A DNA stretch of 64,000 nucleotides from Prosthecobacter sp. (GCF_034366625.1 NZ_JAXMIH010000026.1:1-64000); one strand, 5' to 3'. Positions 1 through 64,000 are shown, counted from the first letter of the stretch. A program made the numbers and translations. Notes: generated from the sequence alone by a model not told the origin.

Positions 1-1
1 G

Positions 2-235
2 AACCCGACGGAGAAGGAGGAGCTGATGAAGCTCATCCAGTTCATCAAAGACAAGTTCAAGATCGCCATCATGCTCGTGGAGCACGACATGAAGGTGGTC
101 ATGGGCATCTGCGAGAAGATTGCCGTGCTCGAATACGGCAAAAAGATCGCCGAAGGCACGCCCGATGAGATTCAGAAGAACCCCAAGGTCATCGCGGCCT
201 ATTTGGGCACGGAGGAGGACGACGACGATGCTTGA
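2..235 (+). CDS. livG: Branched-chain amino acid ABC transporter ATP-binding protein, C-terminal part (5' end outside window)
   Basis: This is the end of an ABC ATPase of the LivG type, which powers uptake of branched-chain amino acids or related amides at the inner membrane together with LivF. The reading frame is open to the window edge, so the Walker A and signature regions are missing. What remains holds the H-loop segment (IMLVEHDMKVVMGIC), the family's usual tail (EYGKKIAEGTPDEIQ, then AAYLG) and an acidic end of six residues (EEDDDDA). The stop codon overlaps the start of livF by 8 bases, the tight livG-livF coupling typical of this operon. Urea or amide transporters (UrtD) are a less likely reading. 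Confidence 0.85.
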   Translation, partial: NPTEKEELMKLIQFIKDKFKIAIMLVEHDMKVVMGICEKIAVLEYGKKIAEGTPDEIQKNPKVIAAYLGTEEDDDDA

Positions 236-935
236 GATCGATAATCTGGAGGTTTCCTATGGATCCATCAAAGCTCTGCATGGCATTTCACTGAAGGTGC
301 CGGAAAAGAGCATTGTCACGCTCATTGGCGCGAACGGTGCGGGCAAGTCCACCACGTTGCGTGCGATCTCCGGCCTCGTGAAGTCCTCTGGCGGCACGGT
401 GCGCTATGCGGGGGAGGACATCACCAATCTGCCTGCTCACGGTATTGTCGCTCGTGGTCTCTGCCATGTGCCGGAGGGGCGCATGGTCTTTGCGAATCTC
501 ACGGTGGAGGAAAATCTCCGCATGGGCGCTTACCTGCGCAACGACAAGGCGGGCATCGCCGCCGACATCGAATATGTATTCACGGTGTTTCCACGTCTTA
601 AAGAGCGCATCAGCCAGCAGGCGGGCACGCTTTCCGGCGGAGAGCAGCAGATGCTCGCCATCGCCCGCGCTTTGATGAGCAAGCCCAAATGTTTGATGCT
701 CGATGAACCGTCGCTTGGCATCGCGCCCATGCTGGTGCGCGCGATCTTTGAGCAGATCGTCGCCATCAACAAAGAACGCGGCCTGACCATTCTGCTAGTG
801 GAGCAGAATGCGAACCTGGCGCTGAAAATCTCGAGTTACGGCTACGTGCTGGAAACCGGGCAAGTGCTGCTGCAGGACACCGCTGAGGCTTTGCAGGAGA
901 ACCCGCAGGTGCGCGAGGCCTATCTCGGCGACTGA
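228..935 (+). CDS. livF: Branched-chain amino acid ABC transporter ATP-binding protein LivF
   Basis: LivF is the second ATPase of the high-affinity branched-chain amino acid importer. The 235-residue length is normal. Walker A is GANGAGKST at residues 34-42, the signature LSGGEQQ is at 135-141 and Walker B ends in DE at 159-160. The H-loop histidine position carries glutamine (LLVEQNA), as is usual in LivF. An upstream in-frame start at 120 would overlap livG by more than 100 bases; ATG 228 is preferred because homologues begin at MLEIDNLEVSYG and because the 8-base overlap with livG suggests translational coupling. Permeases and binding protein are presumably upstream of the window. Confidence 0.92.
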   Translation: MLEIDNLEVSYGSIKALHGISLKVPEKSIVTLIGANGAGKSTTLRAISGLVKSSGGTVRYAGEDITNLPAHGIVARGLCHVPEGRMVFANLTVEENLRMGAYLRNDKAGIAADIEYVFTVFPRLKERISQQAGTLSGGEQQMLAIARALMSKPKCLMLDEPSLGIAPMLVRAIFEQIVAINKERGLTILLVEQNANLALKISSYGYVLETGQVLLQDTAEALQENPQVREAYLGD

Positions 936-1009
936 CCGTTCCCGTGCATTCTGCCGGATGATGATCTTGCGCCGATAGACCGCGTTCTTTAAAGCGTCCT
1001 GCTTCACTC

Positions 1010-2359
1010 ATGATTTTCTCCACTTCTGGCACCGCCGAGCATGAAGCTGCGCTGAACCGTGCACGGTCCAAAGCTTACCGACGGCTGCTGCCGCTGCTGT
1101 TTGTGAGCTACATGATCGCCTATGTGGACCGGCAGAACGTGGCGGTGGCGAAGCTGACGATGACGCGTGACCTGCCTGGCTTTGACAACGCGGTCATCGG
1201 CTTTGGCGCGGGCATTTTCTTCCTCGGCTACTTCCTGCTGGAGATTCCGGGCACGTTGATGGTGGAGCGCTGGAGCGCGCGGAAGTGGATCTGCCGCATC
1301 ATGATCACCTGGGGCGTGATGGCGGGTCTCACAGCGGCGGTGACGACGCCCTGGCAGTTCTACACGGTGCGCTTCCTGCTGGGACTCGCCGAGGCCGGTT
1401 TCTTCCCCGGTGTGGTGGTGTATTTGACGCACTGGTTCCCCAGTCGTGATCGTGCGCGTGCGCTGGCGACCTTCCTCGTCGCCACACCCATGGCTCAGAT
1501 CATCAGTCCGAAAATTTCCAACTGGCTGCTCGCCATCGGCCACGGCGATCAGCCACCAGTGCTCGGCATGGTGGGCTGGCAGTGGGTGTATGTGTTCTGG
1601 GCCATACCTGCCGTGGTGCTGGGCTTCTTTGTGTACTTCTGGCTCGTGGACCGGCCGAAGCAGGCGAAATGGCTGACCGCCGAGGAAGGCGAAGCCCTGG
1701 AGTCCGAGTTGGAGCGTGAACGGGCCGAGACACGCAAAGGCAAACGCATGACCGTGATCCAGGCGCTGAAGCACCCGAAGGTGCTGCTGCTCGCACTGGT
1801 GTATTTCTGCACCGTCACCGGCAGCTATGGCATCGAGTTCTTCATGCCGAGCATTTTGAAGTCCTGGTATGCCATGGACATGAACCAGCTCACCTGGCTC
1901 ATCATGTTGCCGCCTGCCGTTGCCATGGTCGGGCAGCTTTTCATGGGCTGGAGCTCGGATCGCTTCAAAGAACGTCGCTGGCATGCCGTGCTGCCCATTG
2001 TCATGGGTTCTGCCGCGCTGGGGATCATGCCGCACACGCAGGGGAATCTGGTGCTGACCATGGTGTGCCTGATGCTCGCCTTTGCCGGGTTCAAGAGCTA
2101 CATGCCCGCCTTCTGGGCGCTGCCCAGCCTGTTCCTCACCGAGTCTGCGGCAGCGGGGAGCATCGGCCTCATCAACTCCATCGGCAATCTCGGTGGTTTC
2201 CTTGGCCCTTACGTGCTGGGAACTGTTGAAAAGGTCACAGGATCGTTCGTGGGCGGCCTGTATTACCTGTGCTGCTCCATGCTGGCGGCGGCGGCGATCA
2301 TCTTCAGCTTCGGGCTGGGGAAGAAGGAGCCGGTCTCCACGAAGCTTGCTTCTGATTAG
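1010..2359 (+). CDS. MFS transporter, anion:cation symporter (ACS) family
   Basis: A 449-residue major facilitator protein with about 12 membrane segments. The N-terminal pattern (YVDRQNVAVAKLTM in helix 1, then FFLGYFLLEIPGTLM) is characteristic of the ACS subfamily, which includes tartrate, galactonate, glucarate and phthalate permeases that take up organic acids with protons. The central cytoplasmic loop (about residues 225-250) is rich in E, R and K. The substrate cannot be read from the sequence. It begins 74 bases after livF on the same strand, and no catabolic enzymes for sugar acids lie beside it. Confidence 0.85.
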   Translation: MIFSTSGTAEHEAALNRARSKAYRRLLPLLFVSYMIAYVDRQNVAVAKLTMTRDLPGFDNAVIGFGAGIFFLGYFLLEIPGTLMVERWSARKWICRIMITWGVMAGLTAAVTTPWQFYTVRFLLGLAEAGFFPGVVVYLTHWFPSRDRARALATFLVATPMAQIISPKISNWLLAIGHGDQPPVLGMVGWQWVYVFWAIPAVVLGFFVYFWLVDRPKQAKWLTAEEGEALESELERERAETRKGKRMTVIQALKHPKVLLLALVYFCTVTGSYGIEFFMPSILKSWYAMDMNQLTWLIMLPPAVAMVGQLFMGWSSDRFKERRWHAVLPIVMGSAALGIMPHTQGNLVLTMVCLMLAFAGFKSYMPAFWALPSLFLTESAAAGSIGLINSIGNLGGFLGPYVLGTVEKVTGSFVGGLYYLCCSMLAAAAIIFSFGLGKKEPVSTKLASD

Positions 2360-2475
2360 AGCCGCAGGGCTGCTCCCGGCCCAAAGTTTTTGCCTTCATG
2401 GGCATTTCGCCCTTGCGCCTTGGAGCGCGAACCGTTGAAATAGCGCTCGTAAATTCAGTTTTATCGACCCACGCC

Positions 2476-3291
2476 ATGAGCCACTTCACATCCACCCTGA
2501 TTAAACGCCATCGCGGCCTCGCCTTCGTTTTGATCGCGCTTGCGCTGGCCTTCGTGCTGACGCCCGATCTGCTGGCCCAGGCCACGGACGCCGCAGCCGA
2601 TACACCGCCGCCAAAAACGTGGTGGCAGAAGTGGATTGGGGATGGCGGTGTGTGGATGACACCGCTGGGCCTGTGCTCGGTGCTGGCGCTGACTTATACC
2701 GTGCTGTGCACGATGACGATGACGAAGGCGAAGTTCACGCCCGCGATCCTCAAGACGCAGCTCCTCGACCTGATGCACCAGTGCCGCGTGCGCAGCGCCA
2801 TCGAAGTGGCGGCGCAAAGCCCGACCTTCCTTGGACGCATGATGACCGTGGCGCTGCCACATTTCGACGCGACCAAGGGCGAGACCCTGGGCCGTGAGGA
2901 GGTGGAGAGCGCGATGGCAGACTTTGCGGGCAGTGAAATGCGGCCGTATCAAAAGTGGATCGGCAATTTCTCAGTGCTGGCGCAGATTTCGCCCATGCTG
3001 GGGCTGTTCGGCACGGTGGTCGGCATGGTGGGTGCGTTTGAAATCCTCGCACAAACCGGTGGTGCTGAGCCTTCCAAGCTGGCGGGCGATATTTCGGTGG
3101 CGCTGCTGACGACCTTCGCCGGCCTGTTCGTCGCCATTCCCAGCCTCGCCCTGTTTTACTTCTTTAAGAACCGCCTTAATGACATGGTGGGCGAATCAGT
3201 CGCGGTGGCCAACGAACTGCTCGACGCTTGCGTAAACTCGGCTCATGGCGAGTCGAAAGCGGCCAAAATCCCCGAAGGCATCGCTCTCTGA
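2476..3291 (+). CDS. exbB: MotA/TolQ/ExbB proton channel family protein with N-terminal secretion signal
   Basis: ExbB/TolQ-type subunit of a proton-driven energy transducer in the inner membrane. An N-terminal hydrophobic signal (residues 16-35, ending DLLAQA) precedes a periplasmic linker, a membrane helix around residues 62-82, a cytoplasmic domain and the conserved TolQ helices (ISPMLGLFGTVVGMVGAF, then DISVALLTTFAGLFVAIPSLALFYFF). The extra leading signal is typical of ExbB in Bacteroidetes and PVC bacteria rather than of E. coli. ATG 2476 is chosen; the frame extends to 2398 but those residues are not signal-like. It starts a same-strand run of ExbB, two ExbD and two repeat proteins. 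Confidence 0.88.
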   Translation: MSHFTSTLIKRHRGLAFVLIALALAFVLTPDLLAQATDAAADTPPPKTWWQKWIGDGGVWMTPLGLCSVLALTYTVLCTMTMTKAKFTPAILKTQLLDLMHQCRVRSAIEVAAQSPTFLGRMMTVALPHFDATKGETLGREEVESAMADFAGSEMRPYQKWIGNFSVLAQISPMLGLFGTVVGMVGAFEILAQTGGAEPSKLAGDISVALLTTFAGLFVAIPSLALFYFFKNRLNDMVGESVAVANELLDACVNSAHGESKAAKIPEGIAL

Positions 3292-3321
3292 TCAACCCGC
3301 ACGACCGGCGAGTTCCACGCG

Positions 3322-3768
3322 ATGAAAAAAAAGCTGACCAGCATCAAAGGCCTTGAGGAGGAGTGTAAAATGGACTCCTCGTCGATGATCGACATGGTGT
3401 TCCAGCTCATCCTGTTCTTCATGGTCAGCTCTCGCATGCTGACCAACCAGATCGACCCGCGTGTCGAGCTGCCGGTGGCCGGGAACGCCCGCCCGCCGGA
3501 GGAGGCCGCCGGGCGCATCGTCGTCCACGTCTATGACAACGGCACCTTCGGCAAGGACAACAAGGAACCGCTGTCGGACATGGCCGCCGTCACCGAGTAT
3601 GTGACGCAGCGCAAGGAGAAGATTGATGCCGGCGTGACGCCGAAAGTTCTGCTGCGCGGCGACAAGCGCAGCATCGTGAAATTTTCCAAGCAAGTCGTGA
3701 AGGCTTCGGGCGACGCCGGGGTCAACACTATCATCTTCAGCGCCTTCCCGGCGGCGAAAAAAGGCTAG
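3322..3768 (+). CDS. exbD: ExbD/TolR-family biopolymer transport protein (first copy)
   Basis: A 148-residue ExbD/TolR protein: a short cytoplasmic N-terminus, one membrane helix with the essential proton-path aspartate (SSMIDMVFQLILFFMV) and a periplasmic domain (about residues 45-148). It works with the ExbB encoded 30 bases upstream to convert proton flow into force on a periplasmic partner. The helix is preceded by MDSSS where many ExbD proteins have a P-L-x-D run. The following gene is a second, divergent ExbD, so the complex may be heteromeric. Confidence 0.88.
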   Translation: MKKKLTSIKGLEEECKMDSSSMIDMVFQLILFFMVSSRMLTNQIDPRVELPVAGNARPPEEAAGRIVVHVYDNGTFGKDNKEPLSDMAAVTEYVTQRKEKIDAGVTPKVLLRGDKRSIVKFSKQVVKASGDAGVNTIIFSAFPAAKKG

Positions 3769-3789
3769 CATCTCCCATTTCATACGCGC

Positions 3790-4227
3790 ATGGCAAAGAA
3801 GAAACGCTTCGTAGCAGATCAGGTGGAGGATCCTTCGCTGGACATCTCCTCCCTGATCGACGTGAGCTTCCTGCTGCTGATCTATTTCCTCGTCACTTCG
3901 ACGCTGGAGCCGCGTGAGTCCGACCTGAGCATGGAAATGCCCACCGACAGCGGCAAGGCCAGCAGCATCCAGATTGACCCGCTCAAAATCCGCCTCACCG
4001 CCGCAGGCCAGGTCACCATTGCTGATCAGGTCATGGCGGACGATGGCCAGATGGAGTCCGAGCTGGACCGCTACAAGCAGCTCACCGACGCCACGAACAA
4101 GAAGCCGCTGGTCATCGTCAGTTCCGATGACGAGGCCAAACAGCAGCGCTTCATCGACCTCATGAACGCGCTGGCGAAGGTCGGCATCACCACGATCACA
4201 CTCTCTGGATTCGAGAAAGGGAAGTAG
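3790..4227 (+). CDS. exbD: ExbD/TolR-family biopolymer transport protein (second copy)
   Basis: A second ExbD-type protein of 145 residues. The membrane helix carries the conserved aspartate (DISSLIDVSFLLLIYFLVTS), followed by a periplasmic domain that ends in VGITTITLSGFEKGK. It differs strongly from the first copy outside the helix, so it is an old paralogue rather than a recent duplication. It lies 21 bases after the first ExbD and 3 bases before the large TPR gene, so all four are probably one transcript. Paired ExbD genes are known in Bacteroidetes and PVC systems; the partner protein here is likely the TPR protein rather than TonB, which is not encoded nearby. Confidence 0.88.
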   Translation: MAKKKRFVADQVEDPSLDISSLIDVSFLLLIYFLVTSTLEPRESDLSMEMPTDSGKASSIQIDPLKIRLTAAGQVTIADQVMADDGQMESELDRYKQLTDATNKKPLVIVSSDDEAKQQRFIDLMNALAKVGITTITLSGFEKGK

Positions 4228-4230
4228 CCT

Positions 4231-7146
4231 ATGAAGTTTGCTGTTCTCCGTTCGCTGTTCGCGGTTCTGGCCGTTGTGACGGTGTTTTGTCCGCAGGCAT
4301 CCGCCCAGGACGACGACTTGAACATCCAGACGTTGTTTGAAAAAGCCGGCAGCCTGATGGAAGAGAGCAACTGGGAGGGTGCGCTGGTGCCGCTGGAGCG
4401 CATCATGAAGGAATACGGCCCCAGCGGCTACACCGACTTCGGCCCGGCCTTTGGTGTGATGCATTACCGCTACGGCTTCTGTTTGAAGAATCTGAAGCGA
4501 CTCGATGACGCTCTCAAAGCCTACGAGGCCTGCTACACGCAGGGAAAGAACGCCAAGGACACGCCGAAGGACAAGCTGAATCCGGTGTGGGAGCTGTCGC
4601 TGCTGGAAATGGGCATCATCAAGCAGGCGCAAGGCAAGTATGCCGAGGCGATCAAGGACTACGAAGCCTTCGCCCGCCAGCCCGCACCCGCCGGGACTTA
4701 TGATGACGGGGCGTTTCGCGTGCAGGTGGCCTCCTGCTACTCCAAGGCGGGCATGCCGGACAAGGCCAAAGCCCTGCTCGATCAGCTCATCAGCGGCGCG
4801 GGTGGTGTGACACCGAAGGCGGAAGGTGTGTTTCGTGCGTTCCTTTCGCTGCTGGACAGTTGGACCGCGAAGGATGCGGCGAACCATGCGGAGACGGAAA
4901 AGGCCGCACATGCCTTCATGGACGCGAACGGGGTCAAATTGAAGCTCTCGCCTTTCGACATGGCGCGCTTTGACTTCAACGCCCGTCTGCTCGGAGTGGC
5001 CCGAGCGGCTTCGGACAACGATCAGCAGACGCTCGCCATCCGTCTCCTCGGCCTCATGGCCAGCAGCAGTGACATCTTGTTCGATCTGCAAGAACGCGCG
5101 CTGCGCTATCGCGGCCGGGTACCGGATCTCTTGAAGAAAGAGATCGAAAAATACACCGAACTCGTGCAGGCCGATGACAGCATCGACTGGATCGCGCTGC
5201 TCACCCTGGCCGGCTGTTACGAGCGCCTGGGCAATTTTCCCGCCGGTTACGCCATCTACACGTATGGCGTCACTAGCGTGCCGAAAAGCCCTCATCGTCC
5301 GATGATGTTGTTTGGCTCGATGCGCACCGCGCTGGCCACCGAGCAGCAGGATCTGTCCAAGGCTCTCGGCGAACAGTTTCGTAAGGAATTCCCGCAGCAT
5401 GAGTTCGCCGGCAATGTGAACACGCTGCTGCTGGAGAACGTGTTCTTCTCCAAGCAGTATGATCAGGCCATCGAACTGGCCGGAAACATCCGCAAACCGC
5501 TCGCGCCTGATTCCAAGGATCGTGATCTCACCGATTTCGTGATCGGTGCCTCGTTGTTCAATCTGGGCCGCACCGAGGAGGCGCAGAAGGAACTGGCATC
5601 GCACGCGGAACGCTTCCCGCAGAGCAAGTTCAAGGAGGCCGCGCGCTACTTTGAAGCCTCCAGCCTTGTGCGTCTGAAGAAGTGGGCCGAAGCAGGCCCG
5701 AAGCTCGATGCATTCAACAAAGACTTCCCGGAATCGGAGTACATCGGCTTCGCGCTGCTGGATCGCGCCACCGTGCACTTCCAGCTTGGCGAATACCAGA
5801 AGTGCCTCGACACCGTCGCCGATCTCGAAAAACGTCGTCCCAGCCTGCCGGATCTCGATCGTGCGCTGGCGATGCGTGGCGACTCGCATCTGATGCTCAA
5901 CGCGAATGACAAAGCCGAGGCGGCTTATTTGAAAGCACGCGAACTCGGTGAGGCAGCGCAGGGAGATTCGCACAAGGCCATCGTGGGCCGTGTGCTTGTC
6001 CAGCTCGTGCGTGTGGCGAACGCGCTTAACAAGCCGAAGGATGTCATCAAATATTACGACGATTACATCACGAAGTACAGTGGCGGCTTTTATGACGCCG
6101 AAGTCATCGTGGGATCGATGGAGCCCCTGAAGGAGGTCAAGCGCGGCAAGGAGGCGCTGGATGCGCTGGAAAAAGTGATTGTGCGGCTCGGCAGTGGCGA
6201 CACGGGCACTGGGATCGAGGAGGCGATCGGCTCTTACACACAGAACTACCTCGACATCGTCGGGCCTGAGCAGTTGCTGGAGCGGCTGACGAACTTTGTG
6301 CCGAAGGACGGTGCCAGGATCAACAACACGCTGCGTGCCTGGCTGAACATGGCGCGGATCGACCTGCTGGAGAACGACAGCTACAAGGACAAATTCCCCA
6401 AGCGTGCCGCCCAGATCCAGGTGGCCTACGAGGAACTGCAGAAGTTCGACAAGAGCGAGCTGGCCTCCTACATCCTCGTCAAGGTCGGGCGCGACATGGT
6501 GGATCGTGGCAAGGACAAGGAGGCGCTGGAGTGGTTCAAGGCGGTCATGGACCGTGGCCAGTCGGAGCACTATCCGCTCGCCCTCATGGGCAAGGCGCGT
6601 GTTTTGGCGAAGGCGGGCGAGGCCGGCAGCTTCCAGGAGGCCGTGGCCGCATTTGATCAGGTCATCCGCGAACTCAAAGACAAGCCAGAATACGTCGAGG
6701 AGGCGATGATCGACAAGTCGCGCATTTATTACAACCGCAAGCAGTGGCAGCAGGCTGCGGACACACTGGTGGCAATGACGAAGGACACCCGCTTCACCCG
6801 CACACGGGCCGAGGTGTTCTACCGTCTGGGCCAGTGCTACGAGAACCTGAACGACACCGACAAGGCGCTGGAGGCCTACACGCCCTTCGTCGGTCCGCCG
6901 CTGGAAAACGTGGTGCAGTATTCCGCCGAGGCGCGCCTGCGTGCCGCCGAGATTCAAATGAAGAAGGGCAACGACGACAAGGCCTTCCGTCTCATCAAGG
7001 ACACCGTTTCGCGCATGTACAAACTCACCAGCCATGAGGTTGCCGGGCCGTTCGTCATCAAGGCCAAAGAGTACTACAAAACGCTGCGCAAGAAGCTCAA
7101 CGTCCCCGAGCATCCCGACGAGGGCCTGTGGGGCGTGCGTGAATGA
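4231..7146 (+). CDS. Large secreted tetratricopeptide-repeat protein associated with ExbB/ExbD
   Basis: A 971-residue protein with a signal peptide (MKFAVLRSLFAVLAVVTVFCPQASA) followed almost entirely by alpha-helical TPR-like repeats (for example YRYGFCLKNLKRLDDALKAYEAC and YRLGQCYENLNDTDKALEAY). It is predicted to be periplasmic. Beginning 3 bases after the second ExbD, it is probably translationally coupled and may be the periplasmic scaffold driven by the ExbB/D motor. No enzymatic domain is visible. A complete antisense frame runs along the whole gene but is a by-product of codon bias. Confidence 0.85.
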   Translation: MKFAVLRSLFAVLAVVTVFCPQASAQDDDLNIQTLFEKAGSLMEESNWEGALVPLERIMKEYGPSGYTDFGPAFGVMHYRYGFCLKNLKRLDDALKAYEACYTQGKNAKDTPKDKLNPVWELSLLEMGIIKQAQGKYAEAIKDYEAFARQPAPAGTYDDGAFRVQVASCYSKAGMPDKAKALLDQLISGAGGVTPKAEGVFRAFLSLLDSWTAKDAANHAETEKAAHAFMDANGVKLKLSPFDMARFDFNARLLGVARAASDNDQQTLAIRLLGLMASSSDILFDLQERALRYRGRVPDLLKKEIEKYTELVQADDSIDWIALLTLAGCYERLGNFPAGYAIYTYGVTSVPKSPHRPMMLFGSMRTALATEQQDLSKALGEQFRKEFPQHEFAGNVNTLLLENVFFSKQYDQAIELAGNIRKPLAPDSKDRDLTDFVIGASLFNLGRTEEAQKELASHAERFPQSKFKEAARYFEASSLVRLKKWAEAGPKLDAFNKDFPESEYIGFALLDRATVHFQLGEYQKCLDTVADLEKRRPSLPDLDRALAMRGDSHLMLNANDKAEAAYLKARELGEAAQGDSHKAIVGRVLVQLVRVANALNKPKDVIKYYDDYITKYSGGFYDAEVIVGSMEPLKEVKRGKEALDALEKVIVRLGSGDTGTGIEEAIGSYTQNYLDIVGPEQLLERLTNFVPKDGARINNTLRAWLNMARIDLLENDSYKDKFPKRAAQIQVAYEELQKFDKSELASYILVKVGRDMVDRGKDKEALEWFKAVMDRGQSEHYPLALMGKARVLAKAGEAGSFQEAVAAFDQVIRELKDKPEYVEEAMIDKSRIYYNRKQWQQAADTLVAMTKDTRFTRTRAEVFYRLGQCYENLNDTDKALEAYTPFVGPPLENVVQYSAEARLRAAEIQMKKGNDDKAFRLIKDTVSRMYKLTSHEVAGPFVIKAKEYYKTLRKKLNVPEHPDEGLWGVRE

Positions 7147-7160
7147 ACTGACATGACGCC

Positions 7161-8036
7161 ATGAAGAAGCCTGTTCTCCTCCTCCTGCTCACGGCCTGCG
7201 GTCTTCGTGCCGAGCCGCTGTCCGTTCAAATCACCAACGTCAGCGGCGAGCCGACCGCGGCATTCCTCATCGCCGCCGAAAAAGACGGCATCATCATCAG
7301 CACCGCGCCAAATGGTGGCAGCAGCTACAAACTGCCGCTGGCGAACATCCGCGACATGTCCATCGACGAGCCGAAAGGCTGGTCCACCGCGCTGCAAACC
7401 TATGCGGCGGGCAATTTTGCCGAGGCTGAGAAGCAGTTTGCGCTGCTGGGTGAGGAACTGGCCAAGATCGTGCCGTTGCAGGACGGTTACGGCTCGCTCG
7501 CCCGGTTGTATCAGTTCCGCAGCCTGCAAAAACTCGGACGCCACGCCGATCTGGCGAAGGTGATGGACAAGCAGCTTGCCAATCCTTTGAACTTCGGCCC
7601 GCATTACATGGAGGATTTCGTGGACCTCGAGGGCTGGACCTGGCTGGGCAAGGAGGACTGGCAGACGCTCGGCGTCTTCATCAGAAAATTCGAGGACGCA
7701 AACCCGCTCAAGCTGCCTCAGGCCCCTTTCAAGCGGCTGCGCTCCTCACGCCTCGCCGGTTTGTGCTATCTGCGTGCCGTTTGGAACGAACGTGGCCAGA
7801 AGCAGCCCGATCTGGCGCTGATGGACTACCATCGCGCCCTCACGCTCGATCTCGGCTCCGACACCACCCTGCTGCGGCGTTCCGCCGTTGCCGCGTTGCT
7901 CATCACCGAAGCCAAACTCGCCGCCGCGCCGAAGGATGACAAGCTCACCAAGCAGGCGAAGTCCCTCGCCCTCGTCTGTCGCGATCTCGGTGGCCCGGGC
8001 GCGCTGCCCAAGGAGTTTGAGAAGTATTTGAAGTAG
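7161..8036 (+). CDS. Exported repeat-containing protein (probable lipoprotein), unknown function
   Basis: A 291-residue exported protein. The N-terminus has a short hydrophobic run ending LLLTAC, which fits a lipobox with Cys13, although cleavage after CGLRA by signal peptidase I is also possible. Residues about 20-70 form a beta-rich segment (VQITNVSGEPTAAFLIAAEKDG); the rest is helical and TPR-like (YAAGNFAEAEKQFALLGEEL, DLALMDYHRALTLD). It starts 14 bases after the 971-residue TPR gene on the same strand, so it likely belongs to the same envelope complex. No named family recognised. Confidence 0.75.
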   Translation: MKKPVLLLLLTACGLRAEPLSVQITNVSGEPTAAFLIAAEKDGIIISTAPNGGSSYKLPLANIRDMSIDEPKGWSTALQTYAAGNFAEAEKQFALLGEELAKIVPLQDGYGSLARLYQFRSLQKLGRHADLAKVMDKQLANPLNFGPHYMEDFVDLEGWTWLGKEDWQTLGVFIRKFEDANPLKLPQAPFKRLRSSRLAGLCYLRAVWNERGQKQPDLALMDYHRALTLDLGSDTTLLRRSAVAALLITEAKLAAAPKDDKLTKQAKSLALVCRDLGGPGALPKEFEKYLK

Positions 8037-8078
8037 CCGTGTGAAGGGCGCGCGGACACTCCTGACCGTCTCAGTGGC

Positions 8079-8567
8079 TCACCGAACCGGCACAAACCGC
8101 ACGATGTTGCGGTGATAGACCTCGCACTCCTTCTTGTGCAGCCAGATGCTGAACCAGAACAGCAGGGCGCCGAAGATGACGACCAGAAACAGCACCGGTC
8201 GGCCCTTTGGTGATCGCGCTGCCAGCAGCGCGATGGCGCTGAACAACGTCATCGCATAATACGGCCAGGCCCAGTCCTTGCGGCGCTGCGTCTGCTCCTG
8301 GATCAGTGGTGCGAAATCCGGTGACCGTGTGGCCAGGATGCGCGGCGTCGCTTTGTCGCGCAGGTCGATGTAGGGCCACACACTGGCGCAGGACACGCAG
8401 ATGATGCCCAGCGCCAGCAGGCGGCTCTTCGCCTCTCCAAACAGGAAGGAAACGATCAGGAACGTCAGTCCGATCCCCAGCCCGTACAGTGGCAGCGGCT
8501 CCAGCAGCAGATGCAGATACTCGGGATCGCAGATGCTTTGCCACAGAGTTGTCAGTTCGCGCCACAT
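8079..8567 (-). CDS. Small membrane protein with about four transmembrane segments, unknown function
   Basis: A 162-residue hydrophobic protein convergent with the preceding operon. Four membrane segments can be seen: LYGLGIGLTFLIVSFLFG, LLALGIICVSCASVWPYI, YAMTLFSAIALLAA and PVLFLVVIFGALLFWFSIWL. A periplasmic loop after the second segment holds DLRDKATPRIL. ATG 8567 (MWRELTTLWQ) is preferred to the start at 8615, because the extra 16 residues are only the translation of an intergenic repeat. No family assignment is offered. Confidence 0.65.
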   Translation of the reverse strand: MWRELTTLWQSICDPEYLHLLLEPLPLYGLGIGLTFLIVSFLFGEAKSRLLALGIICVSCASVWPYIDLRDKATPRILATRSPDFAPLIQEQTQRRKDWAWPYYAMTLFSAIALLAARSPKGRPVLFLVVIFGALLFWFSIWLHKKECEVYHRNIVRFVPVR

Positions 8568-8569
8568 GT

Positions 8570-8606
8570 TGAGGAATGACGAATGCTGAATGACGAATGA
8601 CGAAAC
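8570..8606. repeat. Intergenic AATGACGAATG-type repeat, copy 1
   Basis: A run of near-identical units (AATGACGAATG, CTGAATGACG, AATGACGAAAC) upstream of the small membrane-protein gene. Read on the minus strand it gives SFVIQHSSF, which artificially extends that gene's frame. The same units occur near 25783, 32824 and 55327. Confidence 0.75.
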
Positions 8607-8688
8607 AGCAAGCACGGGGATGAGGCAGCTTGGGCAGAATCACAAAGTTCTTGCGTGTGAGGAGCCCTTTTGCGTAGCCTTGCACCAG

Positions 8689-9075
8689 ATGACAACAAAA
8701 CTGACGGTGAGAAGCACTATTCTACTCTCCATTTTTATAGCTTCTCTCGGCTCTAATTCCATCTTAGTTGCTGACGACTCTCCGATCTCCAGTACGGGCA
8801 TTGTCACGGATAACAGTCCGGCAGCGATCGCCGCAGCCAAGGAGCGTGGCACCGCCACCGCAACCAAGGACATCAAGGCAGGCACACTCCGTGTTCTCTA
8901 CTTCGGCAAGCCGTGGTCAGTCGGCAAACCTCTCGTGGACGACGCCACGGGCTATCGCGTCCAGATTCTTGCCGGATGCGACGTCACAGCGACATTCGTC
9001 GCCGAGGTCGAAGCATACAACAACGCTGTGCGTGCCTTTCACGCCAAAAACGCATCTGCCACCACGCACAAATGA
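8689..9075 (+). CDS. Small exported protein of unknown function, AT-rich
   Basis: A 128-residue protein with a Sec signal peptide (MTTKLTVRSTILLSIFIASLG, then NSILVADD). The mature part contains AIAAAKERGTATATKDIKAG, a sequence that often precedes a short hydrophobic domain in small exported proteins (RVLYFGKPW, GYRVQILAGCDVTATFVAEVEAYN). ATG 8689 is chosen over the longer frame from 8590, which begins inside the intergenic repeat. The 5' part is visibly richer in A and T than neighbouring genes, which may mean recent acquisition. No family is recognised. Confidence 0.55.
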   Translation: MTTKLTVRSTILLSIFIASLGSNSILVADDSPISSTGIVTDNSPAAIAAAKERGTATATKDIKAGTLRVLYFGKPWSVGKPLVDDATGYRVQILAGCDVTATFVAEVEAYNNAVRAFHAKNASATTHK

Positions 9076-9133
9076 CAACGACCGCAGGGCAGGGGTGTTG
9101 AGATCCAGAGTGTGAGGACAATTTGAGATCAAT

Positions 9134-10138
9134 TCAAAACAACTCCACCTGTCCCGTGGTCGGCGGAATAAGGCCGAGTTTGCGGTAGGCGGCGGGCATG
9201 GCGACGCGACCACGTGGGGTGCGTTTGAGGTAGCCTTGCATGACGAGATACGGCTCATGCACGTCTTCGAGGGTGCTGGCGTCTTCGCCGACGGCGACGG
9301 CGACGCTGCCCATGCCGACTGGGCCGCCGTCGAATTTGCCGATGATGGCTTCGAGGATGCGCGTGTCCATTTCATCGAGACCGGATTCGTCGATGTCGCG
9401 CATGGTGAGCGCCTGACGTGCCACATCCTCGGTGACGATGTTCTGCGCCTTCACCTGCGCGAAGTCGCGCACCCAGCGCAGCAGGTGATTGGCGATGCGC
9501 GGCGTGCCACGTGAGCGGCGGGCGATTTCGTGCGCGCCTTCGGGTTCGATAGGCACATTGAGCAGGCGGGCGGAGCGCATGAGGATGTGCTGGATCTCAT
9601 CGGGCGTGTAGTAATCGAGGCGGTTCGGGATGCCGAAACGTGAACGCATCGGTGCGGTGAGCATGCCGGCGCGGGTGGTGGCTCCCACAAGCGTGAAGGG
9701 CGGCAGGTCGATGCGGATGGTGCGCGCTTTCGGTCCCTGGTCGATGATGATGTCGAGACGGAAGTCCTCGATGGCCGGATACAGGTATTCCTCGATGCTG
9801 GGATGCAGGCGGTGAATTTCGTCGATGAAGAGGATGTCCCGCTCCTGCAAATTCGTTAGGATGCCGGCGAGATCGCCCGCGCGTTCGATCTGCGGGCCGC
9901 TGGTGGTGTGCAGCTTGGTGCCGACGGCGTTGGCGATGAGATTGGCGAGCGTGGTCTTGCCCAAACCGGGCGGTCCGCACAGTAAAACGTGATCCAAAGA
10001 TTCGCCGCGCATCTTCGCGGCCTCAACCATGACGAGAAGCTGCTCTTTGACCTTGGTCTGGCCGTGGAACTCCGAAAAATCCGCCGGACGGAGGGCGAGA
10101 TCGAAGGGTGAGTCAGGTTCGTTGAGCGCGGGGTTCAC
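9134..10138 (-). CDS. ruvB: Holliday junction branch migration helicase RuvB
   Basis: RuvB is the hexameric AAA+ motor that drives Holliday junction branch migration with RuvA. All landmarks are present: the RuvB N-terminus ([23 protein letters not shown]), Walker A GPPGLGKT at residues 55-62, Walker B/DEIH at 106-109, sensor [18 protein letters not shown] and the C-terminal winged helix ([22 protein letters not shown], then [10 protein letters not shown]). GTG 10138 gives a 334-residue protein of normal length. The frame extends to a GTG at 10249, but this would overlap the upstream permease gene by 62 bases and add residues not found in RuvB. RuvA and RuvC are not in the window. Confidence 0.93.
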
Positions 10139-10187
10139 TGCCGCACATAGGAGCGTGCGCCGGGCGGAGTGCAAGGCGCTGGACGCC

Positions 10188-13100
10188 TTACTCGCGCCGG
10201 ATCGCCTCGGTGAGCCGCCCACGCACGGCGGTCGAAACCGCGACCACACACACCACGAGGCCGAAAACGAGCACGGCGGCGATCAGTTTGCCCAGAAAGG
10301 CCACCGGCAGTTCGCCACCGCTGCCAATCAACTGTGGAATCACTGCGAGGGAGGCGGTGATGACGCCGAGCAGCACGCCGAGTACCAGCAACACGCTGTG
10401 TTCGCCCAAAATCATCGTGCGCAGTGATCCCGCCTGAAATCCAAGCGCCTGCATGAGTCCGAGCTCGCCGCGTCGTTCCAGCACATGACGGGCAATGAGC
10501 ACGCCGATGCCTGCCGTGCCGAGCAACACACCCAAACCACCCAGCACCGTGAAGATGCCAATGTAGGTGTTCTGCACGCTCAGGAACACCTCCAGCCTTT
10601 GCTTCGCAGGTTCCAGCGCCAGACCACGCTGCTCAAGCTGCCGTGTGAGATGCGCGGCGATTTCGGCGGCCTGTTCCGGCTTTGCATCGACCAGGAAGAA
10701 GCGGTAGCCCGCAGCATCAGGATACTTGGCCAGGAACGCCTGCTCGCTGATGATCATCTTGCCTTGCAACACCGAGCCGGCGAGGAGGCCGACGATTTTG
10801 ACCTGGAACGTGTTCCCGCTCGAATCCTGATAGTCGAGCGTGTCGCCCACGCCTTTGCCGAGTCCCCACATGGCCGTTGCTTGATCAGCGATGGCGGGGA
10901 CGAAGGATGAATCGGCCAGATTTTCCCACGAACCCGAGGCGAAGGCGAACGAACCGGCCATCTTTGCCGGATCAACGCCCACCAGCAGCGGCTTCTGTGC
11001 GCGGTTCAGGTTCAAACAGCTCGCATCATCGCCTTCGCGCACGCGAAACGGCACCACGCGGGCCTGCGGCATGATTTTTTCATCCAGGCCAAAGGCTTCC
11101 CAGCCGGTCTTCACATTCAGATCCTCGTAAACGGGCAGCGACGACTCACCGATGAGCGCAAAGCCGCCCGTGCCGGAGCTGCGCAGTGTTTCATCGCCCG
11201 CGCTCATGCGGAAGGCGTTCACGGCCACCACGAGGAAGATGCCGCCTGCCATCATGCCGATCACCGCGAGGCTGCGGGAAGGACGGCGCGAGATGTTGCG
11301 CGAGCCGATCTGCCAGAGCGAGCGTGCGAGCACACCGCTGTCACGCCGCATCCAGCTGCGCAGATAAATCAAACCTGCAATCATGAGCAGCATGCCGGAG
11401 CCAAAAAACATGCCGGCCACCGCTTCCGGGTTCTTCATGAAAAAGGCCGCGGTCATCATTAGTAGCGCGATGCCTGTCAGGATCAGCCCGCTCTTCGTCT
11501 TCGGTTTCTTGAGGGCAGGGGATGAGTCCTCGCTCCACGATCCCGCCAGCAGGTCGCGCGTCTTAACCTTGAAGAGCTTCCGGCTGGCCCACCACAAGGT
11601 GAGCACCACCACCACGAGTGTTCCCAATGCCGCGTTGAAAATCGTCCCGAACGAAGCGCTGAACACCAACGGCAAACCCTGGGTGGCGCCAGACCACACG
11701 GCTGAGAGGCCGTGCAATGCCGACTGCGTGTAGCCCATGCCGCCAATCACGCCGAGCAGAACACCCGCGATGCCGATCACGCCCGCCTCCATCAACCACA
11801 CGCGCCGCACCATGCCGCGCGTCCAGCCCACGGCCATCAGCAGGCCGATCTGTGAGGCTCGCCGCTCCAGCGTGAACAAAAACAGCAGCGCGGCGAACAC
11901 GAGCGCCGCCACGATCAAAAACAAACTCAGGCCGATGAACAGCCCGCCGAAATCCACGCTGCCTTGAGCTGCGGCACCGGCCTCGCCCTTGAAGTTTCGT
12001 GGTGTGAGGCCGATGTCGGACAAGTTCAGCCGCAAGGCGAGCACATTGGCCTTGGCCTCCGCGGTCTGGCCCTCATCAGGCATGCGGATGGCGGTGAGAT
12101 TGCCGAAACGGTTTGCCCAGAGCTTCTGAGCGGCCGCGAGCGTGATGAACCCCTTGGGTGTACCTTTGAATTCGTCCCAGTAGTCCTCGTCCTTGTCGCG
12201 GATGGCCTTCATGTCCATCGGGATGCCTGGTTCCCAGTCGCGGCAGTTGTCCACGTCGGAAACGCCGGGAAAGTCGGGCGTCCATGCCTTTGTGACCAGC
12301 GGATGATCCATCGGCAGTATGCCTGCCACCCTGAATTTCGCCGACTGCTGTTTCAATTCGCGCCCCAGACCGACCACGAAGTATTTTACTTCCAGTTCAT
12401 CGCCCACCGCGAGTTTCTGATCGTCCGCGAGCCATTGGGTGATGGTGATCTCATCATCCTTGCCGCGTCCGACACCCGTGATCATCGAATAGGGTGTGCC
12501 GCCTTTGGCCGAGGTGATGCCGTTGACGAGGTAGGTCAGAACTCCCCGCGTGCCCTTGAACTCAAACAGCTTGTCCGCCACGCTGCGGTCCAGAAACACG
12601 CGGCTGGTGCTGATTTCCCACTCTTTCGTCTCACCGGCCACGCGTTTGAGCTGAAGGGCGAAGTCTGCGAGCGTGCGCTGCTCCTCAAACTGCGCGCGCA
12701 GTGCGGTGAACTGCGGGCTGAGCAGGGCGTTCACGCGTCCGTCCATCTCCAGTTGGTTTTGCAGGTCCGCCAGATTCACAAACACCGAGTCCGGTGGAAT
12801 CTGCGAGGCCGTGAGCTGAAACGCTCCGAAATCTTCGGCTCTCACAATGGCCGCCACCGTGCGCCGCAGCGAGACATCCTCGTTCGTGCTGCCGGAGAGC
12901 GGTGCATCACGGGAAATGGCGCTGGGACGCTCCAAGCGCACGAGCACGGTGTCGCCCACCTTCACACCGAGCTTGCGTGCCAGAGCTTCGTTGACGGCCA
13001 CGCTTGTTTTGTCGAAGGCGATGACTGTGCCGCTCGTGCTGAGCTTCCAGAAGCCCTCGTCCACACCGAGCACCTGCGCGCCGTTCACACGCACCTTGCC

Positions 13101-13376
13101 GTTTGTGGCGCTGGCTGAGCCGGTGGCGATGATCATGGGCACGGTTTTCGTTTTGCGGGCCAGACTCTCCGTGAACCAGCGGTCACCTCCAAGCACACCG
13201 CCTTCAATTTGTCCCAGCCGCAACGCTGCCACGCGGCGCAGGCTCGCGCGTACCGAATCACCGACCAGCAGCGAGCCGGTCAGAATCGTGGCGGCCAGAA
13301 ATGTGCCGAACAACAGGCCCAGATGGCCACGCCAGTAGTGGCGTGCCGACTGCAGCACGTAATCCTTCAGCTTCAT
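10188..13376 (-). CDS. ABC transporter permease with two FtsX domains (LolC/MacB-like)
   Basis: A 1062-residue permease of the FtsX superfamily. An N-terminal membrane helix ([24 protein letters not shown]) is followed by a MacB-type periplasmic domain to about residue 480, then several helices ([22 protein letters not shown] and following), a second periplasmic domain and three C-terminal helices ending with EAIRRE. This double arrangement is typical of AttFG/YtrF-like exporters that pull lipids or lipoproteins out of the inner membrane. Its start overlaps the stop of the ATPase gene by 4 bases (ATGA), giving a coupled transporter pair. The cargo is unknown. Confidence 0.85.
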
Positions 13377-14047
13377 GACAGGGCACCTTCGTGAATCGTC
13401 ATCACCCGCTCCATGCGCTCCGCCTGTGCCCGGTGATGTGTGACCATCACGAGCGTGACGCCGCTGCTTTTCTGCAACTTCAGCAGCAGGTCGGTCAAAG
13501 CGGCAGCATTGGCCTCGTCGAGGGCACCGGTGGGCTCATCGGCAAGGATGATGCTTGGCTGGTTGATCAAAGCGCGAACGAATGCCACGCGCTGGCGTTC
13601 GCCGCCGGACAACTGCGCCGGTTTCCAATTCATGCGATCTTTGAGCCCGACCTGTTCGAGCAGTGCTTCCGCACGCTGCAAGGCATCCGCTGGCGGTGAC
13701 TTCAGCGCCAGCGTTGGCAGCAGCACGTTTTCCACCACCGAGCACTGCGGCATGAGATGATGAAGCTGGAAGATGAAGCCGATTTTCTGGCTGCGTACGG
13801 CCGCCAGTTGCTTCGCCGTGCTTTGGCCCAACGATTCACCATCGAAGGTGATCTCCCCCTCGTCCGGTGTGTCGAGTGTGCCAAGGATGTTCAGCAGCGT
13901 GCTTTTGCCACAGCCAGAGGGGCCGACAATGGCGAGCGATTCACCCGCTGATATGCCGAGTGTGATGCCGCGCAGCACCGGCACACGCGCTCCACTGCCG
14001 GGATCGGTGTAGGATTTGGAAACGTTGGTGAGTTGGATGAGTGGCAT
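13373..14047 (-). CDS. ABC transporter ATP-binding protein, LolD/MacB family
   Basis: A 224-residue cytoplasmic ATPase of the LolD type. Walker A is GPSGCGKST at residues 42-50, the signature LSGGERQ at 146-152, Walker B ends in DE at 170-171 (IILADEPTGALD), and the H-loop is MVTHH. The EPTGALD block is the classic LolD/MacB hallmark. It overlaps the permease gene by 4 bases and is only 9 bases downstream of the PaaK-type ligase gene, so the three are likely co-transcribed with ruvB at the end. Confidence 0.9.
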   Translation of the reverse strand: MPLIQLTNVSKSYTDPGSGARVPVLRGITLGISAGESLAIVGPSGCGKSTLLNILGTLDTPDEGEITFDGESLGQSTAKQLAAVRSQKIGFIFQLHHLMPQCSVVENVLLPTLALKSPPADALQRAEALLEQVGLKDRMNWKPAQLSGGERQRVAFVRALINQPSIILADEPTGALDEANAAALTDLLLKLQKSSGVTLVMVTHHRAQAERMERVMTIHEGALS

Positions 14048-14056
14048 GAGGTGGGT

Positions 14057-15376
14057 TCAGGCTGCTTCGACGAGCCGCCAGCGCCTCGCCTTGAATTCGT
14101 GGCGTGGGAGACTGTTCGGCTCGGCGAGTTGCACAGGAATGCGTAGAGAAAACGTGTCGCGCAGTTTTGCTTCGATGCGTTTGAGCATCGGCTTGGCGAC
14201 ATTGCCGTCCACTTCGACGAGCAGTTCGATCTCATCCATCGCCTCCACCTTGCGCTGCTCCACCATGAACTCGATCACTTCGGGAAACTGCCGCACCACG
14301 GCCTCGATGGCGCTGGGGTAGATGTTCACACCGCGCACCACGACCATGTCATCCACACGGCTCAGGATGCCGCCGTCGAGAATCAACCGGCCTCGGTGAG
14401 TTTTCTTCTTCACCCAATCGCCGGTGCGGTAGCGCAGCAGCGGGCAGGCCGTGCGGTCCAGCGTGGAAAGAATCAATTCCCCGCACTCGCCATCCTCCAC
14501 TTCCTTGCCTGTGATCGGATCAACGATCTCTGACAGGTAAGCCTCCTCTATCACGATGAGCTGCCGCGGCATGTCCTCGGCCTCATAGCTCACCGGGCCG
14601 ACCTCGGTCATGCCGTGATGATCAAACACACGCGCGTCCCAGAGCTTTTCCAGCCGCTGCCGCACCTCGGGTACGCTGCCGCCAGTCTCTCCGGCCACGA
14701 TGATCTTGTTGATGCGCAGGCTCATGCGCTCCACACCCGAGGGTTCGCCGATCATTTCCCCAAGACGCAGCGCATACGTCGGGGTGCAGCACAGCACTGT
14801 CGCGCCATAGCGTGCCATTGTCTCCAATCTTGCCTGACTGGACAACCCGCCCGCCGGAATGACGAGAAAATCCTTCGCCGCCGCTTCATACGCCGTCCAG
14901 AAACCGAGAAACGGTCCGAACGAGAACGCGAAGAAAATGCGGTCGCGTCCTTTCACCAGTCCGGCGGCCTCGAACACACGCTGCCAGCATTTCAGCATCG
15001 CTTCCCAGCTTTCCGGCGTGTCCACCCAGGCCATCGGCTCGCCCGTGCTGGTGCCGCTGGTCTGGCAGAAACGCGTGTATTGATGGATTGCTCGCGTCAG
15101 ATTCGTGCCAAAGGGGGGATTTGCGAGACGATCCGCCTGAATGTCCGCCTTTGTCGTGAAAGGCACCTGCGCGATGAAATCCTCGATGCGGGTCATGCGG
15201 CTCACTTTCAGCTCCCACTCGCGGATTTTTTTGCCGTAAAAGCTATCCGTCGTGGCCAGATTGAGCACAATCGACCTCAGTTTGCGCCACTGGTTGGAGC
15301 GCAAACGAACTCGGTCGATCAATGGTGGGCCGTCCGACACGCTTGCAAGAGATGGCGAGGCATGGGGCAAGGTCAA
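14057..15376 (-). CDS. Phenylacetate-CoA ligase (PaaK) family adenylate-forming enzyme
   Basis: A 439-residue member of the PaaK branch of the AMP-binding family, which activates aryl or aliphatic acids to CoA thioesters, or in biosynthetic loci to carrier proteins. Visible landmarks are the phosphate-binding loop QTSGTSTGEPMAW, the adenine motif FDHHGMTEVGPVSYEAE, the YRTGDW block and the C-terminal lid (RGVNIYPSAIEAVVRQFPEVIEF). Start is a TTG at 15376, and a later GTG is possible; no ATG is available. There are no other paa genes around, so the substrate is unlikely to be phenylacetate as part of the classical pathway. Confidence 0.82.
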   Translation of the reverse strand: MTLPHASPSLASVSDGPPLIDRVRLRSNQWRKLRSIVLNLATTDSFYGKKIREWELKVSRMTRIEDFIAQVPFTTKADIQADRLANPPFGTNLTRAIHQYTRFCQTSGTSTGEPMAWVDTPESWEAMLKCWQRVFEAAGLVKGRDRIFFAFSFGPFLGFWTAYEAAAKDFLVIPAGGLSSQARLETMARYGATVLCCTPTYALRLGEMIGEPSGVERMSLRINKIIVAGETGGSVPEVRQRLEKLWDARVFDHHGMTEVGPVSYEAEDMPRQLIVIEEAYLSEIVDPITGKEVEDGECGELILSTLDRTACPLLRYRTGDWVKKKTHRGRLILDGGILSRVDDMVVVRGVNIYPSAIEAVVRQFPEVIEFMVEQRKVEAMDEIELLVEVDGNVAKPMLKRIEAKLRDTFSLRIPVQLAEPNSLPRHEFKARRWRLVEAA

Positions 15377-15431
15377 GAAACCTGCGTGTCACCGCCGCTT
15401 TGTGGCGGTCGGCACCGCCAGTCTCTCATCT

Positions 15432-16307
15432 TCAAGCATGAAGTTTCCGCACGTCGATGCGCTGCATCAGCAGATGCTCGTGTCCCGGCTTCACGCTGAC
15501 CACATCCTCGCCGGCGTTGGCGGCCTCGATGCAGAGAAATTCAGGATACGCCTCGTCGGGCAGATCAGTGAGGCGCTTCGACTTCTCGATCCAGGGGTTC
15601 CACACCACAGTGGCGAGGCTGCCGGCTTTTTCGATGACGAGTTCGCGGCCCCAGACCGGATCATGCACGATGACCGTGGCATCGGAGGCATAAAGACGAT
15701 CCACCTCCTGGTCGATGATGATCGTGCTGTGCTGCGGGCGTTTATCGGGAGAGAGACGGCCTTCCACATACTGAGTGCCATGCAGACCGTGAATGCTGAT
15801 TTTGCGCACGTCCTCGACATTGAGGTAAGTGTGCAGTGCTCCGGTCATGTCCCAGGCGGTGCTGCCGGTGTTCGTCACTTGCAGCGTGACTTGAAGTGAG
15901 GCGCCCATGTGAACATGCAGCCGTGCGGAGAACGCATGCGGCCAGAGCGCCTTCGTGGCGGCGGAATCTTGCAGCTTGAGCACAAGCTCCACTTCCGTGG
16001 CTGTCTCACGCGCCACATCGACCTCCCACATCAGGGTGCGCACAAAGCCATGCGCCGGTTTGGTTGCATCCGTCGGGTGCGGGCCAAACCAAGGCCAGCA
16101 GACCGGAATACCACCGCGAATCGGCTTGCCGGGTTCCAGCAGCGCCTCAGCGCTCATGTAAAGCACGGGATCATGCCCTTCGGGAATCCAATCCGTCACA
16201 TGCGCACCATTCAAGGCGATGCGACCTGTGGCGGCAGGATGTTCGACGACGAGGATCGGGTAACCGGCGGGTTCTTCAATGAGCGAAACGGAAGGGGGGA
16301 GAGTCAT
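15432..16307 (-). CDS. D-hexose-6-phosphate mutarotase (aldose 1-epimerase family)
   Basis: A 291-residue member of the aldose 1-epimerase fold, most like YeaD-type hexose-6-phosphate mutarotases. Residues about 60-75 carry GGIPVCWPWFGPH and the C-terminal catalytic region includes VVWNPWIEKSKRLTDL. HGFVR and HTYLNVEDV supply the usual catalytic and sugar-binding histidines and the segment with DEAYPEFLCIEAAN follows. It interconverts anomers of phosphorylated hexoses in the cytoplasm. It lies 10 bases from the cytidine deaminase gene in the same direction. Confidence 0.85.
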   Translation of the reverse strand: MTLPPSVSLIEEPAGYPILVVEHPAATGRIALNGAHVTDWIPEGHDPVLYMSAEALLEPGKPIRGGIPVCWPWFGPHPTDATKPAHGFVRTLMWEVDVARETATEVELVLKLQDSAATKALWPHAFSARLHVHMGASLQVTLQVTNTGSTAWDMTGALHTYLNVEDVRKISIHGLHGTQYVEGRLSPDKRPQHSTIIIDQEVDRLYASDATVIVHDPVWGRELVIEKAGSLATVVWNPWIEKSKRLTDLPDEAYPEFLCIEAANAGEDVVSVKPGHEHLLMQRIDVRKLHA

Positions 16308-16317
16308 GCGGACGGAC

Positions 16318-16704
16318 TCATATCCTGAACCCCGCTGGCAGCAACTCCGCCATCGTCATCGCCAGCGGTTTTCCATCGCGCAGGAACCAAATCGTCGTTT
16401 CCGGGGCGGCAAACTCCGCGATCACCTGCCGGCACGCACCGCACGGCGGAAATTCCTGGCCGAGGGCGATGACCGCCAGCGATGCAATCCTCATCCCCGG
16501 CCCTTCCTCGGCCACGGCATGAAAAATCGTGTTCCGCTCCGCACAGATCGTCAGTCCATAGCTGGCATTCTCCACATTGCAGCCGGTGAAGATGTTCCCC
16601 TTCGTTGTCAGCAGCGCACAGCCGACCTGAAACTGCGAATACGGCGCATACGCTTTTTCAGCAACGGCTTTGGCGCGTTCAAGGAGATCGTGAGAGGCGG
16701 ACAT
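16318..16704 (-). CDS. cdd: Cytidine deaminase
   Basis: A 128-residue homotetrameric-type cytidine deaminase in the pyrimidine salvage pathway, turning (deoxy)cytidine into (deoxy)uridine. The zinc site is complete: Cys54 and Glu56 in CAERN, and Cys88 and Cys91 in PCGACRQ. The substrate-binding NVEN is at 43-46. ATG 16704 (MSASHDLLERAKAVAEKAYAP) is chosen because it matches the family start; the upstream frame to 16746 would run into the preceding gene's end. Confidence 0.93.
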   Translation of the reverse strand: MSASHDLLERAKAVAEKAYAPYSQFQVGCALLTTKGNIFTGCNVENASYGLTICAERNTIFHAVAEEGPGMRIASLAVIALGQEFPPCGACRQVIAEFAAPETTIWFLRDGKPLAMTMAELLPAGFRI

Positions 16705-16711
16705 GGGTGAA

Positions 16712-19273
16712 TCAAGGCTTCGGAACAACGGGAGTTGCAGGAGCAACAGGCTTCGGTTCTTCCTGCATCAAACCTGCCTTCACGAGTTGTGCACGCGCTT
16801 TGTCCGCCGTCTGGCGTCCGGCGGGGATGTCAAAGCCGAGCGTGTCGTAGTTCGGTTTGAAACCGTTGCCGTCGGCATCGACGTAGATCGGGTTGTTGTA
16901 GGCGCAGGGACGCATCTTGGCGTAGTCGCTGGTGCCGAAACCGATGGCCTCATTGCCATCCTCGTCGATGGCGACGACGATGAGATGCGCGTCGCTTTGC
17001 AGCGGGATGTGAATCTTCTCGGCAAACTTCACCACGCCGTCCTTGAACATCTGCGGATGAGACGCGCGGGTGAAATTCAGCGTGGGATCGGGCTTGGAGT
17101 TCACCAGCACCTGCACACGGTCGATGTCCATCCAGTCGGTGCATTGCACGCGGACGTTGAGGTCGATGCCGCCGGTGCAGCGGTCGTCATCACCAGCGAT
17201 CTTGCCGTTCTGTGTCGTCACTTCGAGGAAAGGACCGGTGCTGAGCACAATGTGGCCCGCCTTGGCATGCGGGGCGAGTTCTGCCCAGTCGATCTTGGAG
17301 GGTTCATCCGTGCTTGAAGGCAGGTAGCAGCGCCAGCAGCCAACACCGTTGCCATAAACCGAATGCGCATCCGCCACACCGACGGCGGTGACGCGCAGAC
17401 CTTGATTCAAAAGCTGCCGCCAGATGAATTCGCGTACAGAGGAGACTTTCATCGCAACTGCTCCTGCCGGACGGCTCAGGCGGAAAGGCGAATCAGCGAG
17501 GATGTCGGTGCCGACACCGTTTTCGCTCTCGGAGCCGTCGATCATGCCGCCGACTCCGACGAAACCGCCATCGGCGATGCCATCGCTGTCACGGTCGATG
17601 AACATGTTGCTCAAATCGGGGTGGTTGAACTGAATCCAACGGTCCGCACGCTCGCCTTGCCAGCGGCGCAGCGTCAACGCCGTGATGCGTGGATCATCAT
17701 TCCAAACGGGAGCGCCACCATCCTGTTTGAGTGGATCAGGCTCAAACGGGAACGCATTGAAGTGCTGGCGGCTACCGGTGAGTTCCATGCCTTTGACCGT
17801 TTTGATGAAGGGTTCGAGTCCCAGTGCCTTGATCGTCGGTTCCCAGTCATAAAGGCGGTTGTGCTCCGTGGTCGGCGCGAATTCAAGATGCTCGACGGCG
17901 ATGTTGATCACGCGTCCGTCCGTGTCGCACACGTTGTCGCCACTGGGGGTGCTGTGATTGTGGAAGTCGGCGCTGATCCAGCCCCTCGTGTCCACGAGAC
18001 GCTTCAGCGTGCCTTTAAAGACGAACTCCTTCGCCGGTTCCACGATCACCTCTTTTTCGAGATGTGAGTATTCCGGCCCCCGTACGACCACGACGCGGTA
18101 TTTGCCCGGCGGGAGCTGCTGCGTGAAGTGACCGTTCTCGCTGTGGTATTGATCCACGCAGCCATGCGCGCGGTGTTTCGGACCGAGATTGAGTTTCGGG
18201 GCGTTTTCATCGAGCGGCGCGAAGTGAGCCTTGCACGGGATGGGTTTGCCAGACTCGTCGGTGATGTCGAAACGGATGCGTGCAGCGGAGATAAGCGACA
18301 CTTTCGGCACGGTGGTAGCGCCTTCAGCCACAAGAACAGAAATCTTGGCCTGCGGACGCCCCAGATCTTCAATGACGATCTCCGTCTGAACCTGCGGCAG
18401 CTTGAGACTGAATTTGCCCTCGGTGTCGGCGTAACCAGAGATCGTCTTCGTGCCATCGGGCACGAGAATCGTGGCTGTGGAGACGCCTTTGCCATTCGTA
18501 TCGACGATCTGCCCGCTCACATTGCCAAGTTTGACACCTTTGACCGCACGAACTTCGCCCACCGCCTGCGCGGGCGACGTGCCAACGGCGAAGAAGCGCG
18601 AGATGACGACTTCCTGTTTCGGAGCGAGCTCGATGGTGTCGTCGCGCTTCTCGATGCCGGTGACATTCAGCGTGCCGACCGCGTAGCCGCATTTGTGCGC
18701 GGGATTGATCGCATCCGTCCAGAAAATGCCGTCACTGCTCATGCCGGTGGAGTCGAAGCGCGTGAAGTCGGCCTTGGTATTCACCTTCTGCGGTTTGTCG
18801 GTCTCGTTGCGCAGCACGGTGGTGATGAAGATGCCTTGTACACCGTCTTTGACGCGATATTCGTGCCGCTTGAAGACGCCGCCGTTCTTCGCGGCGGTGG
18901 TGACGGATTCCACGGCGGCGCTGCCGTCCTCTTTGACATTGGCGATCTTCACATAGCTCACCGGACCGTGGCCACACGGGGCGTAAATGACGAGCTGGTC
19001 ATTCGCTGCGCCACGCAGTGACAAATCATAAAGACAACCAGGAGTGACGCCGTCCTCGCCGTAAAACGTGCTCATGTTCGCGCGGCGGTTCGGCGCGTTA
19101 TGTGAGATGACAGCCTCCACCTTGTCGCTGCGCAAAACGAAGTCGCCCAGAATACCATCAGCCTCCTTGCCGCCTGGAAGCTCTTTCTCGCGACCAAGTG
19201 AGGCTTCGAAAACTTCGGCAGCATTCAAGCTGTTGGTGAGGAGGACGAGAAACAGGAGGGCGGTTGGCTTCAT
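16712..19273 (-). CDS. Secreted PHP/CehA-type metallohydrolase with carboxypeptidase-regulatory-like domains
   Basis: An 853-residue exported protein. A Sec signal (MKPTALLFLVLLTNSLNAAE) leads into beta-rich domains, including a carboxypeptidase-regulatory-like fold at about 245-320 (GQIVDTNGKGVSTATILVPDG) and a second one to about 430. The C-terminal half carries PHP-type metal ligands: ADFHNHS (His438 and His440), TTEHN (Glu470, His471), FNHPD and GVADAHSV. Such domains hydrolyse phosphate or ester bonds; related CehA proteins are carbaryl hydrolases and many PVC members are uncharacterised. It is not clearly operonic with the cytidine deaminase, whose start lies 8 bases beyond its end. Probably periplasmic or cell-surface. 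Confidence 0.75.
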   Translation of the reverse strand: MKPTALLFLVLLTNSLNAAEVFEASLGREKELPGGKEADGILGDFVLRSDKVEAVISHNAPNRRANMSTFYGEDGVTPGCLYDLSLRGAANDQLVIYAPCGHGPVSYVKIANVKEDGSAAVESVTTAAKNGGVFKRHEYRVKDGVQGIFITTVLRNETDKPQKVNTKADFTRFDSTGMSSDGIFWTDAINPAHKCGYAVGTLNVTGIEKRDDTIELAPKQEVVISRFFAVGTSPAQAVGEVRAVKGVKLGNVSGQIVDTNGKGVSTATILVPDGTKTISGYADTEGKFSLKLPQVQTEIVIEDLGRPQAKISVLVAEGATTVPKVSLISAARIRFDITDESGKPIPCKAHFAPLDENAPKLNLGPKHRAHGCVDQYHSENGHFTQQLPPGKYRVVVVRGPEYSHLEKEVIVEPAKEFVFKGTLKRLVDTRGWISADFHNHSTPSGDNVCDTDGRVINIAVEHLEFAPTTEHNRLYDWEPTIKALGLEPFIKTVKGMELTGSRQHFNAFPFEPDPLKQDGGAPVWNDDPRITALTLRRWQGERADRWIQFNHPDLSNMFIDRDSDGIADGGFVGVGGMIDGSESENGVGTDILADSPFRLSRPAGAVAMKVSSVREFIWRQLLNQGLRVTAVGVADAHSVYGNGVGCWRCYLPSSTDEPSKIDWAELAPHAKAGHIVLSTGPFLEVTTQNGKIAGDDDRCTGGIDLNVRVQCTDWMDIDRVQVLVNSKPDPTLNFTRASHPQMFKDGVVKFAEKIHIPLQSDAHLIVVAIDEDGNEAIGFGTSDYAKMRPCAYNNPIYVDADGNGFKPNYDTLGFDIPAGRQTADKARAQLVKAGLMQEEPKPVAPATPVVPKP

Positions 19274-19352
19274 GGTTGGCGAATGAGTTCATACCAAACG
19301 ACGACGTGAGAGTCATCTTGTGATTGCGCCCAATATTGTTAATCTCGCGCGC

Positions 19353-20321
19353 ATGCCCACCGCACCTCAACGCCTCGCCTGGCTCGATCTGTTCCGTGGC
19401 CTCGCGGTTTTGGGCATGGTCTGGACGCACTCAGCGCACACGTTTCTCGATGTGACGCTGCAAAAAACGGCGTGGTTTCACGAGATGGACTACTACCACG
19501 GCCTGATTGCGCCCGCGTTCTTCTGGATCGCAGGATTCGTGCGCGCCCATGTGACAATTGGAAAATCAAAGCCTGCGTGGCCTGCGTTCAAACGCCTGCT
19601 GCTAGTGCTGCTCATCGGTTATGCGATGCATGTGCCGTGGCACACTCTGCTCATGGCCGAATCATGGCGTGATGCCTGCAAAGTCGATGTGCTGCACTGC
19701 CTCGCCATCAGCGGCATGCTGATGCTGTTTGCGGAGCGCTTCGGCCGCTGGCGGAATGCGGTGGCGGCAGTGTTGCTCGTCTTCTTTGTTGGTCTGCAAA
19801 CGTCCGCCGAAAGCTGGCACACAGGCGTGCTGTTCATTGATCAGTATTTCAATCGCAATCAGGGTTCGCTGTTCGCGCTCTTCCCCTGGGTGGGCTTCGG
19901 ACTGGCGGGATTTTTGACGCGGAGCCTCTGGAACGGCGCTCAAAACCGCAACGCGGCGCTCACCTTCGTTCTGGGTGCGTTGCTGGCCTTCGTGCAGCCG
20001 TATTCGCCCTGGCCAGGCGGTGCGCCGGAGTTTTTCCTGGAGCGTCTCGGCTGGGTGATGATGGCCGCTGTGTTCGTGGCCTGTGTGGCGGATCGAATCA
20101 GCGCCGCCACCGGCTGGCTGCGACTCGCCGGACGTGAATCGCTGCTGCTCTATGTGGTTCACCTGATGCTGATTCATGCCGTTCCCTTGCCCAAACAAGC
20201 GCTGCAACAACTCATCGGCATGACGCAGCCGCTTTGGGTGGTGTTCTTGATCTTCGTGGCGCTGTTTGCTGCTTCGCTGGCTTTGGGTTGGTGGAATGAG
20301 CGGCGCAAAGCACGGCAGTAG
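19353..20321 (+). CDS. DUF1624/acyltransferase-like integral membrane protein
   Basis: A 322-residue membrane protein with about ten hydrophobic helices. The opening RLAWLDLFRGLAVLGMVWTHSAHTFLD and YYHGLIAPAFFWIAGFVRA resemble DUF1624/heparan-alpha-glucosaminide N-acetyltransferase-like proteins, which move acyl groups across a membrane. The histidine in WTHSAH is the candidate catalytic residue by analogy. ATG 19353 is preferred over 19320 because homologues begin near RLAWLDLFRG. It is divergent from the PHP gene and separated from the next gene by 69 bases. Its acceptor substrate is unknown. Confidence 0.7.
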   Translation: MPTAPQRLAWLDLFRGLAVLGMVWTHSAHTFLDVTLQKTAWFHEMDYYHGLIAPAFFWIAGFVRAHVTIGKSKPAWPAFKRLLLVLLIGYAMHVPWHTLLMAESWRDACKVDVLHCLAISGMLMLFAERFGRWRNAVAAVLLVFFVGLQTSAESWHTGVLFIDQYFNRNQGSLFALFPWVGFGLAGFLTRSLWNGAQNRNAALTFVLGALLAFVQPYSPWPGGAPEFFLERLGWVMMAAVFVACVADRISAATGWLRLAGRESLLLYVVHLMLIHAVPLPKQALQQLIGMTQPLWVVFLIFVALFAASLALGWWNERRKARQ

Positions 20322-20366
20322 CAGGGCAGGGGGGGCAAATCGAGGTGTCAGGCAAGACCTTCTTGT

Positions 20367-20390
20367 GAGCGTCCGTAGTCTGCGACGCTC
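20367..20390 (+). promoter_or_regulatory. Inverted repeat directly before the start codon of the PSCyt/WD40 gene
   Basis: GAGCGTC and GACGCTC form a 7-bp stem around a 10-base loop; the right arm ends at the base before ATG 20391. No Shine-Dalgarno sequence is visible. It could hide the start region or be a dispersed palindrome that happens to sit there. Confidence 0.4.
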
Positions 20391-23300
20391 ATGATTGCCC
20401 GCCAAAATGTCCTCTTGTTTGTTTTACTCAGCTCCTCGCTCGCTGCGGAGGAATTGAAGGTGAGTCCTGCTCAAGCGATGGGATTGCTGAAGACGCAGTG
20501 CATGGGCTGTCACAATGCGGAGAAGCAGAAAGGCGGCCTGTCGCTCGAAACGCGTGATCTGGCTCTGAAAGGCGGCGAAAACGGTTCCGCGCTCAAAGCG
20601 GGCGATGCTGCGCACAGTGCGCTGATCACGGCGCTTAGCGATCCGGGGGATGCGCACATGCCGCCGAAGAAGCAGATGCCGGAGAAGCAGATCAACCTGC
20701 TGAAGGCCTGGGTGAACGCGGGCGCGGCCTGGGATGATACGGCGCTGAAGAAATTCGGTGAACTGACACCGGCGGACAAGCTGGTCGCATTGCCCACCGG
20801 TCATGCGCCTTCGGCAGCGATCTCTTTGAGCAAGGATGGCAAGTGGCTGGCAACAGGCATTGGCAATCGCGTTGTGGTACGGGATTTGACCGCCAAAGAC
20901 ACCCCCATTATCGCCACGCTCGAAGGGCACAAGGATGTGATTCAATCGCTGGCCTGGAACAGCGATGCCACGCGTCTGGCGGCGGGTGGATACCGCAGCG
21001 TGCTCGTTTGGAATCCGGCAGATTGGAAAGTCACGCACACGCTGACCGCGCCGCTCGAAGGGCGCGTCACTGGCATGACTTTCCTGCCTGACAATGCCAC
21101 GCTGGTGCTCGCGGATGGTGCGACCAGTGTGAAGGGCGTGCTGCATCGCTGGAAACTCGGCGAGGCGAAGCCCGCGCAGAGCATCGACGCACATGTGGAC
21201 AACATTTTGAGCCTTGTCGTCAGCCGTGATGGCAAACAGATCGCCACCGGCGGCGCGGACAACCTCGCCAAGGTGTGGGACGCGGCCACGTTCAAGGAGA
21301 TCGCCAAGATCGAGGGCCATGTCGGCCACATCACCGCGCTCGGCTTCAATAACGACGGCAAGTGGCTCGCCACCGGCAGCGCGGACAAGGATCTCAAGGT
21401 CTGGGACATCGCCAGCAAGGAGATGCTGATGCTGCTGGGTGACAAATCAGCGGGCGTGAACGCGCTCATGTGGTCGCCGGACGCCACCAGCCTCACCTAC
21501 CTCACCGAAAGCGGCGGCGTGCATGGCGTGACCGAGTTGAAGACCCATGACGGTGTGCGTCTGGCCTTCACCTCTGGCAAACAGAAAAAGCTGATCAGCT
21601 TCGAAGGTGTGCCCAACACCGCCGTGATGACTGCCGACGGCAAAAACATCTATGCCGCCATGCACAGCGGCGAAGTCATCAAGCTGGATGAGAAAGCGGC
21701 GCTGTCGAAGCTCGCCGCCACCACCGCGCCTCCGGCCGCCAAGCCCCCCACGCTCTCCTACACCAAGGACATCCTGCCCATCCTCACCAAGGCCGGTTGC
21801 AACCTCGGCTCCTGCCATGCGAAAGCGAGCGGACAGGCAGGCTTTCGCCTGTCGATCTTCGCCTTCGACCCGAAGACCGATTACATGGAGTTCGTGAACG
21901 ATTCGCGCGGCCGCCGTGTCTTCCCCGCGTTGCCTGAGGACAGTCTCATCCTGCAAAAAGCCACGGTGCGCGTGCAGCACGAGGGTGGGCAGCGCTTTGA
22001 GCCGGATTCCGAGTCGGCGAAAACCGTCGCGGAGTGGATTCGGCAAGGCATGCCGTATGAAACGCCGAACCAGCCTGCGCTGGCGGGCATCGAGGTCACG
22101 CCGGGCGAGAAGACCTATCGCAAGAACGAGGAGCAGGTCTTGAAGGTGCTGGCGAAGTACAGCGACGGCTCCACCCGCGATGTGACGGCGCTGACGGATT
22201 ACATCTCGTCCGAGAAAGCCATCGCAGCGGTCGATGAAACCGGAAAGCTCAAGACGAGCACGGAAAGCGGCGAGACCGTCATCGTGGCGCGTTACATGGG
22301 CCAGGTGGCGATCTCCCGCGTGGCGGTGCCTGCCGAAAAACTGTTCCCGCCAGAGCGCTATGCGACGCTGACCGTGCGCAACGAAATCGACAAGCTCGTC
22401 TATGCCCGCCTGCAAAAGCTCGGCCATCTGCCCAGCGAGACGTGCAGCGATGCGGAATTCCTGCGCCGCAGCACGCTGGATGCCATCGGCATGCTGCCGA
22501 CCGTCGAAGAAGCACGCGCCTTCCTCGCCGACAAGAATCCGTCGAAGTATGAGCAGTGGGTCGCCCAACTGCTCGAACGCCCCGAGTGGGCCGATCACTG
22601 GGCCATCAAGTGGGGCGATCTCATTCGCCCGAATCCGTCGCGTGTCGGCGTGAAACCGGTCTATCTGCTGGATCAGTGGATCAGGCAAAGCTTCCGCGAG
22701 AACAAGCCCTGGGACCGCTTCACACGCGAACTCCTCACCGCCGAGGGCAACACGCACAAGAACGGTCCCGTGGCCATCTGGCGTGACAAACGCGACCCCA
22801 TCGACGCCGCCACCTTCATCGGCCAGATATTCCTCGGCGTGCGCCTGGAGTGCGCGAAGTGCCACCATCACCCGACCGAGAAGTGGGACCAGACCGACTA
22901 CTACCAGATGGCCGCGTTCTTCACGCAGATGAAGCGCAAGGGCCAGGGCATCTCCGCGCCGATCAGCGGCGAGCCCGAGCAGATGTGGTTCGCTCCCGGC
23001 AATGCCAGCATTGAGCATCCCGTCACCAAGGCCTCGCTGAAACCACGGCCGCCTGCCGACAAGGAAATCCCCATCGCCGAAACGCAGGACCCGCGCGCCG
23101 TGCTGTCCGATTGGATGACGAACCCCAAGAACCCCTACTTCGCGCGGGCCGTGGTGAACCGCACTTGGTCCAGCTTCATGGGCCGTGGCATCGTCGATCC
23201 CGTGGATGACTTCCGCGCCTCGAATCCGCCCTCCAACGGTCCACTGCTCGAATGGTTGGCACAGGATTTTGTGAAGCACGGCTACAATTTGAAACACCTC

Positions 23301-23864
23301 ATGCGCACCATCATGCTGTCGCAGACCTATCGTCTCAGCAGCCTGCCAAACGAGACGAACGTGGCCGATTTGAAAAACTATAGCCGCAGCTACCGCCGCC
23401 GCCTGCCCGCCGAAACACTGCTCGATGCCGTCTGTGCCGTCACCGAGGTCAGGGAAACCTTCTCCGGCCTGCCACCCGACGCGCTGGCGAAGCAGACCTG
23501 GAATCACAAGCTGGAAAGCCAGTTCATGGACGCCTTTGGCCGTCCCAACGCCAGTTCGGAGTGCCCATGCGAACGCGATGCGAAACCGAGCGTCGTTCAG
23601 GCCCTGCACCTCATGAATTCCAACAAGCTGCAGGACATGCTCGTCAGCAGCAAGGGCCGCGTGACGCGTCTCTCCAAGAGCACACTGACACCGCAGCAGA
23701 TTGTCGAGGAGTTGTATCTCGCTTCCTTTGCTCGTCTGCCCACGGCGGAAGAATCAGCCATCGCAGGCAAGGCCATCGACGTTGGTGTCGCGAATCGTCA
23801 GGCCGCCATCGAAGACGTGCTGTGGAGTCTGCTGAACTCGGCGGAGTTCGTGTTCAATCATTGA
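20391..23864 (+). CDS. PSCyt1 - WD40 - c-type heme - DUF1549 - DUF1553 fusion protein
   Basis: An 1157-residue exported protein of the planctomycete/verrucomicrobial cytochrome type. After a signal peptide (residues 1-19) comes a PSCyt1 domain with a CMGCH heme site (Cys37, Cys40, His41), then a WD40 propeller (about 125-440), then a second heme-like motif CNLGSCH with a CX4CH spacing and RLSIFAFDP, a Big-like domain (about 575-650), DUF1549 and DUF1553 ending LNSAEFVFNH. Such proteins are usually paired with a DUF1501 protein and are thought to serve in extracellular oxidation or polysaccharide processing, though no reaction has been proven. Here the pairing is interrupted by a SUKH gene. 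Confidence 0.88.
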   Translation: MIARQNVLLFVLLSSSLAAEELKVSPAQAMGLLKTQCMGCHNAEKQKGGLSLETRDLALKGGENGSALKAGDAAHSALITALSDPGDAHMPPKKQMPEKQINLLKAWVNAGAAWDDTALKKFGELTPADKLVALPTGHAPSAAISLSKDGKWLATGIGNRVVVRDLTAKDTPIIATLEGHKDVIQSLAWNSDATRLAAGGYRSVLVWNPADWKVTHTLTAPLEGRVTGMTFLPDNATLVLADGATSVKGVLHRWKLGEAKPAQSIDAHVDNILSLVVSRDGKQIATGGADNLAKVWDAATFKEIAKIEGHVGHITALGFNNDGKWLATGSADKDLKVWDIASKEMLMLLGDKSAGVNALMWSPDATSLTYLTESGGVHGVTELKTHDGVRLAFTSGKQKKLISFEGVPNTAVMTADGKNIYAAMHSGEVIKLDEKAALSKLAATTAPPAAKPPTLSYTKDILPILTKAGCNLGSCHAKASGQAGFRLSIFAFDPKTDYMEFVNDSRGRRVFPALPEDSLILQKATVRVQHEGGQRFEPDSESAKTVAEWIRQGMPYETPNQPALAGIEVTPGEKTYRKNEEQVLKVLAKYSDGSTRDVTALTDYISSEKAIAAVDETGKLKTSTESGETVIVARYMGQVAISRVAVPAEKLFPPERYATLTVRNEIDKLVYARLQKLGHLPSETCSDAEFLRRSTLDAIGMLPTVEEARAFLADKNPSKYEQWVAQLLERPEWADHWAIKWGDLIRPNPSRVGVKPVYLLDQWIRQSFRENKPWDRFTRELLTAEGNTHKNGPVAIWRDKRDPIDAATFIGQIFLGVRLECAKCHHHPTEKWDQTDYYQMAAFFTQMKRKGQGISAPISGEPEQMWFAPGNASIEHPVTKASLKPRPPADKEIPIAETQDPRAVLSDWMTNPKNPYFARAVVNRTWSSFMGRGIVDPVDDFRASNPPSNGPLLEWLAQDFVKHGYNLKHLMRTIMLSQTYRLSSLPNETNVADLKNYSRSYRRRLPAETLLDAVCAVTEVRETFSGLPPDALAKQTWNHKLESQFMDAFGRPNASSECPCERDAKPSVVQALHLMNSNKLQDMLVSSKGRVTRLSKSTLTPQQIVEELYLASFARLPTAEESAIAGKAIDVGVANRQAAIEDVLWSLLNSAEFVFNH

Positions 23865-23865
23865 G
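23828..23865 (+). repeat. Direct repeat A, left copy (3' end of the DUF1553 gene)
   Basis: The 38 bases cover the last codons of the DUF1553 gene (LNSAEFVFNH plus stop) and one base beyond. They recur at 24324-24361 with two mismatches, on the other side of the SUKH gene. Confidence 0.9.
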
Positions 23866-23875
23866 GTGTTTTTTC

Positions 23876-24331
23876 ATGAACCTTGCGTATGGCTTCACAC
23901 ACTCAGGCCCTGCTTTGAATGCCAAAGAACTCAAATTGCTCGAAGACGAACTCGGCTGTGCATTTCCCGATTCCTACAAAAAATTCATGCTTCATGTGAA
24001 CGGTGGCTGTCCCGACCATGAGGTCTTTGATAACCCACCAGAGCCGTCTTTTGTTATTCAACGATTGTTTCCACTCGGAGGAGAAAAACCCTTCGAGCTG
24101 CGGAATATGAATATCCATGGAACAGATTTACCCAAAGGTCTGTTGGACATTGGAAGGTCGCTGTGTGGAGACGCTCTAGCTCTATGTGTATCGGGAGAAA
24201 ACTACGGCAAGCTTTACTGGCAAGACCACGAACTGGCTGAATCCCCAGACGATTTGGAGGCGATGCATCTGCTCTGCGATAATTTCGGGACTTTCGTTGC
24301 AGCGTTGAGGCCACTACATGAAATCTCCTGA
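23876..24331 (+). CDS. SMI1/KNR4 (SUKH) family protein, apparent insertion
   Basis: A 151-residue protein of the SMI1/KNR4 superfamily (SUKH). Family marks are LKLLEDELGCAFPDSYKKFMLHVNGG at residues 20-45 and the later LCVSGENYGKLYWQDHE. In bacteria, SUKH proteins are often immunity proteins of polymorphic toxin systems, but many stand alone. No toxin or secretion gene is nearby. The gene sits between DUF1553 and DUF1501 genes that are normally adjacent, is richer in A and T than both neighbours, and its stop codon lies inside a second copy of the end of the upstream gene. It therefore looks acquired. Function here is unknown. Confidence 0.8.
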   Translation: MNLAYGFTHSGPALNAKELKLLEDELGCAFPDSYKKFMLHVNGGCPDHEVFDNPPEPSFVIQRLFPLGGEKPFELRNMNIHGTDLPKGLLDIGRSLCGDALALCVSGENYGKLYWQDHELAESPDDLEAMHLLCDNFGTFVAALRPLHEIS

Positions 24332-24361
24332 ACTCGGCGGAATTCGTGTTCAATCATTGAG
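24324..24361 (+). repeat. Direct repeat A, right copy
   Basis: A copy of 23828-23865 with two mismatches. It contains the SUKH stop codon and, in another frame, still encodes LNSAEFVFNH and a stop, the C-terminus of the upstream gene. The two copies bound a 458-base insert. Confidence 0.9.
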
Positions 24362-24431
24362 AGAGCATTCTTCCAGCGCCTCGCAAGAACCCATGCTCAC
24401 GCCCGTAATTTACAGGTCTTTTCCCCCACGA

Positions 24432-25772
24432 ATGTCTCGCCTCACCCATAACTGCGCCGGCCACATGCGACGCGATTTTCTAAAGCTAGGTCTCACTGCC
24501 GCAGGCGGTGGCTTGGGCTTTACAGATTTGCTGCGCGCCCGGGCGATGGCGGCGCAGGCTCCGCAGCCGTCGATTGCGCGGCCAGTGAACTGCATCCTGG
24601 TGTGGATGGACGGCGGGCCTTCGCACTACGAGATGTTTGACCCGAAGCCGGACGCGCCGAGCGACATTCGCGGTCAGTTCAAACCGATACCCACCAGCGT
24701 GCCGGGTGTGCATTTCTCCGAGTGTGTGCCGAATCTCGCGAAGGCGGCGGACAAGTTCACCGTGCTGCGCAGCGTGACGCACAAGGATCCGAATCACGGC
24801 GGCGGGAATCATTACATGATGACCGGTGCACCGACTCCAGTGCCAGTCGGCTGTGGAGCCTTTGTGACCTTCCATCCGTCCTTTGGCAGCGTGGTGAGCT
24901 ACAAGCGCGGTGTGCAGAATGGTCTGCCCGCGTACATGACGCTGCCGAGCATCACCCGCAGCGGTGGCCCGAATTTCCTTGGCGCGGAGCATGCGCCGTT
25001 CGTCGCCGGAGGTGATCCGAACTCGAAGGGATTCAAGGTGCGCGATGTGGTGCTGCCGACGGACATTTCTGATGCACGTGGACTGGCCCGTCGTGAACTG
25101 CGTCACTCACTGGACCGCATGAAGCGTCTGAACGACGCCGTGGCGGAAGATCCGGCCGTGAGTTTCGACACGTTCTACGGCCAGGCAGTCGATTTGATCG
25201 CGTCGAAGCCTGCGCAGGAGGCTTTTGACATCTCACGCGAAGACGACAAGACGCGTGATCTTTATGGCCGCAATGATTTGGGCCAGCGCATGCTGCTTGC
25301 ACGCCGCCTCGTGGAGGTGGGCGTGCCGTTTGTCACCGTGAACTACGGCGGATGGGATCATCACCGCGACCTGTTCAAGACCTGCAAAGGTGAGTTCATG
25401 CAGAAATTTGACCAAGGCATGTCCGCCTTGATCACAGACCTCGACCGCCGTGGCCTGCTGGAAAGCACGCTGGTCGTTGCTCTCGGAGAATTTGGCCGCA
25501 CACCGAAGATCAACAAGGACAACGGTCGCGACCACTGGCCTGGCGCGATGAACATCCTCTTCGCAGGCGCGGGAGTCCCACGCGGCGGCATCATTGGTGC
25601 CACCGATCCCAAGGGCTACTACGCCAGCGACAACATCTACTCGCCGGAGGATTTCGCCGTCACACTTTACTCGAAGCTCGGCATTGATCCGCATCAAGTT
25701 CTTCACACCAACACCGGAAGGCCCGTGCAGCTCATCAATGGCGGCAGGCAGATCCGCGAGCTGTTTGCGTGA
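24432..25772 (+). CDS. DUF1501 family protein, Tat-exported
   Basis: A 446-residue DUF1501 protein, the usual partner of DUF1549/DUF1553 proteins in planctomycetes and verrucomicrobia. The Tat motif RRDFLKLG is near residue 12, followed by a hydrophobic stretch. The domain itself resembles the alkaline-phosphatase/sulfatase fold (LVWMDGGPSHYEMFDPKP at about 55, GEFGRTPKINKDNGRDHWP at about 350), with candidate metal ligands in DHHRDLF and GRDHWP. No activity is established for the family. ATG 24432 is chosen because it places the Tat motif as expected; the open frame upstream includes repeat A and is not protein-like. It overlaps the next gene by one base (TGATG). Confidence 0.85.
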   Translation: MSRLTHNCAGHMRRDFLKLGLTAAGGGLGFTDLLRARAMAAQAPQPSIARPVNCILVWMDGGPSHYEMFDPKPDAPSDIRGQFKPIPTSVPGVHFSECVPNLAKAADKFTVLRSVTHKDPNHGGGNHYMMTGAPTPVPVGCGAFVTFHPSFGSVVSYKRGVQNGLPAYMTLPSITRSGGPNFLGAEHAPFVAGGDPNSKGFKVRDVVLPTDISDARGLARRELRHSLDRMKRLNDAVAEDPAVSFDTFYGQAVDLIASKPAQEAFDISREDDKTRDLYGRNDLGQRMLLARRLVEVGVPFVTVNYGGWDHHRDLFKTCKGEFMQKFDQGMSALITDLDRRGLLESTLVVALGEFGRTPKINKDNGRDHWPGAMNILFAGAGVPRGGIIGATDPKGYYASDNIYSPEDFAVTLYSKLGIDPHQVLHTNTGRPVQLINGGRQIRELFA

Positions 25773-27256
25773 TGCGTGGTGAAATGACGAATGCAAAATG
25801 CCGAATGACGAATGGCGTCCGAATTCTGGCATTCGTCATTCTGCATTCGTCCTTCGTCATTCCTTCGCTGGCGGCTCCTCCTGGCTTTGAGAACATCTTT
25901 CCAGCCGGCGGCCAGATCGGTGCGCGTGTCGAGGTAAAGGTGGCCGGCGCCGGTTTGGAAAAAAACTCGCCCCAGGCTTGGTCGAGTGATCCCAAGGTTG
26001 TGGTGCTTGCCGGTGATGAGCCGAAGAAGTTTTTCATCAGCATCGCCAAGGACGCCGTGCCAGGGCCATGTCTCATTCGTCTTCACACGGACGCTGGTGC
26101 CACGCCGCCACGCATCATCGAAGTCGGCAAGTTCGAGGAGTTGCTGGAAAAAGAGCCCAATGACGCCCTCGCCGACCTCAAAACGGACGACGCCAAGATG
26201 AATGTGATGATCAACGGCGTGCTGCAGAAAGCCGGTGATGTCGATACGCACGCGCTTCGTGTGCAGAAGGGGAAAGCCATCCGGCTGGAGTTGCATGGCT
26301 ATGCCTTGGGCTCGCCCATGGACCCTGCTTTGCGACTGCTGAACGAACGTGGGGTCGAAATCGCCGGCGGGCATGACACACATAATCTCGATCCGCGTAT
26401 CGAGCACACACCTGCGACTGATGGAGTCCTGTTTGTGCAGGTCTTCGCCTTTGCCCACCCGCCTGCGGCTGATGTGGCGCTCAAAGGCAGCGCGAATCAT
26501 GTTTATCGTCTCACTGTCACCGATGAGCCAAAGAAGGCGCCGCTGGTGAATGAACCGAAGACGCTCACGATTCCAGCCACCATCACTGGTTGCATCGCCA
26601 AGGCCCGTGAGGAGGATGTTTTCACCTTAACCGCGAAGAAAGGTGATGATTTGCAGATCAACGTGCGCGCCCAGGCAATTCGCAGCCCGCTGGATGCGAC
26701 ACTGCGCATCGAGGACGCGGAGGGTAAATCTCTCCAGCAGGCCGATGATGGTGAGAATCTCGATCCTGCCTTGCGCTGGAAGGCTCCGAAGGATGGCGAG
26801 TTCAAACTGGTGGTCGCTGACCGTTTTCACCAAGGCAGCGTGGATCACGGCTACGAACTTACGGTGAAGCCTTTTGTGCCAACGCTCACAGGCACGCTCG
26901 ACACGCATGCATACATGCTGGAGGCCGGCAAAACGGTTGAGGTGAAACTCAACGTGAAGGCGGGCGGCACATTCGCCGGAAAAATTCAGGCGCGTGCGGC
27001 TCAACTGCCCGTTGGGGTCACCGCCGATCTCGTCGATGTTCCGGCGAAAGGCGGGGAGGTGAAGCTCACGCTCAAGGCTGCGCCAGAAGCTGCCGCCAGC
27101 CAGGCTCCGTTTGCCGTTGAGATCGTCACCAGCGCACCGGATGCGGTGCAGACCGTGCTGGCGAGTTATGCGATTCCTTTCACCGAGCCGCGTGGCGATT
27201 TACTCATCACGTCTGACACGCATCCATGGCTCACGGTCACAGCGAAGAAGCCGTAG
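25772..27256 (+). CDS. Secreted PPC-domain (pre-peptidase C-terminal) protein with a repeat-derived signal peptide
   Basis: A 494-residue exported protein in the same operon as the DUF1549/1553 and DUF1501 proteins. The mature part starts near APPGFENIFPAGGQIGARVEV, an Ig-like fold, followed by two PPC-like beta-sandwich domains (residues about 125-250 and 260-370; GDVDTHALRVQKGK, EEDVFTLTAKKGDDLQINV) and a further beta-rich domain. The N-terminus (about residues 1-36) is translated from an intergenic repeat and still gives a good signal peptide (ILAFVILHSSFVIPSLAA). The stop overlaps the end of the converging hydantoinase gene by 20 bases. Role unknown; PPC domains usually help secretion or substrate binding. 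Confidence 0.8.
   Translation: MRGEMTNAKCRMTNGVRILAFVILHSSFVIPSLAAPPGFENIFPAGGQIGARVEVKVAGAGLEKNSPQAWSSDPKVVVLAGDEPKKFFISIAKDAVPGPCLIRLHTDAGATPPRIIEVGKFEELLEKEPNDALADLKTDDAKMNVMINGVLQKAGDVDTHALRVQKGKAIRLELHGYALGSPMDPALRLLNERGVEIAGGHDTHNLDPRIEHTPATDGVLFVQVFAFAHPPAADVALKGSANHVYRLTVTDEPKKAPLVNEPKTLTIPATITGCIAKAREEDVFTLTAKKGDDLQINVRAQAIRSPLDATLRIEDAEGKSLQQADDGENLDPALRWKAPKDGEFKLVVADRFHQGSVDHGYELTVKPFVPTLTGTLDTHAYMLEAGKTVEVKLNVKAGGTFAGKIQARAAQLPVGVTADLVDVPAKGGEVKLTLKAAPEAAASQAPFAVEIVTSAPDAVQTVLASYAIPFTEPRGDLLITSDTHPWLTVTAKKP
25783..25863. repeat. AATGACGAATG-type inverted repeat, copy 2, inside a coding region
   Basis: The left arm (25783-25815) has AATGACGAATG and CCGAATGACGAATGG; the right arm (25828-25862) has the complement, GCATTCGTCATTC and CATTCGTCC. 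Together they make a long imperfect hairpin. The whole element lies inside the open reading frame of the PPC protein and encodes its signal peptide. Confidence 0.85.
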
Positions 27257-30200
27257 CGATCCCCCAACCGCCGCCGCCGGGCGTTTCGATGATCACATGG
27301 TCTCCCGCCTGCGCTTCAAACGTCGTGCAGCCGTCGAGGAGGGTGCGGGTTCCCTGCCTGAGCAGCGTTTGGCGGCCGGTTCGCCCCGCAGAACCGCCAT
27401 GCAGGCCAAACGGAGCCTCCACGCGATGCTGGGTGAGCAAACTGACCGTAAGCGGCTTCTCGAATTCAAATTCGCGGATCACACCATCGCCACCGCGCCA
27501 CTGACCGGCACCGCCGGAGCCGCGACGAATCGCAAACTGGCGCAAACGCACCGGATAGCGCTGCTCGATGATCTCAGGATCGGTGATCCCCGTGTTCGTC
27601 ATGTGCGTGTGCAGAGCGTGTGAGCCGTCGTAGCCATCACCAGCGCCGGAACCACCGGCAATCGTCTCGTAGTAGCCAAACTGGCCGCCGCCGAAGAGAA
27701 AATTGTTCATCGTGCCCTGGCTGCATGACTGGAGGTCGAGCGCCTTGATGAGTGTGTCCACGAGTCGCTGGCTGACCTCGACATTGCCGCCGACCACCGC
27801 TGGATCTTGGGTGGCATCGCCGGTGAAGGTGGGATTGAGCAAAGAAGTCGGCGTGATGATCTCGACAGGATCGAGCAGGCCTTCGTTGAGCGGCAGATCC
27901 TCTTGTAACATCAACCGCATCACATACAGCACCGCGCTGCGCACGACGGCGGTGGTGGCATTGAGATTGCGCGGATGCACGTCGGAGGTGCCGGTGAAGT
28001 CGAGAATGAGCTTCCCATCGGCCTTGCGCATTGAAACAGCGATCTGGGCCCCATCGTCGAGTTTTTCGACGGCGGAGATCGAATCAAGCAGGCGCTTGAT
28101 CTGGCCGCGCATGACGGCTGCGGAGTGGTCGAGGATGCCTTGCATCGCTTCGGCCAGCGAATCGTCGGCCAGCGCCTTCAAACGCTCCACGCCATGCAGA
28201 TTGGCCGCGAGCTGGGCATGCAGGTCGGCGAGGTTGTCCGCCAGATTGCGTGTGGGATGCAGTGCTGAGGTCAGCAGGGCGCTGATCTCATCGAAACAGG
28301 ATTTGCCTCCGCGAATCAGATGTCGTGGTGCGATGACGACGCCTTCTTGAATCAATCGAGTCGCGTTCGCCGGCATCGAGCCGGGTGTGATGCCGCCGAT
28401 CTCGGCGTGATGCGCCCGATTGGCGATGTAACCGATGAGCTGGTTGTTTGAATCGAACACCGGCGTGATGAGAGTGACATCCGGCAGATGCGATCCGCCA
28501 AATGCCGGATGATTCGTGATGATGGTGTCTCCCGGCTGCATTGAGACAGCTTTGGCGACTTCGCGAACGCACACGCCGAGCGCGCCGAGATGCACGGGGA
28601 TGTGCGGGGCGCTGGAAAGCAGTCTTCCTTGCGGATCGAGCAACGCGCAGGAAAAATCGAGTCGTTCGCGGATGTTGGTCGAAATGGCGGTGCGGCGCAG
28701 CAGCGCGCCCATGTCGCTGACGATGGAGTGGAAGCGATGCCTCAGGAGATCGCGTTCGAGCGTTGGGGCGGGTTTGGGGATTTGATTGCCGCGCAGGACA
28801 TGGCCGAATCCTTCGACGCGCTCGACGCTCCACCCTGGAGTGACCACGATGGTGGAGAAGGCATCTTGAATGAGCGCGGGCGTGGGGGCGAGGGGAATGC
28901 TGTGGCGCAGAATGGGGGGGACGGGAGTCTCCCCCTCCTTGATGATGAGACGAATGCTGACGAGTTCGATTTCTCGATTCGCGGGCGGTGGGTAGCCGAA
29001 CAGGCGCTCATAGGCAGCGCGATAGAGATGCGGGAGGTCGTGCGGGTTCTTGAACTCGACTTGCAGTGGCGTGTCCTGGCCTTTGAGTCGGAGTTCGGCG
29101 ATTTGCGTGGTGTTCTCTGATGAATCCAACTCATCCGGGTGGTACTCGGCCAGCGGGATGCGGTGTTCTTTTTCGATGATTTGCTCCGGCACCGCTTCCT
29201 GCAAACCGACCGCACTCAAGATGCCTGCGTGTTCAGGCACAAGAATCGTCTGCATGCCGAGCGCCTCAGCGACTGCGCACGCATGCTGCGGACCGGCGCC
29301 GCCGAAGGCGAGGAGAGCATGATCGGCAGGATCGTAGCCTTCGCCGATGGAGATGCGGCGGATGGCATCGGTCATGTTCTCGATGGCGAGGCGAAGCAAC
29401 GCATGAAGCAGCTCAGTTTCGCTCAAGGAACCGTCGGTTTGCGTGTGGAGTTCGTTCAGTCGATATTTTGCAGCTTCGATGTCGAGCGGGATCGGTGCCT
29501 TGGCGGGATCGAAGCGGCCGAGCAGCAAGTTAACATCCGTGATGGTCAGCGGGCCACCTTTGCCGTAGCAAGCCGGGCCGGGATTCGATCCGGCGCTCTC
29601 AGGGCCGACGGCGAGACCGTGGTGAGTCAGGCGGCAGATGGAGCCGCCGCCTGCGGCGACGGTTTCGATGGCGACGCAGGGGGCGAGCAACTTCATGCCC
29701 GCGACTTCCTGGCTGAAACGATAGCCGGGCCGTGTCTCGATGCGCGCCACATCGGTGCTGGTGCCACCCATGTCGAAGGTGATGATCTTCGTGATGCCGA
29801 GCCTGCGCGCCGCATTCGACGCGCCAATGGCACCGCCGGCAGGGCCGCTGAGGAGCATGTCTTTGGGACGGATGTCGTCTGCGGTCTTGAGGCCACCCGC
29901 GCTCGTCATGACCTGCATGTCTGGTGAGACGCGGCGGATGCCGTTCAAGAACGACTGCACGGGCGCGTGCAAATACGCATCCGCCACGGTGCTTTGCGTG
30001 CGTGGCAGTAACTTGGCGAAGGCGGCGGTCTGGTGCGAGAGCGTGAGATGGGTGAAACCGCATTCGCGCAGGATTTCGGCGACACGAAGCTCGTGCTGCG
30101 GATGCGCGTGGCCGTGAAGCAGCGAAATGGCGGCGGTGGTGATGCCTTGGGCGATGCAATCGAGCGCGGCAGCGCGAACTGTGGTTTCATCGAGTGCTTC

Positions 30201-30794
30201 GATCACTTCACCGGAGACGCTGACGCGCTCCGGCACTCCGCAGGCGATCTCATGGAAGATGGGGCGCGGTTCGTGTGCGAGAGCGAACAGATCGCCACGG
30301 CGTTGGTCGCCGATGTGCAGCAAATCGGCGAAGCCACGAGTGATGAAGAGAGCGATGCGGCCGCCTTTGCGTTCCAGCAGCGCGTTGGTGGCACGCGTGG
30401 TGGCGATGCGCAGGCTCAGAGGCGGGAAATCGTGGCCTGGTGGTGTGTTCGTGAGGATTCTTGTGCCAAGGACGGGAGCTTCCTCGCCGGTGGTGAGTTC
30501 GAGGAGCGTGCCGGGCTGCCAGGATTGTTCTAATGCATCCAGAGTGAGCGGATCGTCGTCCGTGATGATTCGATGAACGGAATCTCCGACGGCTTTGATC
30601 TGGAAACCGATCAGAAAGCGGCTGGGCAGGGGAGGGAGTCCTGTGAGTCGGACAAGAGTGTCCGTCTTACTTTCTAAAACTGCCCTGAGATGTCCGGTGG
30701 AGAGGATTTTGCAGCGTGATTCACGCCCCTGCGGGTCGAGGGCGTGACAGTCGGTGAAGGTGCCGCCGGTGTCCGCTGCGATGCGCCAGTTCAC
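27237..30794 (-). CDS. Hydantoinase/5-oxoprolinase, HyuA-HyuB fusion
   Basis: A 1185-residue fusion of the two hydantoinase/oxoprolinase subunits. The N-terminal half has the ATPase-fold signatures ADTGGTFTDCHALD and ITFDMGGTSTDVARIE plus AVGPESAGSNPGPACYGKGG; the C-terminal half has the HyuB pattern (GDTIITNHPAFGGSHLPDVTLITPVF, then RGGKSCF). Members hydrolyse 5-oxoproline or hydantoins with ATP, as in the single-chain oxoprolinase of eukaryotes. The likely start is GTG 30794 (VNWRIAADTGGTFTD), since the frame upstream lies in the neighbouring gene. That GTG overlaps the stop of the TPR gene upstream (GTGA), so the two are coupled. Confidence 0.85.
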   Translation of the reverse strand: MNWRIAADTGGTFTDCHALDPQGRESRCKILSTGHLRAVLESKTDTLVRLTGLPPLPSRFLIGFQIKAVGDSVHRIITDDDPLTLDALEQSWQPGTLLELTTGEEAPVLGTRILTNTPPGHDFPPLSLRIATTRATNALLERKGGRIALFITRGFADLLHIGDQRRGDLFALAHEPRPIFHEIACGVPERVSVSGEVIEALDETTVRAAALDCIAQGITTAAISLLHGHAHPQHELRVAEILRECGFTHLTLSHQTAAFAKLLPRTQSTVADAYLHAPVQSFLNGIRRVSPDMQVMTSAGGLKTADDIRPKDMLLSGPAGGAIGASNAARRLGITKIITFDMGGTSTDVARIETRPGYRFSQEVAGMKLLAPCVAIETVAAGGGSICRLTHHGLAVGPESAGSNPGPACYGKGGPLTITDVNLLLGRFDPAKAPIPLDIEAAKYRLNELHTQTDGSLSETELLHALLRLAIENMTDAIRRISIGEGYDPADHALLAFGGAGPQHACAVAEALGMQTILVPEHAGILSAVGLQEAVPEQIIEKEHRIPLAEYHPDELDSSENTTQIAELRLKGQDTPLQVEFKNPHDLPHLYRAAYERLFGYPPPANREIELVSIRLIIKEGETPVPPILRHSIPLAPTPALIQDAFSTIVVTPGWSVERVEGFGHVLRGNQIPKPAPTLERDLLRHRFHSIVSDMGALLRRTAISTNIRERLDFSCALLDPQGRLLSSAPHIPVHLGALGVCVREVAKAVSMQPGDTIITNHPAFGGSHLPDVTLITPVFDSNNQLIGYIANRAHHAEIGGITPGSMPANATRLIQEGVVIAPRHLIRGGKSCFDEISALLTSALHPTRNLADNLADLHAQLAANLHGVERLKALADDSLAEAMQGILDHSAAVMRGQIKRLLDSISAVEKLDDGAQIAVSMRKADGKLILDFTGTSDVHPRNLNATTAVVRSAVLYVMRLMLQEDLPLNEGLLDPVEIITPTSLLNPTFTGDATQDPAVVGGNVEVSQRLVDTLIKALDLQSCSQGTMNNFLFGGGQFGYYETIAGGSGAGDGYDGSHALHTHMTNTGITDPEIIEQRYPVRLRQFAIRRGSGGAGQWRGGDGVIREFEFEKPLTVSLLTQHRVEAPFGLHGGSAGRTGRQTLLRQGTRTLLDGCTTFEAQAGDHVIIETPGGGGWGIATASSL

Positions 30795-31525
30795 GGTTGC
30801 TTGGGCTGGTCCTTCGGCTTGCTGAGATCCATGTCCGGCACCCAGCGCAGTTCTTTGAAGGCGTCGTAGTAAGGTTCGCAGTTTGGGCCTTTGAAAACGG
30901 CTACGCCGCGTTGCACCCATTCGTTGGCCTTGGCGGTGTCGCTCAAATCAAAGGCGAGCGCGGCTTTGCTGAAATAGTAGGCGGGCGTGTCGTCCATGAA
31001 GGTGAAGTTGTCCGCCACGATCTGCTCGGCGGCGGGACGATGGCCGAGTTTCAGCTCACACAGCATGCGTTTGTAATGCACGAGGTGGCGGATGACCATG
31101 GGCAGCTTCGGGTAGTCCACGGTGAGCTTTGAGAAGGACTTCAAGGCTGTGTCGAAGTCGTGTTTCACGAAATAGTACTCGGCAAGGTTGAATTTGGGCA
31201 GCGGACTTTGCGGCTCGAGTTCCGACGCTTTTTCAAACTGCGGCAGCGCGAGATCGAAATCACGGCGTCGTGGGGCCAGGTAAATGTCGCCGCGCAGGGC
31301 GTAGATGTCGGCCAGGGACGGGGCGAGTTTTTCCGCCTCATCGAGTTTGGCGAGGGCATCGGAGTAGCGATGCTGGACACGCATGTCACGGGCTTCGGTG
31401 AGCAGTTTTCTCACTTCGTCGGACACCTTCGCGCGATCGGCGGCTGGCGCTGCGGTCTCCGGTGCTTGTGCAAGCGAGGAGGAAGCACCGAGTGTCAGGA
31501 AGAGGAAGGTTTTGATCAGTCTCAT
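30791..31525 (-). CDS. Exported tetratricopeptide-repeat protein
   Basis: A 244-residue protein with a Sec signal (MRLIKTFLFLTLGASSSLAQA) and three to four TPR units (HRYSDALAKLDEAEKLAPSLADIYALRGDIY, LPKFNLAEYYFVKHDFDTALKSFSKL). Its stop overlaps the start of the hydantoinase gene by four bases (GTGA), so they are translationally coupled, although a periplasmic repeat protein and a cytoplasmic hydantoinase have no known direct link. Probably a scaffold in the periplasm. Confidence 0.78.
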   Translation of the reverse strand: MRLIKTFLFLTLGASSSLAQAPETAAPAADRAKVSDEVRKLLTEARDMRVQHRYSDALAKLDEAEKLAPSLADIYALRGDIYLAPRRRDFDLALPQFEKASELEPQSPLPKFNLAEYYFVKHDFDTALKSFSKLTVDYPKLPMVIRHLVHYKRMLCELKLGHRPAAEQIVADNFTFMDDTPAYYFSKAALAFDLSDTAKANEWVQRGVAVFKGPNCEPYYDAFKELRWVPDMDLSKPKDQPKQP

Positions 31526-31552
31526 GGGCGGATGGTAGAGCGTGAATCGGAA

Positions 31553-31987
31553 TCAGGCAAGGCGTGCGCGCATGGTGGTTTCGGCGCTGTCGCACAGGCT
31601 GCGGAGAATTTCAGGACTGATCCACTCAGCTCCAAGTGACAGAATCGTTTCACGCACCATGCCGTCGGCTGAAGCGACTCGCATCGGGCGCTCCTTGGCG
31701 TATTTGGCGGCAAGACGCTCGATGATGGTGTCTGCCGTGGTGCCAGGGTCGGCGTAAATGATTTGAAGGCCATCTGGTTCGCGCTCCTCGTTGGTGCCCT
31801 GTTTGGCACCGTCAAACACGACGACGACCTGCATGCCGCTCATGTCTTGAAGGTTGCGCAGGCGTTTGAGCAGTTCGGTGCGTGCCAGATGGCGGCGGGA
31901 GGCGACGCGGTGCTCGCGCAACAGTTCGGGCCAGGCGTGGATGAGGCTGTGGCCGTCGATGAGCAGATAGGTGAGCGGGGCGGGCAT
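31553..31987 (-). CDS. YacP-like NYN-domain ribonuclease
   Basis: A 144-residue NYN/PIN-like protein of the YacP/Rae1 type. The conserved acidic residues are seen in YLLIDGHSLIHAW, VVVFDGAKQG, ADPGTTADTIIERLAA and ASADGMVRE. In Bacillus Rae1 cleaves mRNA on the ribosome; other members have less defined RNase roles. Start at 31987 (MPAPLTYLLIDG) is chosen; MRRM at 31996 is possible. It lies 27 bases upstream of the TPR gene on the same strand. Confidence 0.75.
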   Translation of the reverse strand: MPAPLTYLLIDGHSLIHAWPELLREHRVASRRHLARTELLKRLRNLQDMSGMQVVVVFDGAKQGTNEEREPDGLQIIYADPGTTADTIIERLAAKYAKERPMRVASADGMVRETILSLGAEWISPEILRSLCDSAETTMRARLA

Positions 31988-32021
31988 GCGGCGCACTGAT
32001 TCGCCGCTTTCCGAACGCTGT

Positions 32022-32819
32022 TCAAGCCGGGGTTGCCCGTGCTTTCTCGTATTCTTCGTTGATCAGGCAGAGATCGCCGAGCGCGTCCTTGAGCGGGTCG
32101 ATCTCCTTCGCGCTGAAGCCGAGATGCAGGTGTCTGCGCCAGCCTTCGGCGAATTCAAACTGGCCAGACAGGCGGCCAACGGCACGGGAGGCCTCGTCCA
32201 TGCTGATGAGGTAGGAATCCATGCCCTGGCTGACATCGAGCCAGTGCTTCTGGCTTTCGTGGGCGGCAAGCGATTCGCGCTTGGTGGCGTGGACGCTGGT
32301 CGTATCGACGTACGCTCCGGCCATGAGTTTCTGGCGCAGCGGATCGCACAAACCGTGCGGCATGGCGTGATAGACAGTCACGTCATGCGAGTAGGACGGC
32401 AGATGCGGGTCAGTTTGGAAGTTCGGGATGCAGTGCGCGAAGGCTGCCGTCACGGCGAGACGACTCGCCGCCATGTGATCCTCCATGTAATCGGCAGGCG
32501 CATGGGTGAGCACGATGCTGGGATGCGCCATGCGCACAACGGCGGCGACTTGGCGCAGATATTTCACGTCGTAGGTCAGCTCCAGGTCGTCACTGATGGG
32601 CGGATAAAACGTGGCGCCGAGGATGCGCGCAGCCTCTTTGCCTTCGTCGAGGCGTTTGCGCACGGTGGTGGGGCCGTCCATCTGCACTGAGCCGCCGTTG
32701 CCGGTGCACATGTTCATGTAGTGGATGTCCCAGCCGCGTTCTTTGAGCAGCAGCAGGGTTCCGGCGGCGACGAACTCGATGTCGTCAGGATGGGCGAAGA
32801 GGGCGAGTGCGGAAGGCAT
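32022..32819 (-). CDS. PIG-L/LmbE family deacetylase
   Basis: A 265-residue PIG-L family protein, a zinc-dependent N-deacetylase acting on sugars such as GlcNAc conjugates. The zinc and catalytic motif AHPDD is at residues 9-13, and the third ligand His115 is in DYMEDHM. Members act in mycothiol, bacillithiol, glycolipid and polysaccharide pathways, and several in PVC bacteria sit beside sugar isomerases, as here. The exact substrate cannot be read from the sequence. Confidence 0.85.
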   Translation of the reverse strand: MPSALALFAHPDDIEFVAAGTLLLLKERGWDIHYMNMCTGNGGSVQMDGPTTVRKRLDEGKEAARILGATFYPPISDDLELTYDVKYLRQVAAVVRMAHPSIVLTHAPADYMEDHMAASRLAVTAAFAHCIPNFQTDPHLPSYSHDVTVYHAMPHGLCDPLRQKLMAGAYVDTTSVHATKRESLAAHESQKHWLDVSQGMDSYLISMDEASRAVGRLSGQFEFAEGWRRHLHLGFSAKEIDPLKDALGDLCLINEEYEKARATPA

Positions 32820-32823
32820 GAGG

Positions 32824-32860
32824 GGAATGACGAAATCCGAATGACGAATACCGAATGGCT
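32824..32860. repeat. AATGACGAATG-type repeat, copy 3
   Basis: Units AATGACGAAAT, CCGAATGACGAAT and ACCGAATGGC between the PIG-L start and the end of the TIM-barrel gene. Confidence 0.7.
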
Positions 32861-32863
32861 TGA

Positions 32864-33757
32864 TTACATCGCGAAGATTTTGTCCATGCGCTCGGTGAGC
32901 GTCTTGAGGCCGTTCGGATTGATGCCGCCGCGTTGCTCACTGATCGCCCAGCCGGTGTAGCCGACGGCGTCGAGGGCTTTCATGATGGCGGGCCAGTTGT
33001 TGTCGCCTTCGGTGAGATCGCAGTCGAAGCCCTTCCACACGCCCTCATCCTTCATCTTCTTGGTGCTGTACTCTTTGACGTGGATGCGGTTGATACGCTT
33101 GCCGAGCACTTTGATCCACTGCTCCGGCCAGCCGTAGCGCAGCACGTTGCCGATGTCGAAATGCCAGCCGACGATGGGATCACCAATGGCGTCGAGATAG
33201 CTCACAGCTTCGAGCGGGCTGAGGATGAAGTTGTTCCACACGTTCTCGATGGAAATCTTGACGCCTAGTTCTTTCGCCAGCGGCACGGCCTTCTTCAGTT
33301 CTGTGATGGAACGCTCCCAGGCGAGGTCATACGGCACCTCTTCATTGCAGACGCCGGGAACGACGAGGATCGAATCCGTGCCGTAAGCCTTCGCATCGCG
33401 CAGGGTTTGCAGCACTCCTTGCAGGCCTTCTTCACGGATCTTTTCGTCGTTGTGCGTGAGCGTCTGCTTCCAATGCGTGTGGCAGCACACGCTGGCGGCT
33501 TGAAGTCCCGACTTGCCCAAAGCATCGAGCACTTCCTGCTGATTCATGCCTCCAGCGGGTTCCACACCTTCATAGCCAGCGGTTTTGGCGGCGGTGTATT
33601 TCTCAATCAGCGTGCCTTTGATGCCCAGCGTGCCGCCCATGATGGCCTTGCGCAGCTTGCGGGCGGGTTTGGCGGCTTCTTGCGCGGACACAGTGCCCGT
33701 GGCGGCAAGAAGGGCGGTGCTGGAGAGGGATTGGAGGAATTGGCGGCGTGAGGACAT
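32864..33757 (-). CDS. Tat-exported sugar phosphate isomerase/epimerase-like TIM barrel protein
   Basis: A 297-residue xylose-isomerase-like TIM barrel with a Tat signal (SSRRQFLQSLSSTALLAATGTVSAQ). The barrel shows the usual metal ligands: ISIENVWNN (Glu near residue 182), GWHFDIGN (Asp near 211, with the preceding His), RIHVKEY and AISEQRGG. These proteins isomerise or epimerise sugars or inositols; exported members are abundant in planctomycetes and verrucomicrobia, where their substrates are mostly unknown. It probably forms part of the PIG-L/DapA-like catabolic group encoded on the same strand. Confidence 0.82.
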   Translation of the reverse strand: MSSRRQFLQSLSSTALLAATGTVSAQEAAKPARKLRKAIMGGTLGIKGTLIEKYTAAKTAGYEGVEPAGGMNQQEVLDALGKSGLQAASVCCHTHWKQTLTHNDEKIREEGLQGVLQTLRDAKAYGTDSILVVPGVCNEEVPYDLAWERSITELKKAVPLAKELGVKISIENVWNNFILSPLEAVSYLDAIGDPIVGWHFDIGNVLRYGWPEQWIKVLGKRINRIHVKEYSTKKMKDEGVWKGFDCDLTEGDNNWPAIMKALDAVGYTGWAISEQRGGINPNGLKTLTERMDKIFAM

Positions 33758-33810
33758 GGTGTGGATACGGAGAATCGTGCCGTGAGTTTCACGGTAGATG
33801 AGAAGAGCTG

Positions 33811-33840
33811 GTCAAGTGACCGTCAAGAGGTCAAGAACGG
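33811..33840. repeat. GTCAAGAGG-type intergenic repeat, copy 1
   Basis: Tandem units GGTCAAGTGACC, GTCAAGAGG and GTCAAGAAC between the Tat-exported isomerase and the DapA-like gene. Related units occur at 42244 and 54638. Confidence 0.65.
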
Positions 33841-33841
33841 T

Positions 33842-34756
33842 TCAGCCGTTCCTGGCGAGCAATGCCTTCGCGGCTTTCTCAATCTTTGGCAGCAGGCTGG
33901 CCGGAAGTTCGGTGAGCAGTGGCAGCACCGGACCGGTCTGAGCAACACCGGCGAGTTCGACGGCGTGATGCAGCACGAGGATCGGGCTGTGGGCATTGCG
34001 CAGGTCTTCGAGGGCCACGAATTCCTCGCGGATGGCCTCGGCGGTGACCCAGTCTTTTTTCAGAATGGCTTTCAGCAAGGCGGTGGAGCGCGAGGGGGCA
34101 ACGCACACGCAACCCGCGGTGAAACCGGTGACGCCGAAATCGCGCAGATGAATGATGGAAGGCTGCTCACCGATGCCGCTGACAATGAGTTTGGTATCCA
34201 CCAGCTTTATAAGCTTTTTGAGATATGCATCCTTGCTCGGATCTTCCTCCACGATGGCATATTTGATCCAGGAGATGAGGCCGTCATTGACGAGCTCGGC
34301 GGCGAGTTCGGGAGTGATGTAGGCGCCGTCCTTGATGTAGAGCACGGCCTTGACGCCGGACTTCTCCACGAAGTGGCGGATGGCTGTGGCGACACCAGCA
34401 GGCTTTGATGGGAAAAGCGTCGGCAGCAGCATCGCGGTGGGGAAGGCGAACTCGCTGAGGATTTTGGCCTGATCCATCGCGGTGCCATACATTGGCCCGA
34501 CGGAGGGCACGATCCACATGTCCTCGGGAGAGATGTCCACGAGCATCTTCAGCAGCGAGTGGTATTCGCTGACGGCGATGTTGTAGAGATTGGCATTGCC
34601 TCCGTAAAGCAGCGTGCGGATGCCGCCTTTGTACATGTGCTTGATGAGGCGGCTGTTCTGTGATTTTGCCAGGGACAGATCCTTGTTCCGGCACAGCGGC
34701 GGCACGGCGATGACGGAGGACTGGAGGTCTTCAAAAGTGACGGGGGTGGTCTTCAT
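33842..34756 (-). CDS. Dihydrodipicolinate synthase/N-acetylneuraminate lyase family protein
   Basis: A 304-residue class I aldolase of the DapA/NanA family. The Schiff-base lysine is Lys165 in SWIKYAIVEED and the catalytic tyrosine is Tyr140 in VLYIKDGAY. The usual glycine-rich phosphate or carboxylate loop (GGIRTLLYGGNANLYNI, near 44-60) replaces the canonical GTTGE with a GGNA sequence, so it is probably not the lysine-pathway DapA. Similar proteins act on hydroxy-oxo acids in sugar acid degradation. It neighbours the exported isomerase and the heme/propeller protein. Confidence 0.8.
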   Translation of the reverse strand: MKTTPVTFEDLQSSVIAVPPLCRNKDLSLAKSQNSRLIKHMYKGGIRTLLYGGNANLYNIAVSEYHSLLKMLVDISPEDMWIVPSVGPMYGTAMDQAKILSEFAFPTAMLLPTLFPSKPAGVATAIRHFVEKSGVKAVLYIKDGAYITPELAAELVNDGLISWIKYAIVEEDPSKDAYLKKLIKLVDTKLIVSGIGEQPSIIHLRDFGVTGFTAGCVCVAPSRSTALLKAILKKDWVTAEAIREEFVALEDLRNAHSPILVLHHAVELAGVAQTGPVLPLLTELPASLLPKIEKAAKALLARNG

Positions 34757-34822
34757 GATCGGTCAAAGGAGCGCAGAGTGTGCCTGCTGCAAAGGAAAAC
34801 AGCCTTTGTTTCGGGAGGTGGT

Positions 34823-37800
34823 TCAGAGGCTCTCGATGTAGCTGATCAGATCGGCCATGTCCTCGACATTCATGCCCGTTTCCAGTCCCTCGGGCATCAG
34901 GCTTTGCCCGATGGAGGTGCTGCCTTTGATTTCGGCGCGTTGCAGCGTCTTTTCGATGCCGCCCATCATCTTGAGCGTCATGCTGGAGGCTGTGTCATTC
35001 GTGATGATGCCTGCCAGCGTTTGACCGTCCTTGGTGTTCACCGTGTAGGCGATGAACTGCGACGCGACCTCCTTGTGCGGCTCCAAAATCGCCGTCAGCA
35101 GCGCCTCGCGGCCCTTCGTCTTCACCGTAATCAAATCTGGCCCCACCGCCAGTCCGAGTGTGCCTGCCTTATGGCACGCCACACAACGCGTCATGTATTG
35201 AACCTGTCCCTTTTGCGCGTCGCCCTTGGCCGCGATGGTCGGCTTGAACTTCGCGGTCACTTCCTCGCGAGAAGGTGGAATGACGGCTTTGAGCGCTGCT
35301 TTCGCCAGTGTGGCGATTTTCGTGTCTTTGTGCTTCACCAACGACTGCACCTGAGAGGCCGAAAGATCCGCTGCCGCAATCGCCCCCGACTGCACCGCCT
35401 CCAACAGCGCCACCGTGCGGTCATCGCGCCCGACGAGCGCGGTCAGTGCTGATTCCTTGGCCTTCGCGTCAAAACCTGCCCAGCTTGTGATTATAGCCGT
35501 CGTCACTTCTGCCGATGCCTTCTGCGCCAAGATTTTTACCGCCGCCGCCTGCACAGTCTCCGGCTGTCCTTTGACGAGGCACTGAGTCAAAGCATCAGTC
35601 GCTTCCTTGGACGACGAGAGGCCGAGCAACTCGATGGCCTCCAGCCGTGCTGATTCTTTCGCCTTCGCGTCCGCAGTCGTCTCAGACGCTTTGGCAAGGA
35701 TGGCAGCCAGCCTGCCTTCTGTATCTGCCTTCTCAATCGTTGTTCCTGCACGGCGCAATCCTGTGCCAAGAGCCTGCACCCAGTTCGCTTTGGGATGGTC
35801 ACCGGCCACGGCATGGATCAGAGCCGTATGCACTTGTGGGTTCTTTTCCGAGCCTGCCACGATCAAAATCAGGGATTCGACAAAGCCCGCATCGAGCTTG
35901 CCCAGATCGCTGCTCAGCAGGTTGAACACGCTGGCGTTCGCATTGCTCAGCACGGCGGCGCTGATCCACTTGTCGCCCGATCCAGCACTGGCGAGTTTGG
36001 CCATCCACGCATCATTCGAATCGGTTTTCAGAGTCGAAGCAGCCATCGCTGACTGGAATCGGACACGGGCGGATGAATCTCCGATCAAGATCCCCAGCGC
36101 TGCCACCCATTCCGGTGAGGCTTCGCCATTGGCCAGCTTGGCGATGTGGTGGATGGCACGCTCACGCACTTGTGCGTCCTGATCTTTGGCTGCCGTGATC
36201 ACGACCTCTGGTTTCAAAGCACTCAATCCGTCCAGCGTTCCCATGGCGTGCAGTTTTGCCAAGGCGTTGTCTCCCGCGACCACCTTTTCCAACATCGGCA
36301 CGGCGGCTTTGTCCTGACGCTCGAAAAGCAAACGCTGCGCGGTGTCGCGATGCCAGCCGTTGGGGTGGCTGAGGAGTTTCACGAGTTCTTCCGTGCTCGC
36401 TTTGGCGATATTGCCCCTTCGCTCTTCGCCCTTGGCTCTTTGCCATCCTTCCGGCACGATGCGGTAAATCCTGCCCCGATCATTGCCGTTATTCAGGTCG
36501 ATGTGCTTCTTGATCTCGTCCGGGATGCTCCAGGGATGCTCAATCACTTCGCGATACATGTCGCAAATGTGCAGGCAGCCGTCGGGGGCGTTGGCGAAGT
36601 TCACCACGCGCACCCATGTGTCCTTGGAGGCGGCGAATTCGAAGCCGTGCTCGTCGGCGGGGCGTTCACCGATCAGACTGATGCCGTCCGCGCTCGGTTT
36701 GATGATCTTGCGATGCACGAGCTGGCCGCCAGCGTCGCCGCTAAAGCTGTTGTTCACGAACTCGGGGCCGTAGGCGTCTCCGCGATAGATCGTGGTGCCT
36801 GTCGCGCCGGTGAAATAGCCGCTCACGCGTCCACCGCCTTCCACCGCACCCTTCACCACACCGGCGATGCGCCAGCGCGTGCGGATGATGCGCCAGGGCT
36901 CATCCGGACTGATGCGGAAGACCTCCGCCGCGCCGCCATCGACGGCGATGCTCTCCTTCGCACGCGGCATCTGGTAGTAGGGATTGCGGTTCGCGTATTG
37001 GTCGTCGTAAACCCAGTATTGGAGGTGGTCGGAGTTCGAGCAGCCGAACTTGCGACCGTAGTTGTCAAAGCTCATGCCGTATTGAGCGCCGCCGCCTTCG
37101 AGGCCGAACTCATGCGTGAGCGGATTGAACCAGAAGTCCTTCCCGCCGAGTTCGATGCCTTTCAAATCCGGCCGCTTCAGGCAGGTGATCACGCCACGAT
37201 TGCCACCACCGGCGAGGATGTGGATGCGATTGTCCTGCCCCCACATGAAGCTGTTCATCAGACCCTGCACATTGAGCATTTTCAAGCCGGTGCCGAAGCC
37301 GGTGAAGACTTTCTCCCGCTTCTCCGCCTTGCCATCGCCGTCCTTGTCCTCAAAACGCCAGATGTCCGGTGTCGCGCCGACATACAAGCCGCCATTGGCC
37401 CAGACCAGGCCCGTGGGCCACGGCATGTCATCGGCAAAGATCTGGCTCGTCTCGTAGTAGCCATCGCCGTCCTTGTCTTGGAGCATGGAAATCCGGCCCA
37501 TGTGCGGCGTCACCTCGCGCATCTCGCTGTAGTCATGCATCTCGCACACAAACATGCGCCCGTGCTCGTCGAAGCAGATCGCGATGGGGTCACGCACCTG
37601 CGGCTCATGCGCGGCAAGTTGCAGCTTGAAGCCTTTCTTCACCTGCCAGGTCGAGATCGCGTCCTTCGGCTCCACGGCGGGATAGCGGGGAAGATCCTTC
37701 GCTGCATCCACCGTCACGGCGTTTTTCGTCTCGCCATAGGCCTTGGCGTAGGTGGTCTTTGTCTTGATGCCATCGGCTTGCGCAAAAAGGGCAGAACCAA

Positions 37801-37843
37801 GGGCGAAAGACAGCGAGAAAAGACCGAGAACGAGGTGTTTCAT
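34823..37843 (-). CDS. PVC-type secreted propeller/HEAT-repeat protein with C-terminal c-type heme domain
   Basis: A 1006-residue exported protein typical of PVC bacteria. A signal peptide (residues 1-22) precedes a seven-bladed propeller with metal-binding-like loops (DPIAICFDEHGRMFVCEMHDYSE, DKDGDGYYETSQIF), a HEAT-repeat section (about 470-830) and a C-terminal cytochrome-like domain with a CVACH heme motif near residue 885 and a distal methionine candidate (LMPEGLETGM). Sugar dehydrogenase-type activity has been proposed for the family but not shown. It begins about 66 bases from the DapA-like gene. Confidence 0.85.
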   Translation of the reverse strand: MKHLVLGLFSLSFALGSALFAQADGIKTKTTYAKAYGETKNAVTVDAAKDLPRYPAVEPKDAISTWQVKKGFKLQLAAHEPQVRDPIAICFDEHGRMFVCEMHDYSEMREVTPHMGRISMLQDKDGDGYYETSQIFADDMPWPTGLVWANGGLYVGATPDIWRFEDKDGDGKAEKREKVFTGFGTGLKMLNVQGLMNSFMWGQDNRIHILAGGGNRGVITCLKRPDLKGIELGGKDFWFNPLTHEFGLEGGGAQYGMSFDNYGRKFGCSNSDHLQYWVYDDQYANRNPYYQMPRAKESIAVDGGAAEVFRISPDEPWRIIRTRWRIAGVVKGAVEGGGRVSGYFTGATGTTIYRGDAYGPEFVNNSFSGDAGGQLVHRKIIKPSADGISLIGERPADEHGFEFAASKDTWVRVVNFANAPDGCLHICDMYREVIEHPWSIPDEIKKHIDLNNGNDRGRIYRIVPEGWQRAKGEERRGNIAKASTEELVKLLSHPNGWHRDTAQRLLFERQDKAAVPMLEKVVAGDNALAKLHAMGTLDGLSALKPEVVITAAKDQDAQVRERAIHHIAKLANGEASPEWVAALGILIGDSSARVRFQSAMAASTLKTDSNDAWMAKLASAGSGDKWISAAVLSNANASVFNLLSSDLGKLDAGFVESLILIVAGSEKNPQVHTALIHAVAGDHPKANWVQALGTGLRRAGTTIEKADTEGRLAAILAKASETTADAKAKESARLEAIELLGLSSSKEATDALTQCLVKGQPETVQAAAVKILAQKASAEVTTAIITSWAGFDAKAKESALTALVGRDDRTVALLEAVQSGAIAAADLSASQVQSLVKHKDTKIATLAKAALKAVIPPSREEVTAKFKPTIAAKGDAQKGQVQYMTRCVACHKAGTLGLAVGPDLITVKTKGREALLTAILEPHKEVASQFIAYTVNTKDGQTLAGIITNDTASSMTLKMMGGIEKTLQRAEIKGSTSIGQSLMPEGLETGMNVEDMADLISYIESL

Positions 37844-37928
37844 GGCTGAATCATACGGAATTCAGGTTCCGCTTGAACAGCCGAATGTTTCCCATCGTGG
37901 TATTCTTGTGACGGTGGGCCGTCCAAGG

Positions 37929-38279
37929 TCACAGCACCGTCTCGTTCACCACCTCGTTGCGTTCGTTGAGCAGCAGGCGCTTGGGGATGATCGGGTTCTC
38001 GCTCTCGCCCCAGGCCATGATGGTGACGCGGTGGCCGGTATTGATGAGATGTGCGGCGGCACCGTTGATGACGATCTGCCCGGAGCCACGCGGGCCGGGG
38101 ATGACGTAGGTTTCGAGACGCGCGCCGTTGGTGATCGAGGTCACCAGCACTTTTTCGCCGTCCCACAGGTCGGCTTTTTCCATGAGATCAGTCGGAATCG
38201 TGATGCTGCCTTCGTAGTTGATGTTGGCATCGGTGACGGCGGCGCGGTGGAGCTTGGATTTGAGGAGCGTTCGGAGCAC
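37929..38279 (-). CDS. panD: Aspartate 1-decarboxylase
   Basis: PanD makes beta-alanine for pantothenate. The 116-residue proenzyme has the self-cleavage site Gly24-Ser25 in NYEGSITI, which forms the pyruvoyl group, and the conserved LLKSKLHRAAVTDAN start and NGAAAHLINTGHRVTIMAW core. The start is a GTG at 38279, with no nearby ATG. It is a solo gene; no other pantothenate genes are in the window. Confidence 0.93.
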   Translation of the reverse strand: MLRTLLKSKLHRAAVTDANINYEGSITIPTDLMEKADLWDGEKVLVTSITNGARLETYVIPGPRGSGQIVINGAAAHLINTGHRVTIMAWGESENPIIPKRLLLNERNEVVNETVL

Positions 38280-38305
38280 GTGTCAGAGTGCGCCGCTCAT
38301 GCAGA

Positions 38306-38366
38306 GGGTCAAGTGGCGGGATTGCTGGATGAATGGATTGATGGAGTGGTGGATTGGTGAATGATG
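38306..38366. repeat. TGGATGAATGG-type intergenic repeat upstream of rsmA
   Basis: Degenerate units (GGGTCAAGTGGCGG, then TGGATGAATGGATTGATGG and GTGGTGGATTGGTGAATG) fill the space between panD and the RsmA-Nudix gene. The left part also resembles the GTCAAG family. Confidence 0.55.
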
Positions 38367-38371
38367 TGGCA

Positions 38372-39718
38372 ATGAGATACCGCGATCAACGCCGCTCCGA
38401 ATCCCCGCCCACCAGGCAGCACTTCACCCCACGCAAGAGCATGGGGCAGAACTTCCTCCAGGACGAGGAAGTGGCCCGCTGGATCGCCGATCAGGTGCAA
38501 CCGGATGGCGCGGATTTCGTCGTGGAGATCGGCCCCGGCATGGGGGCATTGACCAAACATCTCGTCGGCAGGCCAAAGCATCTCGTGCTCATTGAAAAGG
38601 ACTCTCAGCTCGCACCGGAGCTGCACGGCCAGTTCGAGGGGCGCAGCGATGTCGAAGTGATCCACAACGACGCCACACGCATCAACCTGCGTTCGTGGTT
38701 CAAGCACGGTCCGCTGCGCATCGTGGGCAATCTGCCGTATTCGGTCGGCAGCGAGATCTTGAAGCACTGGCTCACGCCGCCGTCACCGGTTGGTTGCGCG
38801 GTCTTCATGCTGCAAAAGGAAGTGTGTGACCGTCTCGCCGCCACCTGTGAGGACGATGCCTATGGGGCGCTCAGCTTGTTGGTGCAGAAGGACTGGAACG
38901 TCGAACTGCTGCGCATCGTGCCGCCGGAGGTGTTTGTGCCGAAGCCGAGGGTCGATTCCGCCGTCATCCGCCTCACGCCGCGTGATCCGGCCACGCTGCC
39001 GGTGTTTGATCATGTGCTGTTCGACCGCCTGGTGCGCATGGGCTTCTCCCAGCGGCGCAAGCAATTGAAAAATCTGCTTCCCGAGGCTCCGGGCGGCTGG
39101 GAGGCGCTGATTGAATCGCTCAACGCCTCGCCCACCGTGCGCGCGGAGGCGTTGTCGCTCACGCAATGGATTCACATCGCCCGCTGGTATGAGCAACGGC
39201 ATGAAGCCGACGCCGGGCAGAAGGCCAGCGAGATGTTCGATGTGGTCAACGAGCGCAACGAAGTCACCGGACAGCTCACGCGTGGCGAGGTGCATGCTCG
39301 CAAACTGCTGCATCGAGCCGTTCACATCTTCGTCATCAACAAACGCGGGCATCTCTACCTCCAGCAGCGTTCGCATCTCAAGGATGTGTCGCCGTTGAAG
39401 TGGGACAGCAGCGCTGCCGGCCATCTCGATGCCGGGGAAAGCTACGCCAGTGCGGCTGTGCGAGAACTGGGCGAGGAAATCGGCATCCACGTCGATGCCA
39501 CCGAAGTCGCCGCCACGATTCCAGCCGGGGATAACACGGATCATGAATTCGTCGAACTGCATCTGGCGAGACACGACGGCCCCATTCGCTGCCTGCCCGA
39601 GGAAATCGCCACCGGCGACTGGTTCAAGCCCGAGGACATCACCGCCTGGGTCGAAGCGAGGCCGCAAGATTTCGCCAAGGGCTTTGTGACCTGCTGGAAG
39701 GCCTGGCTGCGAAAGTAG
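38372..39718 (+). CDS. rsmA: RsmA (16S rRNA A1518/A1519 dimethyltransferase) fused to a Nudix hydrolase
   Basis: A 448-residue fusion. Residues 1-272 are RsmA/KsgA, which dimethylates two adenosines at the 3' end of 16S rRNA: FTPRKSMGQNFLQDE, the SAM motif VVEIGPGMGALTKHL (about 50-64), the catalytic NLPY at 120-123 and FVPKPRVDSAVIRL at 188-201. Residues about 286-448 are a Nudix domain resembling IPP-isomerase-like hydrolases such as YfcD (HRAVHIFVINKRGHLYLQQRS), with a complete Nudix box from Gly350 to Ile372 (GHLDAGE...RELGEEIGI). No stop or start lies between them. The start is ATG 38372; a TTG at 38354 is less likely. The order of the neighbours gives no further hint of why they are joined. 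Confidence 0.92.
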   Translation: MRYRDQRRSESPPTRQHFTPRKSMGQNFLQDEEVARWIADQVQPDGADFVVEIGPGMGALTKHLVGRPKHLVLIEKDSQLAPELHGQFEGRSDVEVIHNDATRINLRSWFKHGPLRIVGNLPYSVGSEILKHWLTPPSPVGCAVFMLQKEVCDRLAATCEDDAYGALSLLVQKDWNVELLRIVPPEVFVPKPRVDSAVIRLTPRDPATLPVFDHVLFDRLVRMGFSQRRKQLKNLLPEAPGGWEALIESLNASPTVRAEALSLTQWIHIARWYEQRHEADAGQKASEMFDVVNERNEVTGQLTRGEVHARKLLHRAVHIFVINKRGHLYLQQRSHLKDVSPLKWDSSAAGHLDAGESYASAAVRELGEEIGIHVDATEVAATIPAGDNTDHEFVELHLARHDGPIRCLPEEIATGDWFKPEDITAWVEARPQDFAKGFVTCWKAWLRK

Positions 39719-39766
39719 CACGGGCTTTCTAGCCCGTGATGTATGTGCCGGACTGGAAAGTCCGGC
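39719..39766. repeat. Tandem hairpins 3' of rsmA, REP-like
   Basis: Two adjacent perfect stems directly after the rsmA stop codon: CACGGGCT/AGCCCGTG (39719-39738, loop TTCT) and GCCGGACT/AGTCCGGC (39747-39766, loop GGAA). No U-run follows, so they look like a repetitive extragenic palindrome pair that may also stop transcription from both sides. Confidence 0.65.
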
Positions 39767-39776
39767 CTACGTTGTG

Positions 39777-40370
39777 TCACCGCAGCGTGCGCGGAATGAA
39801 AACCGCCTGCATGCCTGCGGCCTTGGCTGCTTCGAGACCGCTGTTTCCATCCTCAAGCACGAGGCATTCACGCGGCGCGATGCCCATGCGCTCCGCAGCC
39901 AGCAGGAACATGTCCGGCGCAGGTTTGCCTTGCTTCACCAGTTTCGGCGTGATGATGGTCTCAAAGAGGTGAATCAGTCCCGTGGCTTCCAAGCAGCCGC
40001 GCACGGTCGGTTCCTCGCTGCCGGAGGCTACCGCCATCGGAAAACGGCCATGCAGTGAATTCGCAAACTCCGCCACGGGCCGCACCGTCCGCACCTCTGG
40101 GATGCGTTCGCGGAAGATTTCCATCTTCAGTTCATCCACGCTAACGGGGTCGATGTTTGTGCCATGCTTGGCGTTCAGGATCTTCACCACATCCTGCTCC
40201 TTGATGCCCGCATGCGCGTAAAACACCTCCTCGGTAAACTCAAACGGCGCGTCATGCCGCTTCAGCGCCTCCACCCACGCGATGTAGTGCAGGGGCATCG
40301 AATCGACGAGCGTGCCATCGCAGTCGAAGATGTAGGCTTGGAAGGGGTAATCGGGGATTTGGAGGGGCAT
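39777..40370 (-). CDS. HAD-family phosphatase, beta-phosphoglucomutase-like
   Basis: A 197-residue HAD hydrolase. Motif I is DCDGTLVDSM with Asp16 and Asp18, motif II is MAVASGS, motif III GKPAPDMFLLAAE and motif IV EDGNSGLEAAKAAGM. The alpha-helical cap inserted after motif I (residues about 25-85) is the beta-phosphoglucomutase type. It probably dephosphorylates a sugar phosphate, although sugar-phosphate mutase activity is also possible. It is 18 bases downstream of leuA. Confidence 0.85.
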   Translation of the reverse strand: MPLQIPDYPFQAYIFDCDGTLVDSMPLHYIAWVEALKRHDAPFEFTEEVFYAHAGIKEQDVVKILNAKHGTNIDPVSVDELKMEIFRERIPEVRTVRPVAEFANSLHGRFPMAVASGSEEPTVRGCLEATGLIHLFETIITPKLVKQGKPAPDMFLLAAERMGIAPRECLVLEDGNSGLEAAKAAGMQAVFIPRTLR

Positions 40371-40388
40371 GAAGGAATCGTTGACGTG

Positions 40389-42056
40389 TTAGTTGGAAGC
40401 CCGGTTCACCGCACTGAGCACGGCTTTGATGGACGCGAGTTCGATGTTGGTATCGACACCTGCACCCCAAACCGTTTTGCCAGCACCAGTTTTGATCTGG
40501 ATGAAGGCGAGGGCGGCGGCTTCGGTGCCGCTGCTGAGGCTTTGCTCGCGGTAGGTGGTGACTTCGAACTTGGGTGCTCCCGCGTCTTTGATGAGCGCAT
40601 CCGCGAAGGCGGCGATGGGGCCATTGCCAGTGCCGGTGATTCCGATTTCCTTGCCATTCTTGACCAGACTGCAGCGGCAGGTGAACACGCCATCGACGCC
40701 GTCAGCGTGGAAGTGGTGCAGGGCGAAGGGGGTCTCGCGCTGGATGTATTCTTTCCAGAACATGTCCTTCAACTCGGCGCCGCTGACCTCACGGCCGAGT
40801 TTATCGACGATGTCGTTGGCGATGGGGCCGAACTCGCGCTGCATGTCCTTCGGCAGCTCGATGCCGAATTCGCTTTCGAGAAGATACGCGACGCCGCCTT
40901 TGCCGCTCTGGGAGTTCACACGGATGACCTCGCGGTATTCGCGGCCAATGTCGTTCGGGTCGATGGTGAGGTAAGGCACGTCCCAGATGGAGTTGTGCTG
41001 CTCATAACCGGCGAGGCCCTTCTTGATGGCGTCCTGATGACTGCCGCTGAAGGCGGTGAAGACGAGTTCGCCCGCATAGGGCTGGCGCGGCGGCACGGTC
41101 ATGCCGGTGGTGCGCTCATACATGCGGATGAGGCTGCTCATGTCGCTGAAGTCCAGTTCAGGCGCGATGCCGTGCATGTACAGGTTCATGGCGACCTGCA
41201 CGATGTCGAGATTGCCGGTGCGCTCGCCATTGCCAAAGAGCGTGCCTTCCACGCGGTCGGCTCCGGCCAGCAAGCCCAACTCCGTGGCGGCGGTGCCGGT
41301 GCCGCGGTCATTGTGCGTGTGCAGGCTCACGATGAGGCTGTCGCGGTTTTTAATGTTCGTGCAGATCCACTCGATCTGGTCGGCATAGACGTTCGGCATG
41401 CAGACCTCGACGGTGTCGGGCAAGTTGAGGATCATCTTGTGCTGCGGCGTGGGCTGCCACACGTCCATGACGGCCTCGCTGATTTCCTTGGCGAACTCGA
41501 CCTCGGTGGCGCTGAAGCTCTCCGGTGAGTATTGCAGCGTGACCTGCGTGCCTCCGGCGGTGAGGCGGTGCAGGCGGTCCTTGATCATCTGCGCGCCTTT
41601 GACGGCCACGGCGATGATCTCCTCCTTCGACTTGCCGAACACATACTTCCGCTGCGCTGGCGAAGTGGAGTTGTACATGTGGATGACGACCTTTTTGGCT
41701 CCGATGAGTGACTCGACGGTTTTTTCGATCAAATCCTCACGCGCCTGGACCAGACACTGGATCGTCACGTCATCGGGGATGCGTTTTTCCTCGATAAGGC
41801 GGCGGTTGAAGGCGAACTCGGTGTTTGAGGCGGAGGGAAAGCCGACTTCGATCTCCTTGAAGCCGCATTTCACCAGCGCGTCGAACATGTCGAGCTTCTG
41901 GGAGACATTCATCGGCACGGCGAGAGCCTGGTTGCCATCGCGCAGATCGACGCTGCACCAGATGGGAGCCTTGGAGAGGGTTTGGGACGGCCAGCGGCGG
42001 TTCGGCAAGGAGACAGGATCGAAGCGCTGGTATTTGATGGACGGATTTTTTAACAT
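40389..42056 (-). CDS. leuA: 2-isopropylmalate synthase
   Basis: The 555-residue enzyme condenses acetyl-CoA with 2-oxoisovalerate in the first committed step of leucine synthesis. The catalytic barrel has DLRDGNQAL (Arg39, Asp40), the metal histidines in SLHTHNDRGTG and the GNGERTGNLDIVQ segment. A C-terminal LeuA regulatory domain (about 430-555; CRCSLVKNGKEIGITGTGNGPIAAF) should bind leucine. The sequence fits the second, yeast-like type of bacterial LeuA. No obvious leader peptide or T-box is visible upstream in the 286 bases before it. Confidence 0.92.
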   Translation of the reverse strand: MLKNPSIKYQRFDPVSLPNRRWPSQTLSKAPIWCSVDLRDGNQALAVPMNVSQKLDMFDALVKCGFKEIEVGFPSASNTEFAFNRRLIEEKRIPDDVTIQCLVQAREDLIEKTVESLIGAKKVVIHMYNSTSPAQRKYVFGKSKEEIIAVAVKGAQMIKDRLHRLTAGGTQVTLQYSPESFSATEVEFAKEISEAVMDVWQPTPQHKMILNLPDTVEVCMPNVYADQIEWICTNIKNRDSLIVSLHTHNDRGTGTAATELGLLAGADRVEGTLFGNGERTGNLDIVQVAMNLYMHGIAPELDFSDMSSLIRMYERTTGMTVPPRQPYAGELVFTAFSGSHQDAIKKGLAGYEQHNSIWDVPYLTIDPNDIGREYREVIRVNSQSGKGGVAYLLESEFGIELPKDMQREFGPIANDIVDKLGREVSGAELKDMFWKEYIQRETPFALHHFHADGVDGVFTCRCSLVKNGKEIGITGTGNGPIAAFADALIKDAGAPKFEVTTYREQSLSSGTEAAALAFIQIKTGAGKTVWGAGVDTNIELASIKAVLSAVNRASN

Positions 42057-42243
42057 GAGAAAATGAAGGTAACTAAGATGGGAAGGACCGAAAAGGTGCC
42101 TGAATGAAAAAGCTGCCGTGTCGTGACGGCAAGGATGGCATGACGAGGGAACGCGGGCCGCCTACCCTTGCGTAAGTCGCAGGGAGAGGAGAGGCAGAGC
42201 CGTGGCGGTGGTGGTCATGGACGGGCGGAAGAAAGCAGAGAAG

Positions 42244-42338
42244 ATCAAGAGGTCAAGGCTGCGCCGTCAAGAGGTCAAGAAGGTGAGAGGATCACCTCTT
42301 GACCACTCCTTGACCTTTGACCACTCCTTGACCACTTG
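42244..42338. repeat. GTCAAGAGG-type repeat array, copy 2
   Basis: Tandem and inverted units (GATCAAGAGGTCAAGG, GTCAAGAGGTCAAG, then ACCTCTTGACC and CTTTGACCACTCCTTGACC) precede hisA. The units GTCAAGAGGT and ACCTCTTGAC form a 10-bp stem. The hisA frame stays open upstream through this array, but the conserved protein begins after it. Confidence 0.75.
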
Positions 42339-42342
42339 CTCC

Positions 42343-43113
42343 ATGACCCGATTCCGCCCCTGCATAGACCTCCACGATGGCCGCGTGAAGCAAATCGTGG
42401 GCTCGTCGCTGCGGGATGATGGGGCGGGCTTGAAGACGAATTTTGTGAGTGATCGTGACGCGGCTTGGTATGCGGAGCTGTACAAGCGTGATGGATTGAC
42501 CGGCGGGCACGTCATTCTGCTCGGCAAAGGCAACGAGGAGGCCGCGAAGTCGGCTGCGGCGGCTTTTCCGGGCGGTTTGCAGATCGGTGGGGGCATCCGG
42601 CCATGCAACGCGGCGGAGTATCTCGATGCCGGGGCCAGTCATGTGATCGTGACGAGCTATCTCTTTGAAACGGATGGCACGTTCAGCGAAATGAGGCTCG
42701 AAAAAATGGTCGAGGCTGCTGGACGTGAGAAATTGGTGATCGACCTGAGTTGCAAAGCCACGGCCAAGGGCTGGACGGTGGCGATGAACCGTTGGCAGAC
42801 GCTGACAACGCTGGATGTGACGCCGGCGTCGCTGAAATGGCTCGCCGGGCACTGCGCGGAGTTTTTGATCCATGCGGTGGATGTCGAGGGCAAGTGCGAG
42901 GGTATTGATGAGGCGCTGGTGAGCTTCCTCGGCGAGCATTCGCCGATTCCAATGACCTACGCGGGCGGGATTCGCCATCTCGATGACTTGAAGCGTATCG
43001 ACGAACTGAGCCATGGCCGCGTGGACGGCACGGTGGGCAGTGCGTTGGACTTGTTTGGCGGCACGGGAGCCAAATACGACGAATTGGTGGTCTGGAACGG
43101 CCGTACTGCCTGA
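42343..43113 (+). CDS. hisA: Phosphoribosylformimino-5-aminoimidazole carboxamide ribotide isomerase, eukaryotic (His6) type
   Basis: A 256-residue histidine-pathway isomerase. It follows fungal His6 rather than the usual bacterial HisA pattern: FRPCIDLHDGRVKQIVG at the start, KTNFVSDRDAAWYAELY, GLQIGGGIRPCNAAEYLDAGASHVIVTS, LVIDLSCKATAKGWTVAMNRWQTL and ELSHGRVDGTVGSALDLFGG, each close to the yeast sequence. The catalytic acids would be Asp9 and the Asp in HAVDVEG. ATG 42343 is the start; the upstream frame is a repeat. It is 3 bases from a FAH-family gene and not in a his operon. Confidence 0.9.
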   Translation: MTRFRPCIDLHDGRVKQIVGSSLRDDGAGLKTNFVSDRDAAWYAELYKRDGLTGGHVILLGKGNEEAAKSAAAAFPGGLQIGGGIRPCNAAEYLDAGASHVIVTSYLFETDGTFSEMRLEKMVEAAGREKLVIDLSCKATAKGWTVAMNRWQTLTTLDVTPASLKWLAGHCAEFLIHAVDVEGKCEGIDEALVSFLGEHSPIPMTYAGGIRHLDDLKRIDELSHGRVDGTVGSALDLFGGTGAKYDELVVWNGRTA

Positions 43114-43116
43114 ATC

Positions 43117-43920
43117 ATGAAAATCATCCGCTACTCCGACTCTCAGGGAAACATCGCGCACGCCGCGCAACAGGCCGATGGCACGGCGCTCGTCATTGAG
43201 GGTGACATCTTTGGTGATCATCGCGTGACGGATCGAAAAGCGGAGGTGGCGAAGCTGCTCGCGCCCATCCAGCCTTTCGCGATCGTGTGCATCGGGTTGA
43301 ACTACAAATTTCACGCGGAGGAGACGAAGGCGGCGATTCCGCAGCATCCGGTGGTGTTCATGAAGCTGCCGAATGTGGTGCAGCATCCCGGCGAGCCGAT
43401 CCTGCTGCCGACGCATCTGAAAAGCGACCGAGTGGACTATGAATGCGAGCTGGCGGTCGTGATTGGCAAGACGGCGAAGAATGTGAGTCGTGCGGACGCT
43501 TTGAAGCATGTGCTCGGCTACACCTGCGCGAATGACGTGAGCGCCCGCGACTGGCAGAAGCAGGGCGGCGGCGGCCAGTGGTGCAGGGGGAAGACCTTTG
43601 ACACCTTTTGCCCGCTCGGGCCGGTGCTGGTGACAGCGGATGAGATTCCGAACCCAAACAGCCTCGCGATCAAAACCGTGCTGAATGGCGAGACGATGCA
43701 GGACTGGAACACAAACGACATGATCTTCGATGTGCCGACGCTGATCGAGTTTCTCAGCGGCAGCACCACGCTGATGCCAGGCACCGTGATCCTCACTGGC
43801 ACGCCGCATGGTGTGGGCATGGCCCGCACACCGCCGGTGTTCATGAAGGATGGCGATGTGGTGAGCGTGGAGATCGAAAAGATCGGCACGCTGACGAATC
43901 CGGTGTGCAACGAGGCGTGA
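43117..43920 (+). CDS. Fumarylacetoacetate hydrolase family protein
   Basis: A 267-residue FAH-family protein. The metal ligands are in [13 protein letters not shown] (Glu109, Glu111) and the later [12 protein letters not shown]; the substrate-lid motif is [14 protein letters not shown]. Such enzymes cleave or decarboxylate 2-oxo acids, or hydrate 2-hydroxydienoates. It starts 3 bases after hisA and probably shares its transcript, though no pathway link is known. Function beyond the family is not assigned. Confidence 0.85.
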
Positions 43921-43923
43921 AGG

Positions 43924-44544
43924 TCAGTCTTGCTCCTTCTCCAGCTCGGCAATCAGACGCTCGTAGCGTCGCTGGGGGCAGCATTCTGCTAGCAAGGCGC
44001 GGAGGGCAGCTTTGCGGCGGACGAAGTGGAAGGCGATGATGTCGCAGACGGTTTCTGTTTCGTCCATTTCCTCCAAGGACTGACGCAGCAACTGCATGTT
44101 CTCGCAACTGTCGTCGGTGGGATAGGGTAACAGGGCTAGCGCCTTTGATTTCAAGGTCCGCAGTGTCTCCAATGGAGCCGTTTTCGTGAGGATCGACTCC
44201 ACGCGGGCGATGCGGAACGGCAGCATCTGATCCCAGCCGGTGATGCGCACACGGGTGACGCCGTAGAGCATGACCTGCGAGGTGCCGTCGGCATTTTTAA
44301 CCGAAGCGCGGATGAGTCCGGCCGTGGTCACCGGCTGCACATCGTCCGCGCCACAGGGAGCGCCGATGCAGAACATGCGATCGGTGTGCAGCGCATGATC
44401 GAGCATGCGGCGGTAGCGTTCCTCGAAGATGAACAGCGGCAGATGGCAGCCGGGAAACAAATAGCAGCCGTCGAGCACGATCATGGGCAGCGTGCGCGGC
44501 AGCACGAATTGTCTGGCTGAAAATGTCTTCGAGGAAATGTCCAT
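43924..44544 (-). CDS. Lon-protease N-terminal (LON substrate-binding) domain protein
   Basis: A 206-residue protein with a stand-alone LON N-terminal domain (LPMIVLDGCYLFPGCHLPLFIFEERYRRML, AGLIRASVKNADGTSQVMLYGVTRVRI). There is no ATPase or protease part. A helical C-terminus follows (about 150-206). Similar small LON-domain proteins are widespread; their job may be to bind unfolded or specific protein segments. ATG 44544 (MDISSKTFSAR) is chosen over the upstream start at 44616. It converges with the FAH gene. Confidence 0.8.
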   Translation of the reverse strand: MDISSKTFSARQFVLPRTLPMIVLDGCYLFPGCHLPLFIFEERYRRMLDHALHTDRMFCIGAPCGADDVQPVTTAGLIRASVKNADGTSQVMLYGVTRVRITGWDQMLPFRIARVESILTKTAPLETLRTLKSKALALLPYPTDDSCENMQLLRQSLEEMDETETVCDIIAFHFVRRKAALRALLAECCPQRRYERLIAELEKEQD

Positions 44545-44770
44545 GAATCGGCTGAGACGGGATACGACTGAACCCGCCACACGGTTCGGTGTTTCCTGAT
44601 TTGAGCGAGGAATCACTCAAAGTGGAGGATTCCAAGAGATGCATGAGGCAGGGGAAGGAGCCCAGAGTGGCACAACGAAACGATGCTTGCCTCGAAAGAA
44701 CCAACGGTTGGCTCGTGGGGGATGAATCACCATTTGCCTCCGCTCGCTGATCCTCTAGCCTTGAAGCCGC

Positions 44771-46207
44771 ATGAGTAATCCAACCCGCACTCCCGAGAGC
44801 ATTGAAACGTCCTTTACGTCCTTTCGTCAGAAAATGCAGGCAGCCGGGCTGAGCGAGTCTGCCATCCGCGCCTTTCGCGGCAGCTACGCGGCTCTGCTGG
44901 CCGGTGAGACCGGGATGATTCCCGAGGCCACCATTGCTCCGGCAAAGGATCTGCCATGTGCCGATGCACTCATGGCACCCGATGCGGGCCGTGCTTCCGA
45001 ACTGCTCAAGCAAACCGTGCTCATCAAGCTCAATGGTGGTCTCGGAACAGGCATGGGTCTGGAGAAAGCAAAGTCCCTGCTGCCGGTGCGTGGCGAAGAC
45101 ACGTTCCTCGATTTGATTGCACGACAGATTCTTCGACTGCGCGCGCAGACGGGCGGCGCGGTGCCGGTTTTCATGCTGATGAACAGTTTCAGCACCTCCG
45201 CAGACACAACGGCGCATCTCGCGGCGCGTTTCCCGCAATTGGGCGGCCGTGAAACGTGGGAACTCATGCAGAACAAGGTGCCCAAGGTGCTTGCCGGTTC
45301 CCTTGAACCTGCCACATGGCCGGCCAATCCAGATCAAGAATGGTGCCCGCCTGGTCATGGCGACATCTATGCATGCCTTGTTGGTTCGGGCTGGCTGGAG
45401 CGCTTGCTCGGCGGTGGTGTGCGCTATGCGTTTGTGTCGAATTCGGACAACCTCGGTGCCACGCTCGATCCGTCGATTCTCGCGTGGTTTGCGGACAGCG
45501 GCATGCCGTTTGCGATGGAGGTCACCCGCCGCACCGAGTCGGACAAGAAGGGGGGGCATCTCGCGGTGCGTCTGCGGGACGGGCGCTTCCTGCTGCGTGA
45601 ATCTGCGCAATGCCCGAAGGATGACGAGAGTCATTTCCAAAACATCGATCGCCATCGCTACTTCAACACGAACAACCTGTGGATCGATCTCCAGGCACTC
45701 AAGACCGCGCTCGATGCCAATGACGGGCTCATTCCGCTGCCGCCGATCATGAACAAGAAAACGGTCGATCCACGCGATGGCAGTTCACCTCCGGTCATTC
45801 AGGTGGAGACCGCGATGGGCGCGGCCATTGAGTGCTTCCAAGGAGCGGGTGCCATCGAAGTCTCTCGCACGCGCTTCGCTCCGGTGAAGACCACCAGCGA
45901 CCTGCTGGCCGTGCGCTCCGACGCCTACGAACTCACTGAGGACTTCTGTCTGCGCCTGCACCCCAGCCGCAACGGTCAGCCGCCGCATCTGCATCTCGAC
46001 GCAAAGCTCTGCAAACTGGTGGATGGTCTGGAGCAGAACTTCCCGCACACGCCCAGCCTGCTGCACTGCCGCAGCCTGCTGATGCATGGTCCGGTCGAGT
46101 GCGGCACCGGCGTCATCTTCAAAGGAGACGTCGTGATTCACAACCACACGAATGCATCCGCGAAGCTGAAAGCCGGTGTGCATGAGGGGCAGATGACCGT
46201 GGACTAA
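44771..46207 (+). CDS. UTP-glucose-1-phosphate uridylyltransferase, eukaryotic UGPase-type family
   Basis: A 478-residue enzyme of the eukaryote-like UDPGP family, which makes UDP-glucose. The nucleotide loop LNGGLGTGMG starts at residue 87 and is followed by KAKSLLPVR, then LMNSFSTSADT, WCPPGHGDIYACL, FVSNSDNLGATLD and KGGHLAVR. The metal-binding Asp is in SNSDN. A C-terminal beta-helix follows (VECGTGVIFKGDVVIHNHTNAS). This family differs from bacterial GalU. It is a solo gene and presumably supplies glycogen, trehalose or polysaccharide precursors. Confidence 0.9.
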   Translation: MSNPTRTPESIETSFTSFRQKMQAAGLSESAIRAFRGSYAALLAGETGMIPEATIAPAKDLPCADALMAPDAGRASELLKQTVLIKLNGGLGTGMGLEKAKSLLPVRGEDTFLDLIARQILRLRAQTGGAVPVFMLMNSFSTSADTTAHLAARFPQLGGRETWELMQNKVPKVLAGSLEPATWPANPDQEWCPPGHGDIYACLVGSGWLERLLGGGVRYAFVSNSDNLGATLDPSILAWFADSGMPFAMEVTRRTESDKKGGHLAVRLRDGRFLLRESAQCPKDDESHFQNIDRHRYFNTNNLWIDLQALKTALDANDGLIPLPPIMNKKTVDPRDGSSPPVIQVETAMGAAIECFQGAGAIEVSRTRFAPVKTTSDLLAVRSDAYELTEDFCLRLHPSRNGQPPHLHLDAKLCKLVDGLEQNFPHTPSLLHCRSLLMHGPVECGTGVIFKGDVVIHNHTNASAKLKAGVHEGQMTVD

Positions 46208-46346
46208 CTTCGCGAAGGAGGCCTGTGGCTCACACATGCTGCGATGTGGGGCAGCAGGGCCCGACCTGGCAGTTTGAAGCATCTCACGGCGACTTGTGTT
46301 GAGCCGCTGGCATCGGCCCGACCAGTGTCTTTGACCAACTGAATAC

Positions 46347-46362
46347 AGCCGCATTTGCGGCT
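46347..46362 (-). terminator. Hairpin at the 3' end of tRNA-Arg
   Basis: AGCCGCA and TGCGGCT form a 7-bp stem around two bases, overlapping the CCA end of the tRNA. Only a short, weak T-run follows on the minus strand, so this is a possible terminator or processing signal, not a strong one. Confidence 0.45.
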
Positions 46363-46436
46363 GGTGCGCCCGCCAGGAATCGAACCTGGATATGCGGCTT
46401 CGGAGACCACCATTCTATCCGTTGAACTACGGGCGC
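46362..46436 (-). tRNA. tRNA-Arg (anticodon CCG), CCA encoded
   Basis: On the minus strand the acceptor stem is GCGCCCG paired with CGGGCGC, the D-arm is GTTC-GAAT, the anticodon loop CTCCGAA carries CCG (reads CGG codons), and the T-arm is CCAGG/CCTGG around TTCGATT. The discriminator is A and is followed by CCA. The anticodon stem has two G-U pairs. Confidence 0.93.
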
Positions 46437-46523
46437 GTGTTTTCGGGGGCGATGCATCGCATGGGCGGCGGAAAGCGGCAAGTCGTTTTCAGGCCGATGT
46501 AATGCGCTGTGTCCACGCCCGGC

Positions 46524-47423
46524 TCAAAGCAACTCATGCTTCACGGTTCCGGCTTTGGCGCCGGTCTGGAACTTGTTCCAGCGGAACGGCTCGACGATCT
46601 GACCCCAGAAGGACTTCGGCATGGCAGCGTTGATGCCGATCTCAGCAGGCGGGCGGCGGCTGGCATCATCAAAATAGGTGCCGAAGATGAGATCCCACAG
46701 CATGAGGTTCTCACCGTAGTTTTTGTTCCCCTCTCGCAGATCCATGGAGTGGTGCCAGCGATGCAGGGCAGGGGTGTTGAAGATGTAGTTCAGCCAGCCG
46801 AAGCGCATCTGGATATTGGCGTGCGTCAGGAAGCCGATGTAGGCCGTGATGGCGCCGAACCAGAGCACCACATCCTTCGGCGCACCGGCCAGGACCAGGA
46901 GCGGGGCGGAGAAGATCATGCTCTTGAGCGTGTCGATGATGTGGAAGCGACCGGTGTTGAAGAACCAGAGCTTTTTGGAGCTGTGATGGACCGCGTGAAA
47001 CCACCAGAGCGGCATCCATTCGTGCGCGATGCGGTGCGCCCAGTAGAGGCCGAACTCGGCGATGACCAGCCCCAGCACGACTTGGAAGAACATCGGCCAG
47101 TGATTTGGCCAGAAGCCGGTGCCTTGATCACCACCGACCACGCTGGCCAGTCCGAGCCAGGTCATCGAGACAATGAGCAACTGCACGAACGATTTCGTGA
47201 ACGCCGTGTGCGCCAGATCCGGTATTTCCTGACCGTCGGAGTGAAGCCAGCGCTCCTCATGCGGATAAACGCGCTCCAGCACGAACAGCAGCGCCGCGAG
47301 GCTGAAATAGGTGAGGTTGAAAGCCAGCGGGCCATGACCGTTCGCGATGCCGATCCCGGTCGGAATCAGGGCGGCGATGAGGATCAGGGGCCAGAGCAGG
47401 TATTCAAGGAGCGTACGAAACAT
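46524..47423 (-). CDS. Sterol desaturase/fatty acid hydroxylase family membrane protein
   Basis: A 299-residue membrane di-iron enzyme of the fatty acid hydroxylase superfamily. The histidine boxes are complete: HRIAHE, HAVHHSS and a C-terminal HRWHHSMD. Four hydrophobic segments precede or separate them. It hydroxylates or desaturates a lipid, perhaps a carotenoid, sterol or fatty acid; the product cannot be read. The start is ATG 47423 (MFRTLLEYL) rather than the longer frame to 47501. Downstream of it lies tRNA-Arg on the same strand, and the stretch before its promoter is AT-rich. Confidence 0.87.
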   Translation of the reverse strand: MFRTLLEYLLWPLILIAALIPTGIGIANGHGPLAFNLTYFSLAALLFVLERVYPHEERWLHSDGQEIPDLAHTAFTKSFVQLLIVSMTWLGLASVVGGDQGTGFWPNHWPMFFQVVLGLVIAEFGLYWAHRIAHEWMPLWWFHAVHHSSKKLWFFNTGRFHIIDTLKSMIFSAPLLVLAGAPKDVVLWFGAITAYIGFLTHANIQMRFGWLNYIFNTPALHRWHHSMDLREGNKNYGENLMLWDLIFGTYFDDASRRPPAEIGINAAMPKSFWGQIVEPFRWNKFQTGAKAGTVKHELL

Positions 47424-47519
47424 GGGAGCCTTTTCAAAGCAAGAAACGGGCAGATTTCCAGTGCGGATATGGTGAATGGCATCTCCTCGCTTGCGCCTCA
47501 CGCACAGCCCATGCGATGC

Positions 47520-47858
47520 TCACTTTTCGGTTGTTCCCCGATTTTCGGGCCTCGTCTTTTCACAATCACTGCATATACAGCCTGTTTCGGTGACGATACG
47601 AAACTGACGGCTCAGAGCTTCACTGCGTGTGAAGCGCCTATGACATTCCCCCAGACATCGGTAGGTGGACGCTACGAGCTTTTTCACGTTCGTTTGCTTC
47701 TCAATCCTCTTCAGCTTCGCCGTCGAATCGAATTTCTTATCCCAAAAGCCCTTCGGGTTAGCCTCCCCTATTTTTCCAACGATCCCGACATGGGGTATGA
47801 CAGAGACCCCGGATTTGTAATTAGCGCCTGTGCAGATTGTCGAGTGATAGGGCAGCAT
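47520..47858 (-). CDS. Possible small zinc-ribbon protein in an AT-rich gap (weak)
   Basis: The only frame of interest in the 589-base gap between the hydroxylase and dehydrogenase genes (47424-48012). From ATG 47858 it gives 112 residues with a cysteine pattern, YRCLGECHRRF and CICSDCEK, resembling the C-terminal part of short zinc-ribbon proteins. There is no clear ribosome-binding site and the frame extends a further 68 residues upstream with unlikely sequence. The rest of the gap holds no recognisable feature. Reported only because the sequence is AT-richer than its surroundings and the cysteines are regular. Confidence 0.25.
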   Translation of the reverse strand: MLPYHSTICTGANYKSGVSVIPHVGIVGKIGEANPKGFWDKKFDSTAKLKRIEKQTNVKKLVASTYRCLGECHRRFTRSEALSRQFRIVTETGCICSDCEKTRPENRGTTEK

Positions 47859-48012
47859 GCGTGAATGCTGATGCCCCCTTTTTGGGAAGTCAATGGCCTG
47901 ATGCAGTATGTGATCGCGAAGCTCAATGAGCTGATCAGCGCCCTGTGGCGGTAGTTTTTGTTCTTGGTTCTCCGCTTGCGCTCGTTCGTGCCGCGTGTTC
48001 GATGCGCGGTCC

Positions 48013-49056
48013 ATGAAGTCCGTCATCGCCATCTCGCCTGGAGAACTCGCCATCCTCGACACTCCGCAGCCGAAACCGGGGCCGTATCAGGCACTGGTGC
48101 GCACGGAATGCGCCTGCCTGTGCAACCGTACCGACTCCGAACTTCTCGGCGGCACGTTTCCAGGCATGGAGGACAAGTTTCCCTTCGCCCTCGGCCATGA
48201 AAGCGTCGGCATCGTTGTCGCGGTCGGCGACAAGGTGAAAAACTTCCGCGTTGGGGATCGCGCGGTCGGCGGACTCGTGTTCGATCTGCAACAGGAAGGC
48301 GTCGATTCCGGCTGGGGCGGCTTTGGCGAGTTCACGCTGGCGAATGATCACGATGCGATGGTCGCCGACGGCGTGGAGGATGAGGCGCACGGCTGGGTCG
48401 AGGTTTTCGAGATTCAAACCAGCGTCGATGCCGACATTCCGCCCGAGCAGGCCGTGCTGCTCTGCACCTGGCGCGAGGTCTTGGGCGCGTTTCGTGATTT
48501 TCACCTCCAGCCCGGCGATGACGTGCTCATCTTCGGTGCCGGTCCGGTAGGTTTGAGCTTTGTAAAGCTCGGCCGCTTGTTCGGACTCGGCTGGATCGGC
48601 ATCGTCGATCGCCACGCCGACAAGCAAGCCAAGGCACTCGTCTTCGGAGCCGACGCGGCCTTTGCGCCCGGCGATGTGGAGATCGGCGAACTCGCCAGCA
48701 TCCGTGGCAAGAAACTCGATGCCGTCATTGATGCCGTCGGCCATCCCGACATCGTGCAACAGGGCCTGCCGCTGCTACGCCGTGGCGGATCGCATTGCAT
48801 CTACGGTGTTCTCACCCACGGCGTCCTGCACATCGACAAATCGAAGGCTGACTTTAACTTCAACCTCTTCGTCCACCAGTGGCCCACGCGGCGGTACGAA
48901 AAGGAATCGCAAACCGCGATTTGCCAGTGGATTCGCGAAGGCAAACTCACTGCCGCTGATTTCATCACTCATCGTTTCCCGCTGGAGCGTATCGCCGATG
49001 CGTTTCAGGCGGTGAAAGAACGGAAGGTGATCAAGGCGTTGTTGGAGTACACTTGA
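48013..49056 (+). CDS. Medium-chain alcohol dehydrogenase family protein (zinc-type)
   Basis: A 347-residue MDR-family NAD(P)-dependent oxidoreductase. The catalytic zinc ligands can be Cys37 in CLCNRTDS and His62 with Glu63 in GHESVG. The four-cysteine structural zinc lobe is missing: the region that usually holds it reads GGLVFDLQQEGVDSGWGG without cysteines. The Rossmann motif is IFGAGPVGLSFVKLG. Similar proteins act on sugars, polyols or threonine. ATG 48013 is preferred to 47995. It heads a run of five same-strand genes. Confidence 0.8.
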   Translation: MKSVIAISPGELAILDTPQPKPGPYQALVRTECACLCNRTDSELLGGTFPGMEDKFPFALGHESVGIVVAVGDKVKNFRVGDRAVGGLVFDLQQEGVDSGWGGFGEFTLANDHDAMVADGVEDEAHGWVEVFEIQTSVDADIPPEQAVLLCTWREVLGAFRDFHLQPGDDVLIFGAGPVGLSFVKLGRLFGLGWIGIVDRHADKQAKALVFGADAAFAPGDVEIGELASIRGKKLDAVIDAVGHPDIVQQGLPLLRRGGSHCIYGVLTHGVLHIDKSKADFNFNLFVHQWPTRRYEKESQTAICQWIREGKLTAADFITHRFPLERIADAFQAVKERKVIKALLEYT

Positions 49057-49092
49057 ACATGAGACTGAAGAAGTCTTCATTGACTCGAACTC

Positions 49093-50259
49093 ATGATCCT
49101 CGAGACCTTGCTTCGCTGGCTGATCTGCATGGTACAGCCATTTTATGGCTGGCGCGTGCCGGTAGCTTTGCTGCGCGGTTCCGCCCGGGGATCGGGGAAG
49201 CAAGTGACCTTGCTTGCCGCAGGGAGCAAACGATGGACGCAGTTCATCAAGCAGCATTTTTTTGCGGGAGAACCCGAGGTGGTGCGCATGGTGCGGGTGC
49301 CCGTGTGGTCCCTGCAGAAGCGGCTGAACGAATGGCAGTCTTCCGCCGATCTGACAGTCGTGGGCATTGACCGGGTTTCTGCCGGCCTGTTTCTCGAACG
49401 CGGCTGCCTCAGGGTGCCGTTTTGGATCACGTCATGGATGCAGGTTCCGGATGATTTGAAGGCGTTTGGACGCACTCACGGTCATGCGGCGGCTGATATG
49501 CAACGGGTACGGAACAACGATCTGGAGCACAGGCTGTCGCACGCGAATGAGGATCTGGATGAATTCTACGACAGGTTTTATGTCCCCTACATCAGTCATC
49601 GGCATGATGTGGGTGAATCGCTTGCCTCGCGCTGGATGATCCGGTTTCTTTTCAAACATGGGGGGCTGATGTGGGTCATCCGGGAAGATCAACGCCTGGC
49701 CGGTGGCATCACCATGGTGCAGGGAAAAAAATGTTCCATGGGACCGATCGGGCTGCGGGACGGACGGCTCGATTTGCTACGCCAAGGGGCGCTGGCTGCG
49801 ATCTATGTGCATTCGATCCAACATGCCCGACAAGCAGGCTGCACGAGGCTTTTCATGGGGGGAAGCAGGCCCTCGCTGCATGACGGAGTGCTGCACTACA
49901 AAAGCAAATGGGCAGGGGGTCTCTGTGCTCATGGTGGACACCTGTCGTCCAATTTTGTCATGCTGCTGCGCTGGAACCGGCTTGACGGTCCGGTGGCGGA
50001 GTTTCTGAGCCACACGTCCCTGATTCACCATGACCACGATGGCTACTCGGCCTTGTGGGTGTTTCCCAGCGATGTGCCGCTGACGGCGGACAACCTGCGC
50101 AAACACCATCGCGACCTCAACGCCGCCGGCCTGCGCCGCTTCCGCATCCTGCTGCCCGGTGATCCGCCGCCTGATTTCGAGTGCCCGCCTGAGGTGCGTT
50201 TGATCTCGCTTGAATCCATGGCCCATGGAGGGCCTGAAATGCTTCAGACCTTCGCATGA
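49093..50259 (+). CDS. FemAB/GNAT-fold acyltransferase-like protein, paralogue 1
   Basis: A 388-residue protein whose second half matches the GNAT_6/FemAB-like domain: DEFYDRFYVPYISHRH near residues 155-170, VHSIQHARQAGCTRLFMGGSRPSLHDGVLHYKSKWAGGL and FLSHTSLIHHDHDGYSALWVFPSDVPLTADNL. Such proteins transfer acyl or aminoacyl groups onto sugars or amines. The start is an ATG 36 bases after the dehydrogenase gene. Its stop overlaps the start of the next gene by 4 bases (ATGA). The paralogue downstream is about 60% identical by eye, so this is a tandem duplication. No assignment to a substrate is possible. Confidence 0.7.
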   Translation: MILETLLRWLICMVQPFYGWRVPVALLRGSARGSGKQVTLLAAGSKRWTQFIKQHFFAGEPEVVRMVRVPVWSLQKRLNEWQSSADLTVVGIDRVSAGLFLERGCLRVPFWITSWMQVPDDLKAFGRTHGHAAADMQRVRNNDLEHRLSHANEDLDEFYDRFYVPYISHRHDVGESLASRWMIRFLFKHGGLMWVIREDQRLAGGITMVQGKKCSMGPIGLRDGRLDLLRQGALAAIYVHSIQHARQAGCTRLFMGGSRPSLHDGVLHYKSKWAGGLCAHGGHLSSNFVMLLRWNRLDGPVAEFLSHTSLIHHDHDGYSALWVFPSDVPLTADNLRKHHRDLNAAGLRRFRILLPGDPPPDFECPPEVRLISLESMAHGGPEMLQTFA

Positions 50260-51494
50260 GCGCGCATTCTGGTGAAACGTCTCCCCCGTTTGTCGTCATG
50301 AGACTCAACACCCTGCTTCGATGGCTGATGTGTTTCGTTCAGCCGGTCCTGGGCTGGCGGGTGCCGGTGGTCTTGCTGCGCGGCAAGGCGCGCGTGTCAG
50401 GCCGGTCGGTGACGCTGCTGGCCGCCGGGCGCGAACGGTGGACCGAGTTCATCCGGGAGCGTTTCTTCGCGGAGGAACCTGAGATGGTTTGTGCGGCGAA
50501 GGTTCCCGTGTGGTTCCTGCAGAAACAACTAAAGCGGTGGCAGCCTTCCGCCGACTTGATGGTGGTTGGAGTCGCCCGGATTTCAGCCTGGCTGTTTCTT
50601 GGCAAAGATTACCTCGCATCACCCCCGATGGTCTCGATGTGGATGGACGTTCCGGACGATCTGGAGGCCTATGTGCGCCGGCATCGGAGCGCGGCTGGAG
50701 ACTGGCGGCGGACGCACCGGAAAAAGTATCAAAGCGTGATCTCCCGCGACGAGGCGGATTTCGATCTCTTCTACGATCAGTTTTACCGGCCCTACATCTG
50801 CGGGCGGCATGGTTCGACGGCGAAACTGTCCCCGAGGTGGCTGTTGCGCCTGGCGTTTAAGCGCGGCCAGATCCAATGGCTGCTTCTGAACGGCGAGCGT
50901 GTGGCCGGAGATTTGGTCGTGGTGACAGGGAAGACCTACACTCTGCGGGTGACGGGTTTGCTTGACGGTCGGCTGGACTTGCTGCGCCAGGGAGCCATGG
51001 CCGCTTTGTACGTGCATTCCATCGGCCATGCGAGGCAGTTCGGCTGCACGCAAATCGCCATGGGCGGTTCCCTTGCTTCGTTGCATGACGGGGTGTTTCG
51101 CTACAAGTGCAAGTGGTCCAGCGGCCTTCAGGACCATGACGGTTTTCTCTCGGCAAACCACGTCCGGCTCTTCAGTTGGAACCGGCTGGCTGGCCCGGTG
51201 GCGGAGTTTCTGAGCCACACCTCCCTCGTGCACCATGACCACGACGGCTACTCGGCCTTGTGGGCGTTTCCCAGCGATGTGCCGCTGACGGCGGACAACC
51301 TCAGGAGGGAGTATCGCGCCCTTCGGGCTAGCGGCCTGCGCCGCTTCCGCATCCTGCTGCCTGGTGATCCTCCGCCTGATTTCGACTGCCCACCTGAGGT
51401 TCGTTTGATCAACATCCAATCAGTCGCTCAAGCTGGTACCCAAGCCTTCAATGCCATGGAGTCAGATACCCCCGGCAAAGCCGGGGGTATCTGA
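50256..51494 (+). CDS. FemAB/GNAT-fold acyltransferase-like protein, paralogue 2, ending in a hairpin
   Basis: A 412-residue paralogue of the previous gene, sharing the same landmarks (DLFYDQFYRPYICGRHGS, VHSIGHARQFGCTQIAMGGSLASLHDGV, FLSHTSLVHHDHDGYSALW). It extends beyond the paralogue by about 20 residues; the last 11 (ESDTPGKAGGI) are encoded by a perfect hairpin repeat that also holds the stop codon. Long stretches of the two genes are identical in nucleotides in their 3' thirds, which implies recent duplication or gene conversion. It precedes the BKACE gene by 92 bases. Confidence 0.7.
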   Translation: MSAHSGETSPPFVVMRLNTLLRWLMCFVQPVLGWRVPVVLLRGKARVSGRSVTLLAAGRERWTEFIRERFFAEEPEMVCAAKVPVWFLQKQLKRWQPSADLMVVGVARISAWLFLGKDYLASPPMVSMWMDVPDDLEAYVRRHRSAAGDWRRTHRKKYQSVISRDEADFDLFYDQFYRPYICGRHGSTAKLSPRWLLRLAFKRGQIQWLLLNGERVAGDLVVVTGKTYTLRVTGLLDGRLDLLRQGAMAALYVHSIGHARQFGCTQIAMGGSLASLHDGVFRYKCKWSSGLQDHDGFLSANHVRLFSWNRLAGPVAEFLSHTSLVHHDHDGYSALWAFPSDVPLTADNLRREYRALRASGLRRFRILLPGDPPPDFDCPPEVRLINIQSVAQAGTQAFNAMESDTPGKAGGI

Positions 51495-51496
51495 CT
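51460..51496. repeat. Perfect 17-bp hairpin overlapping a stop codon
   Basis: AGTCAGATACCCCCGGC and its exact complement flank a three-base loop (AAA). The stop codon of the preceding gene lies within the right arm. This could be a REP-type element, a terminator without U-run, or both. Confidence 0.8.
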
Positions 51497-51586
51497 TGAT
51501 GCGGACGGATGCAGTGCCAGAGTTGGCGTTGCCCTGCGGGGGGAGAAGTTTGAACTGAAATACACGTCAAGCACAGCATTCAGATC

Positions 51587-52462
51587 ATGACAAAAGCACG
51601 GCACCCCTCACTCATCATCAATTTCACGCCGACAGGCATGGTGCCGACGAAGCAGATGACACCCCATGTTCCGGTTTCGCCAGCCGAGATCGTCGAGCAA
51701 GTGCACGAGGCGTATGAAATCGGCATCACCTTGGCTCATCTTCACGCCAGGCATGATGACGGCTCCCCCGCGCATGGGAAGAGCATCTATGCGCAGATTT
51801 TCGACGGAGTCCGGCGGCACTGTCCCGACCTTGTCATTTGTGCCTCCACCAGTGGGCGCTCCACGCCTGAATTCGAAAAGCGTTCGGAGGTGCTTGAACT
51901 GTCTCCAGACATGGCCTCGCTGACCATGAGTTCGCTGAATTTTGCCCGTGAGGCCAGTATGAACACTCCTGACATGATCCTGCGGCTGGCGAACAAAATG
52001 GCGCAGTTTGGCGTCATTCCTGAGCTGGAGTGTTTCGATGGCGGGATGATCAACGCGGTTAAGCACCACATCGGCAAGGGTACTTTTAAACCGCCATTTT
52101 ACTTCAACCTCCTCGTGGGCAATCTCGCGACGGCACAGGATGATCTGCTGCAGGTGGGCTTGCTGATCAACGCCTTGCCATCGGGGGCGTTTTGGTCGCT
52201 CGCGGGCATTGGCAGCTCGCAATTGCGCGCCAACACGCTCGCCATCCTCGATGGTGGTGGTGTGCGCGTCGGTCTGGAGGACAATTACTGGCATGATGCG
52301 GATCGCACGCAATTGGCAACGAACAGCTCTTTGCTGAGGCGGGTTCATGAACTGGCCGCTGTTTTTGAGCGTCCCATCATGACTCCCGCTGTCTTTGGTG
52401 GTCTCGGATTTTACAACCAACTGCGCGTGCGTGAACGCGAACAAGTTCAATCAGCGCCATGA
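51587..52462 (+). CDS. Beta-keto acid cleavage enzyme (BKACE/DUF849 family)
   Basis: A 291-residue TIM barrel of the BKACE family, zinc enzymes that condense a beta-keto acid with acetyl-CoA to give acetoacetate and a new CoA ester. The family founder is the 3-keto-5-aminohexanoate cleavage enzyme. Zinc ligands fit: His51 and His53 in AHLHARHDDG, Glu231 in GVRVGLEDN (Kce uses His46, His48 and Glu230). No lysine-fermentation genes are nearby, so the substrate here is probably different. Its stop overlaps the next GNAT gene (ATGA). Confidence 0.85.
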   Translation: MTKARHPSLIINFTPTGMVPTKQMTPHVPVSPAEIVEQVHEAYEIGITLAHLHARHDDGSPAHGKSIYAQIFDGVRRHCPDLVICASTSGRSTPEFEKRSEVLELSPDMASLTMSSLNFAREASMNTPDMILRLANKMAQFGVIPELECFDGGMINAVKHHIGKGTFKPPFYFNLLVGNLATAQDDLLQVGLLINALPSGAFWSLAGIGSSQLRANTLAILDGGGVRVGLEDNYWHDADRTQLATNSSLLRRVHELAAVFERPIMTPAVFGGLGFYNQLRVREREQVQSAP

Positions 52463-53079
52463 GAAAGCATCTGCTACAACTCGGGTGGCAGGTGTACCGT
52501 GATCAAGGTCTGTGGAGTTTGATCCATCATGCTATTGGCGAAATCGGTTATCGCCGTGTCTTGTTGCTGGAGCGTTCGCTTGCCGCCCCCATTCCCGTCG
52601 TCCAATCCAAGGCGTCCATGACGATCGAATGGCTCACGGATTCGGACTCGACCGATTACTTTGCCTTTCGACCCAAGACGGACCGCGAGCTCTATGCAGA
52701 TCGACTGAGACAAGGGCACCGCTGTTTGCTCGCACGGGTCGAGGGGCGTCTGGCTGGGGTGATGTGGGTTCGCTCCGGGAGCGTTTGGAGTTACCAATCC
52801 AAGTACCTTCACTATGAACGGCAATTCGCGCCGAACGAAGCTTACCTCTACGACGCTTATACCGATCCGGCGTTTCGTGGCCAGGCTATCGCTCCGGCGC
52901 TGAGTTCTGAACTTTTGAATCGATTACGGAATGAGGGGTGCGAACGCGCCATTCGCGGCACTCACCCGATGAATGCGGCGGCTTTGCGCGCCCACGGCAA
53001 GGCTGGTTTTCGACCTTTTGTTGCCATCCATCAAGTTCACTTCTGGCGGTGGCATCATGTCTGGCAACGTGCGCGTTGA
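52459..53079 (+). CDS. GNAT family N-acetyltransferase
   Basis: A 206-residue GNAT protein with the acetyl-CoA motif at residues 140-145 (RGQAIA) and the helix following it (PALSSELLNRLRNEGC), then NAAALRAHGKAGFRP as motif B. It overlaps the BKACE gene by 4 bases, so the two are co-translated. The N-terminal 45 residues have a helical, not catalytic, character. The substrate is unknown, but coupling to a beta-keto acid cleavage enzyme suggests an amino or acyl compound. Confidence 0.8.
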   Translation: MRKHLLQLGWQVYRDQGLWSLIHHAIGEIGYRRVLLLERSLAAPIPVVQSKASMTIEWLTDSDSTDYFAFRPKTDRELYADRLRQGHRCLLARVEGRLAGVMWVRSGSVWSYQSKYLHYERQFAPNEAYLYDAYTDPAFRGQAIAPALSSELLNRLRNEGCERAIRGTHPMNAAALRAHGKAGFRPFVAIHQVHFWRWHHVWQRAR

Positions 53080-53163
53080 GTGATCTGTGTGACGAGGACA
53101 TTCAGGGGGGCTGAACGCCCGGAGTTTTCAAGAAGCAAGACTTGCCGAATCCTTCGTCTCGCA

Positions 53164-54114
53164 TCAGGGCTTCGCGAACCGGATGGTTACGCCCTGCATT
53201 TGCGAGGTGACTTTTTCCCCGCGTTCTTTGCCAAGCACGCACATGGCGGTCGCCAGTGCGTCGCTGGTGGTGCAGTCGGGGGCGATGACGGAGCAGGCGA
53301 TGCGGGTGGTGAGAGCGAGACCGGTCTTGGGGGATAGAATGTGGGAGTAGCGGGTGCCTTCGATGTCGATGAATTGATACAGGTCGCCGGAAGTAGAGAC
53401 GCCGCAGTTTTTGAGGCGGACGGTTGCCATGGTCTCTTCGGCGTCGGGCGTAGGTTTGGTGAAGGTGCGGAGTTTGATGTCCCAGGCGTCTGCTCCGGGC
53501 GGGGGATCGCCGATGGCGATGTCGCCACCGGCCAAAACGAGGGCGCGGGTGAGGCCGTGTTCGCGCAGGATGCGGAGTCCTTCATCGGCGGCGTAACCTT
53601 TGGCGATGCCGCCGAGGTCGAGGAGCATGCCGGGCTTCGTGAGCGTGATGGTTTGCGCCTTGGCATCGATCTGCACGGCACGCCAATCGGTGGCGGCGAG
53701 GGCTTGGGCGAGGCGGTCGGTGGGCGGGAGTTTTTTGACGCGTTTGGTGCGCCGCCAGAGCTGGGAGAGATTGCCGCAGGTGGGATCGAAGGCACCGTCG
53801 GTGAGGCGAGCGAGATCGAGGGAGCGGGAGAGGAGCCCGAGGAGCGCGGGGCTGGCCTTGAAGGGCGTGTTGGGACCGGCGTTGCAGAGCTGCATGAGCT
53901 CGCTGTTGGGTTCATAGTCGGAGAAGACGGTGTTGAGGTGGGCGATGCGCTTGAAGGCGGCAGCGGCGGCGGTTTCGGCCTGCGTTTTGGATTCCGCATG
54001 CAGGGTGATGCGGAAGGTGGTGGCCATGAGCGGCGCGGAGAAGTCGTAGCGCTTCAGCTCTTGCGCAGTGAGTGGGCAAGCAAGGATGAGAACGATAAAA
54101 ACGAGCCGAAACAT
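53164..54114 (-). CDS. apbE: FAD:protein FMN transferase (ApbE family)
   Basis: A 316-residue ApbE protein that attaches FMN to threonine residues of target proteins such as NqrC, RnfG or flavin reductases. Landmarks are TDGAFDPTCGNLSQLW, DLGGIAKGYAADEGL, VLAGGDIAIGDPP, and YSHILSPKTGLALTTRIACSVIAPDCTTSDALATAMCVLG. The N-terminus (MFRLVFIVLILACPLTAQ) has a possible lipobox with Cys13 and fits a periplasmic lipoprotein. ATG 54114 is preferred to 54177. No NQR or RNF genes are in the window. Confidence 0.9.
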   Translation of the reverse strand: MFRLVFIVLILACPLTAQELKRYDFSAPLMATTFRITLHAESKTQAETAAAAAFKRIAHLNTVFSDYEPNSELMQLCNAGPNTPFKASPALLGLLSRSLDLARLTDGAFDPTCGNLSQLWRRTKRVKKLPPTDRLAQALAATDWRAVQIDAKAQTITLTKPGMLLDLGGIAKGYAADEGLRILREHGLTRALVLAGGDIAIGDPPPGADAWDIKLRTFTKPTPDAEETMATVRLKNCGVSTSGDLYQFIDIEGTRYSHILSPKTGLALTTRIACSVIAPDCTTSDALATAMCVLGKERGEKVTSQMQGVTIRFAKP

Positions 54115-54248
54115 GGAGGTGCCGGAAGTGCGAACTGCTGATTGAACGCTGACGAGACGCTGATTTGAATCAGGCATTAGCGTCTGATCAGCGTCTTGTC
54201 AGCGGTTTAGAAGATGAACCGCAGAACAACGGCAGGTCGAAACACGAT

Positions 54249-54653
54249 TCACCAAGCCGGTTCGGCGTGGAGCGCGGAGGCGAGATCAAGGGACGCGGTA
54301 GAAGCGGGAGGGCGAGCTGATTCCAGCGGAGCTGCGAAGTGTTGGCAGGCGCTGCGCACGGCGGGAATGGCCTCGATGTTTTGGCAGCGAACGAGAAGAA
54401 CGCGGCCTTCTGGCAGGCTGTGGAGGTAGATGCAGCCGCTATCGTGCTGCTGGATGATTTCGTGGCAGTCGCCATTGCCGGAACGGCGTCCGAGTTCGGA
54501 CGCGGCGGCGAGGGTGGCGTGAGCAAGAACGAGAATCGCAGTGGTAGGAGGCTCGGGTTCGCCTGCGCAGCCAAGCAAGCGGCCGGAATCGTCGGTGAGG
54601 GCGGCTTGAAGAACTCCAGGCCGGGCTGCTAACGATGACAGGTCAAAGGTCAA
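54249..54653 (-). CDS. Roadblock/LC7-like small protein associated with an MglA GTPase
   Basis: A 134-residue protein with the layout of a roadblock/LC7 domain (LAARPGVLQAALTDDSGRLLGC, then IYLHSLPEGRVLLVRCQ). The start is a TTG at 54653, which falls inside a GTCAAGAGG-type repeat; a CTG at 54641 is the alternative. It lies 26 bases after the MglA-type GTPase gene and probably in the same operon. In Myxococcus, MglB (roadblock) is the GTPase-activating partner of MglA. The reading is fold-level and moderate. Confidence 0.6.
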   Translation of the reverse strand: MTFDLSSLAARPGVLQAALTDDSGRLLGCAGEPEPPTTAILVLAHATLAAASELGRRSGNGDCHEIIQQHDSGCIYLHSLPEGRVLLVRCQNIEAIPAVRSACQHFAAPLESARPPASTASLDLASALHAEPAW

Positions 54654-54675
54654 GAGGTGGTCAAGGCGTCAAGAT
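54638..54675. repeat. GTCAAGAGG-type repeat, copy 3
   Basis: Units AGGTCAAAGGTCAAGAGG, GGTCAAGG and GTCAAGATGG lie at the start of the small roadblock gene, and supply its TTG start codon. Confidence 0.7.
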
Positions 54676-54679
54676 GGGA

Positions 54680-55321
54680 TCAAGCGGCCAACGCGTGAGT
54701 GGGGACTACGTCCGGAGCGTCCTCGGACGCGGTGCGGAGGCGGAACTGGTGAAGCACGGCCTGGGAGATGGCGTTGAGCGTGGCGAGCACGTTACGGCCG
54801 GTGCGGGCGTCGGATTCGAAGCTGAGGAAGGGGACGGGGCGGTTGTTGAAGAGGTATTCGAGGTATTCGACCGGAGCAGCGTTCGGCAGGTCGCGCTTGT
54901 TGTATTGCAGGACGATGGGGAGGCGGTCGAGCGAGCTGCCGTTCATGCGCAGGTTGGCTTCGAGGCTTTGGAGGGACTGCAAGTTGTCGCGCTGGCGGTC
55001 CATTTGCGAGTCGGCGACGAAGACGACGCCATCAGCCTGCCGCAGCACGAGCTGGAGCGTGGCGTTGTAAGTGACCTGACCTGGGACCGTGTAGAGATGG
55101 AAGGTGGTCTTGTAACCGGGCAAGGCGTCGGCCTCGACGGCGAGGAAATCGAAGAACAGCGTGCGATCCTGCGCGGTGGAGAGCGAGACGAGGTCACTGC
55201 AGCCCGTGGGGTCGAGCTTGGCGTGGACTTGCTGGAGATTGGAGGTCTTGCCGCTGAGCGGCGTGCCACAATAGACGATCTTGAAGCTGATGGTGTGGTC
55301 GTCGTGATTGATGCTGGGCAT
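54680..55321 (-). CDS. mglA: MglA-type Ras-like GTPase
   Basis: A 213-residue GTPase of the MglA group. Walker A is GTPLSGKT at residues 19-26, switch II holds TVPGQV (PGQ at 80-82), then GVVFVADSQ, and the guanine specificity motif NKRD is at 141-144. This combination, with TVPGQ in place of DTAGQ, is the MglA signature. In Myxococcus, MglA sets cell polarity and motility; in other bacteria the role is less clear. ATG 55321 gives a normal length. Neighbours are a small roadblock gene and the SPF-repeat protein. Confidence 0.9.
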   Translation of the reverse strand: MPSINHDDHTISFKIVYCGTPLSGKTSNLQQVHAKLDPTGCSDLVSLSTAQDRTLFFDFLAVEADALPGYKTTFHLYTVPGQVTYNATLQLVLRQADGVVFVADSQMDRQRDNLQSLQSLEANLRMNGSSLDRLPIVLQYNKRDLPNAAPVEYLEYLFNNRPVPFLSFESDARTGRNVLATLNAISQAVLHQFRLRTASEDAPDVVPTHALAA

Positions 55322-55326
55322 GGCAG

Positions 55327-55354
55327 AGAAAATGACGAATTTTAGAATGACGCC
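55327..55354. repeat. AATGACGAATG-type repeat, partial copy 4
   Basis: AAAATGACGAATTTTAGAATGACGCC in the 54-base gap between the SPF-repeat gene and the MglA gene. Confidence 0.5.
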
Positions 55355-55375
55355 GCCCCAAACGGAAAGCCGATT

Positions 55376-58363
55376 TTAGCCGAGCAGGCGGGCGAGTTCG
55401 CGCGCGATGAGGGTGATCTTGTCCCGCAGACCGTTGGAGGGTTCAACATCGTGCAGCACGGCGACGGTGGTGCTGCCGGGGAAGCAGAAGGTCAAAAGGC
55501 GGCCGCCAGCATTGAGCGTGAAGGTTTCTGCTCCTTCGATGCCGATGAGCGGGGCAAGGCCGCGCAACTGACGGGCGATGTCGGGAGCCTGGCGCTGGAA
55601 CTCGGAAGCGTCAGGCTTCGAGGTGTCGGCATGGCTGAGGACGTGCGAGCCATGCAGGCAGACGCAAGCGCTGAGACCGTGCTGGGTGGCAAGCAACTCG
55701 ACGACACGCGGCGCGGCGAGGTTTTCCTCGGTGCCGAGGAGCGCTCGGAGCAGAAGCTGATCGGTCTGCGTGTCCACCGGCGAGAGGCCGAGGAAGGAGT
55801 GCTTCACGGCAGCCATTTTAGCCGGAGCCGCCGCAGGCGGGTTGGGCATGGGCGCGGGTCTGGATTCAGGTCTGGGCTGCGGTGCTGGCTCGGCAAACAA
55901 CGGCGCACTGGCAGGCTGCGTGCTGAACAAGCCGCGTGACGCGGGTGCTTTGACCGGTTCAGACAAAGAGGGGATTTCATCCAAGGCTGGTGCGAAGGAG
56001 GGCGTCGGCTGGAAGGGTGCGAAAGCAGGCGCGGCAAAAGGATTGGGTGCCTGTTTGATCTCGGGCGCTGGCGAGAACGCGACGGCCGGCTGGGGTGCGG
56101 GAGACTGACCGAGCAACTGGGCGCTGTTGAAGCCCGATTCAGCCGGTGCTTTGGATGCCAGCGATCCAGTTGGCGATGCCGAGGCGGCAAACGGATCGAA
56201 CGGCTTCGTGGTCGGTGCCAGGGCTGAAGGCGGTTGGGGAGCCGGCTGGCTGGCAAAGGGCGAGGGCTGGTTTCCGAAAGGTTGAAAAAACGCTCCCGCG
56301 AGCGGCTGTGACGGAGGGGAAGGAGTCGGCTCCGGTGCGGCAGGAGGGAACAAGGACTGCGATACTGGAGCCACCTGGGGCCGTGCGGGTGGTGCTGGTT
56401 CGGCTGCTACCGGTGGATTGAAGGTGAACGGCGATGCTGGGGCGGGTTGCTGAGCGGAACCAAAGGCCGAGGTGGGTGCCGGGGTTGCTGGCGGCTGGCT
56501 TTGCGCGAAGGGATTCAACGCCGCACCGAATTTCGGCGTGAACGATGAAGTCGGGGACGCCTGTGCGGGAGGCTCTGCCGCCGGGGTGGCAAAGGCAGAG
56601 AGAGGATTCGGAGGGGGCTGCTGGGGGGCGAAGGCTGGCATCGCTGACGCGGCGAAGGAAGCTGGGGGCGATGTTTCCACTCGATTGACCTGTCCGGCGG
56701 GGGGGCCGGGTTGAATGGTGAAAGCGTTGTTTGCCGGCGCGGACTGAGGTGCAGCGCCAAAGGGCGAAGGCGAAGATGCAGCGGGGGCCGAGGCCATGCT
56801 GGTGAGCGCATGGAAGACTTCGTTCTGTGGCAGCCTGACTTGGAAATCGCGCTTCGCGGTGGCGAGCGTGTTGCGGAAGCCGAGGTCGGAAACGCCGTCG
56901 ATGAGCGCTCCGAGTTCCACGATGACGTTGCCGGAGGAAATCTGCTCATTCAGGGTGCTGGCCGACACGCTGGTGGTGATCCATGCCGGGACCATGACCG
57001 GATTGAAACCGAGTTCTTCGACGCTGTAACCGTTCAACACCGCCGCGAATCCCAGCTTGGCCATGCCAGCGGCCGATGAGGTGCTGCCAAACATGGGCGC
57101 GGGTGCCGCCGAGGGGGCAAACGGTTGCGCAGAAGGTGCCTGTGCAGGCGCGGCTTGGGGCTCGGCCTCCTTCATCGCAGCCGCAAAGGGCGATCCAAAC
57201 GGCATCGCAGGAACTGCCGCAGGCATGGCGGCTGGGGTGGAGGCCCTTTCCTGTGATTGCGGGGTGAACAGACTGCTGATGGATGCCGGCGGTGCCGCCG
57301 GAGCAGGATTGGTGGCCGCAGGTGTAAACGGCGATGGAATGGCCGACGGAATTGCGGCGAACGGCGAAGCAGAGGCAGGTGAAGCAGGGGCTGCGGCAGA
57401 GAAGGGGGATGCAGCCTGCTGCGGCATGCTGAAGGGTGATCCGCCCGCGTTCGGGCCCAGAGAAAAGGGCGAGCCAGCCGGTTGTGGCGCTGCGTCAGCC
57501 TGCATGGTGAAAGGACTGGGAGGCGGAGTGTCCTGCTTGATCGCGAAGGGACTGGCCGCCAGTGTTTCTGATGCTGGTTTGATGGAGAACGGCGAAGGTG
57601 CCGGGGCAGGTTCAGGTGCCGCAAAGCCTGGTGATGCAGCGGCGAAGGGACTCATCGGGAACGCCTGCGCGTGCGTTGCGCCAGGTTCCGCCTGGGGCGC
57701 TATCTGGAAAGGCGATGCCGCAGGTGCGGGGGGAGATGCAGGCTGGGCAAATGAAAAAGGCGACGGTGAAGATGGCACAGGAGCAGCAGGTTCAGCCGCT
57801 CCTTGTCCTTCCCGTGCCTGCGCAATCAGTCCTGGAAGCTTGGCTGCGGGCAGCGGCACGAGACGTGGATCCTGGGGAGAGATGGGCACCTGAAACAGCG
57901 CCGGACAAACGCGATACAACTCAAACACCGGCAGCGCCGCCTGGCCGCTGCGCAGGGCATTCTCCAGAAGCATCGGTGGCAGGGACAGGGGTTGTTCCAG
58001 AGGCAGGGCTCCTGCGCGCACGACTTCGGGAGGAAGCTGGTTGATCACATCCCCCACGGTGAGCGGTGCATTCGTGGGCGTTGCTCCAGCGATGCTGAAA
58101 GGCGACATGCCCATCGCCGAATTGATCGGCGGTGCGGCAATCGGCTCGTTGCCTGCCGTTTTGAAAAGTGGATTGCCGCCGATTTGAAACGGGGATGCCC
58201 CGGTTGGAGGCTGCAGGGTGGAGGGTGCTTGCATGGATGAGTGACTGGGAGGCAGCGTGCCAGCCATGGCGGGATGAGCCCTCGCGAAGTGTTGCGGTGC
58301 GCTTTGCCCCGGTTCGTCAGAACCGGCACCACGCTGGAACAAACTTCGGAACGAAAAACTCAT
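55376..58363 (-). CDS. 995-residue disordered SPF-repeat protein with conserved N- and C-terminal domains
   Basis: A giant Pro/Ala-rich protein. Residues about 103-185 form one globular block (VGDVINQLPPEVVRAG...AKLPGLIAQ); a second, similar block is at about 448-522 (VEELGFNPVMVPAWITTSVSAS...LPQNEVFHALTS). Around them are roughly 17 SPF motifs plus two NPF motifs (at about 617 and 774), spaced by disordered A, P, Q and S. The C-terminal 140 residues (about 855-995) look like a roadblock/LC7 domain. No signal peptide. It is the upstream gene of the MglA-roadblock group, with a 5' untranslated region of about 50 bases after a TATAAT box. Function unknown; likely a scaffold. Confidence 0.75.
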   Translation of the reverse strand: MSFSFRSLFQRGAGSDEPGQSAPQHFARAHPAMAGTLPPSHSSMQAPSTLQPPTGASPFQIGGNPLFKTAGNEPIAAPPINSAMGMSPFSIAGATPTNAPLTVGDVINQLPPEVVRAGALPLEQPLSLPPMLLENALRSGQAALPVFELYRVCPALFQVPISPQDPRLVPLPAAKLPGLIAQAREGQGAAEPAAPVPSSPSPFSFAQPASPPAPAASPFQIAPQAEPGATHAQAFPMSPFAAASPGFAAPEPAPAPSPFSIKPASETLAASPFAIKQDTPPPSPFTMQADAAPQPAGSPFSLGPNAGGSPFSMPQQAASPFSAAAPASPASASPFAAIPSAIPSPFTPAATNPAPAAPPASISSLFTPQSQERASTPAAMPAAVPAMPFGSPFAAAMKEAEPQAAPAQAPSAQPFAPSAAPAPMFGSTSSAAGMAKLGFAAVLNGYSVEELGFNPVMVPAWITTSVSASTLNEQISSGNVIVELGALIDGVSDLGFRNTLATAKRDFQVRLPQNEVFHALTSMASAPAASSPSPFGAAPQSAPANNAFTIQPGPPAGQVNRVETSPPASFAASAMPAFAPQQPPPNPLSAFATPAAEPPAQASPTSSFTPKFGAALNPFAQSQPPATPAPTSAFGSAQQPAPASPFTFNPPVAAEPAPPARPQVAPVSQSLFPPAAPEPTPSPPSQPLAGAFFQPFGNQPSPFASQPAPQPPSALAPTTKPFDPFAASASPTGSLASKAPAESGFNSAQLLGQSPAPQPAVAFSPAPEIKQAPNPFAAPAFAPFQPTPSFAPALDEIPSLSEPVKAPASRGLFSTQPASAPLFAEPAPQPRPESRPAPMPNPPAAAPAKMAAVKHSFLGLSPVDTQTDQLLLRALLGTEENLAAPRVVELLATQHGLSACVCLHGSHVLSHADTSKPDASEFQRQAPDIARQLRGLAPLIGIEGAETFTLNAGGRLLTFCFPGSTTVAVLHDVEPSNGLRDKITLIARELARLLG

Positions 58364-58713
58364 CGGTGGATGGAGCAGCCCGACTCAGCAAAGTAGCAAG
58401 TCTGCGTTGAAATTCTAGTTATTATAAACAAATACCCCGGCATTTTTGCGTTAACATTAATTAACCGAGCTTAAGTACTGCTGTCTTACAGTTCAAGATT
58501 TTTTCATCTGTTTTTCTTGGCCTGAATGATTGTTCATCAACTTCGGAAGACGGTCTTTGATTTGGTGTGTTGCGACAAGGATGGGATCACTTCAAGTGTG
58601 CTGCTGAAATCATGCCAACAGGGTTTCATGAACGAATTTCGCGAGCCTTGAATTTTCTCTTGCGCAATCACGCATTGAACGCACTATCCCCGCCCGCTCA
58701 ACCCGAGCAAAAA
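58364..58713. promoter_or_regulatory. AT-rich divergent promoter region between the SPF-repeat gene and tRNA-Glu
   Basis: A 350-base AT-rich gap. On the minus strand a TATAAT box (58426-58421) lies about 58 bases before the SPF-repeat gene; a matching -35 is not obvious. On the plus strand a TTGCGC (58660-58665) and CACTAT (58682-58687), 16 bases apart, could serve tRNA-Glu 26 bases further. Runs such as GTTAACATTAATTAAC may bind regulators. No gene is visible in between. Confidence 0.4.
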
Positions 58714-58788
58714 GACCCCTTCGTCTAGCGGTTAGGACACATCCCTTTCACGGATGCGACACGAGTTCGATTCTCGTAGGGGTCGCCA
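58714..58788 (+). tRNA. tRNA-Glu (anticodon TTC), CCA encoded
   Basis: Acceptor GACCCCT pairs with AGGGGTC, D-arm is GTCT-GGAC, anticodon stem CATCC/GGATG around CTTTCAC with TTC (reads GAA and GAG), T-arm ACGAG/CTCGT around TTCGATT, discriminator G and CCA. It has clear consensus structure throughout. Confidence 0.95.
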
Positions 58789-58861
58789 CCTTTACTAGGT
58801 GGTGACCGAGGAAAATGAAGCTGTGCTGGACACAGCAAACACATCCGCTAGGCATCAACAC

Positions 58862-59806
58862 ATGTCTCAAACAGGCGGCAAACTTTTCATCACAGGTCAT
58901 CAAGGTCTCGTCGGACGCGCATTGATGCGCCATTACGCGAACAAACCCGAGTGGCAGATCATCACACGCACACGGGCTGAACTCGATCTGCGGGATCAAC
59001 ATGCCACGGATGCTTTCTTCGCTGCCGAAAAGCCTGATCAGGTCATCCTCGCCGCTGCAACCGTCGGCGGCATCAAGGCCAGCTACACGCACCCGGTCGA
59101 TTTCCTCCTGAACAACCTGCAGATTCAAAACAGCGTCCTTTCTGCGGCACATCGTTACGACACGAAGAAGCTCCTTTTCCTCGGCAGCACCTGCATCTAT
59201 CCCAAAGTGGTCGAGATGCCCATTCGTGAGGACAGCCTGCTCACCGGGCCGATGGAAAGCACCAACGAGCCCTACGGCGTCGCGAAGATCGCCGGCATCA
59301 AGCTCTGCCAGGGTTACCGCCATCAACATGGCCGTGATTTCATCTGCGGCATGCCGGCCAACCTCTACGGCCCTTTCGACAACTTCGATCCCGAGCACTC
59401 GCATGTGCTGCCTTCGCTGATTCGTCGTTTTCACGAGGCCAAACTGCACAACACGCCCACGGTCACGCTGTGGGGCAGTGGCAATCCGAAGCGCGAATTT
59501 CTTTTCGTCGATGATCTGGCCTCCGCCTGCGCCTTCCTGCTCGAAAACTACAGCAGCGCTGACATCATCAACATCGGCTGCGGCTGGGAGATCAGCATTC
59601 GCGAAGCGGCGGAGATCATCCGCGACATCATCGGCTATCAGGGTGAAATCCTCTGGGACACCACTCAGCCGGACGGCAATCCGCGCCGCCTGCTCGACAT
59701 TAGCCGCATGGAGAAGCTCGGCTGGCAGGCGAAGACTGATTTTCGTGAAGGTGTCGCCACTACATACCAGTGGTTCCTCGACAATCGCGCCACCGCCCGG
59801 ACTTGA
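58862..59806 (+). CDS. NAD-dependent epimerase/reductase, GDP-L-fucose synthase-like
   Basis: A 314-residue short-chain dehydrogenase of the nucleotide-sugar epimerase type. The nucleotide loop GHQGLVGRAL, STCIYP with its catalytic Ser, and the YGVAK active-site motif are visible; FDPEHSHVLPSLIRRFHEA fits GDP-fucose synthase (Fcl/WcaG). It makes a deoxysugar nucleotide in the cytoplasm, presumably for surface polysaccharide. ATG 58862 (MSQTGGKLFITG) is the start. It is followed by a sugar methyltransferase and an exporter gene, forming a small polysaccharide cluster. Confidence 0.85.
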   Translation: MSQTGGKLFITGHQGLVGRALMRHYANKPEWQIITRTRAELDLRDQHATDAFFAAEKPDQVILAAATVGGIKASYTHPVDFLLNNLQIQNSVLSAAHRYDTKKLLFLGSTCIYPKVVEMPIREDSLLTGPMESTNEPYGVAKIAGIKLCQGYRHQHGRDFICGMPANLYGPFDNFDPEHSHVLPSLIRRFHEAKLHNTPTVTLWGSGNPKREFLFVDDLASACAFLLENYSSADIINIGCGWEISIREAAEIIRDIIGYQGEILWDTTQPDGNPRRLLDISRMEKLGWQAKTDFREGVATTYQWFLDNRATART

Positions 59807-59841
59807 AGACACGAACTCCGGCTGGACACGCCAGCGCATCA

Positions 59842-61140
59842 ATGCCAATTGACCGCATGGCAATTCAGGCCTTCCGCCCCGTCCTCATCACCCGCAACAC
59901 CTGCCGCATCTGTGGCTCACGCAGCCTCACGCCCGTCGTCAGCCTTGGCGACCAGTTCATCGGCGGAGTCCTTGCCAGCGCCGACGGTAGTGCGCTGATC
60001 AAACGCAAAGTCCCGCTCGATCTCGTGCGCTGCGATCCCTCGGTCGATGAAAACGCCTGCGGCCTCGTGCAGATGCGCCACTCCGTGCCGCCGAAGGTGC
60101 TCTACCACCGCTACTACTACGAGTCCGGCATCAATCAGTCGATGATCGACAACCTCACCGGCATCACCCAGCTCGTGGAGCAGACGGTCACACTCAAGGC
60201 CAAGGACATCGTCCTCGACATCGGTTGCAACGACGGCACGCTTCTCTCCAGCTACCAAACGCAGGGCCTTCGCCACATCGGCATCGATCCTTCCGACGTG
60301 GCGCTCAAAGCCCGCGCCAAAGGCTTCGAGGTTGTGAACGACTTCTTCACCTCCCGTGCCTTCAAGAGCGTTCACGCCACGGAAAAAGCGCGCGTCGTCA
60401 CCAGCATCTCCATGTTCTACGATCTGGAGAATCCGCACGCCTTCGTGCAGGACATCGCCGATGTGCTCGCCGCCGACGGCATCTGGATTCTCGAGCAGAG
60501 CTACCTGCCTGCGATGCTCGACATCAACAGCTTCGACACCATCTGCCACGAGCACTTGGAATACTACTCGCTCGCCGTGCTGGAACGCCTCTTTGGCGAT
60601 CACGGCCTCGAAGTCATCGACGTGCATCTCAACGACGTGAACGGCGGCAGCTTCCGCCTTGTCGTCGCCAACGCCGGCCAGGTCAAACCATCCGCTGAAG
60701 CCGCCGTACGCGTCCAGGATCTCCGCATCCGTGAGTTTGAAATGGCCATCGACAGCGACGCGCCTTACGCCGTCTTCCGCGAGAATATCGAGCGCATCCG
60801 CACCGATCTCACCGCCTTCCTCAAGAAGGCCAAAGCCGAAGGCAAAGTCGTCCACGGCTACGGCGCTTCCACCAAGGGCAGCACCACGCTGCAGTTCTGC
60901 AACGTCACGTCCGATCTCGTATCCGCCATCGCGGATCGCAATCCCATCAAATGGGGCAGCTACACCATCGGCACGCAGATCAAGATCATCTCCGAAGACG
61001 AATCCCGCGCTGCCAAGCCCGACTACTACCTCGTGCTCCCCTGGCACTTCATGCCCGAGTTCCTCAAGCGCGAAAAAGACTTCCTCGCTCGCGGTGGCAA
61101 ATTCGTCGTCCCGATGCCGCAGGTTCATCTCGTCGGTTGA
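59842..61140 (+). CDS. SAM-dependent C-methyltransferase (NovU/TylCIII-like sugar methyltransferase)
   Basis: A 432-residue class I methyltransferase with three parts: a zinc-binding N-terminus (NTCRICGSRSL and later cysteines), a SAM-binding domain (VLDIGCNDGTLLSSYQ, then IGIDPS), and a C-terminal part (GYGASTKGSTTLQFC, then SYTIGTQIKIISEDE). This is the layout of C-methyltransferases that modify deoxysugar nucleotides (NovU, TylCIII). The neighbouring epimerase gives the fitting substrate. ATG 59842 (MPIDRMAIQAF) is chosen; ATG 59857 is an option. Confidence 0.85.
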   Translation: MPIDRMAIQAFRPVLITRNTCRICGSRSLTPVVSLGDQFIGGVLASADGSALIKRKVPLDLVRCDPSVDENACGLVQMRHSVPPKVLYHRYYYESGINQSMIDNLTGITQLVEQTVTLKAKDIVLDIGCNDGTLLSSYQTQGLRHIGIDPSDVALKARAKGFEVVNDFFTSRAFKSVHATEKARVVTSISMFYDLENPHAFVQDIADVLAADGIWILEQSYLPAMLDINSFDTICHEHLEYYSLAVLERLFGDHGLEVIDVHLNDVNGGSFRLVVANAGQVKPSAEAAVRVQDLRIREFEMAIDSDAPYAVFRENIERIRTDLTAFLKKAKAEGKVVHGYGASTKGSTTLQFCNVTSDLVSAIADRNPIKWGSYTIGTQIKIISEDESRAAKPDYYLVLPWHFMPEFLKREKDFLARGGKFVVPMPQVHLVG

Positions 61141-61175
61141 ATCGAATCCCGCGCTTGCGCGTCTAGGTCACTCCC

Positions 61176-62939
61176 ATGGACGACAAGCCCGAGCCAATGA
61201 CGAACCGCAGCGCGCTGCGTCGCTTGCTCACGTTCGCACGCGGCCACTGGCGCATCGCCGCGCTGCAATTCGCCCTCGCCGTCGCCGGCACCTCGCTCAT
61301 CTTCGTCTTTCCCGGCGTCGTGCGCTGGTTCATGGATGAAATCATCCCGCAGAAGCGCACAGATCTCATCTGGCAGGCCGGCGGTCTCGCCATTTTCGCC
61401 TTCACCGTGCGCGAAGGCCTCTACTACTTCCGCACCCGCGTGAACTGCACCTTCGAGCAGTGCATGATCACCGACCTGCGCGGCCAGCTTCATCGCAAGG
61501 TCGAGCTTCTCCCGCTGCGCTGGTTCGATCATCAAAGCACCGGCGACATCCTCACCAAACTCGCCGACGACGTGCCCGCCACCCAGCGCGTCATCCTCGA
61601 AGGCATCGAGCAGGGCCTCACCGCCGTGCTGCAAATCCTCATCACTGCCGTTGTCATGCTCATCGCGGACACGAAGCTCGCCTTGATTGTTCTCGCGCCC
61701 ACGCCGCTCATCGCCGCCGGTGGCTGGATATACTCCCGCTGGGTTTCACCACGCGCCACCGCCGCGCGTGAAGCGACCAGCATGCTCAATGCCACGCTGC
61801 ACGACACCCTCACCGGCATCCGCCAGATCAAGAGCTTCACCGCCGAGGAGATGCGGCAGTGGAAATTCCTCGCCGCCAGCGAGCGCCTCAAAGAGAAGCA
61901 AACACGTCTCATGGCCGCCTGGGCCTTCTACGCGCCGTCCATGACTCTGCTGGGCAATCTCGGCCTCGTGCTGCTCCTCATGGCCGGTTCGTGGTGGTGC
62001 GTGCAGGGCAGCATGACCACTGGCGAGTTGATGCAGTTCATCCTGCTCGTCGGTTTCCTCTACGAACCCATTGCCCGCCTCCACGGCGTCAATCAAACGC
62101 TCCTCAACGGCCTCGCTGCCGCCAAGCGCGTCTTCGCCATCCTCGACGATGAAACCGAGGAAGACCTCGATTCCGGCCAGACGCTTCAAAACATCCGTGG
62201 CGAAGTCGGATTCCACTCCGTCTCCTTCGCCTACCGCGAGGACAAACCCGTGCTGCACAACATCACGCTCGCCGCGCAGCGTCATCAAACCATCGCCATC
62301 GTCGGCGCGACCGGTTCCGGCAAAAGCACGCTCTTCCAGCTCCTCACCCGCTTCTACGACCCGCAAAGCGGCAGCATCACGCTCGATGGCATCCCGCTCA
62401 GCGACCTCAGCAAGCGTTCCCTGCGCCAATCGCTCGCCTACGTCACGCAGGAATCATTCCTCTTCGCCGGAACCGTGCGCGACAATCTCCTCCTCGGCAA
62501 ACCCGCCGCCACCGACGACGAACTCTGGGTCGCGCTTAGCGATGCCTGCGCCGAAGACTTCATTCGCCGCCTCCCCGAAGGCCTCGACGCCGAGGTCGGC
62601 GAACGTGGTGTCCTCTTGAGCGGCGGCGAGCGTCAGCGCCTCGCTCTCGCCCGTGCCTTCCTCAAAAACGCCCCCATCCTGCTGCTCGATGAAGCCACTT
62701 CGTCCGTCGATGTGAAGTCAGAGCATCTCATTCAAGAGGCGCTCGCCAAACTCCGCGCCAACCGCACCAGCCTCATCATCGCCCACCGCCTCAGTACCAT
62801 CATCGAGGCCAATGTCATCTACGTCCTCCATCAAGGCCGCATCCTCGCCCACGGCACCCACGCCGAGCTCCTCCAATCCTCCGCCTACTACCGCGAACTC
62901 ACCGCCCTCGCCTTCACCCCAGGAGAGGGATCATCCTGA
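61176..62939 (+). CDS. ABC transporter ATP-binding/permease, MsbA-type exporter
   Basis: A 587-residue half-transporter with six membrane helices in residues 1-325 and an ATPase domain after that. Walker A is GATGSGKST, the signature LSGGERQ, Walker B ILLLDEATSSVD and the H-loop AHR. It dimerises to flip lipids or lipid-linked glycans. Context in the polysaccharide cluster supports export of a modified sugar or glycolipid. The last residues (GEGSS) are encoded by a hairpin repeat that spans the stop codon. Confidence 0.9.
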   Translation: MDDKPEPMTNRSALRRLLTFARGHWRIAALQFALAVAGTSLIFVFPGVVRWFMDEIIPQKRTDLIWQAGGLAIFAFTVREGLYYFRTRVNCTFEQCMITDLRGQLHRKVELLPLRWFDHQSTGDILTKLADDVPATQRVILEGIEQGLTAVLQILITAVVMLIADTKLALIVLAPTPLIAAGGWIYSRWVSPRATAAREATSMLNATLHDTLTGIRQIKSFTAEEMRQWKFLAASERLKEKQTRLMAAWAFYAPSMTLLGNLGLVLLLMAGSWWCVQGSMTTGELMQFILLVGFLYEPIARLHGVNQTLLNGLAAAKRVFAILDDETEEDLDSGQTLQNIRGEVGFHSVSFAYREDKPVLHNITLAAQRHQTIAIVGATGSGKSTLFQLLTRFYDPQSGSITLDGIPLSDLSKRSLRQSLAYVTQESFLFAGTVRDNLLLGKPAATDDELWVALSDACAEDFIRRLPEGLDAEVGERGVLLSGGERQRLALARAFLKNAPILLLDEATSSVDVKSEHLIQEALAKLRANRTSLIIAHRLSTIIEANVIYVLHQGRILAHGTHAELLQSSAYYRELTALAFTPGEGSS

Positions 62940-62969
62940 TCCCTCAAGGCGGGGCCAAGATGGCCCCGC
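62925..62969. repeat. Tandem hairpins overlapping the stop codon of the MsbA-type gene
   Basis: First stem: GAGGGATCA (62925-62933) with TGATCCCTC (62937-62945), loop TCC. Second stem: GCGGGGCCA (62949-62957) with TGGCCCCGC (62961-62969), loop AGA. The TGA stop is in the first right arm. No U-run follows. Confidence 0.7.
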
Positions 62970-63067
62970 TCCTTCAGACTGATTCTCGGCGAGTCCCAAA
63001 AAACAAAGGGAGGCAGGCAGCGATCAGCATGGAGTGATAAAACGAGGCGAACGACGCCTGTCGATGG

Positions 63068-63670
63068 CTAGGTCTCATGCGCCATGCCATAAAAGGCCCT
63101 GGCCTCGGCACGCCCGAGTGCGCGGAAAACGCCGGCCGAGACGCTGGCGAACACCAGCGTCACACCGGCCGCATAGATCCGCCCCCACCACGGAATGGGA
63201 CCGTCGTTGCCCCGCAACGGAACGAACGGTATCACCAGCAGATAAACGACGAACCACAAGGTGGCCAGGGCCGTCATGCCGCGTGCCACCCACCATGCCC
63301 AGCGTTGAGCCAGCACCTGACCGTAAAACAGCACCAGCGCTGGCAGGAAGAGCACCGTCGTCCAATAGAAAGCTCTGCCGCCCGCGCGAACCAGGCCGTC
63401 GCTCTGTTCCAACGCACAAAACGCCAGGAACAAACCGTTGCCGATGATGGCCGCCCGCACCGGCGCGGGGATCAAATCGAAGCGCAGTCGGCGCAACCTG
63501 CCCCAGAGGGCGACAATCCCGCTCAGGATGAGAACAACCCCGATGACCACAACCGCGCCGCCTTGCCGATCCAAGGTGCCACGGCCCACCCACACCACGA
63601 TGGCAGGCACTAGCCACGCGCCCCCCAACGATGCCGCCAAGAGACCAGTGACTGGAAGCAGACGACTCAT
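63068..63670 (-). CDS. Integral membrane protein, unknown function
   Basis: A 200-residue hydrophobic protein with about six membrane segments (for example LLPVTGLLAASLGGAWLVPA, VVVIGVVLILSGIVALWG, TVLFLPALVLFYG, LWFVVYLLVIPFV). Glycine and alanine are abundant. The start ATG 63670 has a plausible RBS. No family is recognised. Confidence 0.65.
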   Translation of the reverse strand: MSRLLPVTGLLAASLGGAWLVPAIVVWVGRGTLDRQGGAVVVIGVVLILSGIVALWGRLRRLRFDLIPAPVRAAIIGNGLFLAFCALEQSDGLVRAGGRAFYWTTVLFLPALVLFYGQVLAQRWAWWVARGMTALATLWFVVYLLVIPFVPLRGNDGPIPWWGRIYAAGVTLVFASVSAGVFRALGRAEARAFYGMAHET

Positions 63671-63688
63671 GAGGAATTTAATAGATGG

Positions 63689-64000
63689 CTAGGCCGTTTG
63701 TGTGGTGATGTGGTCAATGAATACCTCAAACTGAGTCTCTCCATTCTTGGCTGCGATACCCCAAGGACGATTGATGTCGATAAGGCAGCGCTTGCGGCCA
63801 TCCTTATCAGTCCACTCTTGAAGAATCTCGCAAGCGATCACGCCAGGCTGCGGATAACTACTCTGTGCATCCAAATCTGCGGCAGTGAAGATTGGAAGCT
63901 TGTCGACGAACGACCACTGCCGACCGGAGGCGTCGCTCATGACGCACTCAACAATGTTGGGCTGATATTCTTCCACCAATCGAACGATTTGAACAGGGAT
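63689..64000 (-). CDS. Small hypothetical protein, 5' end outside window
   Basis: A frame open to the window edge, at least 103 residues, with internal GTG at 63979. The sequence IVRLVEEYQPNIVECVMSDASGRQWSFVDKLPIF and GVIACEILQEWTDKDGRKRCLIDINRPWGI is a compact beta-rich domain with no known family. The true start is probably a few codons upstream of 64000. AT-richer than its neighbours. Confidence 0.55.
   Translation of the reverse strand: MPVQIVRLVEEYQPNIVECVMSDASGRQWSFVDKLPIFTAADLDAQSSYPQPGVIACEILQEWTDKDGRKRCLIDINRPWGIAAKNGETQFEVFIDHITTQTA

What the first reader, a model, noticed from the sequence alone, without database searches (positions are those of the whole stretch)
54249..58363. 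MglA GTPase between a roadblock-like protein and a 995-residue SPF/NPF-repeat scaffold
Seen: MglA motifs are intact; a small roadblock-like gene follows; the large gene has two related globular blocks, about 17 SPF and two NPF motifs in a disordered Pro/Ala background, and a roadblock-like C-terminus. Known: MglA and roadblock MglB control polarity in Myxococcus. Inference: a polarity or membrane-organising switch that uses multivalent short motifs, functionally reminiscent of FG or NPF-type scaffolds in eukaryotes. This gene combination is not a named system to my knowledge.
Basis: partly seen in the sequence, partly recalled or inferred. Interest (0 to 1): 0.78.

Follow-up and report, generated by a model that had tools for sequence, protein, structure and literature searches.

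The report
MglA polarity switch with roadblock scaffold
Prosthecobacter and many other Verrucomicrobiota carry a bacterial Ras-like polarity switch (MglA) whose constant genetic partner is a previously undescribed, mostly disordered protein that ends in the same kind of regulator domain as MglB, and neighbouring genes in relatives suggest that it steers type IV pili.

Summary
The MglA is intact (R53, T78, Q82, NKRD at Myxococcus numbering). The small gene is an MglB-type roadblock protein. [quoted passage not shown] best PDB matches Myxococcus and Thermus MglB). The large gene sits next to mglA in 38 of 38 testable loci of Prosthecobacter and its order, and near mglA in 12 of 29 more distant Verrucomicrobiota loci. 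In four class-level relatives the operon is TPR – PilB – scaffold – MglA – MglB; nine loci continue into ExbB (mostly with ExbD). Akkermansiaceae relatives keep a short SPF/roadblock protein beside a GTPase with lost GTP-binding motifs. In some genomes no small MglB is detectable, so the scaffold's roadblock is the constant partner. Most likely it is an MglA/MglB-type module for placing or activating type IV pili, with MglC/RomR-like functions fused into one scaffold. The linkage is shown; pilus control is inferred from relatives; the role of SPF motifs is unknown. New variant of a known kind.

The parts
55376..58363 (-). Scaffold gene, 995 aa: N-terminal motif, two copies of a small domain, disordered Pro/Ala linkers with SPF/NPF motifs, C-terminal roadblock domain
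   Evidence: ORF; adjacent to mglA in 38 of 38 testable loci of genus and order
58334..58363 (-). Conserved N-terminal motif MSFSFRSLFQ (residues 1-10)
   Evidence: Mean column identity 0.73 over residues 1-10 against 0.3-0.4 in the following 40 residues; MSFSFRxLF/MGFSFRSMF-like start in most scaffolds of the order
57800..58072 (-). Block domain, copy N (residues 98-188)
   Evidence: Profile hits in nearly all loci with the region; AlphaFold pLDDT 89.6, pTM 0.79; no convincing PDB match
56780..57061 (-). Block domain, copy M (residues 435-528), homologous to copy N
   Evidence: Separate N and M profiles align, hhalign E 2.7e-7 over 69 columns; the only two copies in the genome
56036..58195 (-). 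Disordered region holding 17 SPF and 2 NPF motifs (residues 57-776, densest at 201-393)
   Evidence: Count, codon diversity and shuffles; 7-20 SPF in most full-length Prosthecobacter-genus scaffolds
55379..55762 (-). C-terminal roadblock/LC7 domain (about residues 868-995)
   Evidence: AlphaFold order H-H-E-E-H-E-E-E-H, pLDDT 86; Foldseek best matches Myxococcus MglB E 8e-5; VIA-align Z 13.1 to Thermus MglB, rmsd 2.5 over 113 residues
54680..55321 (-). mglA, Ras-like GTPase with intact motifs
   Evidence: phmmer E 5.2e-52 to Myxococcus MglA; motif table
54249..54653 (-). Small roadblock gene, MglB-type
   Evidence: Pfam Robl_LC7 23.3 bits, cut-off 23; same-position genes in relatives align to class-level MglB, hhalign 99.8%, of which one matches NCBIfam MglB NF052242 at E 2.4e-16

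Best explanation
This is a Verrucomicrobiota version of the MglA/MglB polarity switch. MglA cycles between GTP and GDP forms. Its GTPase activity and position are set by two roadblock proteins: the small MglB and the roadblock domain at the end of the large scaffold. The scaffold tethers the switch to a cell site through its N-terminal motif and its two block domains, and gathers further partners along its disordered arm, where the SPF motifs probably act as repeated weak binding sites. The output is most likely the local activation of the type IV pilus extension ATPase PilB, and possibly of an ExbB/ExbD (TolQ/TolR-type) motor. Shown here: domain anatomy, intact GTPase motifs, conserved linkage, and PilB/TPR and ExbB/ExbD neighbours in relatives. 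Inferred: that scaffold, MglB and MglA bind one another, that the scaffold sets position, and that pili are the output. Unknown: what the SPF motifs and the block domains bind.
For: Intact MglA with R53/T78/Q82. Roadblock fold of the scaffold C-terminus with MglB as best match, and a weak direct Pfam Robl_LC7 hit in a class-level scaffold (17.9 bits, 1023-aa frame). Profile homology between the scaffold C-domain and the small protein (E 2.5e-7). Scaffold next to mglA in 38/38 testable loci of genus and order and within about 2.5 kb in 12/29 wider loci. TPR-PilB-scaffold-MglA-MglB in L172, L173, L174, L176; PilB after mglB in L178 and L180. DUF4388 (PATAN) genes, two of them with a receiver domain, beside divergently transcribed scaffolds in L188, L189, L204. 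MglA-GTP acts through the TPR protein SgmX to localise PilB in Myxococcus (PMC7519303), and the PATAN regulator PixE is reported to bind PilB1 (PMC7690835). The genome encodes PilT-family ATPases over the curated cut-off and PilB/GspE-type ATPases.
Against: In Prosthecobacter itself no pilus gene lies beside the module, and the TPR gene of relatives has no detected homologue in this genome (an empty answer that proves little). The link to pili rests on other classes. ExbB/ExbD are as frequent neighbours as PilB. Neither polar localisation nor twitching was examined. In the Akkermansiaceae the GTPase has lost its GTP-binding motifs while the scaffold remains, so the scaffold may also have a job without GTP.
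Confidence: 0.55

Rival explanations
1. The module regulates an ExbB/ExbD (TolQ/TolR-type) envelope motor rather than pili, for example coupling polarity to Tol-like envelope work or to a gliding motor like AglRQS.
For: ExbB, mostly with ExbD, directly follows mglB in nine loci (L042, L055, L057, L059, L061, L086, L100, L171, L173), precedes the short scaffold in five Akkermansiaceae loci, and follows the scaffold in L195, which has no detected mglA. MglA stimulates the Agl/Glt gliding complexes in Myxococcus.
Against: Absent beside the module in most Prosthecobacter loci. ExbB/ExbD genes are common and may simply be TonB or Tol-Pal genes; their own function was not resolved. L173 has both PilB and ExbB/ExbD, so the two are not exclusive.
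Confidence: 0.2
2. The MglA/MglB pair is an ordinary switch and the scaffold is only a co-transcribed neighbour with an independent task; the SPF motifs are a by-product of its Pro/Ala/Ser composition.
For: SPF arrays are absent outside the order, and in two loci of other families a scaffold is found without a detected GTPase nearby (L195, L196).
Against: The scaffold carries a roadblock domain, the known MglA partner fold. Linkage holds across the order and, in part, the phylum, with changed orientation. SPF counts far exceed shuffles, use varied codons, and persist in the shortened Akkermansiaceae proteins (4-9 SPF/NPF against 0.2-0.5 expected).
Confidence: 0.12
3. Within the same module, the scaffold roadblock domain has replaced MglB as the GAP, and the small gene is a remnant or an adaptor of MglC type. 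(This rival differs from the best explanation only in the division of labour.)
For: No small roadblock was found at the locus in a dozen or so loci with sequence downstream of mglA, and none genome-wide by Pfam or by the window protein in G005 (Brevifollis gellanilyticus), G024, G023 and G115, all of which keep the scaffold. The small protein of the window barely passes the Pfam cut-off.
Against: Diverged small roadblock genes can be missed: Pfam also misses those in G017 and G033 that the profile finds. Most loci keep the small gene.
Confidence: 0.3

Closest known systems
Myxococcus xanthus MglA/MglB polarity module
   Same: MglA with the same catalytic residues; adjacent MglB-type roadblock gene; roadblock fold closest to MglB
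   Different: Constant extra partner: a long disordered scaffold with its own roadblock domain; gene order scaffold-mglA-mglB
RomR/MglC/MglB complex (PMC10329633)
   Same: A second roadblock protein besides MglB, and a polarity determinant to which it is coupled
   Different: Here roadblock domain and disordered arm are one protein; no receiver domain was found in the scaffold; homology to RomR or MglC in particular was not shown
MglA-SgmX-PilB control of type IV pili (PMC7519303)
   Same: TPR gene and PilB gene in one operon with mglA in class-level relatives
   Different: The TPR protein also carries an MshEN domain and was not shown to be an SgmX homologue; no such genes at the Prosthecobacter locus
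PATAN-linked MglA groups 1 and 5 (PMC4316618)
   Same: Group 5 MglA was reported in Verrucomicrobia, and PATAN genes near some group 1/5 mglA genes
   Different: That survey reports widely varying neighbourhoods for group 5 and mentions no such scaffold in the passages read
Actinobacterial conservons (CvnA-D)
   Same: Conserved operon with a roadblock protein and an MglA-type GTPase
   Different: No histidine kinase or CvnC here; different partner protein

Membership tests
MglA GTPase family | P-loop GxxxxGK[ST], NKxD, T78 in place of Asp, R53 and Q82 | tested here: met
   GTPLSGKT, NKRD, TVPGQ, R53; E 5e-52 to Myxococcus MglA
MglB / roadblock GAP (small gene) | Roadblock/LC7 domain next to mglA | tested here: met
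   Robl_LC7 23.3 bits, cut-off 23; profile homology to class-level MglB
MglB / roadblock GAP (small gene) | Stimulates MglA GTP hydrolysis as a homodimer | not testable with these tools
   Needs biochemistry
Roadblock/LC7 superfamily (scaffold C-terminus) | Fold alpha-beta-beta-alpha-beta-beta-beta-alpha | tested here: met
   AlphaFold element order and confidence; Foldseek and VIA-align to MglB, Ragulator and Asgard roadblocks
Roadblock/LC7 superfamily (scaffold C-terminus) | Match to the Pfam Robl_LC7 model over its cut-off (an aid to recognition, not a defining feature of the fold) | tested here: not met
   No hit in the window protein; one of 39 members at E 0.03; class-level scaffold 17.9 bits, cut-off 23. 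Filed as a roadblock domain on fold and on profile homology to the small protein
RomR | N-terminal response-regulator receiver domain | tested here: not met
   No Pfam family in the scaffold at E up to 1
SgmX-PilB type pilus control | TPR protein and PilB tied to mglA | tested here: inconclusive
   Met in four class-level operons; not at the window locus; no TPR homologue detected in this genome
NPF/EH-type or FG-type motif scaffolds | Multivalent short motif array in a disordered region | tested here: met
   17 SPF and 2 NPF, the SPF far above shuffles
NPF/EH-type or FG-type motif scaffolds | A partner domain that binds the motif | not tested
   No partner searched for; none known

The most novel reading that the evidence does not exclude
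The scaffold is a single-chain polarity landmark: its SPF array is a multivalent sticker system that builds a polar assembly, its block domains bind a so far unknown polar cue, and its roadblock domain recruits and regulates MglA. In the Akkermansiaceae the GTPase has become a pseudo-GTPase that serves only as a structural subunit.
Probability: 0.25. Interest if true: 0.82.

Novelty: new variant of a known kind. Interest (0 to 1): 0.62.

Why it matters
MglA switches are known in detail in Myxococcus and to a lesser degree in a few other bacteria. Here one phylum, which includes the stalk-forming Prosthecobacter, carries an MglA switch with a constant partner that is not in Pfam or NCBIfam, contains a small domain without a PDB match, and fuses a roadblock domain to a long disordered arm. 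It gives a concrete test of whether the GTPase-roadblock polarity principle is general, how it can be rewired, and whether short-motif multivalency is used in bacterial polarity. The pseudo-GTPase lineage is a natural experiment on which parts of the module matter without GTP.

Tried and rejected
apbE (53164-54177) as part of the module: rejected, since it follows the small gene only in a subset of Prosthecobacter loci. DNA-level tandem duplication as the source of the SPF array: rejected, 12 different spellings and no tandem array there. Pfam and NCBIfam for the scaffold and its block domains: nothing convincing. Sequence search of PDB with the C-domain profile: only sub-threshold hits, one of them a Robl_LC7 protein at E 0.28. 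PDB fold search for the block domain: no match better than E 1.2, best VIA-align Z 2.3; this does not prove a new fold. Further copies of the block domain in the genome: none. Promoter/terminator scan: no more sites than in shuffles. Paper searches for MglA with TolQ and roadblock, and for Prosthecobacter cell polarity: no paper.

Full report
What is there. Three genes lie head to tail on the minus strand: a 995-aa protein (55376-58363), a 213-aa GTPase (54680-55321) and a 134-aa protein (54249-54653), with gaps of 54 and 26 bases between them. The window lies in a Verrucomicrobiota genome: named relatives with near-identical loci are Prosthecobacter MAGs, with Brevifollis gellanilyticus, Phragmitibacter and Verrucomicrobium further away.

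The GTPase. It aligns to Myxococcus MglA over nearly its whole length at E 5e-52. P-loop, R53, T78, Q82 and NKRD are all intact at Myxococcus numbering; 88 of 93 GTPases collected have intact P-loop and NKxD motifs. It is an ordinary, probably active MglA.

The small protein. It passes the Pfam roadblock cut-off by a hair. In a class-level relative the gene in the same place matches roadblock strongly (42 bits) and matches NCBIfam's MglB model at E 2.4e-16, below that model's strict cut-off. Genes of the window's clade align to these at 99.8% probability (both sets were gathered by one iterated profile, so they are not fully independent). It is an MglB-type protein.

The large protein. Conservation along it shows four islands: the first ten residues (MSFSFRSLFQ), about 98-188, about 435-528, and about 868-995. 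The two middle islands are copies of one domain: profiles built separately from each align at E 2.7e-7. AlphaFold gives the first copy a confident compact fold (pLDDT 89.6, pTM 0.79) for which neither Foldseek nor VIA-align finds a match in the PDB. The C-terminal island folds confidently (pLDDT 86) with the element order of a roadblock domain. Its best structural matches are MglB of Myxococcus (Foldseek E 8e-5) and, among others, Thermus MglB (Z 13.1, rmsd 2.5 over 113 residues). Its profile aligns with that of the small proteins (E 2.5e-7), and one class-level scaffold is itself touched by the Pfam roadblock model, below cut-off.

The SPF motifs. There are 17 SPF and 2 NPF in the window protein. 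Shuffling its core gives about one SPF, never more than 4 in 300 shuffles, against 16 observed in that core; the two NPF are within chance. They are spelled by 12 different nonamers, so they are not a recent DNA repeat. Most full-length scaffolds of the genus hold 7 to 20. In the Akkermansiaceae relatives the scaffold shrinks to roughly 250-380 residues but still keeps 4-9 SPF/NPF. Scaffolds of other classes have none or one. The array is therefore an invention, or an elaboration, of this order.

Linkage. In the genus and its order the scaffold lies directly upstream of mglA in all 38 loci where the upstream sequence is available. Among 29 further MglA loci fetched from the phylum survey, 12 have a recognisable scaffold nearby: 7 directly upstream on the same strand, 5 on the opposite strand. 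MglA was found in 36 of 338 sampled Verrucomicrobiota genomes. The small mglB follows mglA in most loci, but was detected neither at the locus nor genome-wide in G005, G024, G023 and G115. There the scaffold's domain is the only roadblock domain detected. Because Pfam misses some diverged copies, this absence is a lead rather than a proof.

Neighbours that hint at function. In L172, L173, L174 and L176 the operon begins with a TPR protein (in L174 shown to carry an MshEN domain too), then a PilB-type ATPase (TIGR02538 630 and 674 bits in L174 and L176, just under its cut-off of 675.65), then scaffold, mglA and mglB. In L178 and L180 PilB follows mglB. In L188, L189 and L204 a large protein with a DUF4388 (PATAN) domain, in two of them with a Pfam receiver domain too, lies beside the divergent scaffold. 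In nine loci ExbB, mostly with ExbD, follows mglB; L173 has PilB and ExbB/ExbD in one run. In Myxococcus, MglA-GTP binds the TPR protein SgmX, which localises PilB, and MglA also enters the Agl/Glt gliding complexes (PMC7519303); the PATAN regulator PixE is reported to bind PilB1 (PMC7690835). The genome of the window encodes PilT-family ATPases over the curated cut-off and several PilB/GspE-type ATPases, so a pilus system is plausible.

A degenerate lineage. In five Akkermansiaceae loci (L190, L192, L194, L202, L203) the GTPase next to the short scaffold has lost NKxD (HRAD or worse), and in the three that align there the Ser/Thr of the P-loop is Leu. ExbB and ExbD lie upstream. The small-genome members of that family, taken to be Akkermansia, lack detectable MglA and scaffold in the survey.

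Mechanism. The simplest reading is an MglA/MglB-type switch in which the role of a second roadblock protein and a localisation scaffold are fused. In Myxococcus RomR, MglC and MglB form a complex that sets the rear pole (PMC10329633); the scaffold resembles MglC plus a disordered arm in layout, but it has no receiver domain and homology to RomR or MglC specifically was not shown. Pilus control is the best-supported output, on gene neighbourhood alone. What the block domains and SPF motifs bind is open.

Novelty. MglA in Verrucomicrobia and PATAN genes near some mglA genes are known (PMC4316618). The scaffold, its domains, its linkage across the phylum and the degenerate-GTPase lineage were not found in the papers searched, a library that holds only openly licensed papers.

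Noticed in passing
L190:7884-8429, L192:2719-3309, L194:7014-7577, L202:5893-6444, L203:5910-6434: MglA-like proteins of Akkermansiaceae relatives with lost NKxD and altered P-loop, next to a short SPF/roadblock protein: probable pseudo-GTPases.
   Followed up: partly
L173 (G306:C89:17000-32000): One run of genes TPR, PilB, 1023-aa scaffold, MglA, MglB, ExbB, ExbD: the most complete version of the module.
   Followed up: partly
L061:2141-2683: Divergent MglA with AVDSD in place of TVPGQ (no Q82) and no aligned R53, but intact P-loop and NKRD.
   Followed up: no
L195 and L196: Scaffold with roadblock C-terminus but no MglA detected nearby; in L195 it is followed directly by ExbB and ExbD.
   Followed up: no
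window 49093-50259 and 50256-51494: Two neighbouring, clearly similar genes of about 390-410 aa on the plus strand, apparently a tandem duplication.
   Followed up: no
G000:C10:20739-23615 (L223:6636-12096): Two tandem PilB/GspE-type ATPase genes with GspF-like and pseudopilin-like genes downstream, in the window's genome.
   Followed up: partly
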